DNA of 64,000 nucleotides from NCBI GenBank assembly GCA_030765065.1, contig CM060977.1:93575795-93639794 (forward strand), given 5' to 3'. Below, in pieces: positions 1-64,000 of this stretch. Each line of letters opens with the position of its first letter. The stretch's first letter is position 1. The position numbers were made by a program, and so were the translations under genes. This DNA comes from Deroplatys truncata. Taxonomy: Eukaryota > Arthropoda > Insecta > Mantodea > Mantidae. The notes below the pieces were generated by a model. It searched no databases and had not been told where the DNA came from. It worked only from the letters and a program-made list of their open reading frames with translations.

Positions 1-192
1 TTGCTTACATCTCGACACGCTACTGATTCAAGGCATTGAGTTGAACACCCTCCTGGATATGCTATGAACCAGAGTTTGCTTGCTCCGCGACACGCTTATG
101 ACCAAAGGCATTGGGCTGTTCACCATGCTGGATATGGTATGATCAGGAGTTTGCTTGCTCCTCACAAGTTACTGACTGACTCAAAGCATTCG
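1..192. repeat. 75-bp tandem repeat, about 2.5 units, continues left of the window
   Basis: Two units of exactly 75 bp (1-75 and 76-150) both begin TTGCTT and share the blocks CGACACGCT, GGCATTG and TGGATATG. A third, decayed partial unit follows to about 192. This looks like the right end of a minisatellite or satellite array that begins outside the window. Short open frames here are by-products of the repeat. Confidence 0.8.
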
Positions 193-329
193 TTTGTAAT
201 TCCTTCAAAGAGGAGAATAAGCAGAGAGAAGAGAATAACCTTTGGAAGAATAGTTTTTGAAGAGTAGTTAGAGATTGGAATGGAATTGAATGCAATATGT
301 ATCGCAGGGGACTCGGCATCAATCCAGTG

Positions 330-715
330 GTGGAGGAAATTGTACTTACGCCCTTCGAGAGGGAAGGATGGGGCAAGAGGACCCCCGTGAGGCCAGAACC
401 AGGAGTGACGGCTCGGCAATAAGAGGATCCCTATAGTTTCCAGATTAAGACGTCCCGGTCAAAGGATTCAGAAAGTTCCACAGAGGGCATCCTTTTTCCC
501 TACAATGCCGCAATGGAACACCATCACCGACACTTCCAACCCACTTCCAGACATAATGGGGTGAAGGTTGAATGAAATAATTAATGGAACGATACGGACA
601 GAGAGGAAATTCGGGAACTGAGAGAAACCACTCGCCTGACAACCCAGAAAAACCCACGAAAAAAGTCATAGGTTAGAGTGGACGGTCGCCGGGAAGCGAA
701 CCAGGGACCTTCCAA
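330..715 (-). mobile_element. SINE family S2, degenerate, minus strand
   Basis: Read on the minus strand, the element starts at about 715 with a tRNA-like head (box B resembling GGTTCGCTTCC), followed by the motif TTTTCGTGGGTTTTTCTGGG and a body shared with the copies at 22.1, 24.5 and 35.6 kb. It is more GC-rich than its surroundings. The head, the body order and the segment around 430-450 match the other S2 copies. There are no protein-coding signs. Confidence 0.6.
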
Positions 716-1829
716 AAGCGCGTTACCTCGTTTGGTATAGATGGGGAAAGTAACACATCAGAACTTTATATTAATTCCTGCTTCGATATTCCAAACTGAA
801 TCATGTTTCATACCGCTGTCGAGTTGGATGACGTGTCCTGTTAATCACTGCATACTGATGCATTACAAGCTGACGTTTTATTTGATAAAATCTCATTCTT
901 ACAGGCATTTTATAGGATAAACGATTATAATTCTTCACTATGGGAGGCATTGCTAAGGGTTATTGCTCACAATATCAAATATACGGCACATGAATTGTTG
1001 ATGTCTACTGGAATTAAAATACACTTAAAAGGAAATACAATGAAGGAGGCTTCTGTTGAGATAAATGAACATTACTCGTAGAAGACTTTAAGGCACTTTT
1101 AGTGTTGCCAGATCTGCAGTGAAAAGGCTGTAACTTGGATTTTTAACAGCCTTTACGGTGTCACTATCTCCTTATGCGCAGTCTAATCTTCTTATCCTGT
1201 CGCAACTCTTCTTATTGCCTTCCTTTAGCTCTTTTCCTTCCCCGTTCTAATCCCTTTTCTTTCATGATGATCACCCGTCCCTTGCGCTAAGTCATTCCTA
1301 ACTTGGCCTTATTCTCCTTGGCGGTATAGGAGATTTCAGAAGACCATTTCACGGGTTGACTGAAGAAAGCAAACACTGTGCGACGTATCGGTTGGTTGGA
1401 CAGAGGAGCTCGTGGTTGATTAGTATGGGCTCCTAACTGTAGTATCTCTCTTTTAATTCAACGGCAGCATAGATCTCTGTTAATATCTCAGGGTTTTATG
1501 GGCAATTCTAGTTAATACGAGATTAAAACTAATATTCCACAATTGTTGAATCTGATAAATTTTACAGTTTGTACACTCGGTCAATTTAAAATTGCCCAGT
1601 GTCTGGGACACGGCGCTTGAATCGATTACTTCCATGGGCGCTTAGGACAGCCAGATTTGGTTCACAAGACTTCGTATAATCCTGTAGTAGTTATAATGGG
1701 GAACACAACTATAATCACAAAATTCTTCTAGAAAATAATTCATATACCAGATTCCAAACACACAGACGCTTCAGTGTGTTTCAATTCTGAATATTTGTAA
1801 TTAAAAGTCGCAGATTAGGAGCAAAAGGC
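716..1829. other. AT-rich sequence with nothing recognisable
   Basis: I see no long open frame, tRNA-like fold or shared repeat in this stretch. It is probably old decayed repeat or intergenic DNA. Confidence 0.4.
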
Positions 1830-2403
1830 AAAATGGTAGAAAGGACAATCAAATACTGGTTCAGAGTAAGGCTACTAGAGGAAAATGATATAATAAACCA
1901 ATGCTTGGTTGTACAGGAGAAAATGGGGGAAAAAGAAACTTGAGTGTACAAAATATAGACAACATTGGAAGAAATAGAAATGGGGGAAACATGGGCTGAA
2001 AGAAACAACAAAAGTAAGGGTTTAGAAAGTAATTAGAACAAGAGTGCAGAATATTGAGAAAAGAGAAATTACAAGTAGGTTCGAGGAAAAAATTTCATTC
2101 ATAGATTATTAATATCTTAAAACGAATAGGGAAAAAGAAAGATACATCGAAGTATACAACAAAGAGGCCAGAATGAGGTACGCATGGGCGAGGACAGGTG
2201 AATTTAGTGGCCTAACAGGGAGAAGAAGGGGGCCGAGATGTACTAAATGTAATAGATTATATGACAATGGGCATTATATTCTGGAATGCAAGACAGAATT
2301 TACAGAGAAATGGAAAAATTTACCAAAAGAGTTAAAGGTTGGTAAGATTTTTAATACGAGATCAAATGAATATATAGAGAAAGCAGGAAAACTTTTGGGA
2401 TAA
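1830..2403 (+). pseudogene. Non-LTR retrotransposon ORF2 C-terminal end, broken
   Basis: The clearest part is a 76-codon frame at 2173-2403. It holds a Cys/His cluster (CTKCNRLYDNGHYILEC, a CX2C-H-C arrangement) followed by a Lys/Glu-rich tail. Such a C-terminal zinc-knuckle-like segment is typical of the end of the reverse-transcriptase protein in many insect LINEs. Upstream, from about 1830, the plus strand still reads as charged, tryptophan-containing peptide in shifting frames with several stops. The RT and endonuclease domains are absent, so this is a 5'-truncated dead copy. A DR1 repeat abuts its stop codon within a few bases. The LINE clade cannot be set from this end alone. Confidence 0.6.
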
Positions 2404-2405
2404 AT

Positions 2406-3240
2406 CGGATGTGTTACACTCACATGACTTTCACTACTCTTGCACAAACTACTTTTACAAACTCTTATTCTTCACCTACTTCGTGTTAATCGTGATAAAC
2501 ATTTGGAGAAACTATCTTATTGATAATTGTTGCAGGTGCAAGGGGAATATGGTGGGTTTTAAGTGATAATCAAATCTTTTAAGATAAAAGCTGGTTGTTA
2601 TGTGTAGCATTCCATTCTCTCTGCATATCCAGAACATAAAAAAACGAATAATGAGAAAAATTATAAGTATTGGAAAATTCAAACAAATATCAAGTAATAT
2701 TTCGGAAGTGATTCACTCAACAAAAATATGTATAGGACATAAATTGTGTGTTTTAATGAGATCTACGTTTTTTGTGTAGTAAAATTGTGACTATCTCTTA
2801 GGGTTTACCAGTTACGCAAAATTCATTCAAAATGAAGAGGATCTTTGAGGACTTTCCCAGAAAATTCAATATATACATTTCATTTGCCATGAAAGCATAT
2901 TAAACATAACACTTTAATTAAAATCGTTAGAGCCATTTTTGAGAAAATCAAAACTTTCAAAAATGTTCCATGTAAAAGGTAGTATGGGGCGGGGATTTTC
3001 TTGAACATTTTCGTGTCGTATCTTTGAAAAATACTGAACCTAAATACCAAATTTGGTATTTATTCGACTTTTTGTTTTTGAGTTATGCTATTCACTGTCA
3101 CACAGACATACACCTTTTCTAAAACGTTTTTTTTATTCAGGTGGCCTCAAAACGTGTATTTCCGGTGAAATATCGATATCAAATTTTTGGGTGGAATGAA
3201 ATACTTCCCCTACTTACTATACGTGATAGAGAAAGTAAAA
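2406..3240 (+). repeat. DR1 dispersed repeat, near full length, plus
   Basis: It starts with GATGTGTTACACTCACATGA just after the LINE stop and ends with the hallmark terminus ACGTGATAGAGAAAGTAAAA. Internal landmarks are shared with all full copies: AATCGTTAGAGCCATTTTTG, TACCAAATTTGGTATTTATT, a CA-rich stretch, and the block TTTCCGGTGAAATATCG. There is no conserved coding frame. Confidence 0.85.
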
Positions 3241-3335
3241 CTAAATTAAAAGAAATATGAAGCAAATTGAAGAAAATACGGAGAAAGAATAACAAAGTAA
3301 AAATTAAATAGTGGATACTTTATACTTCCCCATTT

Positions 3336-3610
3336 TATACAGAGTGAATCACTTAAACCTTACACAGCAAGTTTTTCGGAAATGGAAAGTGCTATTGATA
3401 TACAGTTTTCACAGCATTGAATGGTAGTCAGGGACTCGTACATTTAGCCGATAAACTGAGAAAGTGTATTTTTTGAGCAAGCATACACTTTTTTAAATGG
3501 AACAATGCCTAGTTAGATCAACAGAATAAAGATAGAGTAAATTAAAATGTCAGTGGCGTTTGGTGCAAGATTCTAGTGCAAGTGGATTACGATAAATCTT
3601 ATTTTGAAAG
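3336..3610 (+). repeat. Left terminal inverted repeat of the 3.3-5.2 kb element
   Basis: It is about 275 bp long and pairs with 4931-5218 at clearly above-chance identity along its whole length. Both arms keep the block CTAGTGCAAGTGG near their inner ends. Confidence 0.88.
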
Positions 3611-3717
3611 TTTTACGCACCGACACTTGTACAAGCTGTGGTAGCATAAACTAAAGAAAAACAAAAGGGAATTACAATACTTTTGTGGATTCTTACAAGT
3701 AAAGAGAGCATAGCCCT

Positions 3718-4790
3718 TCACAGGTTGTGTTCAAAATCACCACCAGTAGCTTCAATACACGCTTCAGTCTGCTATGGAAAGACTGCTGCACACGTTCTAG
3801 CATTTCAGCGGAAATTTCAGAGCAGGCAGCAGTAATAACACGTAGTTTCATATCGTCTGGTGTAGTTTGTACATCCTTGTAGACAGTGTCTTTCAGACTT
3901 CCCCACAGCAAAAAGTCCAAAGGGGTCAGATCCAGTGAACGGGCGGCCAAGGTACAGGTCATCTTCGTCCAATCCAACGATTTGGAAACAATCCGTTAAG
4001 ACAAGCTGTAGTACTTCGTGCACAATGGGCTGGACAGCCATCATATTGGTACCGCAAGTTCCTCCTAGTCTGCAAAGGAACGTCTTCTAGCATCTGTGGC
4101 AGATGGTCTGTCAAGAGACTGTGATACTTGTGCGAGTTCATTGCTCCTTCTATGAACAAAGGGCCTATGAACTGATGGTTCTCTATTCCATGCCACACGT
4201 GTAAGCTCCATGGACGCTGACGTTCCAGTTGATGAAGCCAACGGGGATTGTCAACAGACCAATAGTGCAGATTTTTGCGGTTTACCTGGCCATGATTAGT
4301 AAATGTTGCCTCATCACTAAACAAGATACATGATGAATCTGGAGTATCATGTCTTAATGTCCATGTACAAAAGTTAACACGATTCCCAAAATTGTTTCCA
4401 TGCAGCTCTTGATGGAGAGAGATGTGATAGCGATGGAACCTATGTCGATAGAGAATGGGCAGTACACTTGCCTGACTTATGCCACCTCCACATGCAATTG
4501 TGCGGGAATTAATTTGCGGATCTGCTGCAACGGTGGCCGAAACTTTAATTTCTGCATCTTCTCCAGTCACTTGTTTGTTTCTGTTACGTTTTCTAGGTGT
4601 TACACTACCACTTTCACGTAATTGGTTGAAGAGGTTGATAAATAATTGCTGAGGTGGTTGACGTCTATTGGGATACGTTTTCGCATACACTGTACAGGAA
4701 CAAACTGAATTCTTCCTACACTCTTTATACACCATGAGCATGTCGGCTTTTTCTGCATTAGTAAACCCCAGCTTCTACTCACGTCGTACT
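3718..4790 (-). pseudogene. Tc1/mariner-like DDE transposase, frameshifted
   Basis: This would be the cut-and-paste transposase of the surrounding element. From the N-terminus (about 4782): a helix-turn-helix region containing NAEKAD and MLMVYKECRKN, then RESGSVTPRKRNR, then the catalytic core with LFSDEATF (first acidic residue), YQYDGCPAH (second) and, in another frame, SLDLTPLDFLLWG (third). The C-terminal signature ATGGDFEHNL ends at a TGA at 3718. The reading frame changes near 4741, near 4000 and again near 3760, and a stop follows RWIGRR. The catalytic motifs resemble the arthropod family often annotated with a DUF4817 helix-turn-helix domain. It is non-functional as it stands. Confidence 0.88.
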
Positions 4791-4930
4791 GTTTGAACTG
4801 TCACAAACTAACAGACCAGAAAGTCGTAATGTAATCAATGAACAGAAAACACAATGCAAACAAACATAACATAATCGTACCTAGCCACTAAGCATGTTGA
4901 ATTGGGCAAACAATTGTCGGGGTGGAAACG

Positions 4931-5214
4931 TTTCAAAATAAGATTTCTCGTAAACCACTTGCACTAGAATCCTGCAACAAAGACCATTGACATTCCAATT
5001 TACCCTATGTTTATTCTGTTGATGTAACTAGGCATTATTTCATTTAAAAATTGTATGTTTGGTCAAAAAATACACTTTCTCAGTATTATTAAAATCTGTT
5101 TATAAGCTAAATGTACGAGCCCCTGACTACCCAATCAATGCTGTGAAACTACACATCAATAGCACTTTCCATTTCCGAAATATTTGCGGTGCAAGTTTTA
5201 GGTTATTTATCCTG

Positions 5215-5218
<4 letters not shown>
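4931..5218 (-). repeat. Right terminal inverted repeat of the 3.3-5.2 kb element
   Basis: It is the partner of 3336-3610. A few small indels make it about 10 bp longer. The outermost TA is followed by a (TA)n run. Confidence 0.88.
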
Positions 5219-5246
<28 letters not shown>

Positions 5247-5247
5247 C
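5215..5247. repeat. (TA)n microsatellite
   Basis: About 15 TA repeats directly abut the right end of the Tc1/mariner-like element. The element may have landed in this TA run. Confidence 0.9.
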
Positions 5248-5430
5248 AGCAGAATGTTAAATTTAAGGGAAAGAGAAATAATAAGCAACTCAATTCTAAC
5301 ATTGTATAAATTATATATAAAGTTAAAAGCACAATAAAAATCATTCATTCATAACTACAATACACTTTATTGATTTATGGTTATCAAGTGGAGTGGGACT
5401 AAAGCTTCTTATAATGTCAGTCTTACTGCA

Positions 5431-5490
5431 GCACTCTTAGCTCAGTGGTAGCTTACTGTTCCTAGATTGCAAGTTCAAATCTCCGCTGAG
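5431..5490 (+). other. tRNA-like sequence (pol III box A and B)
   Basis: TAGCTCAGTGGTAG is a good box A and GTTCAAATC a good box B at tRNA spacing. The acceptor and anticodon stems do not pair well, so it is more likely a tRNA pseudogene or a SINE head than a working tRNA. No recognisable SINE body follows. Confidence 0.5.
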
Positions 5491-5865
5491 TTAATTGTTT
5501 TCCCCTTTCATTTTAAACATAGGTGTAAAAGCATAACAGGTTTTCTTCGATTTTTATATATGTGGCGTTTATTAATATGAGGCAAGCTTGGCATTGACTT
5601 ATCGGTCGGGCTAAGGTTTTAACATCAGTCAATTTATTTTTATAACCATAACTTTACCATTACCGTAATTATATTTGGAAGTGAACTAAAGTAACACAAG
5701 CAACATAACTTAATTATATTACAGTAAACAAGGTTGTAAAAATTAAAGATAACAATCCACTACGGGAGGATCGATCTCGAGCTGCTTGCGTAAAAGTTAG
5801 CTAACTTAACATGGTTCTTCGTCAAGCACTGTATGGAATAGCCCAAATCAGTATCTCATGGCGTC

Positions 5866-6060
5866 GATATGGGTGGCTCAGTTGGTTAAGTGCTAGCCCT
5901 CTGATCTCAAGTTCACGGGTTCACACCCGACTTAGACCAATGGCTTTTAAGTGTGCTTATCGCGCGCCGCACAGAAGTTGAGGGGTGTGAATCGAGCGTT
6001 CATTCGAAGGGACTTTCAAACAATTTAATTGTTCAAGAGACCAGCCACTTTTAGTTTGAC
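5866..6060 (+). mobile_element. tRNA-derived SINE-like element
   Basis: The head at 5867-5939 contains box A (TGGCTCAGTTGGTTAAG) and a self-complementary T-arm (CGGGTTCACACCCG), i.e. a tRNA-like fold. A GC-richer unrelated body follows for roughly 120 bp. Only this one copy is seen in the window, so its 3' end is uncertain. Confidence 0.55.
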
Positions 6061-6141
6061 CACGTGTACATGCATATAGTGTGTTGTTTTGTTAAAGAAC
6101 ATAGGATTGTTTATTTAATTTTATTAAAATGTGTCAGTAAT

Positions 6142-6385
6142 TAAATATTTTTACTTTCTCTACCACTTGCATAGTAGATAGCGAAGGTATTGCATTCCAC
6201 CCAAAAATTTGATACCGAGATTTCACGGGAAATACATGTTTTGAGGCCCTCTAAATCTAAAAAAGTACTTTTAGAAAAGGTCCGTGTGTGTGTCTGCGAA
6301 CAGCATAATTTAAAAACGAAAAGTCGGATAAATACCAAACTTGGTATTTAGTTTCAGCATCTTTCAAACGTTCGACACGAAGATG
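6142..6385 (-). repeat. DR1 terminal fragment, minus
   Basis: It begins with TTTTTACTTTCTCTACC and runs through the CACGGGAAATACATG block and the palindromic TACCAAACTTGGTA segment. Only the terminal ~240 bp are present. Confidence 0.85.
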
Positions 6386-6574
6386 CAGAACCGTATGTAT
6401 TTGGCTCCATAAGATAATTTCGTATTACTAGTTGCGCAGAAGCGCAACTGTATTAGCATGTCTCATCGAGTTTAAATGACTAGCGGTCTAGATTTAAACA
6501 CCTTAGATTTTAAATTAATGCACATACGTTGCGTTCAATAGCATTCAAAGAAAAAAATTCCGATGTGATAAATA

Positions 6575-7306
6575 TATATGATCTTCTCTACCCTCTGTCT
6601 GTATTAGTGTGTGTACAAACTATTCTTACTAAAGCTTACTTTCCTATCTACTATAGTTTAATCCAAATAAGTCTTTGTAGAAATAGCTACATTACACATT
6701 TTACTATAGATACAAAGAGAACAGCAATAGTCAAATGTTTAAGAACTGGACCCTATATGCTGACCTTAAAACTCGATACTGTTTCTATGACATCGCGAGA
6801 AACGACTAAATATGGACAGAAATTTATAGAATGACCAAGAAATGAACAATCACAAACATTAATAACGGATATCTCAGAAATGGCTTATGCCACTAAATAC
6901 GTATTTGAAATAAGTATGTGTTTTAAACAGATCTACATTCTTGTCTAATACGTTTCCGTCTATCACTTAAGGTTCACCAGTTATACAAGATTATTCAAAA
7001 GTTCTTCCGAATGAAGTAGACTTCAGAGGTTATTCTCACAACATTCAAGATGTACATGTTATTTGTGATGTAAATATCTCTTAATATGTGGTACTTTAAT
7101 CAAAATCGTTAGCCATTTTTTAGAAAATCAGAAATTTCGAAAAGTCTTTCATGTAAACATGATTTGGTGTGGTGGGATCCTCATGTCTCATCTTTGGAAA
7201 CTATTGAGCCTAAATACCAAGTTTGGTATTTATCCAACTTTTAGTTTTTGGGTTATGCTGTTCACAGTCTGACACAAAAAACACACACAGACCTTTTTCT
7301 AAAAAA
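6575..7306 (+). repeat. DR1 (variant B), plus, 3' end missing
   Basis: It begins in the CTCTACCCTCTGTCT region and carries the variant-B landmark ATACAAAGAGAACAGCAATA and the CATCGCGAGAAAC block. It stops at a poly-A run around 7300 where another DR1 copy begins. Confidence 0.8.
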
Positions 7307-7308
7307 AA

Positions 7309-8215
7309 TCTGGTGTCTTGCACTCGTATGACTTTCTCTACTCTTGCACAAACTATTTTTACAAGCGCTTATTCTCCATCTACTTTATGTTAATCGAGAT
7401 CTTATTGCTAATTTTCTAGTAGATGCAAGGGCAATATGGTAGGCTTTAAGTAATAGTCAAATCTTTCAAGAGCTGGTTGCTATGTGAAGCATTCCATTCT
7501 CTTTGCATGTCCAGGGTATAAAAAACGAATAGCGAAATGCCATTTGAGAAAATATTAAAGTATTGGAAAATTCAAACAAATAAGCACGAATATCTCTAAA
7601 TGGTTCACTCGACAAGAAAATGTATGATATAACTTGTGTGTTCTAATGAGATCTACATTTTTTGTGTAATAAAATTTTGTCTAACTCTTATGGTTTACCA
7701 GTTATGCAAAAGTCATTGAGAATAAAGAGGACTTTTCAGGAGATATATTTCATCTGCCATAAAATATCATAAACATATGATACTTTAAACAAAATCGTTG
7801 TCATTTTTTAGAAAAATCAAAATTTCCGAAAATGTTCCATGTAAAGGGTAGTCTGAGTTGGAGGGATTTTCTTGAAAATCCTTGCGTTGCATCGAATACC
7901 AAGTTTGGTATTTATCCGACTTTTCTTTTTTGAGTTATGTTGTTCACAGACTGACAGATACACAGACACACATGGGCATGTTTCCAAAAATGATCTATTT
8001 GTATTCAGGCACTTCAAAGCATTTATTTTCAGGGAATGTTGGGTGGAATGCAATACTTCTCCTATTTACTATACGTAGTAGAGAAAGTAGAAATGCTTTT
8101 TTATGGATTCAGTGGGCCTCAAAACATGTATCTCTGGTGAAATCTGGATTTAGAATTTATGGGTAGAATACAATACTTCCGCTACTTACCATATGTAGTA
8201 GAGAAATTAGTTTAA
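7309..8215 (+). repeat. DR1 (variant A), plus, with duplicated terminal segment
   Basis: This full-length copy directly follows the truncated copy. Its terminal ~110 bp is present twice: one copy ends near 8087 in ACGTAGTAGAGAAAGTAG and a second, more diverged copy ends near 8210. It shows that the last segment can duplicate in tandem. Confidence 0.8.
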
Positions 8216-8289
8216 CTAATAAATCTGCAAGGTATCAAAGTGAGGGTGTTCACGTGCTATTGTACTGTATTATCTACACAACTGCCGCT

Positions 8290-9419
8290 AGGAAGATAAT
8301 AGAATAAGTTTTTGTAAGAGTAATTTGTAGAAGAGTGAGTAGAGAAAGACACGTGAATGCAGCACATCAGACTTTCTTCAATTTAGTTTGTTTGCCGGTT
8401 ACAGAAAACTGAATGTGATAATTTCGTATAACGAAGAGCATTAAAAGCGATAATACCACAAACGGCCTAATCGGTTGAAATGGAGGCCGTTCTTAGATTG
8501 GATTGGTCAGTATCAAACCCTGATATGTAAACGGAATGGTTAATATAACAATTTGGAATTCGCCCGACGCCCTCTGTCAGAGAAGCACCCTACTGCCACA
8601 CGCAAACCTATGCCTGCGAATAATTTGGCAAGTCCTTTGCTTCGAGTTGAGTGCCTGCATGTTTTATACTCTGTGGCGAGGTGGAAAGAGCCCTTAAAGC
8701 GCTTTGGTTTACTGGTCCCCAATAGTCAGCCAGCAGGACTGCCAACAAATTCCGGATGTGGCTGTGGTTCACACTCAGGAATGTCTGCGTGTGAAACGTT
8801 TAACTTCAGAACGTTTAAACCGAGTTCTGTTCGTAGCACTCAAGTATTATTAGAATATTTTTGAGTCACGAACCTAAGAAATCACGCCAAAGGCTGTCTT
8901 GCCAGACAGTTAGAGGCAAAATCCTGCCTAAAAGCTGTCTGTAAGAGTTGCCTTTTTTCTGTAAGAGCGGAAGGTAAATACGTCCCTCTCCATCTTTTCC
9001 TTATGACCCATATTATATTCTTGATTAATCTGTTTCCGGCAATTAAGACTTCTTCAGGCCATTTAACATGCATTTCCTTCACTTGTTATTATCCATTCCA
9101 TTTCTTGCTCTATGCATTGGACCACAGAATCTTTAGGACTTCGAATTGATAACGTATACGGACTACAAGACGTGCTTTTTTCTTTGAAAAATTTCTTCCA
9201 AAATTCAGGTGCGTCTTATGCTCGAAACATATTAAAATTTCCAGATTTAAAATTTCCGCCAACTTTAAAAATGGCCGTATATTCGATGCCGCGGGAAACC
9301 TGCCGTTGCCTGGCAACATTGGATTCAACCGGCAGCAGCAGCACGCCGATGCGACAAGCATGAGTTGCAGGGATTCACAACAATGCTATCTGTATCTCTC
9401 TCTCTCCTCGCCATCACAA
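8290..9419. other. Minus-strand DR1 end fragment, then unrecognised sequence
   Basis: Positions 8290-8392 are the 5' end of a DR1 copy in minus orientation (GAGAAAGACACGTGAATGCA). From about 8395 to 9419 I recognise nothing. Frames of up to 103 codons exist (for example 8553-8864 plus) but show no domain signature. Confidence 0.45.
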
Positions 9420-10245
9420 GACATGTATACTGTCTATAACTTTTTCACTAAAGTTGAAAGGAAAAGTAAACAAATACATATTTTCCGACTCTTGTGTGCT
9501 TTAACAGCGCTTCAACAAATTTCAACCTCACAAAGTATTGTTAAAGAACAACAGAAACTGTACAAACAAATACTAATCTCAGGTAAATCAGTATCATTTG
9601 CCTGGACTCCGTCTCATGTCGGATTTCTGCGAAATGAATCAGCTGATCAGGCAGCCAAAGACGCCACCAAACATCCCCCTCAAGACATCTACATCCCACA
9701 CACGGACTTCATCAATTTATTCAAAATGACTTGCATTAGTCAATGGAGACAAACATGGAAAGCCAAATCTAGAAGCAAGTTACACGATGTCTACAATTCC
9801 GAGTCCAAACTTCAACACTATTATTTCAACCGCAAAGACCAGGTTGTATTAACACGAATACATATTGAACATACTTTTATAACACACAAACATCTCCTCA
9901 ACCGTGACCTTCCTCCTATGTGCGACCTCTGCAAAGATCCAACATCCCAGTTCATCGGTTCGTTACAGCCTGCCGTCGCTATGCACAACACAGAGAAAGA
10001 CGTGACATCCCCAACAGCCTACGAGGTGCCCAAAATTCAGCACAACAAATAACTTCAAACTTTATGAAAACGACAAAATTATATAGTAACGTATAGCATA
10101 CTTAATCTAGAGAATTTAACGTTGTGTGTACTATTACTATTTAAAATATTGTAGTTTTCATTATAAATATGTTCTGTACTCTAAACTAATGGCGATATGA
10201 CTTTATAGTTGAAGCAACAATAAAGAAAGTAAAATAAAACCTGAA
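9420..10245 (+). pseudogene. LINE ORF2 RNase H domain and 3' end
   Basis: The frame ending at 10052 contains a SLSALTALQ-like region (seen as LCALTALQQ) and the strong RNase H signature FAWTPSHVG..NESADQAAKDA. In the family that second segment supplies a conserved His and Asp near the active site. A region with CDLCKDPT follows, corresponding to the C-terminal Cys motif of Jockey/I-type LINE ORF2 proteins. Upstream RT and endonuclease regions are missing, so this is a 5'-truncated insertion. After the stop an AT-rich 3' UTR runs to an AATAAAG/AAATAAAA tail near 10240. The frame is open for about 210 codons, so this is a relatively young copy. The first ~40 codons of the longest frame (from 9306) are probably not LINE. 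Confidence 0.75.
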
Positions 10246-10692
10246 TGTAACACTCCGCCAAGCACATGGCAGCACCACATAGAGGACGACGGGAACTACG
10301 TACCCGTGATAGGAAATTCCTTCAGACAGAATGCGAACACAGTATATTGCGCAGCTTGGGGATCATTAGGTTTTAAACACTGTATGTCTTACTCCTATAT
10401 TTTGCCTTGCATCCTGAACTTCTAATATATAATTCTAAGAGTAGACAAATAAAAGTTTTACCTGAACAGTTCTGCATCTGTGGCTAAAGATATTGGATTA
10501 ATCTGATCTTAAGTTCAGATTTTGGAAGTCTGATATCAGTGCAACATTTAAGAAAATGTTTAGCACTATTAGGTTCATTTCACACTGGGACAACGGTGAC
10601 GGTCGCTAGTGACGGTCATCAGTGATTGCGGTGAACACGCCTAGGTCACTGGTGTCGGAAACCGCAAGTATTGCCAACTGATTGTTAGTAAA

Positions 10693-10985
10693 ATGGACTC
10701 GAGTGAGGAGAAACTTCTGTTCTTAGTATTTCCACGCAGGAGTAGGAGGGGACTGAAGAGAGAGCCTTCATTACATGTTCATCCACTGCTGTGTGACCAG
10801 CTGTAGGAAGGATTGTTTTACACTCTGCATGACGATTTGAAACAAGATGGAAGGCATTTTATTTAATATTTCCAAATGCCAAAATCTTCATTTGGTGAAC
10901 TACTAGAAAATGTGAGAGATTCAATCACAGGAATTGACATTATACTAAGAAGACTATTAAAGCATAAGAAAAAATTGATATCCCA
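10693..10985 (+). pseudogene. PIF/Harbinger nuclease, N-terminal fragment
   Basis: The frame starts with MDSSEEKLL, then an Arg-rich run, then HVHPLL, and after a stop continues with FYTLHDDLKQDGRHF and FQMPKSSFGELLENV. This succession (acidic start, basic run, HPL, then phenylalanine-rich segment, then a MSKSTFDELL-like motif) is the usual N-terminus of insect Harbinger transposases. The catalytic DDE domain is absent; sequence after about 10985 is lost or replaced by the mariner. There are in-frame stops. Confidence 0.75.
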
Positions 10986-11001
10986 CATAGCAGGACGACT
11001 T

Positions 11002-12280
11002 TATAAAGGGTCCTTCAACAAGGTCTTTAACACGTGATAGCTGTAGTTATTATTGAGTTACAGCAGTCGTTTTTTCACGTGGTTACAGTTGTTATTGACA
11101 AATAGCCATGGAACGTTACCTCATTCAGCAACGCGTAGAAATTGTGAAAATTTATTATCAAAATGGATCATCTGTTCGCCAAACCTTCCGTGTATTGCGT
11201 GAAGTTTACGGTGTGCATAATCGCCCCTGCGAGAGAGTGATTCGGCGTTTGATCGATAAATTTGAAAGAAGTGGTCCTGTCAGCGATCAAAAAAAGTCTA
11301 TACGTAATCGACGTAAGCGCTCCAACGAAAACATAGGCGTCGTTCGTGAGAGTATACGCGAGAACGGAAACAAATCAATTGCTCATCAAACGCAAGAATT
11401 GCGGCTTTTGCCGACCACAACTTGGCGAACTCTGCATCTGGACTTGAAGTTTCACGCTTAAAAATGGTGGTAACTCAAGAACTAAAGCTCAACGACCATA
11501 GGTTGCGCCACATTCGGTGACTGAGCTATGGAGCAATTGGAAGCTGACACGGATTTTTGTCGAAAAATCATTTTCAGCGATGAAGCCGACTTTTGGATGA
11601 ATGGTTGTGTTAACAAACAAAATTTCCGATATTTGAGCAATCGCAATCTAGTGCAGATTCAGAACGACCACTTCATCCCCAAAAGGTTACTGATTGGTGT
11701 GGATTTTGGTATGGTGGAATAATTTTTTTTCCAAATGAAGATGGAGAAGCTCTAACTGTCAATGGAGAAATATACCGGGCTCTTATAAGGGACTATTTTT
11801 GGCCTCAGTTGGATGGTATGGATCTCAGAAACATCTGGTTTCAGCAAGATGGTGCCACATGGTATACTGCTCTCGAAACAATCGATCTTTTGAAGGAGAA
11901 GATTAGAGGTTTCATCATTTTCCGTGGTGGTGATGTTAACTGGCCCCCGAAGTCATATGATTTAGTACCTTAGGATTACTTCTTGTCGGGTTATGTTAAA
12001 TCTCGAGTTTATGTCAACAAGCCAGAAACAGTAAATGATCTTATGAATAACATCACGTGTGTTATTTGTGAAGTTCGACCTAATTTACGTTCTTCTGTGA
12101 TTGAAAACTGGGTCAACTGTATACGCGCAACCCAACGAAGTCGCGGCTGTCACTTAACCGATGTTCTCTTCCACACGTAATGACATTAATTATGTTCCAA
12201 AATAAAAAAGAGCCTCTATTGTTTATAGAACGTGTTTTATTTAAGTTAAAAAATAGGACACTCTTGTTGAAAGACCCTAT
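11002..12280 (+). mobile_element. IS630-Tc1-mariner element, 1.28 kb, inside the Harbinger element
   Basis: The inverted termini are AAAGGGTCCTTCAACAAGG on the left and, on the minus strand, ATAGGGTCTTTCAACAAGAG on the right, each flanked by TA. The transposase reading frame occupies most of the interior. It sits between the two halves of the Harbinger element, so it is younger than that element. Confidence 0.88.
11108..12180 (+). pseudogene. DD34D-like transposase with stops
   Basis: The N-terminal 117 codons are open: MERYLIQQRVEIVKIYYQNG starts a helix-turn-helix, followed by a second basic region (RNRRKRSNENI). After a stop at 11459 the catalytic core is readable: FSDEADFW (first Asp), WFQQDGAT (second) and, 34 residues later by my count, SYDLVP (third Asp) followed by a stop, then a 65-codon C-terminal frame that ends at 12180. 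The core therefore retains three acidic residues but is interrupted by at least three stops or shifts. The length matches an intact ~350-residue transposase. Confidence 0.85.
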
Positions 12281-12357
12281 GCTTAGCCCATAAAATCTTC
12301 CGTGTTAATCAAATCTAAACTCATGAATACCTTAACGTACATAACTGCGCTCGAGTA

Positions 12358-13220
12358 TACTAAAAAAATCTGATGTGTTACACTCACATGACTTTCTCTA
12401 CTCTTGTACACACTATTTTTACAAACGCCTATTCTCCATATGCTTCATGTTAATCGAGATATCGAGATGTTAATCTTATTGGTAATTTTCTTGTAGATGC
12501 AAGGGAAATATGGTAGCTTTTAAGCGATAGTCAAATATTTTAACGCTGGTTGCTATGTGGCGCATTCCATTCTCTTTGCATGTCCAGGACATAAAAAAAT
12601 GAATAACGAATTTGATAAAAATTATAAGTATTGGAAAATTTAAGGAAATAACAAGCAATATCTCGAAAACGGTTCACTTAACAAAACAAATGTATATGAC
12701 ATACGTTGTGTATTTTAACGCGATCTACATTTTGTGTGTAGTAAAATTTTGTCTATCTCTTATGGTTTACCAGTTATGCAAAAGTCGTTCACAATGAAGA
12801 ATATTTTTGGAGACATTCCCAGAAAATTCGAGATATACATTTCATTTCTCATGACATTATCTTAAACATATGATATTTTCATCAAAATCGTTAGAGCCAT
12901 TTTTGAGAAAATTAAAATTTTCGAAAAATGTTCCATGTAAAGGGTAGTCTGGGGTGGGGGGATTTTCTTGAAAACCTTCGTGTCGCATCTCTGGAAGACA
13001 CTGAACCTAAATACCAAATTTGGTGCTTATCCGACTGTTCGTTTTTGAGTTATGCTGTTCACAGGCACACAGACACACACACGGACATGTTTCCAAAAAT
13101 GCTTTTTTTGGATTCAGGAGGTCTCAAAACATGTATTTCCGGCGAAATCTCGGTATCGAATTTTTGGGTGGAATGCAATACTTCCCCTACTTACTATACG
13201 TAGTAGAGAAAGTAAAAATG
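12358..13220 (+). repeat. DR1 (variant A), full length, plus, inside Harbinger
   Basis: One of the best-preserved copies. It starts AAAAAATCTGATGTGTTACA and ends TACGTAGTAGAGAAAGTAAA. Its position between the Harbinger ends means either insertion into Harbinger or co-rearrangement. Confidence 0.88.
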
Positions 13221-13265
13221 AATGCTCCTGCCTCAAAGACTTTGTTTGTTGGCAAATCTGCAACT

Positions 13266-13300
13266 CTGTGTCTGTGATCAGTGTCCCAGCGTGAACAGTG
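13266..13300 (-). repeat. Second Harbinger-type terminus
   Basis: AGTGTCCCAGCGTGAACAGT resembles the right terminus at 13480-13500 (AGTGTCCCAGTGTGAAACG) in the same orientation. It may be the end of a second, smaller Harbinger-derived MITE or a duplicated terminus. Confidence 0.5.
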
Positions 13301-13508
13301 CAATTCAAACTAACGCATGTCAGGCGATGACTGCTCTGAACACAGTGGCTGTGTCCGTCACATGTGGCGAGGGTGAAACACTGCTGCGACACAGTGGCTG
13401 GGTGAGGAAGTGCAATATCCCGGAGTGAATGCTCTAATTTAAACGAATATACTTCTATCAGTGACCGTCGCTTGCAACCGTCAGTGTCCCAGTGTGAAAC
13501 GATCCTTA

Positions 13509-14129
13509 TAGTTTAGGAAACCACAGAAAACAAACGCGACCCAAGCAATCTGAGCAACAATTCTGCATTACTAACAGAGAGGTTCAATTATTGCTAAACT
13601 ACGGTCAACCTTATTCATTGTCGACTAAAATGGATAATGGGTACTTTTCACAGAATTTGTTATAAGCGTTTAACACCATTGTCTTCTTTCCATTTGCCGC
13701 GTTTGTTTTCGACAGTGGCTCAGGATTCATAGCCATGACATTTTTTCAACACGTTGTAAAAATACATTGGCGGATTTTCCGGAAACTAGGAAAGAACTGC
13801 AGCGCTTGCGCTTAACCTCTTAAACCCTCTGCTATAAGGGTTCATTTAGTTATAGGTGAATCTGAATAAACACATTTTGTTGCATAATTAGAATTGTTAA
13901 AATAATGGATTTTTTTAAAGTTCTCTGCACGAGAATAACCACAAAATATTACGATCTGAACCGAACTGTATTATGTAGAGGAAGAGACGACATGCTAAGC
14001 AGGAAAAGTTGTTGTTTGCCCCAGGCAATGAGATGCTCTCTTGTCACGCGGTTTTGTTCAAAACTCCATTAAACTGAAAGTGATACCAATGCATCATAGT
14101 AGTCTACGTTGTCAGTGGACTTGAATTAA
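13509..14129. other. Unrecognised AT-rich sequence
   Basis: No long frame, repeat match or RNA-like fold was recognised here. Confidence 0.4.
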
Positions 14130-14321
14130 ATGTGGACGCGCTTTAACTGCTATGCTTCATTCCATCCCATTCTATATTTGGCGTGAAAGACTAAATTTCG
14201 CTCAGAGACCATGATAAGGATTTTTACGCCCGAAAAATTCCGTCACCCTCTTCCGTGTTTGAACCCGCGACTTCAGGACTAGAGGATAGCATGGTGACCA
14301 CTACACCACAGAGGAGGACAC
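14130..14321 (-). mobile_element. SINE family S1, partial, minus
   Basis: Read on the minus strand it starts with CTCTGTGGTGTAGTGGTCACC (box A region) and GCGGGTTCAAACACGG (box B) and continues through TTTTTCGGGCGTAAAAATCC into a body ending near 14130. It matches the copies at 51.3 and 58.2 kb but is internally shortened. Confidence 0.8.
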
Positions 14322-14445
14322 ACACACACTAGCGCGAACCTTTTTCTAAAATTTCTTTTTTGGATTCAGGGAGTCCCAATAGATGTATTTCCGATGAAAT
14401 CTCGGTGTGGAATTTGTAGGTGGAATGCAATACTTCTCTATGGAC
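14322..14445 (+). repeat. DR1 terminal fragment, plus
   Basis: A CA run is followed by TTTTTTGGATTCAGGGAG and the CCGATGAAATCTCGG block. It stops just before the usual terminus. The S1 SINE abuts its left side. Confidence 0.75.
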
Positions 14446-14639
14446 TAGCTGCGTGTTGGCGAAATTAATAAATCTAAAAACTAACTGTGCACAGATTATA
14501 TAACATAATCTTGTTTGTTGCCATGCAAATGTTAAAAATAGAATTTCAATTTTGTATAGTTCCAAAGACATTTAACAAAAGAGATAGCTCTTTAAAATAA
14601 TCCAGTGAATTTCAGAGAGCCTTGCAACTGAAGTTATAT

Positions 14640-15913
14640 AATATGAGTTTAATAGTTAAAACAACAACAAAAAATGACGAATGAACTTACACCTTTTACC
14701 TACTTATCAACATAGTCACCAAGTTTCTCAACACATTTCTCCCATCGTGATACCAGATTCAATATGCCCTGTTCGTAGAAGTTCGTTTTCTTGGAATATA
14801 GCCATCTGGGACTGCTGATCACTTCCGCATCTGTCGCAAAGCATAGTCCGGCCAGGAATTTATTCATGGGATCAAACAGATAAAAGTCCGACGGTGCAAG
14901 ATCCGGACCGTATGGTGCATGCTGGAGCACCTCCAAACCAAATTTGGACATTTTCTGACTAACAGCAGCAGCAACATGGCAGCGAGCATTGTCATGCAGA
15001 ATTTTGACATCGTCAGCATTCATGTTGTGGCGTTTGTCACGAAGGGCGCGACGCAACTTCAAAGTTTTCATGTAAGCGGCAGCATTCACACTGGTACCGT
15101 GTTCAGCAAAGTCCACCAATACAACACTATGCATATCCCAGAACGCCGTCACGAGCACTTTCCTAGCAGATTGAGTCACTGAATTTTTTTCTTCACTGGG
15201 TAATCAGCATGTTTCCACTCCATACTTGCCTGCTTGGTTTCGGGCGCGTTGTGGTATGCCCACGACACATCACCAGTAACGATTCTTTTCAGAAAGTCAT
15301 ACCATTACCGGTGTACCGCGTTAGGTGATCCAAGCTCGTCATCATTCGCGGTTGTCTGTCATGTTCTTAGGCACCCAGCGAGCACTAACTTTAAGAAATT
15401 TCAACGTGTCATGAACAATATCGTACACTGCACCATAGGAAATGTTTAACTACTGCGATAAGGCTCGCAGTTGCACACGCCGGTCTTTCAAAATTGCCGC
15501 TTCAATGCCCCTGACATTGTGCGAGGTTGCAGCTGTTACCGGCATCACGGAGCGTGGCGAATCACTAAGGTTCATACGGTCCTATAGGAATAATGCACAC
15601 CACCTGGAGACATTGCTACGGTCCATACAATTTTCCCCATACACGCCACGCATGCCACTGTGAATATCACTCGGTTTATGCTCTTTGGCCCACAAATATC
15701 AAACCGCACCTATCTTCTCTTCACACGTGGAGAACAGTAACATGCGCGCCATGTTTGTTGCGTAGTTCACGATTCTCTCGCTAGAACTGCACATGATACA
15801 AAAAATACCCTCTGTAGTGAAAACTGACAACTATATGTGAAATTGCAACATTCCAGCTGCAATGCCAAAGCAGAAAAGAATTATTGTGCGTTACTTTTCA
15901 ATCCGCCCTCGTA
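14640..15913 (-). mobile_element. mariner element, decayed
   Basis: The right end (the 5' end of the minus-strand gene) is TACTTTTCAATCCGCCCTCGTA, the reverse complement of the classic mariner terminus TACGAGGGCGG. The left terminus is not recognisable, so the 3' end is eroded or truncated near 14640. It contains the transposase pseudogene described at 14700-15790. Confidence 0.85.
14700..15790 (-). pseudogene. mariner DD34D transposase, broken
   Basis: The C-terminal 159 codons are open. They begin TQSARKVLVTAFWDMHSVVL and hold ILHDNARCH (second catalytic Asp) and YGPDLAPSDFYLF (third Asp, the DD34D arrangement), ending in the standard LGDYVDK. Upstream, homology continues across frames to about 15790 and includes the helix-turn-helix segment with DRRVQLRAL and the SARWVPKN linker. 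The expected first-Asp motif near 15280 reads as IVTGD with stops around it. Multiple frameshifts and stops make it inactive. Confidence 0.85.
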
Positions 15914-15959
15914 TATTCCGTTAGTGGTTACTTTTTACTTCTTGTACCAAGTACATAAC

Positions 15960-16215
15960 TAGAAGCGGAGGGGACCTAGCACCTCGACCCACGTAGATCA
16001 TTTGTGCCGGCGTGACCCCAAAAGGGAGGGACGAGGTGAGAGGAGACGGAGGGCGGCTCGACCAGGAGGTACACAGGCAGACGGCAGGGCTCCTACCATT
16101 TACAGATTTGAATTCTCCGGGTGGCGGTTGGCGCAGCTGGCTCCCCATCTCTGTGAGCTTACGCAGTCCGGGGGATGAAGGTTTATTCAGAGCATCTTTT
16201 TCCCCTGTCATGCAC
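15960..16215 (-). mobile_element. SINE family S2 fragment, minus
   Basis: A GC-rich block. On the minus strand it contains the GGTCACGCCGGCAC and CCTCTCACCTCGTCCC tail features and the CCCCGGACTGCGTAAGCTCA body seen near the 17.2-kb copy. The head is missing. Confidence 0.5.
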
Positions 16216-16269
16216 ACGCGCAATACCACGTACATATTAGGAGAGAAGGTATTGGAGTAGTTTCCTTCT

Positions 16270-16650
16270 TATCCTGAATCTCCTGCCCCTCCATTTCGTT
16301 CCATTAATCAATTCCGTCATTTACCAAGTTAAGTCTGTTGCAGGGTTGGAAGTGTCAGCGATGGTGTTTCAGTGCAGCGTGGCAGGGTAAAAGGATGTTC
16401 TCTGAGGAATTTTCTCCGTCCCTCGGCCTTCGGTTGGTTCCCGAGGTAAACGGACCGCTCCTTCGGAGCGGGGATCTCGATCTGCATGTCCCACTGTCGA
16501 GCGTCTCAATCTGGAATCTGTAAGAACCTGTCCTTGCAGTGTCGGCGCTCCTGCTTCCGGCTGCCCGGTGACCCTCCTACATCCTTCTCCCTCCCGGGGC
16601 GCCCTTTGAATGGCATTGGTACACCTCACTGGAGCGGTGCCGAGTACCCT
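16270..16650 (+). mobile_element. SINE family S2 fragment, plus
   Basis: It contains the S2 landmarks CCTGCCCCTCCATTTCGTTC, TTGCAGGGTTGGAAGTGTCA, a hairpin CCGCTCCTTCGGAGCGG, and a CCTTCTCCCTCCCGGGG tail. It is arranged tail-to-tail with the copy at 15.96-16.2 kb. Confidence 0.55.
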
Positions 16651-16969
16651 CCGACATTAAGAAAGAAAAAAGGCCTGTCTTCACTTGTAATTAATTTACC
16701 ATATCCCTTTTTTGCTCATGATTTGAGTTTTCACGCTCCTGCTTGTGCTCATTAGATAATTGTTTCACGTCCTTCGATTAAGAAATGATAATGACAACAA
16801 GCATTCTTTGATCTCAGTTTAAGTACCAAAAAAACTACCAGCACACGCGATGTTACTGAAGATATGCTGAAAGAGCATAAAGAAAATTGGGAAACACGTT
16901 AGAAAAATGCAAAATAAAATTATGAATTACTGGCTGGCTGCCTGACGTTAGATGGGTAGCTTTTCAAAT

Positions 16970-17440
16970 TACTGAGCGGGGTGATAAAGTCTGTGGCCCG
17001 CGTTTCAGAGGTCGTGGTTTCGAATACCGAGGCCGATCTTTCTGACTCATGGATATTTTCGGGGGATTCCTCAGGTTACTATGCGAATGCTGGGAAGGAT
17101 TATTACTTCCCCGAATTTTCTGCCCCTCTATTTGACCTCCATTCTCATTTCACTTCACCTTTCAGCCCTTTGGCCTCTCTCAGGGTTTCAAGGTCGGTGG
17201 GAGGTTTCTGCGTGTGTATGGCAGGGGAAAGGGATGCTGTGAGTAAACCTTTGTCCCCCGGAATAGAGGCGAGATCTGGGTTCCAGGCCTCCAGGGGACG
17301 TGAAGCTCACGGGGCGGAGGCGAGCCGGTTGTACCGGCTGCCATCCGGGGAGTTTAAATCTGGTACGGCCGCTCTATCTCCCCTCATCCTTCCCTCCGGG
17401 AGGCGCACCGTCAGGGGCCTCGGTACAAAAGCTCTAGTAA
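16970..17440 (+). mobile_element. SINE family S2, near full length, plus
   Basis: The tRNA-like head (TCGTGGTTTCGAATACCGAG as the box B region) is followed by TTTTCGGGGGATTCCTCAGG, CTGCCCCTCTATTTGACC, and a long GC-rich body ending in CTCATCCTTCCCTCCGGGAG. An accidental 168-codon open frame covers it and should not be read as a gene. Confidence 0.65.
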
Positions 17441-17572
17441 GTCGAAGAGCTAATCCTCCCTCCGCTCCTAGTCCTATCCTATCCTAGCAAGCTAACCTTT
17501 TAAATTCCAATAACGAATTAATTTAACTTAGCTCTCCCCCTTTTTAATGATATTCTGCAATGACCTATAAGA

Positions 17573-18385
17573 TATTTACTTCCTCTACATCGTACATATA
17601 GGCAGAGAAGATATTGTATTTTATAAAAAAATCATACCGAGATTTCACCGGAAAAATATGTTTTGAGGCTCCCTGAATCCAAGAAAAGCATTTTTAGAAA
17701 ACGATCCGTGTGTGTGTTTGTCTGTGAACACCATGACTCAAAACGAATTTTGGATAAATATCAGACTTGGTATTTACTTAAGTATCTTTCGCAAATGTGG
17801 GACGAAGGTTTTCAAAGAAATTCCACCACATGGAAGATTTTTACATTGAGGATATTTCGAAAGCTTTTATTTACTCAAAAACACCTCCACGATTTTGATA
17901 TTAAATATATTTACATGAAAAATAAATGTATGTATTAACCTTTCTGGGAATATCCTGTGAAATCCTCTTCATTCGGAAGAAATTTTGCATAATCTTGTAT
18001 AACTGGTAAACGTTAAGCGATAGACAATAATGTACTCCACAGAGATTGTATATATCTTTAAAGCACAATTTACTTCAAATAATCTTGCTGGCATTAGCCA
18101 TTTCCGAGAAATACGTTATTAATGGTTCGAAGGGTCCAATATTTTTAGCACTATTCCCAAATCCTTTCAACATTCAGTTGTTTCTCACGATGTCATAGAA
18201 AGAGAATAGAATTTTAAGATCAGTATAGCGTCCAGCTCTTAAACATTTGACTATCGCTGTTCGCTTTGTATATATAAAGAGCTATTTAGGCAAAGAAGTA
18301 GATAGAAAAGTAAACTTTCATAAGAATAGTTTGCATACCCATTAATAAACGATAGAGGGTAGAAGAAGCCATGTGAATAAATAAA
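17573..18385 (-). repeat. DR1 (variant B), full length, minus
   Basis: It runs from a TTTACTTCCTCTACATCGTA terminus to TAGAGGGTAGAAGAAGCCAT at the other end. The order of internal blocks is the exact reverse of the plus copies. Confidence 0.85.
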
Positions 18386-19309
18386 TAAAATATTTATAGT
18401 GATTTTACCCTTAATAATCTTCGTAACCTTTGGATGTGGAACAATCATCATTAGGAATAGTTGAGTAACTGCTTAGATAATTACTGTAAGAGATATTTTA
18501 TACCTTTGTACCTTCTCTTTGGCCACGGAAACTCTTAACATATACAACAAAATAGAGGTGAAGCTGGCAAATATGTAGATTCTCCCAGGCCACCAATTTA
18601 CCCTCTTTGGTAGAGACACATAGTCCGCGACCATCGAGAAAAAACCTAAGTGTTAATCATAAAGTATCCTTCACTGACTTCTAATGTTGGCAACTTTCTC
18701 TTTTTATGCAATTATTTAACATACCCTGCTAACGAACTTGATTACAACATAAATGTAAAGCAAACTTTTCTTGCATGAGGATTATTATAATATTTTGGCA
18801 TTGGTATTGCATGTGTATCGTACCGTTATAAAAGTATTCAATTTTCTTTTGTTTTGCTGCGTTTTAATTGCTAAATCGTGAAAACAAGTATTTAGTGCTT
18901 GGAATGAAATATTCGTGGCGTTTGTCTTATTTCACGTGCATATTCCATGGAGTAACAACAACTATTTGTTCTACTCTGTGGTATTAGCACTAAAACTCAA
19001 GGCCATCTTCGTAAGCTTTTGTAATTCCAAAGTGTTTGTATTTAAGTACAAATGCTGTAATCTTTTTAATCCATTAGTAATATAGGAAATTATATTAGGA
19101 TGCGTTTTATAGTTTCATGTCCATTAGATGGTCTTGCAATGGTGCAAGCATTTTTTAAAATCGGTTGAATGGTTTTTGATATTAGTCTCCATGCAAATAT
19201 TCTCTCTGTGGTATTAGTTAGGTAGCCCCAAAGTAAAAAGGAAAGGAAAGACCAGGATAAAGCTGGATCTGAGCACTGTAAAGACGGAGCGGTGAGTGTG
19301 ACCACACCC
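18386..19309. other. AT-rich sequence, nothing recognised
   Basis: No gene or shared repeat was seen. The segment around 18950-19060 resembles that around 26690-26800 in places (TTTGTAATTCCAAAGTGTTT versus a similar string), suggesting an unnamed shared repeat. Confidence 0.35.
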
Positions 19310-21080
19310 TGAAGTGAAGGTGGCGATGGTAATGGAGTTTGTGCTCATGGAGATGCTTGTGCTTGCGGTGTTGGAGATGTTGGTATTTGTGGTGATGGAG
19401 TTGCTGGTGTTTCTAGTGATGGCGGTGTTTGTGGTGATGGTGGTATTGGTGTTTATGGTGATGGTGATGGTGGTATTGTGGTTTGTGGTCATGGAGTTGC
19501 TGGTGCTTGCGGCGATGGAGATACTGGTGCTTGCGGTGATGGAGATGCTGGTGCTTGCGGTGATGGAGATGCTGGTGTTTGCGGTGATGGAGATACTGGC
19601 GTTTGTAGTGATGGTGGTATTGTGGTTTGTGGTCATGGAGTTGCTGGTGTTTGCGGTGATGGAGATGCTGGCATTTGTAGTGATGGTGGTATTGGTGCTT
19701 GCGGTGATGGAGATGCCGGTGCTTGCGGTGATGGAGATGTTGGTATTTGTAGTGATGGTGTTGTTAGTGGTGATGGTGGTGCTGGTGTTTGTAGTGATGG
19801 TGTTGTTAGTGGTGATGGTGTTGTTAGTGGTGATGGTGGTGTTAGTGGTGATGGTAATGTTGGTGTTTCTGGTGATGATGGTGTTAGTGGTGATGGTGAT
19901 GCTGGTGTTTGTAGTGATGGTGTTGTTAGTGGTGATGGTGGTGTTAGTGGTGATGGTAATGTTGGTGTTTGTAGTGATGGGGTGTTAGTGGTGATGGTGA
20001 TGTTGGTGTTTGTGGCGATGTTGGTGTTAGTAGTGATGGGGTGTTAGTGGTGATGGTGATGTTGGTGTTTGTGGCGATGTTGGTGTTTGTAGTGATGGGG
20101 TGTTAGTGGTGATGGTGATGTTGGTGTTTGTGGCGATGTTGGTGTTAGTAGTGATGGGGGGTGTTGTTTGTGGTGATGGTGGTGTTAGTGGTGATGGAGA
20201 TGTTGGTGTTTGCAGAGATGGGGTGTTAGTCTTGATAGTGGTGTTGGTGTTTGTGTTAGTAGTGATGGAGCTGTTGTTTGTGGTGATGCTGGCGTTAGTA
20301 GTGATGGAGATGTTGTTTCTAGTGATGGTGGTGTTAGTGAAGATGGTGATGGTGTTTGTGGAGATGGTGGTGTTTGTGGTGATGGCGATAGTAGTGATGG
20401 AGATGTTGTTTGTAGTGATGGTGGTGTTAGTGTTGATAATGATGTTGGTGTTTGCTATGATGGTGGTGTTTGTGGTAATGGTGATGTTGTGTTTGTGGTG
20501 GGGGTTGGTGTTTATGATGGTATTTGTGGTGCTGGTGGTGTTAGATTGTGATGATTGTGATGTTGATGGTGGTGTTGGTTTTGATGGTTATGATAGTGGT
20601 GGTGGTAGTTTTAGTGTTGGTGATGGTGGTGCTGATGGCAATGGTGGTGATGATAGTGGAGGTTTTAGTTGTGATGATAGTGGTGGCTTTGGTGGTGTTT
20701 TTTTGGTGGTGGCGGTTGTGGTGGTGATGGTGGTGTTTGTGGTGGTGGCGATGTGTTGGTGGTGACGTTGGTGCTGATGGTTTTGATGGTGGTGTTAGTT
20801 GTTTTGGTGATCGTGATGGTAGTGGTGGCGGCTTTGGTGATTATGGTGGTGGTGGTAGTTTTGTTGGTGATAATGTTGGTAGTGGCTTTGATGATGATGG
20901 TGGTGGTTTTTATGGTAATGATGATGGTGGTAGTTTTGGTGGTGGAGATAGTTGATTTGGTGGTGATGATGGTGGTGGTTTTGGTGGTGATGATGATGGT
21001 GGTAGTTTTGTGGTGATGGTTTTGGAGGTGGTGGTAGTGGTAGCGGCGGCGGAGGTGGAGGATGTGGTGGTGGTGTTAGT
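19310..21080 (+). repeat. 1.8-kb GTGATG-type minisatellite
   Basis: Degenerate tandem repeats are built from hexamer blocks such as GGTGAT, GGTGTT, TGTAGT and GGAGAT. Locally they group into 18- and ~54-bp higher-order units, e.g. repeated GATGGTGTTGTTAGTGGT. The plus strand is almost entirely G, T and A. Because the unit is a multiple of 3, all plus frames and some minus frames are open for 100-220 codons (Gly/Asp/Val-rich, Val/Met/Leu-rich, or Thr/Ser/Asn-rich). There is no signal peptide, clear start context or intron evidence, so a gene is not supported. Confidence 0.85.
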
Positions 21081-21836
21081 GAGCATTCTAGCTATTATGA
21101 TCACAAAATAAAGTCCTAAGTTGTGATAAAGTAATTTAATGTCGCAACAGAAGGCTAATTAGATTTCCAGTGAGGCATTTGGGGACCCTACGAAACAAAC
21201 GAATATTTTGTCATACCAGCCTGGTGCCGCAGAGGTCACCTTATCGAACAATCAAACAGATGAATGCTACAGCGTGGATATTTATTCCCTATCCGCTTTA
21301 CACAAAACATCCCATGTAAAATGAATCAAGATCATTCTTTGAAATACCGCATTGACCCGGCCACTTTATTGAATTACGGTTCTTTAAAGCCTAGGCCAGA
21401 GAACACAAATTGCGATCCATAGAAACGGAAAGAGAAAAGCGGACTCGTTAACAATCAATTTAGAGGGTAGGTAGCCTCCCTTGATTACCTATAAATCCTT
21501 AATGTATTCACGCACCTAATTCTGTTTTTCGCATTCTGAACAATCCGTTCCAGGTGAATGGGGCTCCACAAACAGCAGCAGAGCCTTTCGAAAACAATTG
21601 ACTGCGATCTGGACTTCTCATTCCGGAGGATTTGATTAAAATACTAACAGGGTTTTGTGAATTGTCATAGAGGTAGCGTTTCACTTGCCTCACAACGTCA
21701 GATCAAGGGTAAGTGTACTCATTTGGCTTTATTCAAAGTGATCTGTTTTGTACTATCATTTCTTCCTTTATTTTAGTTTGTATATTCTACACCCTAAATT
21801 ACTTACCGCCATAATTTAAAACGATTCTTTATACAG
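21081..21836. other. Unrecognised sequence
   Basis: No long open frame or known repeat was recognised between the minisatellite and the S2 SINEs. Confidence 0.4.
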
Positions 21837-21837
21837 G

Positions 21838-22800
21838 ATAAATGAGTGAGATAGCTTTGAGGCTCGCATTCCCGAGGTCTCGGGTTCGTTTTCCGTTGGG
21901 GGTCACTCTGAGCGTCTTAATGGGTTCCCGTTTCGGAAGATGAATGCTGGTGTGATCCCCTTTTACCAAGAATTTCCTGTCCCCATCATTTACTTTCGTC
22001 GGTTTAGAGCTGTAGAACCAGGCGGCGGCGGTTGGTATGTTGCGGCAAGACTGTAGAATTTGGGCTCTGAAAATATTTCTCCCTGACGTTACCGAGCGAG
22101 GTGACGCCGCGGTAACGTACACGACACGCATCGCGAGCTCCCCGGTTCGATCCCTGGCGATCGCCCACTCTGATCCATAGGTATTTTGTGGTTTGCCCTG
22201 ATCGGCAAGCGAATGCCGGAGTGGTTCATCTGCATCTCTCCTGTGCCCATCTTCCTTGTCATTGGTTTCAGGGTTGTAGGACCAAGCGATGGTTTTCCGC
22301 GGGTTGGTAGCTATGCGCTGTGAGGAGGTTTCTTCCTGACGTCCTTCATGAACTGCTCGGTTGGATATCCGCCTCTGGGTACTTTCGAGCAGGAGCTCCT
22401 TCGTGGAACTTCCGGAGTCTCGGGGAACAATGGGTGGTCTTGGGGTGGCGTTTGAAGCATTAAATCCGGTAACATTAGGGACCCCGCCCGTACTTGCACC
22501 CGTCGTCAACCGGATCTAGTCCGCCCTTCGGGTCTCTCTCCTCATGTCGCTCTCCCAGGGGTGACGGTAGAAGCACAAAGGGTCGGATGACATGCGTGCG
22601 GTGCTCTGCCTTGGTTTCGTCAGTAGCTTTACTTCCCAAACGTTTAGTGGGACTGCTGGAAGCGGGTTGCGAATGGCCGAAGCAGAGCCAGCCGGCGTCA
22701 GTATCAGTATCATGTTAGGGATCATGTCCTTGCTAGCACATGTCATTGTCCGGATTTGGTCGCCCTTCGTGTCTTCCCTTCCACTGGGGTCATGTTGGTA
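21838..22800 (+). mobile_element. SINE family S2, split by a second S2 copy
   Basis: The head at 21842-21910 (AGGTCTCGGGTTCGTTTTCC as the box B region) leads to TTTCCTGTCCCCATCATTTA, GAGCTGTAGAACCAGGCGGC and stops at about 22090. The missing tail reappears at about 22600-22800 (TGTCATTGTCCGGATTTGGT, TCGCCCTTCGTGTCTTCCC). The copy at 22093-22592 lies between the halves. Confidence 0.7.
22093..22592 (+). mobile_element. SINE family S2, best complete copy, nested
   Basis: The tRNA-like head has GGTGACGCCGCGGTAACG (box A region) and CCCGGTTCGATCCCTGG (box B). It is followed by GGTATTTTGTGGTTTGCCC, CATCTTCCTTGTCATTGG, GGGTTGTAGGACCAAGCG, and a GC-rich tail with CGCCCTTCGGGTCTCTCTCC ending near CAGGGGTGACGG. 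It serves as the reference copy for S2. Open frames on the minus strand here are incidental. Confidence 0.78.
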
Positions 22801-22825
22801 GAAAGACCAGCCCACTATGGCTTAA

Positions 22826-22985
22826 ATAGTTTCATTACATGTTCCAAAATTGGAGCACAGCAGTTATAGGAGTAGCCTGTCAAGTCGTTTTCATTCTGAA
22901 TAAATGTTATATAACTTGTGAACCGCAACGATAGACAAATTTCATAAACAAAAACTATAGATCTCGTTAAGGGGAAGATAAAATG
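22826..22985 (-). repeat. DR1 internal fragment, minus
   Basis: It carries short matches to the DR1 middle section: ACATGTTCCAAAATTGG, GCCTGTCAAGTCGTTTTCAT, ACTTGTGAACCGCAACGATA, TATAGATCTCGTTAA. Confidence 0.6.
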
Positions 22986-23132
22986 GCAAAAGTGAGGGTT
23001 TTTCTTAGTTTATTGTGCAGTCTTATAAATTGTGATTTATGTCTCAAGGTTATTGAGATCGTCGCTGGGCGGTTGTAAACAAGATAAATGCCACTCGCCA
23101 GCGTAAACACTGGGCGCGTTATCAGGAGATAA

Positions 23133-23260
23133 CTAGAACCTTCTGAAGCTTCTTCTCCTCCCGTCCTCGAGAAAGTGTGTCAAAATAGTTCTAGAACGTT
23201 CGAGAACCTTGTGGACAGATTGTCCTGATTATATAAGCGAGCGCTCTCGCGACAGTCGAA
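23133..23260 (+). promoter_or_regulatory. Heat-shock-type promoter: HSE arrays plus TATA box
   Basis: A perfect four-unit heat-shock element lies at 23188-23207 (TTCtaGAAcgTTCgaGAA), with a fifth imperfect unit to 23212. A second cluster lies upstream at 23135-23155 (GAAccTTC then TTCtGAAgcTTC). TATATAAG is at 23230-23237, 22 bp after the last perfect unit, so transcription would begin near 23255-23265. This layout (proximal HSE, TATA, then a long purine-rich leader) is known from Hsp70-class genes, where trimeric HSF binds alternating nGAAn units. Motifs and spacing are seen directly; activity is inference. Confidence 0.75.
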
Positions 23261-23556
23261 TTAGTTGCGATTCGGAGAGCAAGCGAGTGCGTCTCTGGTG
23301 GACATCAAGAGCGATTCTCTCAGATAGTTGGTGACGTGCTACTGAAGCGACGATTGCGGAGATCTTGTGTTCGACGCCCGAGTGAAGTGAAGAGTCTACG
23401 TGACGAAGGAAGTGAGGTCACGGAGAATTGAAGTAGTTTTGCTTAGTGAAGTTAAAGTATGAACGAAGTGAATTAGATAAAACAAAACCATGAAAAGTGA
23501 GAACTTAAACAGTGACGGTGAGAACTGAGTGGCAGTTGAAGAACTGACAGTCAAAA
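23255..23556 (+). other. Putative leader of the heat-shock promoter, cut by a DR1 repeat
   Basis: The DNA just downstream of the TATA box is less AT-rich than its neighbours and unusually A/G-rich (repeated GAAGTGA and GTGAAG). The first ATG in a favourable context is at 23490 (AAAACCATGA), giving a leader of about 230 nt. That frame stops after only 12 codons, and at about 23560 a minus-strand DR1 copy begins. No Hsp70, Hsp90 or small-Hsp coding sequence is found anywhere in the window. It could be a gene with a distant exon, a pseudogene truncated by repeats, or a captured promoter. Confidence 0.5.
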
Positions 23557-23561
23557 TGCAT

Positions 23562-24290
23562 TTTTACTTTCTCTACCACATATAATAAGTAGGGGAAGTG
23601 TTGCACTCCACTCAAAAAATTCGATACCGAGATTTCACCGGAAATACATGCTTTGAGGCCACATGCATAAAAAAGGCATTTTTAGCAAAAGTGTCTGTGA
23701 ACAGCATTACTCAAAAAAAGAACAGTCGGATAAATACCAAACTTCGTATTTGAGTTTAGTATCTTCCAAGGCTGCGACACGAAGATTTTCTAGAAAATCT
23801 CCCCAACCCAACTACCCCTTACACGGAACATTTTTCGAAAATTTTGACTTTCTAAAAATGACTCAAACGATTTTGATTAAAATACCATATATGAAAGATA
23901 TTTACATGGCAAATGAAATGTATATCTTGAATTTTCTGAGAAAAGCCTAGGAAGTCCTCTTCACTCGGAAGGAATTTTGTAAAATCTTGTGTAACTTGTA
24001 AATGTTAAGCGATAGATGTAAACCTATTGCATAAAAGATTACGTTTCTTTAAAACAAACAATTTACTTAATATAAGCTTTTTATGGCAAAACCCGTTTCT
24101 GAGATATCCGTTATTAAAAGATCGAATGTTCATTTCTTGGTCATTCTCTTAAAGTCCTTTCAACATTCAGTTGTTTCTCGCGATTGCATGGAAACAGTAT
24201 GGAACTTTAAAGCCAGCATATAGCGTCCAGTTTCTTAATATTTGAGATAGAGGGTAGAGAAGGTCATGCGAATGTATCACATCGGATTTT
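23562..24290 (-). repeat. DR1 (variant B), minus
   Basis: It begins TTTTTACTTTCTCTACCACA and ends near GATAGAGGGTAGAGAAGGTC. It lies immediately downstream of the heat-shock-type leader. Confidence 0.85.
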
Positions 24291-24445
24291 TTAAAGTAGC
24301 ACTATATCTGTCATTTTGTATTGTGTTATTCTGCACTTCACAGAAGGAATCATAACCGCTTTACTCATTGTAGTAGAGATTTTAGCTGAACTTTTAGGTA
24401 AAGGTTTGCTCTACAAATTAGCACCCCTTAAATATGACAGGTTCC

Positions 24446-24890
24446 GAGATGATGCCGCGGAGCGTATGCGACTCGCATTAGGCTTAATTCCCGCTCTAGC
24501 CCATGGACTTTTCGTGCTTTTCCCGAGTCTACAGGCGAAAGCTGGAGTGGTTGATCATCTACCACGACTCTTCTGCCCCTCATTTCTTGTACCCATTATC
24601 TTCCTTGTCATCTGTTTCGGGTTGTAGGGCCAGGCGACGGTGTTCGGCGGGTTGGGGCTAGGCGGTGTCTGTGGGGCCCTGTTGAAGATTCACGCTGTCG
24701 TCGCCGACGGACTGTTCGACCCAAACTTAACTTATGTGCTTTCGGTCGGAAGCTCCTTCGGGGGACACCCGGAGGATCAGGACCCAATAGAGTGGGCTCG
24801 CGCGGTGTTGGAGGCGTCAATCTGAAAACATAGGCTCTCTGTCTGTGCTTGCGCCCGTCGTCATTCAGATGGTCGCCCTTCGGGTTTCTC
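24446..24890 (+). mobile_element. SINE family S2, plus
   Basis: The first part covers CGAGATGATGCCGCGGAGCG (head), then CTGCCCCTCATTTCTTGTAC, ATCTTCCTTGTCATCTGTTT, GGGTTGTAGGGCCAGGCGAC, and a tail with CGCCCTTCGGGTTTCTCC. Box B of the head is poorly preserved. Confidence 0.7.
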
Positions 24891-24894
24891 CTGA

Positions 24895-25090
24895 CATCCC
24901 CTCCCACCGTCGCTTGGTCCTATAACCCTAAAACAGATGAGACATACAGGAAATGAAGGGCAGAAAAATCATAGTAGATGATAAACCACTTAAGCATTCG
25001 CCCACCAAATCGGAAAAACCACAAAAACCCATGGACAAGAGTGGGGTTTAAACTTAATGCGAGTTACATACGCTACCGTGGCGCCAAATC
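24895..25090 (-). mobile_element. SINE family S2, 5' half, minus (inverted partner)
   Basis: On the minus strand it reads a degenerate head (ACGGTAGCGTATGTAACTCG), GTTTTTGTGGTTTTTCCG, CTGCCCTTCATTTCCTGTAT and GGGTTATAGGACCAAGCG. It is the reverse complement of the first ~200 bp of the neighbouring copy, so the pair could form a long hairpin. Confidence 0.7.
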
Positions 25091-25239
25091 GCTCGGTGCT
25101 AAAAGAAGGAAATTTCATAGTCGTCACATACTGGTAAATTTTACGACATTTGACTATCCATTTCTTTTTGCAACGAAATGTGTAATAACACCATTTATGA
25201 TAATGTTTATCTCGATTAACACAAAGTGCTAGAAGAATA

Positions 25240-25465
25240 ACTTTTGTAAGAAGGGTGCGTCGAGATATTATGTAAATATAACACATGCGATGTATTGAAA
25301 GTATTCATTCCACACAAAAATTCCATACTGAGATTTCACCGGAAATACATGTCTATGTGTGTGTCTGTGAACAGTATAACTCAGAAAGGAAAAGTCAGAT
25401 AAGTACTAAACTTGTATTTAGGTTCATTACCTTCCAAAGATGCGACACGGAACAAAATTCCCTCA
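25240..25465 (-). repeat. DR1 fragments, minus, rearranged
   Basis: A short 5'-end piece (TAAATATAACACATGCGATG) is followed by a terminal-side piece (ATTCCATACTGAGATTTCAC, a CTCAGAAAGGAAAAGTCAGA block). The joins are abnormal, showing internal deletion. Confidence 0.65.
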
Positions 25466-25945
25466 CACCAAACTTTCACCAAACTATTTCCACGTGCTGT
25501 ATCATCTCATGTCTTAGTTCTGATTTATTTCTGCTAGATTCACAGCTTTTGGTCATCATAGTACATAAATATAATGGAAAAGAGTGATTCACCAAGCCAG
25601 GCTATTGCAGAAACTTGATTCAGTGCGGCAGCTAAATCAGCTTCATTCACCTCAGTTAATGCTGCATGCTACATTAGTAAGCCCACTCCTTCCCACATTG
25701 TTTCGCATGTTTTCATCTGGACACAAGAGTGTATGAAATGTTGCATTGATTCTTTCACAGGAAACGCAGTCAAGGTTTATTAAGAACTATAGTTCAACAA
25801 CTCTTTGGGGGCACATGCTAGGGAATAACGTGAAGTCTGAACTCCTTTCATTCCTTATCTAGCACAAAGATAAACGCAACCATTTTAATACTGCAAAGCT
25901 TACACATTTAAAAGTATGAAAAAGTATAGAAGGTTTATGTCATAG
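25466..25945. other. Unrecognised sequence
   Basis: No domain, shared repeat or RNA-like element was recognised. Confidence 0.4.
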
Positions 25946-26642
25946 TACGAGGCCAGTCCAGAAATTCCCAGACGTTTTGACCTATCGTGGCGATGAGTAG
26001 GAATAGAGCCGCCATCTTGGTGTCAGAACGTTCCTACATTCAGTACGCATCCAGCTGTGGTAGCGTGAGGACTGTACCTTCCTAACTGTGCTCTCTGTGA
26101 GTTGTTAAAAAGTGCGATTGGCTAAAAAGAACAAACCAATTGAAATTTATCGTCAACTTTGTGATGTTTACGGGCAGGGAATAATGATTGAAAGCCGAAT
26201 CAGGCAATGGTGCATTGATTTTAAAAATGGCCGTACCAATGTTCGGACGAGGATCGCAGTTGTAAGCCTAGCCTTATGACTGATGAACTATCAATGCAAA
26301 TCAATGACAAAATTCGTGAAAATCGTCGTTTCACGATTAAAGAACTTTCGGGACATTTTCCTCAAATTTCACGGAGTTTGGTGCATCAAATTGTTGCTTT
26401 GATACTGACGCTGAACTGCATGGCGGTGTAAACCAGTGGTTGAAGTCGCAGGCGGCAGATTTCTACAGAGAGGGTATTGAAAAACTTGTGTCACGGTATG
26501 ATAAATGCCTCAATTTAAATGGTGATTATGTACAAAAATAGCTTAAAAGTGTACCTTTCAAATGTAGATAATAAACGTTGATATTTGCATTTTGTTAATT
26601 GTTTATTTCAAAACGTCAGGGACTTTCTGGATTACCCTCGTA
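25946..26642 (+). mobile_element. Internally deleted mariner (697 bp) with both termini
   Basis: Both ends carry mariner-type termini flanked by TA: TACGAGGCCAGTCCAGAAAT on the left and, on the minus strand, TACGAGGGTAATCCAGAAAG on the right, with ACGTTTTGA next inside on both. The interior encodes the start of a mariner transposase (IEIYRQLCDVYGQG and FKNGRTNV, helix-turn-helix region) and then jumps, near 26395-26405, to the C-terminal piece with VNQWLKSQAADFYREG and DKCLNLNGDYVQK. The whole catalytic domain with its three Asp residues is missing. It could only move if another mariner supplied transposase. Confidence 0.88.
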
Positions 26643-27064
26643 TTAGACATACTTCGATACCAACAAGTATCGCGGTATCGAGGTTCCATTTCTGTTTAAC
26701 ATGCATTTTCTGTGAAGTAACAACTAATACGTACCATTCTCAACTAAACGTCAAAGCCTATTTCTTTTGTAACTCCACTGTGTTCGTATTCTAGTACAAG
26801 GGCTTTGTAAATGCTTATTAGTCCTTTAGTAACTTACGAATCGAAATTAGAGGGTGTAATGTAGCTAATATCTGCCACACAGTCCGATATTTCAAAAGTG
26901 AAAGGAATTATTAAAACGCTTTGAGCAGATTTTGAGATTAACCTACATACATACACATACACATATTGATATTTTCTCTCTTTATAGTATTGCGACATTT
27001 TTGGAAAATAAAACTATTTGTAATGATAATATTGTAAACACAAATTATTTTTATATAAAGGTAA
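26643..27064. other. AT-rich sequence, nothing recognised
   Basis: It contains short CA-type microsatellite sequence near 26945-26965. No gene was seen. Confidence 0.4.
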
Positions 27065-27712
27065 TAAATCTTGAAAATCAAGAAAATTCCCCACCCCAAA
27101 CTATACTTTACGTACAACGTTTTTCGAAATGTTTGTTTTTTAAAAGTAGCTTTAACGATTTTAATTAAGATATTCACTGAAGATATTTACATGAAAAATC
27201 AAATTTATATCTTGAATTTTCTGAGAATAGCTTGTGAAGTCCTCTTTATTCGGAAGGATTTTTTTTATAATTTTGTATAACTGTAAACGTTAAAGGATAG
27301 ACGAAACTGCACTACACAAAAAAATTAGATCTATTTGAGACACACAATTTATTTCATATAGCTATTTTTCTGGTATAAGTTATGTCCGAAATATCCTTAT
27401 TAGTAGTTCGAATTTTTCCATGCTTTGTCATTATTTTCAAGTCCTGTCGACATTCAGTTGTTTCTCGCGATTGCTTGGAGAAAGTGTAGAATTTTAAGGC
27501 AGGCGTATAGCATCCAGTTCTAAAACTACTATATCCTCTTGCCTATATGCCTACAACCAAATGTGTAATGTTGGTATTTCTACAAAGGTTTATCTTGATT
27601 AAAATAAAGTAGATAAGAATTAAACTTTCCCAAGAATAATTTGTATACCAACTAATAAATGAGAGGGTAGAAAAAGTCACGTAATGCAACACATTGGAGT
27701 TTTTTAAAACTC
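27065..27712 (-). repeat. DR1 (variant B), minus, terminal ~250 bp missing
   Basis: It starts in the CCCCACCCCAAACTATACTT block and runs to GAGAGGGTAGAAAAAGTCAC at the other end. Confidence 0.82.
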
Positions 27713-28140
27713 TGATTAAAGCTTTCATGATAATGCTAGTATGTCTTCAGGGCCTCTGATCATTTATCCGAAGAACACGGCAAGTTTTTCGTTTTGCAGT
27801 ACAGTACCTTCTTGAATACACAGTCAACCTCCATCAACGTGCTCATTAGGAAGATAATGCCACCGTCATGGACGTACTTTAATGTTTTTCATCGCATTTT
27901 ACGGCAAAATCCTCTTTCACGCATTTCCCTCCAAATCATTAAAATTCAAACCTGCAAGCTCGTAGTACCATTCCGGAAGTTCTTTCCTTGCGGAAGCATT
28001 AATGGTCCAAAGCCCTTTCGGCCTATTTACAACCTTATAAATGACAAAACTATAATATACTATAAAATTTTTCCTTTATTGTGTATCTTTATATTTATTA
28101 GTAATAACTCGTTAATTTTAGTATTTGATGGGATTAATTT
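27713..28140. other. Unrecognised sequence with a 116-codon open frame
   Basis: The plus-strand frame 27794-28144 is hydrophobic at its C-terminal end but has no recognisable domain, and the DNA shows no coding bias. It is probably fortuitous. Confidence 0.35.
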
Positions 28141-30066
28141 CTAATAATCAAATAATCTATATATGTCAAGTTTAACAATGTACAAACATTTTTTTCCGGC
28201 GCACAAGACAACAGTTTTTAACATTTTCGCTTTTCTCCATACATGCCTGTTGGACCATATATCTTCCCCAGCTTTCCAACCCATCATTGCACCTCTAATT
28301 CCTTGAATCCACGTGCTATACACTTCTCTTCTCCTCCTTCCTGGTGGCGTCCGCTCCATTATTCTTTTGAGTAATCTTCCATTCTTTAGCATGCCATACC
28401 ATTTGCGGCCGTCACCTCCTCCTGTCCGTTGCTCGCAGCTTACCTTGATGCATCTTCCATGTTGGTTCCAGCAGTTCGCAGTGTGCTGGTTCTCTGCAAT
28501 TTTATCCTCGGCTAGCTGCAGTAATTTTCTTTAAACTATATGGGAGCATGGACTTATCCTTGGTAAAGGAAGCGTCGATCTCGGGTGGTGATATAAGAAG
28601 ACATAGACGTGCTTTGGTTATGAAAAGATGACACTGCCGTTTCTTTTTATTTAACTAACCCACGTAGTACACAACGCTGATATTGCCGCCGTTAAAATAC
28701 TGTCCGCCGCTGTTGAAACACGGCGCGGATAGGATGCGAAGTTTAGATACGCTCCTTATCTCTTTACTAGTAGCGATTCTAATGTCTGTTTCGAAAACTG
28801 TCTCTATTCCCTTTTGGCGCGATATCTCTTAAACATTCTGCAGCATCTCTCCCTGCCCACACATGACAAAATGCCCCCAATTTATTTCTAGCTGACCCAT
28901 TTATAGTCGCAGGCTTCTGGGGCTGCTTCCTTTCCTATTGGTCCATTTTTTAGCTCCACTCGACGCGTCTCACTATTTCGTATAAACTTACAGGGATCTC
29001 ATTGGTCCAAGTTTAACATAAATCGCGGCTTTTCCTAAATTTACCGTTAAGCTAGCTGTCTCTCTCACTTGGTCACGGCGAATTATCGAATAATAGGACA
29101 AAAACTTTACACCCTCGCTGTATGAACAATGGCCCTGCGACCAGAGAGACGTCATAAAACTAGATTTTCTGCCTTCGAAGACACTATTCCTGTAGCTAAA
29201 ACATTTTGTCGAGGACAGTATTTTAACATAGCGCTTAAATTATTTACATTAAACCATTTATAACTGTTCTAATATTAGTAACCTAGATACATACATAACG
29301 TTAAATCACCCTTCTTAAACTATACAAGCAGTATAAGAAAAATATATGTACATAGTATGATTTAACATCAATAAAAATTAATTAATAAATTATCTATAAT
29401 TACAGTTCTCGGGCTCGGCCTAGAGTTGCCGTTTCACATTCTGATTGTTTCTGTTGGATAAAACCTGAAATTCAATTTTGAACATTCATATTTTCTTTTA
29501 CAATCTCATTTATAATTTTTTTTCTTTTAGATATCCTAGCAGATCTGCTTCACTAATCGATTTCTGTTGTCGTTAATTTTGTTTTTAACTGATAGCTCAA
29601 TAGTCCTCACTTGGGAGACACGTACCTCTAAGTATTGTTTTAAAAATTGTAGTTTTAGTTTCTTTTGAGACCTGATTATTCTATGTTATACAATTCAAAG
29701 CAGATACTGCATACTTTCCTGAGTTTATCTTTGATCTTATTTCCTTTTCTTGTTTCCCATCTTGTGTAATCCTTACTGCCAGATATTTATATTCCCTGTG
29801 TGTTTAACTATCCCCATTTCGTCTTCCAGTACCAAATCTTGATGAACATCTGTAATGACCATATATTTGTATTTGTTGTATTATTGAATAACTTCCTTAT
29901 AAAATATTCTACGTCCTCGTATTCCTGGGCCAGAATTAACTGATCATCCACAAATTACAGGAAGTATATTGTTGAGTCATTATCTATTGGAATTTCCATA
30001 TTTTTCACTTATTTTTCCAACGTTCTATAGCTTTTTCTGTCGTAATCCTAACATGAAAACCACTCG
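28141..30066 (-). pseudogene. LINE ORF2 (reverse transcriptase end to C-terminus), minus, split by an insert
   Basis: On the minus strand from about 30066: TEKAIERW, then FVDDQLILAQEYEDVEYF (the palm-domain FADDQ motif with Ala to Val), then DVHQDLVLEDEMGIVKHTG, ITQDGKQEKEIRSKI and NNQVSKETKT, ending in a segment reading FIQQKQ near 29446. The expected continuation WYG-RLLKRIMERTPPGRRRRE appears only at 28407 and below. These are thumb/connection and C-terminal features of LINEs whose ORF2 ends in a PPGRRRRGRP-type motif. Stops and frameshifts are frequent. The 5' side is lost at the mariner insertion point. A frame of 83 codons (28141-28392) covers the C-terminus. Confidence 0.72.
28407..29445. 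other. ~1.04-kb insert that splits the LINE
   Basis: This block separates two LINE segments that should be adjacent. It is not LINE-like, has no long frame, and shows no clear terminal repeats or TG...CA ends. It may be a non-autonomous or LTR-derived element. Boundaries are accurate to perhaps 20 bp. Confidence 0.5.
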
Positions 30067-30232
30067 ACAAATACAAGGGCAGATTGATAAGTCCATGATT
30101 TTGACGAGAGATAGCGTTCTAATCATAGGTTTCATCTTTTTACTCAAGGCTTGCATATATTCTGGGAATAATCCTTCTTAGAATCTTGTTGACAGCTTTT
30201 AAAATAAACAGATGTGTGTTGATTCTTAAAAA

Positions 30233-32375
30233 ATGGAGAAAAGTGAATTTCGTGTTCTGAAAAAGCACTACGAAAGTCTAGTAAGACGGTGAAGGAAACG
30301 GAAGAAAATCTGAACAAGCATTATGCGGACCGTGCTCCATCACATGGCATGGTTCACAGAATTTCGATGTGGCCGATCAGGATAAGCGTTGCCGAGCGCA
30401 CAGGACGGTCGGTTGAGGTCACAACAGAAGAAATGGTGAACAAAGTTCACGTTATTGTGTCGGAAGACCGCCGAGTGAAAATCTGTGAGATAGCCAAGAC
30501 CGTAAACATCTCGAGTGAATGGGTGTATAGCATTCTGCACGAATTTTTGGGTATGAGAAAACTGTCAGCAAGATAGGCGCCACCGAGACTGCTCACAGTT
30601 GAGAACAAGCAGAATCGTGTGACCATCTTACAGGGATGTTTTAGCATGTTCCAGCACAATCCAAACGCGTTTTTGCGACATTACATTACGGTTGATGAAA
30701 TTTGGATCCATCACCATCAACCTGAAACCAAACAACACTCAAAGCAGTGGATTTCCTTCGGCGAACGTGCGTCGATCCTCGCACTCCTTGCTTTGAAGAC
30801 TGCGCCGGGGAGGTGGCCTAGCTGTATCTTTGAGTTGCAGCCGCGGGTTCGATGTCCGCAGGGGCTGAAATCGAACGCGTGTAGTGGTAGATACAGGAGA
30901 AGTAATGGTAAGATTCACTGTACCTGCTTTATGTCCTTCGTCCGACGTGGCTTCGTCTTCATCAGGCAAATCTCCGTAGAAAGGTGATTTAACTGTATGG
31001 CAATTCTCTCTGTTGCCCTGGCTAGTTGCTCTGTGCGGTGATATAAGCATGGACTTTGCGTATCAGGATTGCTAATAAGCTCGTTTATCTAGGTAGTGGT
31101 AAAAAGGAGCTCAGAGGCGAATTCACTACTCATCATAATGTTTGATTTGTCGCTTTTTATTGTCACTTCTCCACTCTAAAAACATTAATGTTCCTGTTCA
31201 CTCATCAGTTAATATAGAGCTCGGGAATCACCGATACATTGTTAATTAATATGTGAATAGTCACATTTACACTTCCGCACAAAAGGCCACAACGTGCGCG
31301 CCAAGTTTGTCTTACGGAGTAGCGTGGATTCCTCGTCTGTATCCACAACTCAACTCCTCAGTTTTGGGGTAAATCTGGATTATTTATAGACCACGATCCC
31401 CCATTTGAAATTTTAGGTTCTGATTTCTCATTGGAGGAATTTTTGCGGTTCTCTCAGCGTGGCTAAATATTATTGAATTTATATATATCCTTGTTGGCTA
31501 GGTTGTATATATCATGTGACTTTTTCCCGGGCTTCTCTTGGTAATTTTCCGTTCTGCGTTACATTTCCGTCACTTCATACTTCCGGAGCGGAAACAAATA
31601 AGGTCATAAAACCTTTCCCTTGATCCTAACACAAAAGATCCCAACCTTCTCTGCACTTGGGAAGAGCATGTTTGCTACAAACGGCAGAGTTTAAGATATT
31701 CGAATACTAGTGAAACAGGAACATTATATATATGACAAATATATATTATATATATACACAAAAATGACTATTTACACGGTGTTCACATTATACACATTTA
31801 TCATTCATATATCAAATTAAACAGTAAATAAATTAACACATCATAAAATTTATCCGGGCACATTCTGTCTCAAACGTGCTCGAAAGAAAGCGAAAACCAT
31901 ACCGTCAGCAGGAAAAACCATGACAGCTATCTTTTGGGATTCACAAGGGGTGATAAGACATCCACTACCTTGAAAAGGGTACAACGATCACAGGTTTATA
32001 TTATGCCGCAATGCTGGATCAGTTTCACTAGGAATTGTTAAAGAAATGACCCCATTTGGTGAAGAAAAGGTTTCTATTTCACTAGGATAATGCAACCGCA
32101 CACAAGTCAGCCATTGCCATCGCACATTTGTGGAATTGGGCTACGAACTGCTGCCTCACCCACCATATTCTCCAGATTTAGTTCCAAGCGACTTCTTTCT
32201 CTTCGCAAACCAGAAAAGTTGGCTCCCTGTGAAGAAATTTACGCCCAGTGAATACATCATGGCATACTTATATTTTGCATACTTCAAAAAATCATATTTT
32301 TTGGAAGGGTTTAAAAAATTCTAGAAGCGTTGGACAACGTGTATTGAATTGAAAGTAGACTATGTTGAGAAATAA
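30233..32375 (+). pseudogene. mariner DD34D transposase, interrupted
   Basis: The start ATGGAGAAAAGTGAATTTCG opens MEKSEFRVL. The helix-turn-helix part includes NKHYADRAPSHGMVHR and VTTEEMVNKVH, followed by RVKICEIAKTVNIS. First-Asp region: ITVDEIWIHHHQPETK. The reading is cut at about 30770 by an insertion and resumes at 31873. Second-Asp region near 32085: a stop precedes DNATAHKS. Third: PPYSPDLVPSDFFLF, then a final stretch ending CIELKVDYVEK at 32375. There are several other stops and shifts (for example after LRSLVRR-type sequence near 30285 and at 30574). Inactive. Confidence 0.88.
30771..31872. other. 1.1-kb insertion in the mariner, flanked by a 7-bp direct repeat
   Basis: AACGTGC occurs at 30764-30770 and again at 31873-31879, as expected of a target-site duplication. 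The left end of the insert carries a tRNA-like stretch (30810-30865: GAGGTGGCCTAGCTGTAT as box A region, GCGGGTTCGATGTCCGC as box B), so it may start with a SINE. The rest is AT-rich with a (TATA)n stretch near 31725-31755, and no gene is seen. Confidence 0.65.
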
Positions 32376-32441
32376 AATTTATTTTTTGGACAAAATATTA
32401 TTTCGTTTAAAAAGTCGCTGACTAATCAATCCGCCCTCGTA

Positions 32442-33054
32442 TTTTCACATTTTTACTTTTGCATATGCATTTTTGTATAACGTTATAATTTATCTTGTCA
32501 AAATAGGTTTAATTTCGGTGAATTTTAAGGTTAGTCATAATTGTGATAATGGCACATTCTAGCTGTGTTTTTCTCTATTATCCGTTGCAAACGAAATATG
32601 TGATCAATATCTACCTGCTCTAAAGTTTGTCTGTTCTTCTGCTTCAAAAACCTAATTATACAATGAAATAAATAATAATAAAATAATATGAACTTTAAAC
32701 TTTAAGAAAACATAGTTTCTTCACATAGTGCGTTTAAACCACCAATCAGCAACAGCTATTTTTTTCTACATTCTTCCATACTAAAAATCCTACACACGAT
32801 GTAATTTTTTCTTCTTTTAATTTTCAAACGTTTTTTACTGCCCCTCGAAAGTTAATTACGAAAATGATCATATACTTTCCTAAAGTAGTAAAGCTCGAAT
32901 TTTGAGAAATAAGTTTTTAGATTTTGAAAGATAAAATTTTTTTTAGAGTACAACAAGTAATAGATTTTCAACGATGATAAGATTATAATATAAAAATATT
33001 GTACAATATATTTTTAAGATAGCATGGCCTAAAAGTAGAGCTTCTAACACGGAG
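32442..33054. other. Very AT-rich sequence, nothing recognised
   Basis: No frame, repeat or RNA-like fold can be supported. Confidence 0.4.
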
Positions 33055-33353
33055 CACACGAGCTAAAAGCCTTAGATTATCGAACTAAGGCGAAGATCTT
33101 CAGTGTGACCTTCTTTGGCTTCAAGTCCAATTACTTGGCTATTACCCTTTGTATTTGTACACGTTTAATAACTCGACTTGGTTTGATTAGGTTTTACTAT
33201 TCATTATGTCCTTTTACACGATTAATTTTTCATAGCTCTTCCATTATCTGTTCAGAATACAAATCATCATACTTCAATTTATCACAATTTGTTGTAGATT
33301 TAACCTCTACCTTATATTGGCAGCCTTCTAAAACGTTACTCATTTATCTAACC
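33055..33353 (+). repeat. DR2 repeat, partial, plus
   Basis: It matches 54296-54600 over nearly its whole length. Examples are ACTTGGTTTGATTAGGTTT, CATACTTCAATTTATC and CCTTATATTGGCAGCCTTCT. The match breaks off at the TA into which the following mariner inserted. Confidence 0.8.
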
Positions 33354-34676
33354 TACGAGGGCAGTCCCAGAAGTAACCGACCTGACGTATATATAACGGT
33401 TGTTTCAAACAAATGACTATGGTCGAAAGTACTAACCTTATAAAGCTTAAGTTTGAAGATTCTACGTTGTTTAGTAATTGTTTTGCACCATTAATAGTGA
33501 ACTCTCTCAGCGAATTTGTAAACGTGGATAAAACTGGCAATCGTTATGTGATACAACACTTTCATTTGAAAACTCTTAGTCTAAGTAATATTAAAGCTGA
33601 GCTAGATTCTACTCTAGGGGTGTCTGATTCTTCGTTTACAACAGTAAAATATTGGGCGGCAGAGTTCAAGCTAGGCCGTACGAGCTGCTAAGACGAACAT
33701 CACAGTGGTCGACCAAATGAGGTGACCACGCCAGAAATTGTGAAGAAAATCCACAAAATGTTATTGGATGAACGTCGACTGAAAGTGCGCGAGCTAGCAG
33801 ACGTCGTAGGCATTTAAAAAAGTGCTGTACATCGCACACCAACTGAAAATTTAGACATTAGAAAGCTGTGCGCAAGATGGGTGCCGCGTTTACTCACAAT
33901 GGAACAAAAGCAGAGTCGTGAGGATGTTTAAATTGAGTGTTTGGCGATGTTTCGCTGCAATAAAGTCGAGTTTTTGCGTCGATTCATAACCACGGATTAA
34001 ACATAGGTCCATCACTTCACACCTGAGACGAAGGAACGTCAAAACAGTGGATTGAAAGTGGATAATCGGCTCCAAAGAAGGCGAAGAAAGTTCCATCTGT
34101 AGGCAAGGTCATGGCGTCAGTTTTTGGGATGCGCGTCAACGTGCCAAAATCACAGTTAATCAGTTCGTCCCCAATGTAATGTGTGTCTGGTGGAATTTTG
34201 AAGGAGTAATTCACTAGGAGTTTGGTCCAAACGGGCGTGCAATCAATGCGGATCTTTATTCTCAACAACTGCAACGAGTTCATGAAATTTTGAGACGGAG
34301 ATATCCAGCATTAGTTCTCTTGCAGCAGGACAATGCAGCACCCCATACTGTACGAACAAACATTCAGGAATTGGAAGGAGTCGAATTTCTACCATACCCA
34401 GCATAAGCCCTGATCTTGCGCCTTCAGATTACCATCATGGCCCATTTCTTGCGTGGAATAAAGTTCCAAAACACCGAAGCTGTGGAAGTGTGTTTCACCG
34501 TATTTTCCGTATCAAAAACTATAGACTGGTACCGTCGTGGGATAATAAACCTCGCTGAAATATGGTTAAAAACCAAGGAATCTGATGGTCTATTTGAAGA
34601 GTAATTTAATTTTTTGTCAGAAAACGTTCCAAATAAGCTTTTGCTTAAAAACCGACGTTACTTATGAGACAACATA
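33354..34676 (+). mobile_element. mariner element inside DR2
   Basis: The left terminus is TACGAGGGCAGTCCCAGAAG and continues AAGTAACCGACC. The right terminus on the minus strand contains GTCTCATAAGTAACGTCGG. It is about 1.32 kb. The left end sits at a TA in the DR2 repeat, so the mariner is younger. The DR2 sequence expected on the right side is not found, so the right flank has been lost. Confidence 0.82.
33525..34604 (+). pseudogene. mariner transposase, heavily decayed
   Basis: The probable original start (DKTGNRYVIQHFHLK) lies at about 33525 and no longer has a usable ATG in a good context. Recognisable parts are FTTVKYWAAEFKLGRTS, then a stop, VTTPEIVKKIHKM, RRLKVRELADVVGI, KLCARWVPRLLT, FLRRFITTD (first-Asp region followed by stops), a remnant of the second-Asp region (LLQQDNAAPHT, read across a frame) near 34318, and SPDLAPSDYH (third Asp). 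More than six stops or frameshifts. Inactive. Confidence 0.82.
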
Positions 34677-34830
34677 TATGTAAGAAAATGTTTAATGTAG
34701 CTAATTCTGCAAAGGCTTATTTCGTTTGTAATGAAGTAGATAGGTAATTAAGCTTTAGTAAGAATAGCGTTATACCTACTAATAAACTATAGAGGCTATA
34801 GAAAGCCATGTGAATATAACACATTACATT
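34677..34830 (-). repeat. DR1 5'-end fragment, minus
   Basis: It contains the DR1 variant-B start region in reverse: AATGTAGCTAATTCTGCAAA, CTACTAATAAACTATAGAGG, AAGCCATGTGAATATAACAC. Confidence 0.75.
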
Positions 34831-35614
34831 TTTATGTTCTTATTATTTTCCTTGTTTTGTTAAACTTTGTCATTTTGAGCAAGCTCATAATTGAGCTAGA
34901 AATAGAAAATTGGGGTGTACTGATTAGAGAACACATATTGGGACTATGTAGAGAAGGCCAAAACTTTCAACCAATAGAGCTGTAGAGCCTACTAAAAAGA
35001 TATACATTCTAAAAGTTATAATGTTTGGTTAATGTTGCTTGTGAAGGTCAAGAATAAAGGATTATGATGTTTCTGGGTACTTAAGTTTCAACCATGCATT
35101 TACTGTGCACAGACCTTGATTTACAAGCCAGGAGAGACCAAGCTGATGAGATCTATGGCCTGATTTCCTCCCCTCTCTTAAGTGGTAACTGCGCTATGCG
35201 TGTTCGCATGGCATATCCAACAAGTACAGACACGATTCTTGCTGGCCGCAGCATTCAACATGCCCTAGAAGCAAGTCATAAAAGAAATTTGTGGCACGAT
35301 CTTAAATACTCGAGATCCTGTTATTACACACTAGTAACTAAACTGTACTTCAAATTAACCCCAAGAGTAATACTATGTATATTTGAGACCAGACCTTGAG
35401 CTTCCTTTGCAGATATGGTTGTTTAATACAGTTTCTCCACATTAAATGTGTGATAAATTACCGTTCAGTGTAAGGATTTCGGGGAAAAAATGTGAAAAAC
35501 CACATGTGTTGCATTCATAACTCCACCCTCTACTCAGTCTTATGAAAGCTACTCCTAAAAAGACTTATGAGGATAAAGGAAAAGGTACGTATCATGTAGT
35601 GCCCCCGGAACCAT
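34831..35614. other. Unrecognised sequence, includes a 101-codon open frame
   Basis: The frame at 35094-35399 (plus) starts MHLLCTDLDLQARRDQADEI and shows no domain I know. It has no upstream regulatory sign. Real coding status is doubtful. Confidence 0.35.
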
Positions 35615-36029
35615 CCCATTGTGCTTCCAATGTGATCCCTGGGAGGGAAGGATGAGGGGAGAGGCCGGAAGGGTGACGAGATCCGGATGCCGACGGCTGC
35701 AAACATGGATGGGGTCTCTAATGTTTCCAGATAGAACCCATCCTACGCCTCACGGTCCCTGCCCACAAGCTAACTTCAGGGTCCTCCAGAATGGAGTCCA
35801 CACTAGGGAGAGACCTAACTGCGCGGTACCGCAGCGACGGTAGGGAAGAAACCTTTACAGAGCGCAAGCCACCGCCCAGCCGCAACCCACCGAACACCGT
35901 CGCCTGGTCCTACAACCCTGAAACAGATGACAAGGAAGATGATGCGTACAGGAAATGAGAGGATAGAAAGTTCGTGGTTGAAGATGAACCACCCCACCAT
36001 TCTCTCAGAGATCCGAGGAAGACACGAAA
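35615..36029 (-). mobile_element. SINE family S2, minus, abutting the provirus
   Basis: On the minus strand: CATCATCTTCCTTGTCATCT, GGGTTGTAGGACCAGGCGAC, GTCACCCTTCCGGCCTCTCC tail. It lacks the tRNA-like head and ends at about 36029, exactly where the 5' LTR of the provirus should be. Confidence 0.72.
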
Positions 36030-36039
36030 ATTCATTACA

Positions 36040-36056
36040 TGGTGGCAGTGTCGGAA
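36040..36056 (+). promoter_or_regulatory. Candidate primer-binding site of the provirus
   Basis: TGGTGGCAGTGTCGGAA begins directly after the LTR remnant ending CATTACA. PBS sequences start with TGG, the complement of a tRNA CCA end. It resembles, with differences, the TGGCGCAGTCGG type used by several insect errantiviruses. The primer tRNA is not assigned. Confidence 0.65.
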
Positions 36057-36388
36057 TAAGTGAACAAAGTTGAACATTCAGAGTTGATTTGGAACTGACT
36101 TCGACTGACTTGGGCCAGGAAGACTCGCCGAAATCCGAGGTGCCAGGTGAGCCTACCTGAGGTTCCACGTCTTGGAGGACTCCTTTGGCCGAGGAAGTAG
36201 CAATCAACCCAATTGTTACCAGGGGCGATCATCATCGGCCAACAGCACCCGAAGGTATTTGTTTGTGACGAACCGGTAGCAACCGTCGACGCGAGAGGAT
36301 CCAGCTTCGAGGAAAAGCAGAGGTCCGAACTTGGACGCCTTGGTCACCCTTCTCCTTCAAGAAAACAACAAGATTAGTTCAGTTCACA

Positions 36389-36892
36389 ATGACAGATGAG
36401 TTTGATGATGAATTATATATCCCTGTAACTCAAGCTGTAAAACTAATTTCAATTAAATTTAGTGGCAATCCTAAAGAATTACGGTCATTCTGTAATGGAG
36501 TAGAATCCGCAATCGGTTCTGTTCACCCTGATAAAGTTCCTATTTTACTGAAATTCATTGAATCAAAAATACTAAGGAATGCTAAGGAGAAAATTTTGTT
36601 TAGAACCGAACGAGTATCATGGAAATTTATTAAGGGAATTTTAGAGCAGCATAATGCAGTAAGACGACCGCTTGAATATTGTGCAAGCGTATCATTCACA
36701 GCCAGCCAAGGTCAAAATGAAACAGTAGCACAATGGGGTAATACGATAGATACTATGGAAATAGAGTTATACAGGGAAGGAAGATACAAAATATCCATAA
36801 AGGAACCACCCGCAAGGGTCACGGGAGCTCTGGTATATGTAGGAAAATTTCTGAAAGTGACGTATGTATCTGGCCTACGAGACGAAAGATAA
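36389..36892 (+). pseudogene. gag: gag-like N-terminal part of the provirus
   Basis: A 167-codon open frame starts MTDEFDDELYIPVTQAVKLI in a favourable context about 350 bp after the primer-binding site, the usual place for gag. The segment with ISIKFSGNPKELRSFCNGVE and KFIESKI resembles capsid regions of Gypsy/errantivirus Gag proteins, which form the particle shell. The frame ends early at 36892. Normal Gag of this group is roughly 400-450 residues, and the nucleocapsid part is found further on in broken form. Confidence 0.75.
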
Positions 36893-37084
36893 AGTATATA
36901 GTCAAGACAAGAGATGAAAATACTCCATTGGCACAACTGGTAGAGGTTGCCGTGTAGGAGAAAGGGGAATTAAAGGCTCAGAGTAAGAGATTTAAGAATA
37001 CTCAATTTCCGCAGCATTCAGGTCAGTTATGGAATAAGAGGCAGGGACATCAAACTCCGATAAAAAGGAAACTGAATTTTGTGA

Positions 37085-37215
37085 ACCAGGTCACCTGTTT
37101 TCACTGCTAGGGCATAGGACACTTGTAGCAATATTGTAAAGATAGGGCCCTCTGTCGTAAGTGTCAAATAGGGGGTCATGAGACAATGCGCTGCAGGTTC
37201 AAGGGAAATTTTTAG
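37085..37215 (+). pseudogene. Nucleocapsid zinc knuckles (two CCHC-type), broken
   Basis: VTCFHC-stop-GIGHL-stop-QYC followed by LCRKCQIGGHETMRC gives two Cys-rich knuckles in Gag order, which in the family bind genomic RNA. Two stops lie inside the first knuckle, which also has Tyr-Cys spacing typical of CX2CX4HX4C. It was probably fused to gag before decay. Confidence 0.75.
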
Positions 37216-37389
37216 GAAGGGCACACCAATACCAACTCACCAGGGTAATGGGCAGTAGCACTGTCAGTGCAATCGATGGCAATCCAGGTTAATAATGAAG
37301 AAGATTGCAAAAAAGAAGTTAGATACATCTCAGGGGCACGGCTTTGAGGGTAAGGTAAATGAGCTAGGAAATTACCAGTGTTATGTGGT

Positions 37390-38200
37390 GAGTTTTTGCA
37401 ATTAAAAGCGTATGTAGGAATTGACCCAATGGACACAGGTTCATAAATTCCTTTAGTGAGCGGAAAAGCATTAGCTAACGTGAAACAAGATAATGCTGAT
37501 AATGTAATTCAGGGAATTACAGGAAAACATATTAAAGTTTTAGGTAAAATTCTTTTGAGATTCCAAAGCCACACATTAGAACCTATTCTTCACAAATGTT
37601 TCGTTGTTGATGCTTTATCAAAATTTGGATTTAATATTAGGTCAACCTTAATTGATACAAAATGTGTATGAGTTGGTACTAACATGAATGAGCCATTGAC
37701 ACAAAAAGTAGTTACTTTTCCTACAAAAGAGAGGGGAGTTAAGATATTTAGAGCACCAGAAATTGTTTGTGCAGCCAGTATAGTAAATTGACAGGAAGGC
37801 TATTTTACTTGTTTAATTGTTAATGTAAACGACAAATCACAGCAGGTTGTAAATATTCTGAAACTACAGAAACCTCCCACATGTATGAATGGGAATGCAG
37901 GAATTCTAGGGCAGAAGGGGCACAGAGCTAAAAACTATTAATTGGAAAACTTAGGCTAGATCATATAAAGGAAGGTGCTAATGAAATTCGGAGAATTGGT
38001 GAGAGTTATATAGATATATTTTATTTACAAAGCAATGCCTTGACAAACAACAGTAGATGAACCTAATATTCCAACTCCAAAGGGGCGTTGGAGGGGCGGG
38101 TGGGCGGGCGCTAAATTTAAAGAACTGTGGGTCACCACAAGCCACAAGAAGCTGGAATTAAAACTCAAGTAGATCAATCATTAGGCAGTGATGTTGTCAC
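37390..38200 (+). pseudogene. pol: Protease region and protease-RT linker of pol, broken
   Basis: The phrase IDPMDTGS near 37420 fits a retroviral aspartic protease active site (consensus DTG) and is followed by a stop. Downstream, VIQGITGKHIKVLGKILL and FVVDALSKFGFNI resemble the flap and C-terminal parts of Gypsy proteases. Then comes a linker of low similarity with several stops. Confidence 0.6.
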
Positions 38201-38204
38201 AAAT

Positions 38205-39252
38205 AATACAAGTGAGTGAAATTTACCATTGTTGATAGTTAAAAAAAAATTAGATACTTCAGGAAAAAGGAAATGGAGGGTCAATATTAATTTCAGGAAG
38301 CTGAATGAGATGACTGTAGGTGATAGTTATCCCCTACCTAATATTCAGGAGATATTAGACAATATAGGCGGAGCTAGATTGCTTACCGCATTAGATTGCG
38401 CCAGTGGATATTTGCAGGTTCCTAAAGCAGAGGAAGATCGGTGTAAAACAGCCTTCACCACATCTCAGGGCAATTTTGAATTCAAAAGGATGCCGTGTGG
38501 GTTAAAATAAGCACCAAGCATATCAGAGAATGATGAATATGTATTATCTGGTGTAATTGGCACAAAGTGTTTGGTATACATGGATGACATTCTAATTACA
38601 GGAGAATCGGAAGAATATAACATGAAACTGCAACAAGTGTTTTCAAAATTAAGGGAATTTAATCTAAAAATTGAGCCGGATAAATTTGAATGTCCTGAAA
38701 CCCGAGTTAAGCTATTTAGGACATATTGTTACGCCTCAAGGAGTTAAACCAGATTCCAAGAAAACGGAAGCTATGGTGGAGTTTCCAATTACCAAGAATG
38801 AAGAGGATGTAAAATCATTCCTAGGATTGGCTGGGTATTATAGAAAATTTATAGATCAGTTCAGTGCAATAGCTAGACTCCAAACCAATTTATTAAAGAA
38901 AGAGAACTCCTGACAATGGGGAGGTCCTGAACGGAACAGTTTCGACATGTTGAAATCAAAGCTTGTTAGCCCTCCCATACTTCAGTATCCAGACTTTACT
39001 GAACAGTTTATTGTTACGACAGACGCAAGTGCATATGTTATAGGAGCAATTTTGAGTCGAGCGCAAGTAGGAAAAGATAAGCCTATCTCTTACAGCAGTA
39101 GAGTATTTAACTCTGCCGAACATAACTATTCTACTACAGTAAAGGAAATTTTGGCTCTTGTATGGGCATACAAACATTTTCGTCCGTACTTATTTGGACG
39201 ACATTTTAAAACTTTAACTGATCATAAAGGTCTTGTTTTGATTTTAATGTAA
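38205..39252 (+). pseudogene. pol: Reverse transcriptase and RNase H of pol, broken
   Basis: RT landmarks in order: WRVNINFRKLNEMTVGDSYP, then LLTALDCASGYLQV (first catalytic Asp), FEFKRMPCGLK, then a frame change, CLVYMDDILI (the YMDD catalytic motif, intact) at about 38570, LSYLGHIVTPQGVKPD, and VKSFLGLAGYYRKFI. RNase H follows from about 38990: TTDASAYVIGAILS (first Asp), YSTTVKEILALVWA (Glu) and LTDHKGL (second Asp). Together these would copy genomic RNA to DNA. Stops at 38508, 38911 and 39250 and frame changes near 38525, 38545 and 38700 make it inactive. Confidence 0.85.
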
Positions 39253-39389
39253 AGGATACTAGCTCGAGGTTAATTAGATAAGCTTCTGTTGGAGGAGCAG
39301 AGCAGATAGTAGACACTGTAACGCGGATAGTTTGAGCCGGTATTGTGTTACTTGTTTAAGTATAACTCCAGAGGAGTTGAAGCAGAACG

Positions 39390-40315
39390 AAAAAATAATA
39401 TAATTAAGGAAATGCACAATTGTCCTATCGAAGGTCACTAAGGAATAACCAGAACGTTAGAACGCGTTAAATTATACACTCAATGGGAAGGCATGGGAAT
39501 AAATATCAAGGAATACATTTAAAAATACGAAGTTTTTCAGAAGCAGAAGCACATGGAGAATGATTTAAAGCAGCAGTATAAAGTAACAGACATGTCAGAA
39601 AGGGCATGCGACAAAGTATATCTAAATGTAGTAGGACCTCTACCTCTTACGCAAGGAGATCATAAGTGTATATTGACTTGTCAGGACAATTTGAGAATAT
39701 ATTTGATAGCCGTACTTTTAGAAAACGAAACAGCGGAGGCTGTAGTGAATCGCTGGTTTATGATACCATTTTGAAATATGGCTGTCCTGATAGGGTTTTA
39801 AGGATCAAGCTACAAATTTTATGGGTGAGGTGTTTAAGAGGATATTAAGTATGAGTGGGATAAGTGGGTTAGTTTAGCAATCTTTGCTTACAATACTACT
39901 CCACATTCAATCACAAAATTTATTCTATGTGAGATCTTGTTTGGACGGAAGGCAAATTTGCCAGAGAGCTTACAAAAACCTCCCACACTTCCACACCCAG
40001 GTATAACTATAATGATTATGTTTATGCTATTAAGCAGAAATGCAAGAAATATTTCAGATTGTAAAGGATAGGCTAGCCATGAAAGAGCAGCAACAACAGG
40101 ACAAAGGTCCAACATTAGTCAGTACTTATGTTAAGGGTGATTTGGTACTTATAAAAAATTGAGGGTAGGCAAAAATTAGATCCAGTTTAGAAGGGTCCCT
40201 TTGAGATAATTAACGATAAGGATTCTAATGTGCAGGAATTAGGAAAAAGGAAACACATTGAGGTTTACAAAGGTAGGTTAAAAACCTACATTTCTATTAC
40301 GGGGCCAGAACGCTA
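39390..40315 (+). pseudogene. pol: Integrase of pol, broken, catalytic residues changed
   Basis: A zinc-binding N-terminal domain is suggested by EMHNCPIEGH followed by a stop. The expected paired cysteines read KYEVFQKQK, i.e. both Cys are replaced. In the core, the usual first Asp is Asn (VYLNVVGPLPLTQGD), the second remains (LTCQDNLRIYL), and the third (Glu) region is not readable. A segment with FAYNTTPHSIT and FGRKANLP, typical of Gypsy integrases, follows before a poorly conserved C-terminus with KGPFEI-like sequence. Integration function is lost. Confidence 0.75.
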
Positions 40316-40327
40316 GGCGAATCAACA

Positions 40328-42105
40328 TGCAAGTATGGAAGTGGATAATTCTGATTTTGGTGATGACGTGTTACAATGTTCTCGTGAATTCGCAAGACAT
40401 AACCTTGATTCAACAGTGGGTATATATTAGGACACAGTAGGTAATTTTATGCTTAATCCCACCAAATAGAAGTTATGTTAATCTCAAAATTATCGGAGAA
40501 GTGTGAGTACAAACCAAATCGCATCACCGGAAGTTTAGAGAGTATTACTTAAAAATAAAATCAAAGCCTTGGTATCATTACACCGAATGTCAAGGTTTCG
40601 GTCAGTACATAACCTCTAAATCGAGATACATTGATAGTTTAAAGGGTATAGTAAAGCTTTATGTGGAAGACGACACATTAACGATAGTTTTCGGAGATCA
40701 AAACGCGGGATTCTGAATATATTGGGAGACATTTCAAAAGTTTTCTTCGGAACCTTGTTATACTCATATGCACTAAAACATAATAATAATTATATAAATG
40801 AATTAGAACAAAGTCAAAAGGAATTTTTGCATTTTGTTAAGGAACAAATGGCGGTTATTAAATCAACAATTAAATGTTAAGAGCAACATTCAGAAGGATA
40901 ATTCAAATGAAACGAAGTTAAAGGAAGGGTTAGAGAAGCCAGCTAACGGTACCCAAAGGGAATTCTAGAAGTCGAACAGGTTATGTCAAATAATGCTCAG
41001 TTCATGTTAATAAAAAGAGGAATCGAGGAAAGCCAGCATTCATTCAAAATACTCGTAGACGCTTTTATACATGCGGAGAATGATCAATTAGCTACAGCTG
41101 CTAAAATTAAAAATGTATAAGAGAAGAGCATCCGCCAAACGGACTGGGCTTCACTGATTTTTCCTTCTCCCTATTGTAGAAACTAGTAACTACTATCACA
41201 TACTCTTCCAATATTTCCTTAGTTTATGATGTAAGCATACCTTTGCTCTCGTTCGGGAAATACCAGTTACTTAAGCTCCTACCTCTCCCGGTAAAATAAA
41301 CAAGGGACTTGTATCGTTTTATTGCTTTTCGAAAAAATATATTTTTGTAGATGCAATGAGGCAACACTACGGCAAGATGACTACAAATGAATTACAAAGT
41401 CGTGTTTGTTGAGTGAAAATGCGTATGTTTGTGATGAATAGGTCCCTATTCAAACTTATACGTCAGGCGCTGATTACGAAGCCACCTTGCTACATCCTTC
41501 TACTTCTGCGATGCCTTGTAATTGTGAGATAAGATTGTTGAACTTGAAGTACCGTTTGGATACCATTAAACCTAAGTAATCAGTGGATTTTCATAGCACC
41601 TACGGAAGAGACCTTCTCTGTAATATGTCCCACAGATGTTAAAAGTTTGAGATTGAAGAACACAGGAATACTAACCACGAGTCAAAGTTGTAAAGGGTAT
41701 TCTATACATGTAACGCTTTATGCCATGTCTAATGTAGTTAGTAATAGTTCTAGTGACTTCATTCCGCTGAAAGATCTTGATTTTGATTGTTGCTTTGGTA
41801 CAGATAGGATAGAAAAGTAAATCACTTTAGGAATTCCTTTGACTAATGTTTTCTCACCCCATGATGATTTGAGGTTAGCTGGTTTAGTAGTGGATGAAAT
41901 AGACAACTGGATTAAGGAGCAAGAGAAACAAGGTTATCAGCATGATAGCCTCCTCTTGGGAAGCAGTAACATGCACTATTGTAATTTTCCTTACATGTAT
42001 TTGTTGCTGTTGTAAGCGTTGTAGAAACGGGTTCTTCTGGATATGGAAGAAATGGACTCCTAAAGAATGTATGAGCAAACAACAGAAAAGTGTTCTGTGA
42101 ATATT
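40328..42105 (+). pseudogene. env: env (envelope fusion glycoprotein) of the provirus, broken
   Basis: The frame starts MQVWKWIILILVMTC, a clear signal peptide. About 120 codons later an RXKR-type furin site is followed by a hydrophobic glycine-containing fusion-peptide-like stretch (40692-40760: RSKR, then GILNILGDISKVFFGT). A heptad-like helical region (ELEQSQKEFLHFVKEQ) comes next. Near the C-terminus, WEAVTCTIVIFLTCICCCC is a transmembrane-like anchor followed by a short basic tail. This layout fits insect errantivirus Env proteins related to baculovirus F, which would mediate membrane fusion. Stops begin within the first 50 codons and the middle is unreadable, so it is not functional. 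Confidence 0.78.
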
Positions 42106-42310
42106 AACAACTTTTCAAATTCTCGAGTACTCGACTCGAAATCAAGGTCGATCACAAGAGATAGTTGTTACAGAAGAACCAACTTCTGGATCTTCTCCAT
42201 TAGGTTGTGTTGAAACTACTTCCTTGACAGATCTAGATGCCATTGCAACCAGGACAAGAAAAAAATAATTTTGCGTTAAACGTTTCAGTTAGCAAATTAA
42301 AACGTTTTCT

Positions 42311-42322
42311 TAAGGAGGAAGG
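42311..42322 (+). promoter_or_regulatory. Polypurine tract before the 3' LTR
   Basis: TAAGGAGGAAGG lies immediately before the LTR start (TGTAATGA). Its purine run is the normal primer site for plus-strand synthesis. Confidence 0.75.
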
Positions 42323-42835
42323 TGTAATGAGAAGCCTGGTTTCTATCTTTTGCAAAGTATGGCTCATGTCTTGCATTGTGTTTAACCTTAGTACTGTAAG
42401 TAATTAAGGTGTCTGTTATAGAGTTCAGGAAATGAACTAAGCTTCTTACTGTTTTCTTACTAGTTGGTAATGACTAAGCTAACATTATAAGGTTAGAGTG
42501 GACCGAGAGCAAACCTTTGAACTCAGTAAACTCAGCTTGATTCATAGCAAGCATGTATTCTTGACATTCAAACTATATATTCTGATAATGCTGCATATAA
42601 AATGCAAGGCTCGAGAGATACACATATCCACAGGGTACGGCAGCTGTGTCCCGACACTCGATAACTTCTTTCCTGTCATCTTTTAATTGGGCAGTTTCCA
42701 AGTAATACTGCTGTAATTGCTCCTAATACGAAGAAAGAAACCATCTTTTGTTCACTGACTTCAACTTAACTTGAAGTTCTTATCCACCATCCGGAATACT
42801 TTGGACTTAAGGACACAAATCAAAAATTCATTACA
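42323..42835 (+). repeat. 3' LTR of the provirus, 513 bp
   Basis: It begins TGTAATGA and ends TCATTACA, a perfect 8-bp terminal inverted repeat with TG...CA ends. A TATAAAA-like box is at 42596-42603, suiting the U3 promoter. The right end matches the 13 bp before the primer-binding site, which fixes the boundary. Confidence 0.85.
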
Positions 42836-43225
42836 ACAATAACATTTAATGCAGTCGGACATGTTTACACCAGTAAAGAAAGGTGCGTTCCCTTCCCTAC
42901 CACTTTAGGATGGTTGAAGTATGACGGTAGTAGGAGAAATAATGCAATTCTGTTAACGGTTATCAATAAAATGAGCTGCAATACGCAATTATAACGTATA
43001 AAACAATAAATCACCTGTATTGTGGCTGCAGCTTAAGTAAACAATGCCAAATACCTACAAAGTCATAGAAAATAGAGATTCTTAGAGTAAAGATGATTTG
43101 AGGAATGCGGCTAACCTGTAGTGAATAAACATCTTTGTCGACAGTGAGCAAGCAGTTCAACATACCTGAGAAAACCCTAAGGACTAGAATAAAAACAATA
43201 ATGTGACTAAAGAAAGTCTCGGAGC
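42836..43225. other. Unrecognised sequence downstream of the LTR
   Basis: No domain or repeat was recognised before the pogo-like fragment. Confidence 0.4.
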
Positions 43226-43700
43226 TTCATCAGAATTAAGACATGATGCAGAAAATAAAATGGTTAAATATATTCTTGGACTCCACACTGTAGGATTTTC
43301 TCCATCCAGAACAGATGCTAAGGGGATTGCCTATAATATAGTGGACCTACAAGGTTTAAAAAGCGTCATTTAATAAAGAGATTAAGATTGTGGAAAAAGT
43401 TGGGCTAGGTTCCTTTTTGAGAAGAAATCCTGTGCTAAGTATAAGGAAAGGTAAACGTTGTTCTCGCCCAAGAACAGAAGGCATGAACAAGAAATACGGT
43501 AGTGAATACTTTGAACTTTTACCAAAGCTGAAAATAATCTGCTTGACAATTCAACATTCATATATAATGCAGACAAAGCCGGGCCGCAGATGAATTATAC
43601 TGGATAAGTGATTGCTCGTAGGCATAACAATGCTGTTAAAGTTATTAGCAGTTAATTGTTGTTCTGATTCCCTAATTTTATTGTCCCCATTGGCTTGAAA
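43226..43700 (+). pseudogene. Pogo/Tigger-like transposase fragment
   Basis: The plus strand reads ENKMVKYILGLHTVGFSPSR (helix-turn-helix region). After two stops comes a 67-codon frame with SFLRRNPVLSIR (CENP-B-type second DNA-binding domain signature) and GMNKKYGSEYFELLPKL. Past a stop at 43590, VIARRHNNAVKVI resembles the segment just after the first catalytic Asp in pogo family DDE domains. The expected Asp-Glu of that first motif (YNVDE-G) is replaced by a YIMQTKPGR-like remnant. The rest of the DDE domain is missing. Confidence 0.72.
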
Positions 43701-44064
43701 TTGTAACAAACGCTTTTTAAGCCAACTGGCTGAACTTGTCTTAAATTAAACAACCAATTCCAAATTTTATCATAGGCATCTACTCTACCCATAGCACGTA
43801 ATCTTATCCATTCCACTAGGATAGTTGGCAAAGTGTGTTGCTTAAAATTCTAATTTGATTACCACTTTTCAGAAGAGAGCTATTTCTCGAAGATGGAAGG
43901 TATGTATGCGACAGTAGGTAAGAAGGTCCGGTGAACAATATTTAACGGATGGTAGAACTGAATGACGTTCCACGCTTGCAGCGCTGTCTACCGACTCCTG
44001 AGAAACCTATCGCAGCGTTGGTGTGATGCAGGAGGCATTTGCCAGTCGGTGAGAGCAGATCGCA
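43701..44064. other. Unrecognised sequence
   Basis: No feature can be supported. Confidence 0.4.
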
Positions 44065-44160
44065 ATGGCCGCGACAATCGTAGATCCCGCCAGTTGTGAT
44101 GTGGGAGGTGTGATTGGATTTTTGTTTACAACAGAATTACAACAGAATATTAACACAGTT
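44065..44160 (+). pseudogene. Possible mariner transposase N-terminal fragment
   Basis: The frame starts MAATIVDPASCDVGGVIGFL. It resembles the DAPA-CEVR-VIRFL start of some mariner helix-turn-helix domains, and then diverges with a stop at 44160. No terminal repeats are visible. The match is short, so the call is weak. Confidence 0.35.
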
Positions 44161-45514
44161 CATAGTTAATGGACATTGATAAGTGAAACATTATTTAAAA
44201 ACGTTTCATATTCCTTCTCTGAACGGGTATGTCTGTTCATGTGGATATCGCGAACAGACTGTCGAGCAACTGTGTGAGATTGCCTATCTCATGGACATAA
44301 ACGATACGTTCTAAATGCTCAGTTAATAGTAATCAAGTTTTGAGTAATCCAATAATTTATGTTTTAAAAAGAAATGCTCTTTTATATAATTTAAAACACA
44401 TATAAATAATATCTTCAAAACATTGTGATTAACGTTCAGTTTTATTCGTTGTATATTGATGTAGAACATCTTTACGTCATTATTTGCACCACGCTTTGGG
44501 CACCAAACTTGAGGTAGTTGCAGCCCCACGTACGATACAAAGTTTCCAGTGGCCTTCGCCTACGTTCACTTTTCCGGTGGCCTTCGCCCCAATGTTTAAA
44601 AAATCAACTTTGTATATTAATGTTTATTTAAATATTATATATGTATGCCTCGGCTGCGTCAGTAGTAATTTGTAGAAACATGTATCTCTTAGCAGGGGTT
44701 GGTGCGGCTAAAGAATGAAGGCTTACAAAAATTATAATTTTTACTTCACTCCTTCTATTAATACTTCACGCGGTAAAATAACACTTCACTGATGTATTCT
44801 ACTGTAGAGCTGTGAGGTTTTGTTTTATTAATTGCACTTTTTAAGACGTAAACTTTATATTCTCGCCGTAATGAATTTTCATGCTCACACTGAATACGTA
44901 TCGAACTGCTCGGGAACGCTGTCTAGTAGCGTCTGGTTGGGTACGCTGTCTTGTAGCGTCTGGCTTCTACCGTAGATAAAATTTATACTTTTACTATATT
45001 TCAAGTCTCTGATTGGCTAATTTTACTCCAATAGAATACCTCGATTTAACTTAAAACTTTTCTAGTTTTTGATTGGCTATTTATAAACTGTTTTAAATAT
45101 TACATTATTGTTCCAAGAATTATTAGTAACACTATTAAACTTTCCAATTCATTATTGCCTCAAGTTACCTCATTGTTACCTCATTGTTAGCAACTTTCGG
45201 CTTCTACTTTATAATTCTGTTTACTACGGAAGGCAGCTTGCTCCTATTCTCACAGCTCCTACATTGCTAAATTACGTAATACATTCACATAACATTATTA
45301 TACATGTACACAATAATATACACATAATACAATGCCTGTAACATACACTTTTTATATATTATACTATACACATTTACTTTAAGGCGGGCTGTTATTGAAT
45401 TTATATATTATAAAATTAGACTGATATTATTTAAGTGTTAAAAATACTGCCTCAATTTTTAGTATACAGTTTTATTTCTATTAATGGTTCATTTCTAAAT
45501 TTGAGATTTCTTGT
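44161..45514. other. Unrecognised AT-rich sequence with small direct repeats
   Basis: A pair of ~27-bp direct repeats (ACGCTGTCTAGTAGCGTCTGG type) lies at 44915-44965, and CAGTGGCCTTCGCC-type repeats at about 44548-44588. No gene was seen. Confidence 0.45.
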
Positions 45515-45622
45515 ATTGCTTTCTCTATCACGTACACAGTAGGTACAGGAGGTATTGCAGCGAAAATACATGTTTTGATGCCCCTGAATAAAAAAAATAA
45601 TTTTTAGAAAAAGTTACGTGTG

Positions 45623-45654
<32 letters not shown>

Positions 45655-45845
45655 GAACCGCACAACTCAAAATTTGAGTTATTTCGTTCACAGAACACAC
45701 GTGCGCGCATGGTTTTCCTAAACATGCCTTATTTGTTTTTAGGGGACCTTAAAACTTGTATTTCTGGTGAAATCTCAACATAGAAATGTCCGGTGGAATG
45801 TAGTACTTCCTCTGCCTACTAGGTACGTGGTAGAAAAACTCATAT
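45515..45845. repeat. Foldback: two DR1 ends in head-to-head inversion
   Basis: Positions 45515-45660 are a minus DR1 terminal segment and 45690-45845 a plus one. They meet at a near-palindromic centre, AACTCAAAATTTGAGTT (45663-45679). A (GT)n run at 45617-45650 sits in the left arm. The DNA could extrude a long hairpin. Confidence 0.8.
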
Positions 45846-46456
45846 TATGAATGTAGCACTCCATATTTTTCATATTCAACGAAGACAAAAACAAATTTCG
45901 TCTAGACCACGTAAACTCTGGTATTACCTCAGCGCCGACCCACTACATTTCAGAATGTAATTTCATTTTCAGACACACCCTTCTTCATTGGCTGCCCACA
46001 CAACTATAATGTATGATGTGCTAATTTAATAAAAAATATATGCACCGATGGCTTGCAATGTTATTGTTGTAGCTGACCTCCAATTAACGTAATTGCCCAA
46101 ATTATAATATTACTAAATGCTCGCAAACAAACAGCGCGCTTTTATGGAAATTATGCAATAGGCCAAACTGAATTATTCAATGAAGAATATTATACTAGAC
46201 ATTTTCTATTAGCCAATTAAAATGTATAACATCATACTTTATTTATTTCATGTTATTATTAGGGTAATAAAATCACACCTGTTCCTCTCATTCCAGTGTT
46301 TGCTGGAGTGCCTAAACCGCATCGCTGCAGAGACTGCCTTTTTCGGTCACATAGGGTATTGAGACTAAATTCAGCTTTCAATGTCAATTCACGTCTTTTG
46401 CTGCGTGTAGCAATGCAGTCAATCACGCGAAAAGCAGTCCACTTTACTTGCTGAAG
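45846..46456. other. Unrecognised sequence
   Basis: No repeat or coding signature was seen. Confidence 0.4.
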
Positions 46457-46813
46457 TGTCGAACACAGGACTCCTGTTCTCTCTTCCGGTCGCTCGCTAG
46501 GTGTCGACCACAGGATTTGTCTTACCTCTTCCAGTAGCTAGCTAACTGTCGAACACTACCTTACTAGTTGTCGAACACTGACCTCCTCTTTTCTCCTCCG
46601 GTCGCTCGCTAACTGTCGAACGCAGGACTCCTGGTTTCTCTTGAGGTTCCTCACTAAATATTGGACACAGTACTCTTCTTTTCTCTTCCCGTCGCTTGCT
46701 AATTGTCGAACACAGGACTCCTACCTTTTCTTCCGGCCACTCGCTAACTGTCGAATACAGGATTTTTCTTTCCTCTTCCGGTAACTGTCGAAGACAGGAC
46801 TTCCCTTTTCTCC
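46457..46813. repeat. 45-bp minisatellite, about 8 units
   Basis: Units start TGTCGAACACAGGACTCCT and contain CTCTTCCGGTCGCTCGCTAA. One unit is shortened to ~22 bp and the last is partial. Unit identity is moderate. Confidence 0.85.
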
Positions 46814-47207
46814 AGCATAGGTCTTCTCTTCACTCGCAACCTGAGCAGCATTCATGTACGTCACAACAATAGTATCAATCAACCCACTAACTGAATGTCG
46901 CGAGCAGTATGCCGATATATGGTCGCACTATTTTCAAAGGGTTCGCGGGAGGCGGGAGAAGAAACATCCAAAAACATCTTATTATATCTTCGATAGCGCT
47001 TCTGGGATTTACGTCGGGCGACAGTGCTGCCCTCTTTGTGTCTTCAACCAGCCAGTCGAACGACGATATAGCACACCGCCATCCAAACGACAAACTGTGC
47101 TTACGCCAGCTGCAACACAGTACATAGTTTTAGGCGCGTAAACTCCAAGAGAGCTACAAATGCTGAAATAAATTGTTTCACCTACAAAGAAATCATATAA
47201 AACAAAG
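46814..47207. other. Unrecognised sequence with overlapping open frames
   Basis: A 95-codon plus frame (46854-47141) overlaps two minus frames. None has a recognisable domain. GC content is a little higher than average. Confidence 0.35.
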
Positions 47208-47321
47208 ATTTGATGTGTTACATTCACATGACTTTTCCTACCCGCTGTCATTTATTTGTTTGCATACAAATATTCTTATGAAAGTTTATCTACCTTTGCA
47301 TAGCTATATTGCCCATTCCAT

Positions 47322-48282
47322 TATACAGGATGATTCTGTGACTATGTTACAGACGTTTAGGGATAATAGAGGAGACAATTCTGAGCAATTTTCATATAGG
47401 AACACATGTTCGGAAACATTTCGTTTAATGGCACAAGCGTTAGTGTGTGTGGTCAGAATGCTGTCTATAAGAGATGTAGGGTTATGCTTTTAATTCTAAA
47501 GTGATTAAGGGCAGTAAATCGTAGTGTGTTCTTTAAAGTAGAACAAGACGTTGCCATGGTGATGTTTACATAATGCTATGCTAAAATTTTTGTAATCATG
47601 TAAAGATTCACATTAAGAGAACTTTCTGATATGCAGCTTCATTCAACGTGTGGGCTGCCATAGTGCATGATCAATTGAAGGGGCCATATGTATCTACTGC
47701 CAGCTCCTTTAAATGGACAAATTTACCACAACTTTTTAAATATAATTATAATACCTGTTCTGCTGGAGGAATCTCCATATGATCTTCGTCAACGCATGTG
47801 GTGACAGCATGATGGTGCTTCTCCGGCGTGTCCAAAGCCTTTTTCATGAACGTTTTTCGGCGAGATGGATTGGAAGAGGTGCTCCAGTTCATCGGCCTAC
47901 CTGTTCGTCTGATTTGACTCTAATAGGTTTTTTCTTGTGCAGTCATCTTAAATCCCTTGTTCATGACACACCGATCGAATCGAAAGAAGCCCTAATAGCA
48001 ATGACACAGCAACATGCCAGGAATCCTTGAACGAGTGCGATACTTGAAGGTGCGGCGCTGCAACGCTTGTATTGAGGCTGGCGGAGGACATTTTCAACAG
48101 TTCCTGTAAAATGTGTTGGTATTCTATGTGTTGTGCTATAACCTTCAAAATTCAAAGGTTTAGGTTAATTATTATCATTATGAGTCATTTTCGGACATAG
48201 GTTCCTTAGTGAAAGTTGTTCATAACTGTCTCCTCTATCATCCCTGAAAGTTTTTAACATAGTCACAGAATCACTCTATGTA
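47322..48282 (+). mobile_element. Tc1/mariner-like element with ~95-bp TIRs inside DR1
   Basis: The left end reads TACAGGATGATTCTGTGACT then ATAGAGGAGACA. The right end on the minus strand reads TACATAGAGTGATTCTGTGA then ATAGAGGAGACA at the same distance. TA flanks both sides. At 0.96 kb it is shorter than a full element because the transposase is partly deleted. Confidence 0.85.
47640..48109 (+). pseudogene. Tc1/mariner-like transposase, C-terminal part
   Basis: Readable parts, in more than one frame: FNVWAAIVHDQLKGPY, then RVQSLFHERFSARWIGRGAPVH and LTLIGFFLCSHLKSLVHDTP (region of the third catalytic residue; the usual PDLTPLDFFLW appears as SDLTLIGFFLC, so that Asp is lost or shifted). 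The final RRCNACIEAGGGHFQQFL ends at 48109. It belongs to the same transposase family as the copy at 3.7-4.8 kb. The helix-turn-helix and the first two catalytic motifs are missing. Confidence 0.8.
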
Positions 48283-48985
48283 TGCAACAGGAACAGCGAT
48301 AATAAAATGTTTTATAACTGGACGCTATATCTGGCCCTAAAGTTCCATACTGTTTCTTTGACTTCGCGAGAAACATCGTAATGTCCACATGACTAAAAGA
48401 ATGACTGAGTATTAAATTTGAGCAATTAATAATGGATTTATTGGAAATGGTTGATGCCACGAAACATTTATTTCTAATAAAATGTATGTTTTAAAGAGAT
48501 CCTCATTTGTTGTGTAGTACGTTTTTGTCTATCGCTTAACGTTCACCAATTATACAAGGTTATATAAGATTCCTTCAGAATGAAGGGGACTTCACAGGCT
48601 ATTCCGAGAAAACTCAGGAAATATATTTCATTTGTCATGAAAGTATCATAAACACACGGTACTTTAATAATAATAATTGTAGGAGATATTTTTGAGAAAG
48701 ACAACATATTCAATAATTATTGTATGTAAAGAGTAGTTTGAAGTGGGAGGATTTTCTTGAAAATCTTTGTGCCGCATCTTTGGAGCATATTAACTTTAGT
48801 TTTTAACCCACTGTTTATTTTTTATTTATGCGGTTGGGCATACATTAGGCACATGTACATTTTTCTAAAAATGTTTCTTTTGAGTTCAGAGGGCTTCACA
48901 ATTTATTTCCGGTGTATTATCGAGATCGAATATTTGGGTGGAATGCAATACTCCCCATACTATTCGTAGTACAGAAAGTAAACAT

Positions 48986-50940
48986 CTTATACAAAGTAAA
49001 AATAACTGTAGGAAGAAACATTTACAGTAGCAAATGCTGTTACATTAAAAGAGGGACTTAATTAAGAAATAGTAGGGAATGAGCAAGCAGATTTCAACAG
49101 TAAATGATATAATATAAGAGTATTGTGTATGCATGGAGAATGTTGTAAAGGATAAAATATTTATAGGAAGCTATAGTATAACAACTTAGTAAAATCCCTC
49201 GGTCTACGGAGTGCGCGAGTATTCTGGAGGGATAAAACGCCCCCACTCTACAAGTATTTTGCGTTTAGCTACTGAGTTATCCATTGAGATGTCTTAAAGA
49301 GGAAGTGGGCTGATACGCGGGATACAAGTGTCACGTCACTGTTGTGAACACAGGAATTTTATACTGTAAAAGGTTTAATAGAATCTTGTTTACATCGTGA
49401 TAAACCAAAAACTAAAATCCTTATTCCATTTCAGTAAGAGGTATGTTAAGATGCACAATTTCGAGATGATGATGTGGGATCGATCTCCCTGAAAAAAATA
49501 TTAAAGCCGACAGTTAAGTTTCATTCAGTTTTACATCAATAGGCAATTTTCCCATGAAAGATTAGTATTAAACCAATAATCTTAGACTATTTTTAAATGA
49601 AATGAAAACTTCAATTGAAATAATTTCTACTATGAAAATCAGTAAATTAGTCAGCGAGGAAGAGATAGTTGGGAGAGTGAAAGCTATTAAAAACCTAAAA
49701 ATTGTGAATTAGCTTTTTAAAGATACCCCATGATAATACCGCACTATGTGAAATGCTATCGCTAGTTATATGCAAACATTTGTTTTCTCACCCGCTGCAT
49801 CTTGCTCTTAGCGTGGCCTGTCACAACAATCTACAAGCACAGCAATAAACGATGTTGTGAAAATAAAATAAAACACGGCTAGGCGAAATTATGGCGTGTG
49901 GTGCTTAATCAGCGTCTCAGAGGTAGAGTAGGAGACATATGCCCGCCCAAGGCAGTTAGAGAGGGGAAATACATGACTAGGTGAGTTAACCTTCCCAAGT
50001 GTTTTTTTCTAATTTGCTGAACTATAATTAGCAATCGGACAGGGCAGATGCGAAACACCATTGCAGTGACCAAATCAGTGACCGAAACGTACAGTGGTTA
50101 GAACCAATAATGACTGTAACGAGATAGAGATAACTTGGAATTTAAGAAACAGTGAGGTTTTGCCAAAGAAAGTTACATGAAAGGTTTTATTTTCATAAGA
50201 CCCCAAATACAGCATCCAATGGGAAACACGTCATTCATTACAGTGGGAATATTAGCATGTTTGACAGAGTATAAAAGGTGGGTGATTCCGAGAAACCATC
50301 CTCCAATTCTGATCTTCAAGTGGTCCAATTCACGTCGGTCTAAGCATGTGATCTCGTATTTATATCTTGACAATATAGTGGGCACTTAACGAGAAATTGC
50401 AAAACAGATTAGTATAATATGTAACTGGCTAGCAGCTTCATTATTGTTGTCTATTTAACTGGAATAAATCAAATAGCATTAATAAATTATTAATAATAAA
50501 TCATTAATAATTAATAATTAATAATCATTAATAATAAATCATTACCAGCCCCGAGATAAGTGTAGCTAGGCAACTAAGGCAAGAAGAACAACGAAGACGA
50601 GAAGCAGCGAGCCAGCACGTAGCCTTCTTCTTACAGTCAATATTATCCGAAGCAGCTATAAAATAGTGCCAGTCTACTGTAGCTAGCACATGAAAATTAC
50701 CAGCAAATTTTCGGTTACTATTTATATGATGTAACAGATATCACTCTAAATACGTAAATTTCATCTGCGCGTAAGAAGCACACCACGAAGTTAGCCTCCC
50801 CTATAAGAGTACAATTTCCCTTCAGCATACATATTTTATTTCAAATACAGGTTCCAATGTTAGTGTTAAGACATTATTCACATATAGTGCGTTTCAAAAG
50901 TCCCGTATATTTCCTGCTACATTCCTGCTTTTTGATAAAA
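48986..50940. other. AT-rich sequence, mostly unrecognised
   Basis: A low-complexity run of ATTAATAA units lies at 50475-50545. Two overlapping 70-codon frames near 50175-50389 have no domain. No gene or shared repeat can be supported. Confidence 0.4.
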
Positions 50941-52190
50941 TTGGAAATGTTACATTTACACGACTTTCCCTACCCTCTATGGGCTATTAGTGGGTTTAAA
51001 AATTATTCTTACGAGGGTTTATTTTCCTATCTACATAATTTTATTCGAGATAAACTTTTGCATAAAATAGCTACATTACACATTTCGTTATAGATACAAA
51101 GAGAACAGCGATAGGCAAATGTTTAAGAAATGGACGCTGTATGCTGGCCTTAAAATTTCATACTGTTTCCATGGCATCGCGAGAAACAACTGCAAATCAA
51201 CAGGACTTGAAAACAATGATTAAGTATTCAACAATTCGAATCATTAATAACAGATATGTCTTATGCCACAAAAATCGTTATTTGAAATAGATTGTGTGCT
51301 TTAATGAGATCTACAGTTTCGAGTATTACGTTTTCGTCAAAATAAATAAATTGAGCTTTATTTATGGACGCTCTTTAACTACTATGGTCCTTAGCGTCCC
51401 ATTCTATATTGGGCGTGAAAGAGGTAATTTTACTCAGAGGCCTCTTTATAAGGCCGTAAATATACGACACGGGACCACCGGCTTTACTTCCTTTCTGAAG
51501 GAAGCCATGCTAAGGAGTTTTACGCCCGAAAAAATCCATTGCCCTCCGCCGGGTTTGAACCTGCGACCTCGGGAACTAGAGGCTAGCAAGGTAACCACTG
51601 CTCCACGGAGGACGACTCGTTTTCGCCTATCCTTAACTTTTACAAGTTATAGAAGATTATATAAATTTCCTTCCGAATGGATAGGACTTCAAAGAATACT
51701 CCCAGAAAATTCAAGTTATACGTTGTATACTTAATGCACATATCTTTAACATGTGCTACTTTAATCAAAATCGTTAGTTATTTTTAGAAAATAAAAAATT
51801 TCGAAATATCTTCCATGTAAAGGGTATTTTGGTGTGGGGGATTTTCTTGAAAAGCGTGTCGCATCTTTGGAAGACATTGAATCTAAATACCAAGATTGGT
51901 GTTCACCGACTTTTCCTCTTCGAGTTATGTTATTCGCAGACACAACACAGACATACACGGATGTTTGTGTAAACATTATTTTGGTTTTTTAATTCAGGGA
52001 GCTCAAAACACGTACTTCCGGTATCGAATTTTTGAAAGGAATGCAGTACTAAATACTTGATAGAGAAGATAAATATGCCTTTCCTTATTCAGAGGTCTCA
52101 GAGGATGTGTTTCTGATGAAATATCGAAAATAATTTGGTTTTGAAATGTAGTACCTGGTCTACCTACTGGGTACGTGGTGATGAAAGTAA
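50941..52190 (+). repeat. DR1 (variant B), plus, split by an S1 SINE, with a duplicated terminal segment
   Basis: The left part 50941-51338 is interrupted within ...ATTACGTTTTCGTC. The sequence resumes at 51618 with CGTTTTCGCC and continues through the GGGGATTTTCTTGAAAA and CCAAGATTGGTG blocks. Terminal segments end near 52070 and, as a diverged second copy, near 52190. Confidence 0.82.
51339..51617 (-). mobile_element. SINE family S1, full length with target duplication, minus
   Basis: It is flanked by 10-bp direct repeats CGTTTTCGTC (51329-51338) and CGTTTTCGCC (51618-51627). On the minus strand: CCTCCGTGGAGCAGTGGTTA (box A region), CGCAGGTTCAAACCCGGCGG (box B), TTTTTTCGGGCGTAAAACTC, GAAGTAAAGCCGGTGGTCCC, and a 3' end in AATAAAGCTCAATTTATTTA followed by an A-rich stop near the left duplication. 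Confidence 0.88.
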
Positions 52191-52974
52191 AATTTAGAAC
52201 AGAAGTGGTTTCTTGACATTAGCTTTCGTGTGGTTCCATTAATTTTGTTTTGAATTCCAAATAAAACCTGTTTTTAGAAGAGGAATGTTTGACCTGTTTC
52301 TTTAATGGGATGATTAAATCTATAGCCATCCCTTTGCGTTTCCTGCGAAGGAAAGATGACCCAAGCAGGGAAAGAGAGGGGAAGTCAAATGTTTTGTAGA
52401 GTCATTATAGTGATCACATGTTTCCACAGAATCTCGTGTCCGGATACGAACATTTTTTGTCCTCTTTGCAAAGAACTGTGACGTGCAAAGATAATGATAA
52501 AACTCCTGTAGCGAGTTCTGCTTTGATGAAACATTGCCGGATGTGACGTTTTTCTATCGCTTTCTTAATATTAACTTCCTGTGTGAGTGGACAAGTTTTT
52601 GTTTCTGATTCTTGATCATCACGGCTCTACGCTGTTAAGCAAAGGCTTTTAAGACATCTGGAAGGTGGTTAAAATAATGAAGTAAGTATGGAAAATTCTA
52701 CACTGTAATAAACAAAATTTAAACTAATTTGTAATTAAAGTAGAACTTCTTAAGCACCTTGTACACGATAAAATTTTTGTCTTTACAAGACCTTTAAAGA
52801 GCTGTCACAACTTTGCAGTTTTTCTTGTCAAATTGCTTCCAATACTTTTAAACTCCTTGAAAGTCTTGAAAGCAAATAAGGACATCCTCTATACGATCAA
52901 AGATTTGACAATGATTTGATGGCTTTAGCCAATGAAATGCGAGTATTTACAGTGCGTCAGTGCGAAAAGTAAAA
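52191..52974. other. Unrecognised sequence
   Basis: No gene or named repeat can be supported here. Confidence 0.4.
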
Positions 52975-53805
52975 ATATGATGTGTTACACTCACATGACT
53001 TTCTCTTCTCTTATAAAAACTATTTTTACAAACGCTTATTCTCCATATGCTTCAGGTTAATCGAAATATTGAGATGTTAATCTTATTGCTAATTTTCTTG
53101 TGGATGCAAGCAGAATTGGTAGGTTTTAAGCGATAGTCAAATATTTTAAGAGCTGGTTGCTATGTGGAGTATTTCATTCTCTTTGCAATACCAGGACAAA
53201 AAATGAATAACGAATTCCCATTTGAGAAAAAGTATAAGTATTAGAAAAAAATAATGGAATAACAAGCAATATCTTGAAAATGGTTCACTCAACAACAAAA
53301 AACTGCATATGACATAAATTATGTATTTGACGCGATCTACATTTTTGTGTAGTAAACCAGTTATGAAAACGTCGTTCACTATGAGGAAATTTTTGGGGAC
53401 ATTCTCAAAAAATTCAAGATATACATTTTATTTGTCATGAAAGTATCTTAAATATATGATATTTTAACCAAAATCGTTAGAGCCATTTTTGAGAAAATTA
53501 TGGAAAAATCTTCCATGTAAAGGGTAATGTGTGTTGGGGGATTTTGTTGAAAAACTTTGTGTCGCATCTCTGGAAGATACTGAACCTAAATACCAAGTTT
53601 GGTGTTTATCCGACTGTTCGTTTCTGAGTTATTTTGTTCACACACAGACACACACACACAGACACACACACGGATATGTTTCCAAAAATACTTTTTTTTA
53701 TTCAGGAGGCCTCAAAACATGTATTTCCGGTGAAATCTTGGTATCTAATTTTTGGGTAGAATGCAATACTTCCCCTACTTACTATACGTAGTAAGAGAAA
53801 GTAAC
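52975..53805 (+). repeat. DR1 (variant A), full length, plus
   Basis: It runs from ATGTGTTACACTCACATGAC to TATACGTAGTAAGAGAAAGT. A long internal (CA)n segment at 53640-53670 is part of the family. Confidence 0.88.
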
Positions 53806-54290
53806 AAAAATTACTATCCGGCCAGGGTATGTTGTATGCGAACCGATTGGGATATACACAAGCTGGTCATGTCCATATGTCTAGGACTCTGTGGATAACC
53901 ACAAGATGAAGCAGATGAAGGCATATGAAGAAATAATTGCCAGGAAAATTTCATAACTAAGTATACATTAATGCATTGTTACATAGTATGGTTTAACCCA
54001 TCAGTTGGTGTTATTTCCATGGTATTCCATAATCGTGATGTGATTTCAGTGCTACATAAGGTTGGTATAGAGCAGTATTTCATTGCAAACTGTTATACAG
54101 TGACGCAAATAGTAAATTGCTTTGTGCGTGATAAATTATTTATTAATGTGTTCTGAAGGGTTTCAGTTTGAAAAAAGACAACTTGTAAGTACACATTTAT
54201 GATATTGTCAAGTTCTTGTCTAATCTTGTTACATATTGAAAAATGTTTGACAGCTTGTCTTGTAAATTCTTGAACTGAAAAAAAAAGTTT
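53806..54290. other. Unrecognised AT-rich sequence
   Basis: Only short open frames and no shared repeat were seen. Confidence 0.4.
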
Positions 54291-54825
54291 GATCATATAC
54301 AAGGGGCTTAACACATGCACACGAACTAAAAGCTTTAAACTACATTATGACCAACTTTGGTTACAGGTCCAATTACATGACAGTTACCTTTGTATTTGCA
54401 CATGTTTAATAACTCCACTTGGTTTGATTAGGTTTCACTTTTCATTGTGTCTTTCTGCAAGATTAATTTCTCATGGCGCTCGCATTATCTGTTCACAATA
54501 CAAATCGTCATACTTCAATTTATCGCAACTCGTTGTAGAGTTAACCTATACGTTATATTGACAACCTTCTGCTTTCTTTGATTTGAAACGTTATTCTTGT
54601 ATCTAGTATAACCTAAATAAAGATTAAATGGCGGAAATTATGAATTATGAATTGGAAGCACCAAGAGAAATTACAAAAGCAGCAGAAAAAATAACACCAG
54701 AAGTATTTACCCCAAAAAATCCAGAAAGCAATATGATATAGTATATAATCGCTTCATTGCCTGGTGTAAGACAAAACGTGTAGAAAATAATTTCACTGAA
54801 AATGACTGCTAGCGAATAAACAAAT
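54291..54825 (+). repeat. DR2 repeat, longer copy, plus
   Basis: The first ~300 bp match 33055-33353 and the last ~280 bp (from about 54541) match 56004-56283 almost base for base. It spans what looks like an upstream region and the first exon of a mobile-element gene. Confidence 0.85.
54628..54825 (+). pseudogene. Start of a possible Crypton-like tyrosine recombinase, copy 1
   Basis: The ATG at 54628 opens MAEIMNYELEAPREITKAAE and a frame that continues in the sister copy as KSRKQYDIVYNRFIAWCK. A SRKQY...Y..F..WC segment followed by charged residues is what one expects of the helical, core-binding N-terminal domain of phage-integrase-type tyrosine recombinases, as in Crypton transposons. 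Here a run of six rather than seven A residues near 54720 shifts the frame into a stop. No catalytic R-H-R-Y domain is found downstream. The family call is by analogy only. Confidence 0.45.
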
Positions 54826-55490
54826 CATCTGACATCTCGCTTTTTTAACGCCATTTCTCTTGTTTCGAGAACCGCGTTCTAAATGTGATCTTGTTAGTTT
54901 TAGGAATCAATATAATATTACTGATATTGTAAAATTTTGAGCGCTGTCTAAAAAATAGTATATACCATACGTGTATAAAGTGGTACTATTTTGTTCGTAG
55001 GAATACGAAATAAAATCCTAGTTTTAATCCTTATATCATAATCTACTATTATTGCTGGACATGGGATTTGTATGTGCACTAAAATATTCTGTCAAGATGG
55101 TTAAAACATGTCCTATAATTTCCAAAATATACACCAATAGTTGCACTAAAATCGTTAACTGTAAGCTTATACAGTAATTTTTCTTCACACTGTGGCCACC
55201 ACACGGATTCTCGTGCGCCGGCTGTTGCAGTTCGAACTCCCGCCAAAACAGATATAATATCCCTCCAACCGCTTCACTTTCTCATAGTTAAAGTTTCAGT
55301 GATAATAAGAACATACTTACCTTATCATAAGAGATGTTGGAAATGTCCTTTTCTACCCGTATATTTCTAGTATCTGCTCCACTCGAGGGTTGAATAAACA
55401 AAATTGAGTGAATTTCTCGCCTGCCGTTTTCTGTTAGTTCTTACATTCAGGAAATGGTCCTTATTTGTGTCTTATCTGCTGTCTGTATGT
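54826..55490. other. Unrecognised AT-rich sequence
   Basis: Nothing recognised. Confidence 0.4.
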
Positions 55491-55685
55491 ATAGCTATGA
55501 TATTACTCAAAAAGGTCTGTTAAATGTCAAACTTGTTATTTAGGTTCCATCTTCCTAGGATACGACGAAGGTTTTCAAGAAAATGTCCTATCACAAAACA
55601 TTTTTACCCTATTTTATTTTACGTCGCTTTAACTACCTGGTCATACCGCGACGTTGGTGGATAACTCTTAGAACGATATGTGATG

Positions 55686-56003
55686 GACAGTTAACCTTCT
55701 GGTCTCATCCCTGTAACCACTTACTTCTTGCCGTGCAGATGGCACTAGGGTGCCGTCCAGTCAAACCGGCGTCCCCATATAAAGGCGGACAGTATATCTT
55801 CTAGGTCTCATCCCTGTAACCATCTGCTTCATGTCGTGCAGATGGCATTAGGATGCCGTACAGTCCAACCGCCGCCCCCACACAGAAAGGTGGACAGTTA
55901 GCCTTCAAGGTCCCATCCCTGGAAATGCCATCCCGTTTCGTCACGTGCCCACAGAGACCCCCAGCGCATGGCAGCCGGATCTTCCGCTTCGTGCCGTGCA
56001 GAT
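55686..56003 (+). repeat. ~103-bp tandem repeat, 3 units
   Basis: Units begin GACAGTTAACCTTCTGGTCT at 55686, 55788 and 55893 (spacings 102 and 105 bp). They share CATCCCTGTAACCA, GTGCAGATGGCA and CCGTCCAGTC-type blocks. The third unit is more diverged and runs into DR2. Confidence 0.8.
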
Positions 56004-56283
56004 GTTAACCTATACGTTATATTGACAACCTCCTGCTTTCTTCGATCTAAAACGTTATTCTTGTATCTAGTATAACCTAAATAAAGATTAAATGGCGGAA
56101 ATTATGAATTATGAATTGGAAGCACCAAGAGAAATTACAAAAGCAGCAGAAAAAATAACACTAGAAGTATTTACCCCAAAAAAATCCAGAAAGCAATATG
56201 ATATAGTATATAATAGCTTCATTGCCTGATGTAAGACAAAACGTGTAGAAAATAATTTCACTGAAAATGACTGTTCTTACTGC
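56004..56283 (+). repeat. DR2 repeat, second copy (3' part)
   Basis: Nearly identical to 54541-54820, in the same orientation, 1.46 kb apart. The first ~300 bp of DR2 are missing here. Confidence 0.88.
56092..56283 (+). pseudogene. Start of a possible Crypton-like tyrosine recombinase, copy 2
   Basis: Same start as at 54628. Here the poly-A run keeps seven A residues, so the frame continues through KKSRKQYDIVYNSFIA. A TGG (Trp) of the other copy is TGA here, after which the peptide goes on CKTKRVENNFTEND. The two copies are thus broken at different places. No catalytic domain follows. Confidence 0.45.
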
Positions 56284-56409
56284 TTATATTGTTTGTAGAT
56301 AGATGGCACAGCATTCGCTATTACCACTTATTTTTAATTTTACTATTGTTTTAGACTTGAGGTGGAACTTTGGATCGTGGTATTAAAAATCAAATCCGGT
56401 ATTTACCTT

Positions 56410-56530
56410 GGCGACTGAGGAAAACCACGAAAAAAACCTCAGACAGATTGGTCGGCCCACGGGGTTTGAACCCGGGACCTTTCGAAACCGGGACCACAGA
56501 CTATACCGCCTGAGCCATCCCGCTCGGTTC
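56410..56530 (-). mobile_element. tRNA-derived SINE (S2-like head), minus
   Basis: On the minus strand: CGGGATGGCTCAGGCGGTAT (box A) and GTCCCGGGTTCAAACCCCGT (box B), then TTTTTTTCGTGGTTTTCCTC, as in S2 heads. Only the first ~120 bp are present. Confidence 0.8.
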
Positions 56531-56910
56531 CAAACTATTCTTTACATGGAAAAGTTCTGATTATTTTGTATTTTTTCAAAAATAGCTCTTATAGATTTTG
56601 ATTAAAATACATAACATTTAAGATGCTTCCATTACAAATAAAATTTATTCTTGAATTTTCTGTCAATAGGCTGTGAAATCCTGTTCATTCAGAATGATTT
56701 TCGTGCAACTAGTAAGCCGTAAGAGACAGATTAAAATCGTACTGAGTAACAAATACAGATCTCGTAAACTTATGTAAAATAATTTTTGTTGCATTATGTT
56801 TGGAGATAGTGCTGAAATGACGGAAAGCTGTATCGTATGAGACAAGAAAAGACAAGATATTCTTCGTAATTGGTTTGAATTTTCGAATACCTTCACATTT
56901 TTAAGTGGTA

Positions 56911-57206
56911 AGCCGCCATTTGGTTTTTGTCGTGGTCATCCATGGAGCGTGGAATTTCAAAGACTTTGCATAGGATGGTTTTAACTATCGCCTATTGTAC
57001 TCCCCTTTTACCTGCAATGGAATATACAATAAAACGTATTTCTCCAAATACTTATCTCCATTAACATGCTGGTTGGGTTGAAGTTTACCGATAAACTTCA
57101 GGGGGTAATTCCCGACTGGAAATGTTCATATCACTTTGTGTCCGGAAATGCGTAGCTTACAAGGTAGATGGCACTGAAGAATGACTACAAACAGTCATGG
57201 ATTGCC
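56911..57206. other. Unrecognised sequence
   Basis: No gene or repeat can be supported. Confidence 0.4.
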
Positions 57207-58200
57207 TCACTCGTTCGAATGTTCCGGGCTGTGTCCGAATATCGTTACAGCCCACGTGGTTACGCTGCTGAATGTCTGAACATTAGGAGCAGGTTCACCG
57301 TACAAATGCTTTTCAGATGCCCTCACAAGTAAAAATCCAGGGTGTTTAAGCCAGGAGATCGAGCAGACCATGCAATAGGGCCTCCACGTGCTATCCAACC
57401 TCTAGGGAATGTGTTGTTGAGATATCGGCGAACATTAATGCGGAAAAGGGCTGCCACTCCATCGTGCTGCAGCCACATCTCCTGCCCTATTGTCAAAGGC
57501 ACATTCTCCAGCAATGGAGACAGAGTGTTTTGTACGAAGTCCATCTACTTGTCTCCGTTCAGGCGTTGTGGAAGAAGAACTGATCCAAGTAGGCAGTCGC
57601 CAATAATCCCTTCCCAAACATTGATGCTGAACAGCTGCTGATGAGACACTTCAACCATTCCGTGAGGATTTCATGTAGACCACAGATGACGATCATGATG
57701 CCAATTCTAATAAGTTTCACTTCATCGGTGAAGAGGACTGAAGACAGAAATCCCATAATGGTGATGGCCTGTTGCACAAACCAGTGGTAGAATCTTTCCT
57801 GTGGAGGAAACTCCGCCGACGATAATCCCTGCACACGTTGGAGGAGATAGGGATAATAGCGGTCGTCATGTAGGATACATATAACCGTCCTTTGGCTTAC
57901 ACCATGTTGGTGGGCAATTGCCTGGAGCTTGTACCAGGGTTGTTCTCAATATCATGGAGAACATGTTTCTCCACATCTGGTGGCACAGTCCGCGGCCGCC
58001 CTGTACGTTCGACTATCTCAAAGGACCCATTCTTGCACAAACGCCCAAAAAATGGTTCAAATGTTGTGTGATGTGGGTGGTGCTGTACATTGCTAGGAAC
58101 ATCCGTGCTGCCTCTCGACCGTTTCCATCTGCTTCGCCATACATAAACACTTGTTCCTGGAATAAATACTGGACCATTTGCTTCTGCGTTGCTTAAACTA
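57207..58200 (-). pseudogene. Tc1/mariner-like DDE transposase, decayed
   Basis: On the minus strand from 58200: an N-terminal region with VYVWRSRWKRSRGST, FGRLCKNGSFEIVERTGRPR and VPPDVEKHVLHDIENNPGTS (helix-turn-helix and linker typical of the DUF4817-type family). The middle is damaged; LFTDEVKLIR (57730) marks the first-Asp region. Then MWLQHDGVAALFRINVRRYL holds the second Asp and GWIARGGPIAWSARSPGLNTLDFYL the third-residue region (usual SPDLTPLD, here Asp replaced by Gly). At least three stops or shifts. Terminal inverted repeats are not certain. Confidence 0.8.
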
Positions 58201-58234
58201 CACTATATGAACACAGAAAACGCATACTGTAAGT

Positions 58235-58497
58235 GTCGTCCTCCGTGGACTAGTGGTACCGTGCTAGCCTCTAGTTCCCAAGGTCGCGGGTTCAAACCCG
58301 GCGGAGGGTGATGGATTTTTTCGGGGTAAAAATTCTTAGCATGGCTTCCTTCGGAAGGGAAGTAAAGCCGGTGGTCCCGGCACGTAAAAGAACCTCAAGC
58401 CTGATAAAGAGGCCTATGAGCAAAATTACCGGTCTTTCACACCCAATATGGAATGGGACGCTAAGAACCATAGTAGTTAAAGAGCGTCCATAAATTG
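58235..58497 (+). mobile_element. SINE family S1, full length, plus
   Basis: Head: GTCCTCCGTGGACTAGTGGT (box A region) and CGCGGGTTCAAACCCGGCGG (box B), then GATGGATTTTTTCGGGGTAA, GGAAGTAAAGCCGGTGGTCC and a 3' part ending AAGAGCGTCCATAAATT. It is the best-preserved S1 copy, next to the upstream (5') side of the decayed transposase. Confidence 0.85.
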
Positions 58498-59155
58498 TCG
58501 CGGTAATCGGCTCGTGTTATCTTATTTGCTGGGCGCCTGTTATTGCTTTATTATTTTAAAATTTGGGTTCTTTGTCCTCCTGCTAGCTATTATTACTCAG
58601 TTAAGCAAGTATCTCTGAGCAGGGCATGTAAACGGAAAGGAGTTGTTACACTGATAAAATAATTTGTTTTTACAGTTTTATTGCCGTCACAATTAATAAT
58701 TTACATCTTTAATCTTTATACACGCCTGACTGAAACTGTTATATTTTCACAATGTAATTACTGTGGTATTAGTTGCCGCGTACTTCACATTTTGTAACTA
58801 ACTTTACGACGCAATAGATTCTTCCAAACTGTATGATGTGCACTTCACGAGAGATTCTTCAAGACTGCGCGACGTGTACCTCGCGAATGATTTTTCAAGA
58901 CTGCATGAAACATCCAGCAATCCAGCAATCGAGAACAGGTCGCCCAGGTTTACCTGGGCGGAATATAATCGCCACAGTACCTAGCCGCGTGCGCGGCTTT
59001 ACCTGTGCGATAAAGGAGGTTAAAAGAATATTCACAAGCTTTTGATGTTTGTCAATCTGTCATGGGCGGGGTTTAGCTTTGTGCACTACCATTGGCTGGG
59101 TCTCGGTGTTCCCTCATGGGCGGACTAGCGACCATGTGGTGACCAAGCCCAATGC
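58498..59155. other. Unrecognised sequence containing two perfect hairpins
   Basis: No coding potential. CGCCCAGGT/ACCTGGGCG at 58941-58960 and AGCCGCG/CGCGGCT at 58983-58998 are perfect inverted repeats with 2-bp loops. A ~30-bp near-duplicate (AGATTCTTCAAGACTGCG type) occurs at about 58820-58910. Confidence 0.55.
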
Positions 59156-59198
59156 TGCTTAACTTGGGCGACCGCTTGTGTGGTCGTCAAGTTAAGCA
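59156..59198. repeat. Hairpin-forming inverted repeat
   Basis: TGCTTAACTTGGGCGACC pairs with GGTCGTCAAGTTAAGCA across a 7-8 bp loop, with one bulge or mismatch. It lies next to the tandem duplication. Confidence 0.75.
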
Positions 59199-59214
59199 GG
59201 CCGGCATGGCAGCA

Positions 59215-59523
59215 AAGCAAGATGGGAATGCAAGTAATGCGATGGGGGTACTCAAGTTGGCGGCAGAGCGGGTCGCTGCTAGATGGTCACTCATCCAGTT
59301 AGCGACCGGGCCCATTGCTCCTTAACTTGGGGAAGTTTGTGAAATTAGGGATTGGCAGACCTCAGCCTCAAGCAAGATGGGAATGCAGGTAATGGGATGG
59401 GGGTACTCAAGTTGGCGGCCGGGCGGGTCGCTGCTGGATGGTCACTCATCCAGTTAGCGACCGGGCCCATTGCTGCTTAACTTGGGGAAGTTTGTGAAAT
59501 TAGGGATTGGCAGACCTCAGCCT
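59215..59523 (+). repeat. 155-bp tandem duplication
   Basis: Positions 59215-59369 and 59370-59523 are nearly identical in tandem. Shared parts include GATGGTCACTCATCCAGTTA and GAAATTAGGGATTGGCAGAC. The high identity suggests a recent event. Composition is GC-richer than average. Confidence 0.9.
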
Positions 59524-60109
59524 CGGGGGCAAACATGCTTATGGCTCGAGAATTTATACTCCTTCCCCCGAAATGCCTAAACATTATAATAGAGCTGCTA
59601 TTGGTTACCAAATCGCGCCAACATTAGCGTCTGCTTTGTCAGCCAATCACAATTACTAACACATATGCTCTAGGGAAGATAGTCCCTCCATTTCTAAAGA
59701 AAGGCACGCTACCCTGATGTAATTTGTTTGTCTCTTCTTAGTGATAAACAACTCGCCCCATCGGTTCATTGCTACCCACTTCCATTGTCAGTTTCAGTGA
59801 GGCCGTGTAAACTTATTTCCTAACAATGCTTATGGCTCACAAACATCTAAAAGCATTCTCATACAGTAATGTTAATTTACACTACAATCACTCTGGCATT
59901 CACAGTGCTGTGATATAAAATACTGCCTCAAAATAAAACTCAATTTTTTTTCACACTGCAAGTTATGAGAGAATGTCGTGAGTACCATCCTCGTAGAAAC
60001 TATACACTTCCGGACAAAAGGTGATATGACTTTTGTGCTCCATTTCCAGTCAGGAGTCGGTCCCTGAAGTTTATCGTGGAGCTAAAACTCGCCCTGTATC
60101 GCAGATAGA
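59524..60109. other. Unrecognised sequence
   Basis: No gene, tRNA or shared repeat was recognised. Confidence 0.4.
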
Positions 60110-60553
60110 GGAGCAAGTTTTTATTACAATAGCTTCTAGAAGAGTGTGTGGAGAAAGTCATTTGAATGGAACGCATACAACTTTCCTGCGATCGTGCTCA
60201 GAAGACGGAATTTCAAAGTTATCACATAGCGGGGCGCTTTTGAAAAATCTGACCATCGCTTTACCTACTCCATTCTTCTGTTACCTACAACGAAACGTCT
60301 GAATGTATAATGAAAGTTTATCACATTTAACAAGGAGTAAACAGAAGAGTAAACTGCTGTAAAAGTAGTTTGTAGAAGAGTGAATATAGAAATTCATGTG
60401 AATGAAGGTTTTCAAGATTTTATATATTTTACTTTCTTTGCCACGGACACAGAGATAGAGAAGGTATTGCATTGCAGTCAAAAATACGATACCGAGATTT
60501 CACGGGAAACACATATTTTGAGGCCGCTGAATCCACAAAAGCATATTTAGAAA
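60110..60553 (-). repeat. DR1 fragments, minus
   Basis: 5'-end pieces (GAGAAAGTCATTTGAATGGA; AAATCTGACCATCGCTTTAC; GTAGAAGAGTGAATATAGAA) are followed at 60427-60553 by a terminal piece starting TTTTACTTTCTTTGCCACGG. The order shows internal loss. Confidence 0.65.
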
Positions 60554-61455
60554 AACCTGTTGTGTTACACTCACATAACTTTCTCTGCTCTTGTACAAAC
60601 TATTTTTGTAAACGCTTATTTTCCATCTATTTCATTTTAATCGAGATAAACATTTGCAGAAACTATCTTACCACTAAATTTCTTGTAGGTGCAAGAGGAA
60701 TATGGTAGGCTTTAAGCGATAGTCAAATATTTTAAGAGCTGGTTGCTATGTGGAGTATTCCGTTCTCTTTGTATGTCCAGGACATAAAAATACGAATAAC
60801 GAATTCCCATTTGAGAAAATGTGTAAGTACTGTCAAACAAATAACAAGGAATATCTCGGAAATGGTTCACTCGACAAAAAAAGAAGAAGAATGGAAGAAA
60901 GAAAGAAAGAAAGAGAGAGAGAGAAAAAAGGAGGTGGTAAAAACTGTATACTTTAACGAGATCTACACTTTTGTATAGTAAAATTTTGTCTATCGCTTAC
61001 GGTTTACCAGTTATGCGAAAGTCGTTCAGAATGAAAAGGACTTTTGGGAACAATACAAGAAAATTCAAGTATACATTTTATTTGCCATAACAATATCTTA
61101 AACATATGGTATTTTAATCAAAATCGTTAGAACCATTTTTGAGGAATTCAAAATTTTCGAAAAATATTCTATGTAAAGGTTAGTCTGGGGTGGGATATTT
61201 TCTTGAAAATCTTTGTATCGCATCCTAGGACAATACTAAACTCAAATACCAAGTTTGGTATTTATATAACTTTTCGTTTTTGAGTTATGCTGTTTACAGA
61301 CAGACTGACGGACACAAACGCGGACATGCTTCCGAAAATGCTATATTTGGATTCAGGGCCCCTCAAAGCATGTATTTCCGGTGTAATCTCGGTATCGAAT
61401 TTTTAGGGAGTACAATACTTCGCCTACTAACGATAAGCAGTAGAGAAAGTAAAAG
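60554..61455 (+). repeat. DR1 (variant A), full length, plus
   Basis: It runs from TGTTGTGTTACACTCACATA to AAGCAGTAGAGAAAGTAAAA. A purine microsatellite (GAAA/GAGA)n at about 60880-60937 has expanded inside it. Confidence 0.87.
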
Positions 61456-61457
61456 GG

Positions 61458-62140
61458 TACGTTTGTGTGAGGTTGAATACAGTAACTCAAAAACAAAAAG
61501 CGGATAAATACCAAACTTGGTACTCAAGTTCAATATATTCCAAAGATGTACACGCAGATTTTCAAGAAAATCTCCTACAGCAAATTAACTTTAAGCGGAA
61601 CATTTTTCGAAATGACTTTGGGGATTTTCATTATAATTTTACATGTTAAAGGTATTACATGACAAATAAAACGTATATCTTGAATTTTCTGGGAATAGCT
61701 TGTGAAGTCCCTTCATTAAGGAAGAAATTTTCTATTACCTTGTATAACTGGTAAACGTTAAGTGATAGACGAAAACGTACTACACAAAAAACGTAGATCT
61801 CTTTAAAACAAACGTTTTGATTTTTAGAACAAGCTATAAGCAATTTTTCGGATATATCCGTTATTAATGATTCGAATTCAACTTCTTTTGTCATTCTCTT
61901 CAAGTACAGTCAACATTCAGTTGTTTCTCGCGATGCCATGGAAAGCGTATGGAATTTTAAGGCCAGCACATAGCGTCCAGTTGTTAAACATTGGACTATC
62001 GCTGTTCTCATTGTAAAGATAACGAAATATGTAATGTAGCTATTCCTGCAAAGATTTATTTGATTAAAATGTAGCATATAGAAAAATAAGCATTTGTAAG
62101 AATAGTCATGTGAACGCAAGATATCAGAATTCTTTTAATA
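61458..62140 (-). repeat. DR1 (variant B), minus, terminal part missing
   Basis: It abuts the previous copy in tail-to-tail orientation. It begins in the ACTCAAAAACAAAAAGCGGA block and runs to AAGAATAGTCATGTGAACGC. Confidence 0.82.
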
Positions 62141-62497
62141 TTTAGTTAAAATATTATAATAACTGCAATGAACATTATAGCAAAAGTTTAGCGGCATAGG
62201 GTGCTTGACATATATGTATGGATATAGATCTAAATTAAACGCAAACATAATTACGGAAACCAATTTACATATCGCCATTGTTGGCATACAACAGATGAAG
62301 CATGGGGAGAAGGTGAATTTTATTTGTTTGCGCGGGCTTGTGTTTACACTGTTGATTGGTTTCCAATTAGCGGCGAGCAAAAGCAATACCACAAAATGTT
62401 AGGATCATTACCCTGACTTCCGGAATAACGCCTTGCTTCTTCTGAAAGAAATACGGCTCATTCGTTGTGTTGATCATGGCTTCCGTTAGAAACAAAA
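62141..62497. other. Unrecognised sequence
   Basis: Overlapping short frames on both strands (62135-62402) and no recognised domain. Confidence 0.4.
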
Positions 62498-63355
62498 GTC
62501 TGATGTTTTACATTCACATCACTTCCTCTACCCTGTTTTATTTATTAGTGGTTACACAAACTATCCTAATGAAGCCTTATTTTTCTATCTACTTCACTTT
62601 AGTTGACAAACGGTTGTAGAATTTGTTTCATTACACGTTTCGTTATAGATACAAAGAGAACAACGATAGTCAAATGTTTAACAACTGGACGCTATATGCT
62701 GGCCTTAAAATTCCATACTGTTTCCATGACATCGCGAGAAACAACTGAATGTTGAGGGGACTTAGAATGGTGTTGAACAATTAGAATCGTTAGTAATCGA
62801 TATCTTGGAAATGGCTGATGGTACAAAAAGATTTATTTGAAATAAATTATATGTTTTAATTAGTTCTACATTTCTTCTGTATCACGTTTTCGTCGTTTAC
62901 AAGTTATACAAAGTTATACAAAATTCCTTCCGAATATGGAGGACTTAAAAAGTTATTCCCAGAAAATTCAGGACGTACATTTTATTTTTCTTGTAAATAT
63001 CTTTAATATGTGTTATTTTAATAAAAAACTTTGAAGCCATTTTTAGAACACCAAAAATTTCGAAAAACTTTCCATGTAAGGGTAGTTTGTAGTTGGGATA
63101 TTTTCTTATAAATCTTCGTGTTGCATCTTTGAAAGCTGCTGAACTGAAATACCAAGTTTGGTGTTGATTCAACGTTTCGTCTTTGAGTTATGGCGTTCAT
63201 AGACACACGCGCACGCGAATGTTTTTTCTATAAATAATTTTTTGGGGTTTTGTATTCAGAGGGCCTCAAAACTTGTATTTCCGGTGAAATCTTGGTATCG
63301 AATTTTTGGGTGGAATTGAATATCTTCTCTATTAGGTACGTGGTAGAGAAAGTAA
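62498..63355 (+). repeat. DR1 (variant B), full length, plus
   Basis: It starts TCTGATGTTTTACATTCACA and ends TAGGTACGTGGTAGAGAAAG. All internal landmarks are in order. Confidence 0.88.
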
Positions 63356-63542
63356 TAAGGTTTCGTAAGAATGGTTCTCCTAATACACGATATAAAATAA
63401 TAAGCGATAGAATGCCATGTGGAATTAACACATCAGATCTTTTGTTTTTCCATATTGTTATATCATCGCCGTTTACTAAGAAGAGTCTGCACCCTTGTTC
63501 AGTTATAACGTTGTATTCTTTAGTATTAAGTTTGTTTCATAA

Positions 63543-64000
63543 TACAGGGTGATTTATGAAGAACTGGCACATTTGTTTCTTTAATTATTCTGTTCGAAGT
63601 TCACTCAATGCTCCAATTTTAGCACCAAATTAAGCAAAATGTTCTGGAGTTTTGATTGCCTGTCACTAGATGCGCAGATGTTCATGTTTTATTCGTAATT
63701 GTTAGTTTTATTGTCGGCAACTGTTTTTGAGATTTTATTCTAGTCAACTGAAAATGGAGTACACATTGAATGAACGACTCTTCCTTCTAAAGTCATATAG
63801 GATTATTAATTAAATTACAGCTACTCAAAGAGCACATCAGAGTGAAGTTGGTGTTCGGAATCCTCCCCAAAGAAACACAACACTGAGACTGATAAACAAA
63901 TTGGTAACAACTGGATCTCTGGTGAGTGAAAAAGGCAAAACTCGTTCATCTAGTCTTCCCACGGTTGTTGTTGACGTAAGAGTACGACTGCATCAGTTGC
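63543..64000 (+). mobile_element. Left part of a Tc1/mariner-like element running off the window
   Basis: The terminus TACAGGGTGATTTATGAAGA at a TA is typical of this superfamily. A transposase start follows at 63754. The right end lies outside. Confidence 0.75.
63754..64000 (+). pseudogene. Tc1/mariner-like transposase N-terminus, partial
   Basis: The frame starts MEYTLNERLFLLKSYRIIN, followed by a TAA stop, then continues TATQRAHQSEVGVRNPPQRN and LRLINKLVTTGSLVSEKGKT to the window edge. This is the helix-turn-helix domain (DUF4817-like) of the arthropod transposase family seen also at 3.7 and 57.2 kb. One in-frame stop at codon 20 suggests a pseudogene. The catalytic core lies outside the window. 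Confidence 0.8.

What the first reader, a model, noticed from the sequence alone, without database searches (positions are those of the whole stretch)
23133..23556. Heat-shock promoter with no recognisable gene behind it
A perfect four-unit HSE (23188-23207), a second HSE cluster (23135-23155), TATATAAG at 23230 and a ~230-nt purine-rich leader form a textbook Hsp70-type promoter. The first ATG (23490) opens only 12 codons, and a DR1 repeat starts 70 bp later. Either a heat-shock gene was destroyed by repeats, its coding exon is far away, or the promoter was captured by a mobile element and could drive heat-induced transcription of DR1 and the SINEs.
Basis: partly seen in the sequence, partly recalled or inferred. 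Interest (0 to 1): 0.75.

Follow-up and report, generated by a model that had tools for sequence, protein, structure and literature searches.

The report
Heat-shock promoter in retrotransposon LTR
The orphan heat-shock promoter in this praying-mantis DNA is the leftover end (a solo LTR) of an old, probably gypsy-type retrotransposon that has spread thousands of heat-shock-style promoters through the genome.

Summary
The promoter is real, but it is not the remains of a heat-shock gene. Bases 23031-23555 are a solitary LTR of a retrotransposon, most likely Ty3/gypsy, with family ends TGTGAC...GTCACA. Some copies carry 4-bp target duplications. Others have paired LTRs, or an LTR followed by a primer-binding-site-like motif; one has a decayed integrase. 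The host is a praying mantis, 4.29-Gb assembly. Of 40 copies compared, 28 keep at least four perfect HSE units in phase; 0 of 800 shuffles do. The 28-bp core occurs 2,523 times within 3 mismatches, reversed control 0. Perfect four-unit HSEs number 4,530 genome-wide, control 396. Of 20 such sites checked, 9 lie in this LTR family by a strict test, 3 more in a diverged subfamily. No Hsp70-family match lies on the window's contig, and five host Hsp70 upstream regions show no convincing homology to the LTR. The element thus seems to have its own Hsp-like promoter, as known for ONSEN, DIRS-1 and, weakly, Drosophila copia. Heat induction was not testable. Sampled copies are mostly old: median pairwise identity 71%.

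The parts
23031..23555 (+). solo LTR (525 bp) of a retrotransposon family, most likely Ty3/gypsy; starts TGTGAT (family TGTGAC), ends GTCAAA (family GTCACA)
   Evidence: alignment of the window with 20 genomic paralogues and three second LTRs, with boundaries
23136..23152 (+). distal HSE block: two perfect two-unit blocks one base out of phase (column majority of the other copies: four units in phase)
23189..23211 (+). proximal HSE: four perfect units TTCnnGAAnnTTCnnGAA plus an imperfect fifth (TTG)
23230..23239 (+). TATA box TATATAAGCG; 43 bp from the start of the matched core (2 bp before the first TTC) in 26 of the 34 copies where both were matched, 39-44 bp in the other 8
23258..23555 (+). 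presumed R/U5 leader of the LTR (the start site itself is inferred); the short ATG frames at 23459 and 23490 are not conserved
23556..24245 (+). DR1 repeat lying directly against the 3' edge of the LTR; not part of the element

Best explanation
The feature is a solitary LTR of an old retrotransposon family, most likely Ty3/gypsy, in a praying mantis. In the source elements the U3 part of the LTR carried two HSE clusters and a TATA box. By inference, heat-shock factor (HSF) bound there under stress and started the element's genomic RNA about 25-30 bp downstream of the TATA box; the 'leader' is the R/U5 part. Recombination between the two LTRs (inferred) removed the coding interior here. What remains is a promoter without a gene, now abutting a DR1 repeat. 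Shown: LTR anatomy in the family, multiplicity, persistence of HSE and TATA, lack of convincing homology to the host Hsp70 upstream regions compared. Inferred: HSF binding, heat induction, start site, solo-LTR history of this copy.
For: Multiplicity: the region hits 40 scored places of 4,169 first-look candidates, itself at 100% and the other 39 at 70-80% identity. LTR ends: most of 20 paralogues show TGTGAC/GTCACA-like ends and unrelated flanks; L014 and L016 are truncated or rearranged. Target duplications: by hand on the ends, 7 of the 20 paralogues (L010, L013, L017, L018, L022, L024, L027) have identical 4-bp flanks; an automatic scan of 40 copies found 6 identical of 25 testable solo candidates, against a 7% cross-pair rate, and adds L030 and L039. 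Paired LTRs: three loci have two direct LTRs (L011, L023, L028). Four loci have an LTR end followed by a primer-binding-site-like motif (L023, L028, L073, L074). L023's interior holds Integrase_H2C2 (E 1.8e-11) and two weak integrase C-terminal matches below cut-off. Promoter: longest exact HSE run, in either cluster, of 40 copies is 5 (2 copies), 4 (26), 3 (9), 2 (2), 1 (1); 800 shuffles never exceeded 3. Copy number: 2,523 cores within 3 mismatches, control 0.
Against: The window copy has no matching target duplication (AAAT / ATGC), so its solo-LTR history rests on its relatives. HSE-unit columns are above the LTR average (0.85 against 0.735) but not unique: 30 of 432 equally shaped column sets elsewhere in the LTR are at least as conserved. 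Of 40 copies, 12 have fewer than four perfect units. The gypsy assignment rests on one domain above cut-off; a further integrase-core-like frame of L023 (4470-4691) matched no Pfam family, and no reverse transcriptase was recognised among the frames listed for L023, L028, L073 and L074 (read by eye, only some scanned; L011's frames were not listed). No expression data exist here.
Confidence: 0.84

Rival explanations
1. The remains of a heat-shock gene: the promoter and 5' UTR survive, and the coding part was destroyed or displaced by repeats.
For: HSE, TATA and a long purine-rich leader resemble an Hsp70 gene start.
Against: Thousands of copies with shared LTR ends. None of 59 HSP70-family and 12 HSP20 matches lies on contig C3. 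Host Hsp70 upstream regions differ: exact HSE runs of at most three units and no convincing homology. No chaperone domain in the ten ORFs scanned near the promoter.
Confidence: 0.02
2. An LTR whose heat-shock promoter was captured from a host heat-shock gene long ago.
For: The combination of HSE clusters with a TATA box about 40 bp away is Hsp-like.
Against: 40 LTR stretches against five host Hsp70 upstream regions gave 58 short matches at E up to 1; the best is 17 identical bases near the 3' end of the L031 stretch (31.9 bits, E 7.5e-4), and none covers HSE and TATA together. Hsp90 and other chaperone promoters were not compared; the one small-HSP stretch fetched, L076, seems to begin inside an intron and tells nothing.
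Confidence: 0.08
3. The HSE-rich LTR is an evolutionary relic without heat response today: the sites serve another factor or are inherited from a dead ancestor.
For: Sampled copies are old (median pairwise identity 0.71; LTR pairs 74-79% identical). HSE columns are not uniquely conserved.
Against: 28 of 40 copies still hold four or more units. A diverged subfamily (three loci) has four-unit HSEs with different spacers at the corresponding place.
Confidence: 0.3

Closest known systems
ONSEN (Ty1/copia, Arabidopsis; Cavrak 2014, PMC3907296, passages seen)
   Same: HSF-binding element with several nGAAn units in the LTR; the element poses as a heat-shock gene
   Different: ONSEN is copia-type, has eight copies in Col-0 and shown heat induction. 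This one is probably gypsy-type, in an insect, in thousands of mostly old copies, with induction untested.
Drosophila copia (Strand and McDonald 1985, seen only as discussed in PMC3907296)
   Same: Insect LTR element with heat-shock consensus sequences in its promoter
   Different: Per that discussion copia lacks at least three more nGAAn copies needed for high affinity; this LTR has four or more in phase in 28 of 40 copies
DIRS-1 of Dictyostelium (titles in the reference list of PMC2685390; those papers not seen)
   Same: Repetitive element whose terminal repeats contain a heat-shock promoter
   Different: DIRS-1 has inverted terminal repeats and is a tyrosine-recombinase element; this has direct LTRs and an integrase
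HSE-bearing Helitrons of Caenorhabditis (PMC6927752, start of abstract and passages)
   Same: Transposons supply a substantial number of genomic HSEs
   Different: DNA transposon; the published study ties them to the heat-shock response, which is untested here

Membership tests
LTR retrotransposon (solo LTR) | Discrete unit with TG...CA ends and short inverted termini, same ends in many copies | tested here: met
   TGTGAC...GTCACA-like ends in most of the 24 aligned sequences; the window copy itself starts TGTGAT and ends GTCAAA
LTR retrotransposon (solo LTR) | Short target-site duplication | tested here: inconclusive
   Absent at the window copy. In relatives: 7 of 20 by hand; 6 of 25 testable by scan against a 7% cross-pair rate
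LTR retrotransposon (solo LTR) | Two direct LTRs and a primer-binding site after the 5' LTR in more complete relatives | tested here: met
   Two LTRs in L011, L023, L028; TGGTGTCAGGAGTGGGAT-like site after the LTR end in L023, L028, L073, L074. Its fit to tRNA-Leu is recalled, not tested
Ty3/gypsy | Gypsy-type integrase | tested here: inconclusive
   L023 interior: PF17921 E 1.8e-11, above cut-off; PF24626 2e-6 and PF22938 3.1e-5, both below cut-off; another frame of the same stretch matched nothing. PF17921 also occurs in BEL/Pao and retroviral integrases (recalled)
Ty3/gypsy | Reverse transcriptase and RNase H placed before the integrase | tested here: inconclusive
   No RT recognised among frames listed for L023, L028, L073, L074; these copies are deleted or interrupted
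Heat-responsive retrotransposon (ONSEN-like mode of action) | Multi-unit in-phase HSE and TATA in U3 | tested here: met
   28 of 40 copies with at least four perfect units; 0 of 800 shuffles
Heat-responsive retrotransposon (ONSEN-like mode of action) | HSF binding and heat-induced RNA from the LTR | not testable with these tools
   No expression or binding data available
Hsp70 gene promoter | Drives an Hsp70 coding sequence and resembles the host's Hsp70 promoters | tested here: not met

The most novel reading that the evidence does not exclude
This LTR family is the main source of strong HSEs in the mantis genome, roughly half of about 4,500. Many old solo LTRs still work as HSF promoters. 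Heat would then switch on thousands of LTR-started transcripts, draw HSF away from the host's own Hsp70 genes (whose upstream regions, in the five compared, carry at most three-unit HSEs), and offer ready-made heat control to neighbouring genes.
Probability: 0.2. Interest if true: 0.78.

Novelty: new member of a known kind. Interest (0 to 1): 0.5.

Why it matters
The best-studied strong HSE-bearing LTR seen here is a plant one (ONSEN). A family that has scattered thousands of Hsp-like promoters through an insect genome gives an animal system in which to ask whether stress-driven transposons rewire the heat-shock response. It also warns that an 'orphan heat-shock promoter' in a large insect genome may well be a solo LTR. 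The listings of my searches of the held papers showed no insect element of this strength (listings only, most papers not opened), and the held main texts of the two mantis genome papers do not contain the words 'heat shock'. Most subscription papers are not held.

Tried and rejected
- Destroyed Hsp gene, distant exon, captured Hsp70 promoter: rejected or made unlikely (see rivals).
- Selection specifically on the HSE: HSE-unit columns average 0.85 identity against 0.735 elsewhere, but 30 of 432 similar column sets elsewhere reach the same value, so this is not claimed.
- Small-HSP promoter comparison: the HSP20 search gave 12 matches, none on C3; the one stretch fetched, L076, shows no HSE of two or more units and seems to begin inside an intron, so it says nothing.
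- Complete interiors: L073 and L074 showed no recognisable long pol frame after the LTR end (two L073 frames scanned without a match), and the repeat finder reported no ungapped direct repeat of 100 bases or more in either.
- Rfam and tRNA scans of the window: nothing. Phage collection: nothing.
- The coiled-coil, gag-like frames of L023 and L028 gave only sub-threshold matches to coiled-coil families.

Full report
What is in the window. Searches confirm a four-unit perfect HSE (23189-23206), a TATA box (23230-23237) and a second HSE cluster (23136-23152) that is one base out of phase. A perfect four-unit HSE is expected 0.006 times per window from the reversed-pattern control rate. The first ATG of the leader is at 23459 (five codons), not 23490. 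The first is shared by 2 of 29 copies without a gap there, the second by the window alone of 39.

It is a repeat. A search of the window's own assembly (4.29 Gb, 818 contigs; the window is C3:93575795-93639794) returned 40 scored places out of 4,169 first-look candidates: the window itself at 100% and 39 others at 70-80% identity. I fetched 20 of these at 9 kb and the other 19 at about 2 kb. For the window copy, pairwise alignments reach up to 96 bases before and 432 bases after 23133.

It is an LTR. The alignment of the window, 20 paralogues and three second copies (24 sequences) shows sharp ends in most rows, TGTGAC-like at the left and GTCACA-like at the right, with unrelated flanks. L014 and L016 are truncated or rearranged. 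Ends read by hand give identical 4-bp flanks in 7 of the 20 paralogues: TTAT (L010), CTAT (L013), ATAT (L017, L018, L027), GTAT (L022, L024). A stricter automatic scan of 40 copies could place both ends in 27; 25 of these were solo candidates, 6 with identical flanks, against a 7% rate for mismatched pairs. That scan misplaced or missed some ends (for example L010, L018, L027), so both figures are given. The window copy has AAAT and ATGC, no duplication. DR1 homology begins at its very edge, so its flank may have been lost.

The family. L023, L028 and L011 each carry two direct LTRs, 78.7%, 73.6% and 73.7% identical to each other. After the LTR end, L023, L028, L073 and L074 read TGGTGTCAGGAGTGGGAT or close to it; I recall this as a tRNA-Leu type primer-binding site but did not test it. 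L023's short interior encodes an integrase zinc-binding domain (PF17921, E 1.8e-11) and, in another frame, two weak integrase C-terminal matches below cut-off; one further integrase-like frame matched no family. This points to Ty3/gypsy but does not prove it. No reverse transcriptase was recognised among the frames listed for L023, L028, L073 and L074, most of which were read by eye only; L011's frames were not listed. A query of 901 bases, the last 66 or so of the L023 LTR plus interior, found 40 scored of 3,468 candidates, itself at 100% and the others at 71-79%.

Promoter across copies. In 40 copies the longest exact HSE run, in either cluster, was five units in 2, four in 26, three in 9, two in 2 and one in 1. 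In 800 dinucleotide shuffles it was three in 9, two in 309 and one in 482. In the 34 copies where core and TATA were both matched, their distance was 43 bp in 26 and 39-44 bp in the other 8. HSE-unit columns average 0.85 identity, the TATA block 0.88, all other LTR columns 0.735. But 30 of 432 equally shaped column sets elsewhere are as conserved, so the HSE is well kept rather than singled out.

Genome-wide weight. The pattern TTCnnGAAnnTTCnnGAA occurs at 4,530 places against 396 for the pattern read backwards (the pattern is palindromic, so both strands report the same sites). The 28-base core occurs 2,523 times within three mismatches, control 0. I checked the first 20 four-unit sites listed, all on C1. 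9 lie within a match to an LTR of this family. 3 more (L057, L061, L066) lie in a diverged subfamily, judged by LTR homology on both sides of the HSE in L057 and L066 and on one side in L061, with a TATATA-containing stretch nearby and different HSE spacers. 2 lie in DR1-type repeats. 6 were not assigned. So about 45% (95% interval 23-68%) by the strict count, or 60% (36-81%) with the diverged copies. This is a small sample from one contig.

Relation to host heat-shock genes. The HSP70 family search gave 59 matches, none on C3. Upstream stretches of five intronless Hsp70-like genes show an exact three-unit HSE in three and none of three or more units in two. Against the 40 LTR stretches they gave only short matches, the best 17 identical bases (31.9 bits, E 7.5e-4) near the 3' end of the L031 stretch. 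One of the five genes carries a stop, and which of them are heat-inducible is not known. The HSP20 search gave 12 matches, none on C3.

Host and age. The COX1 copy in L075, probably a nuclear insert, is closest to praying mantises: Prohierodula sp. 92%, Sceptuchus simplex 91%, Statilia maculata 91% (all Mantodea). LTR copies have a median pairwise identity of 0.71 over 780 pairs. The highest are 0.93 (L042 and L044, 0.6 Mb apart on C12) and 0.81. Divergence from the column majority is 12-27%, the window copy 21%. The sampled copies are mostly old; a young subfamily was not specifically sought.

Comparison. HSE-bearing transposons are known: ONSEN in Arabidopsis (PMC3907296, passages), Helitrons in Caenorhabditis (PMC6927752, start of abstract and passages), DIRS-1 in Dictyostelium (titles in the reference list of PMC2685390) and, with fewer units, Drosophila copia (as discussed in PMC3907296). 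The Tenodera sinensis genome paper calls Gypsy/Dirs the predominant LTR type, and its held main text does not contain 'heat shock' (PMC10600911, passages); nor does that of the orchid mantis paper (PMC10415354, passages). This mantis family is a new member of that kind, with a strong HSE set for an insect LTR. Whether it answers to heat is the open point.

Noticed in passing
G000 contig C16 (707 Mb): 27 of the 40 scored matches to the L023 interior query lie on C16 (16.5% of the assembly), while only 7 of 40 LTR matches do (Fisher p 1.1e-5). C16 may be a sex or low-recombination chromosome where interiors are lost less often; the query itself came from C16, which may bias this.
   Followed up: partly
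L011:5244-8230: A long array of about 71-bp direct repeats made from the LTR leader, about 40 copies, next to a second LTR.
   Followed up: no
L048, L051: Some DR1-type repeats carry perfect four-unit HSEs (TTCTTGAATTTTCTGGAA, TTCTGGAATTTTCTGGAA), so a second repeat family also adds HSE-like sites.
   Followed up: partly
window:19333-21075: 1.7-kb GTG/GAT-rich degenerate tandem array with strong G over C skew, open in several frames on both strands.
   Followed up: no
window:36269-39252: Apparently a second LTR-type element: a gag-like frame (36269-36892, by eye) without a Pfam match and an RNase H frame (38914-39252; PF17919, E 4.2e-33).
   Followed up: no
window:59215-59524: 155-bp unit repeated twice in tandem at 96%.
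   Followed up: no
G000:C16:192-195, 611, 638 and 672 Mb: Clusters of COX1-like matches, suggesting repeated nuclear copies of mitochondrial DNA on C16.
   Followed up: no
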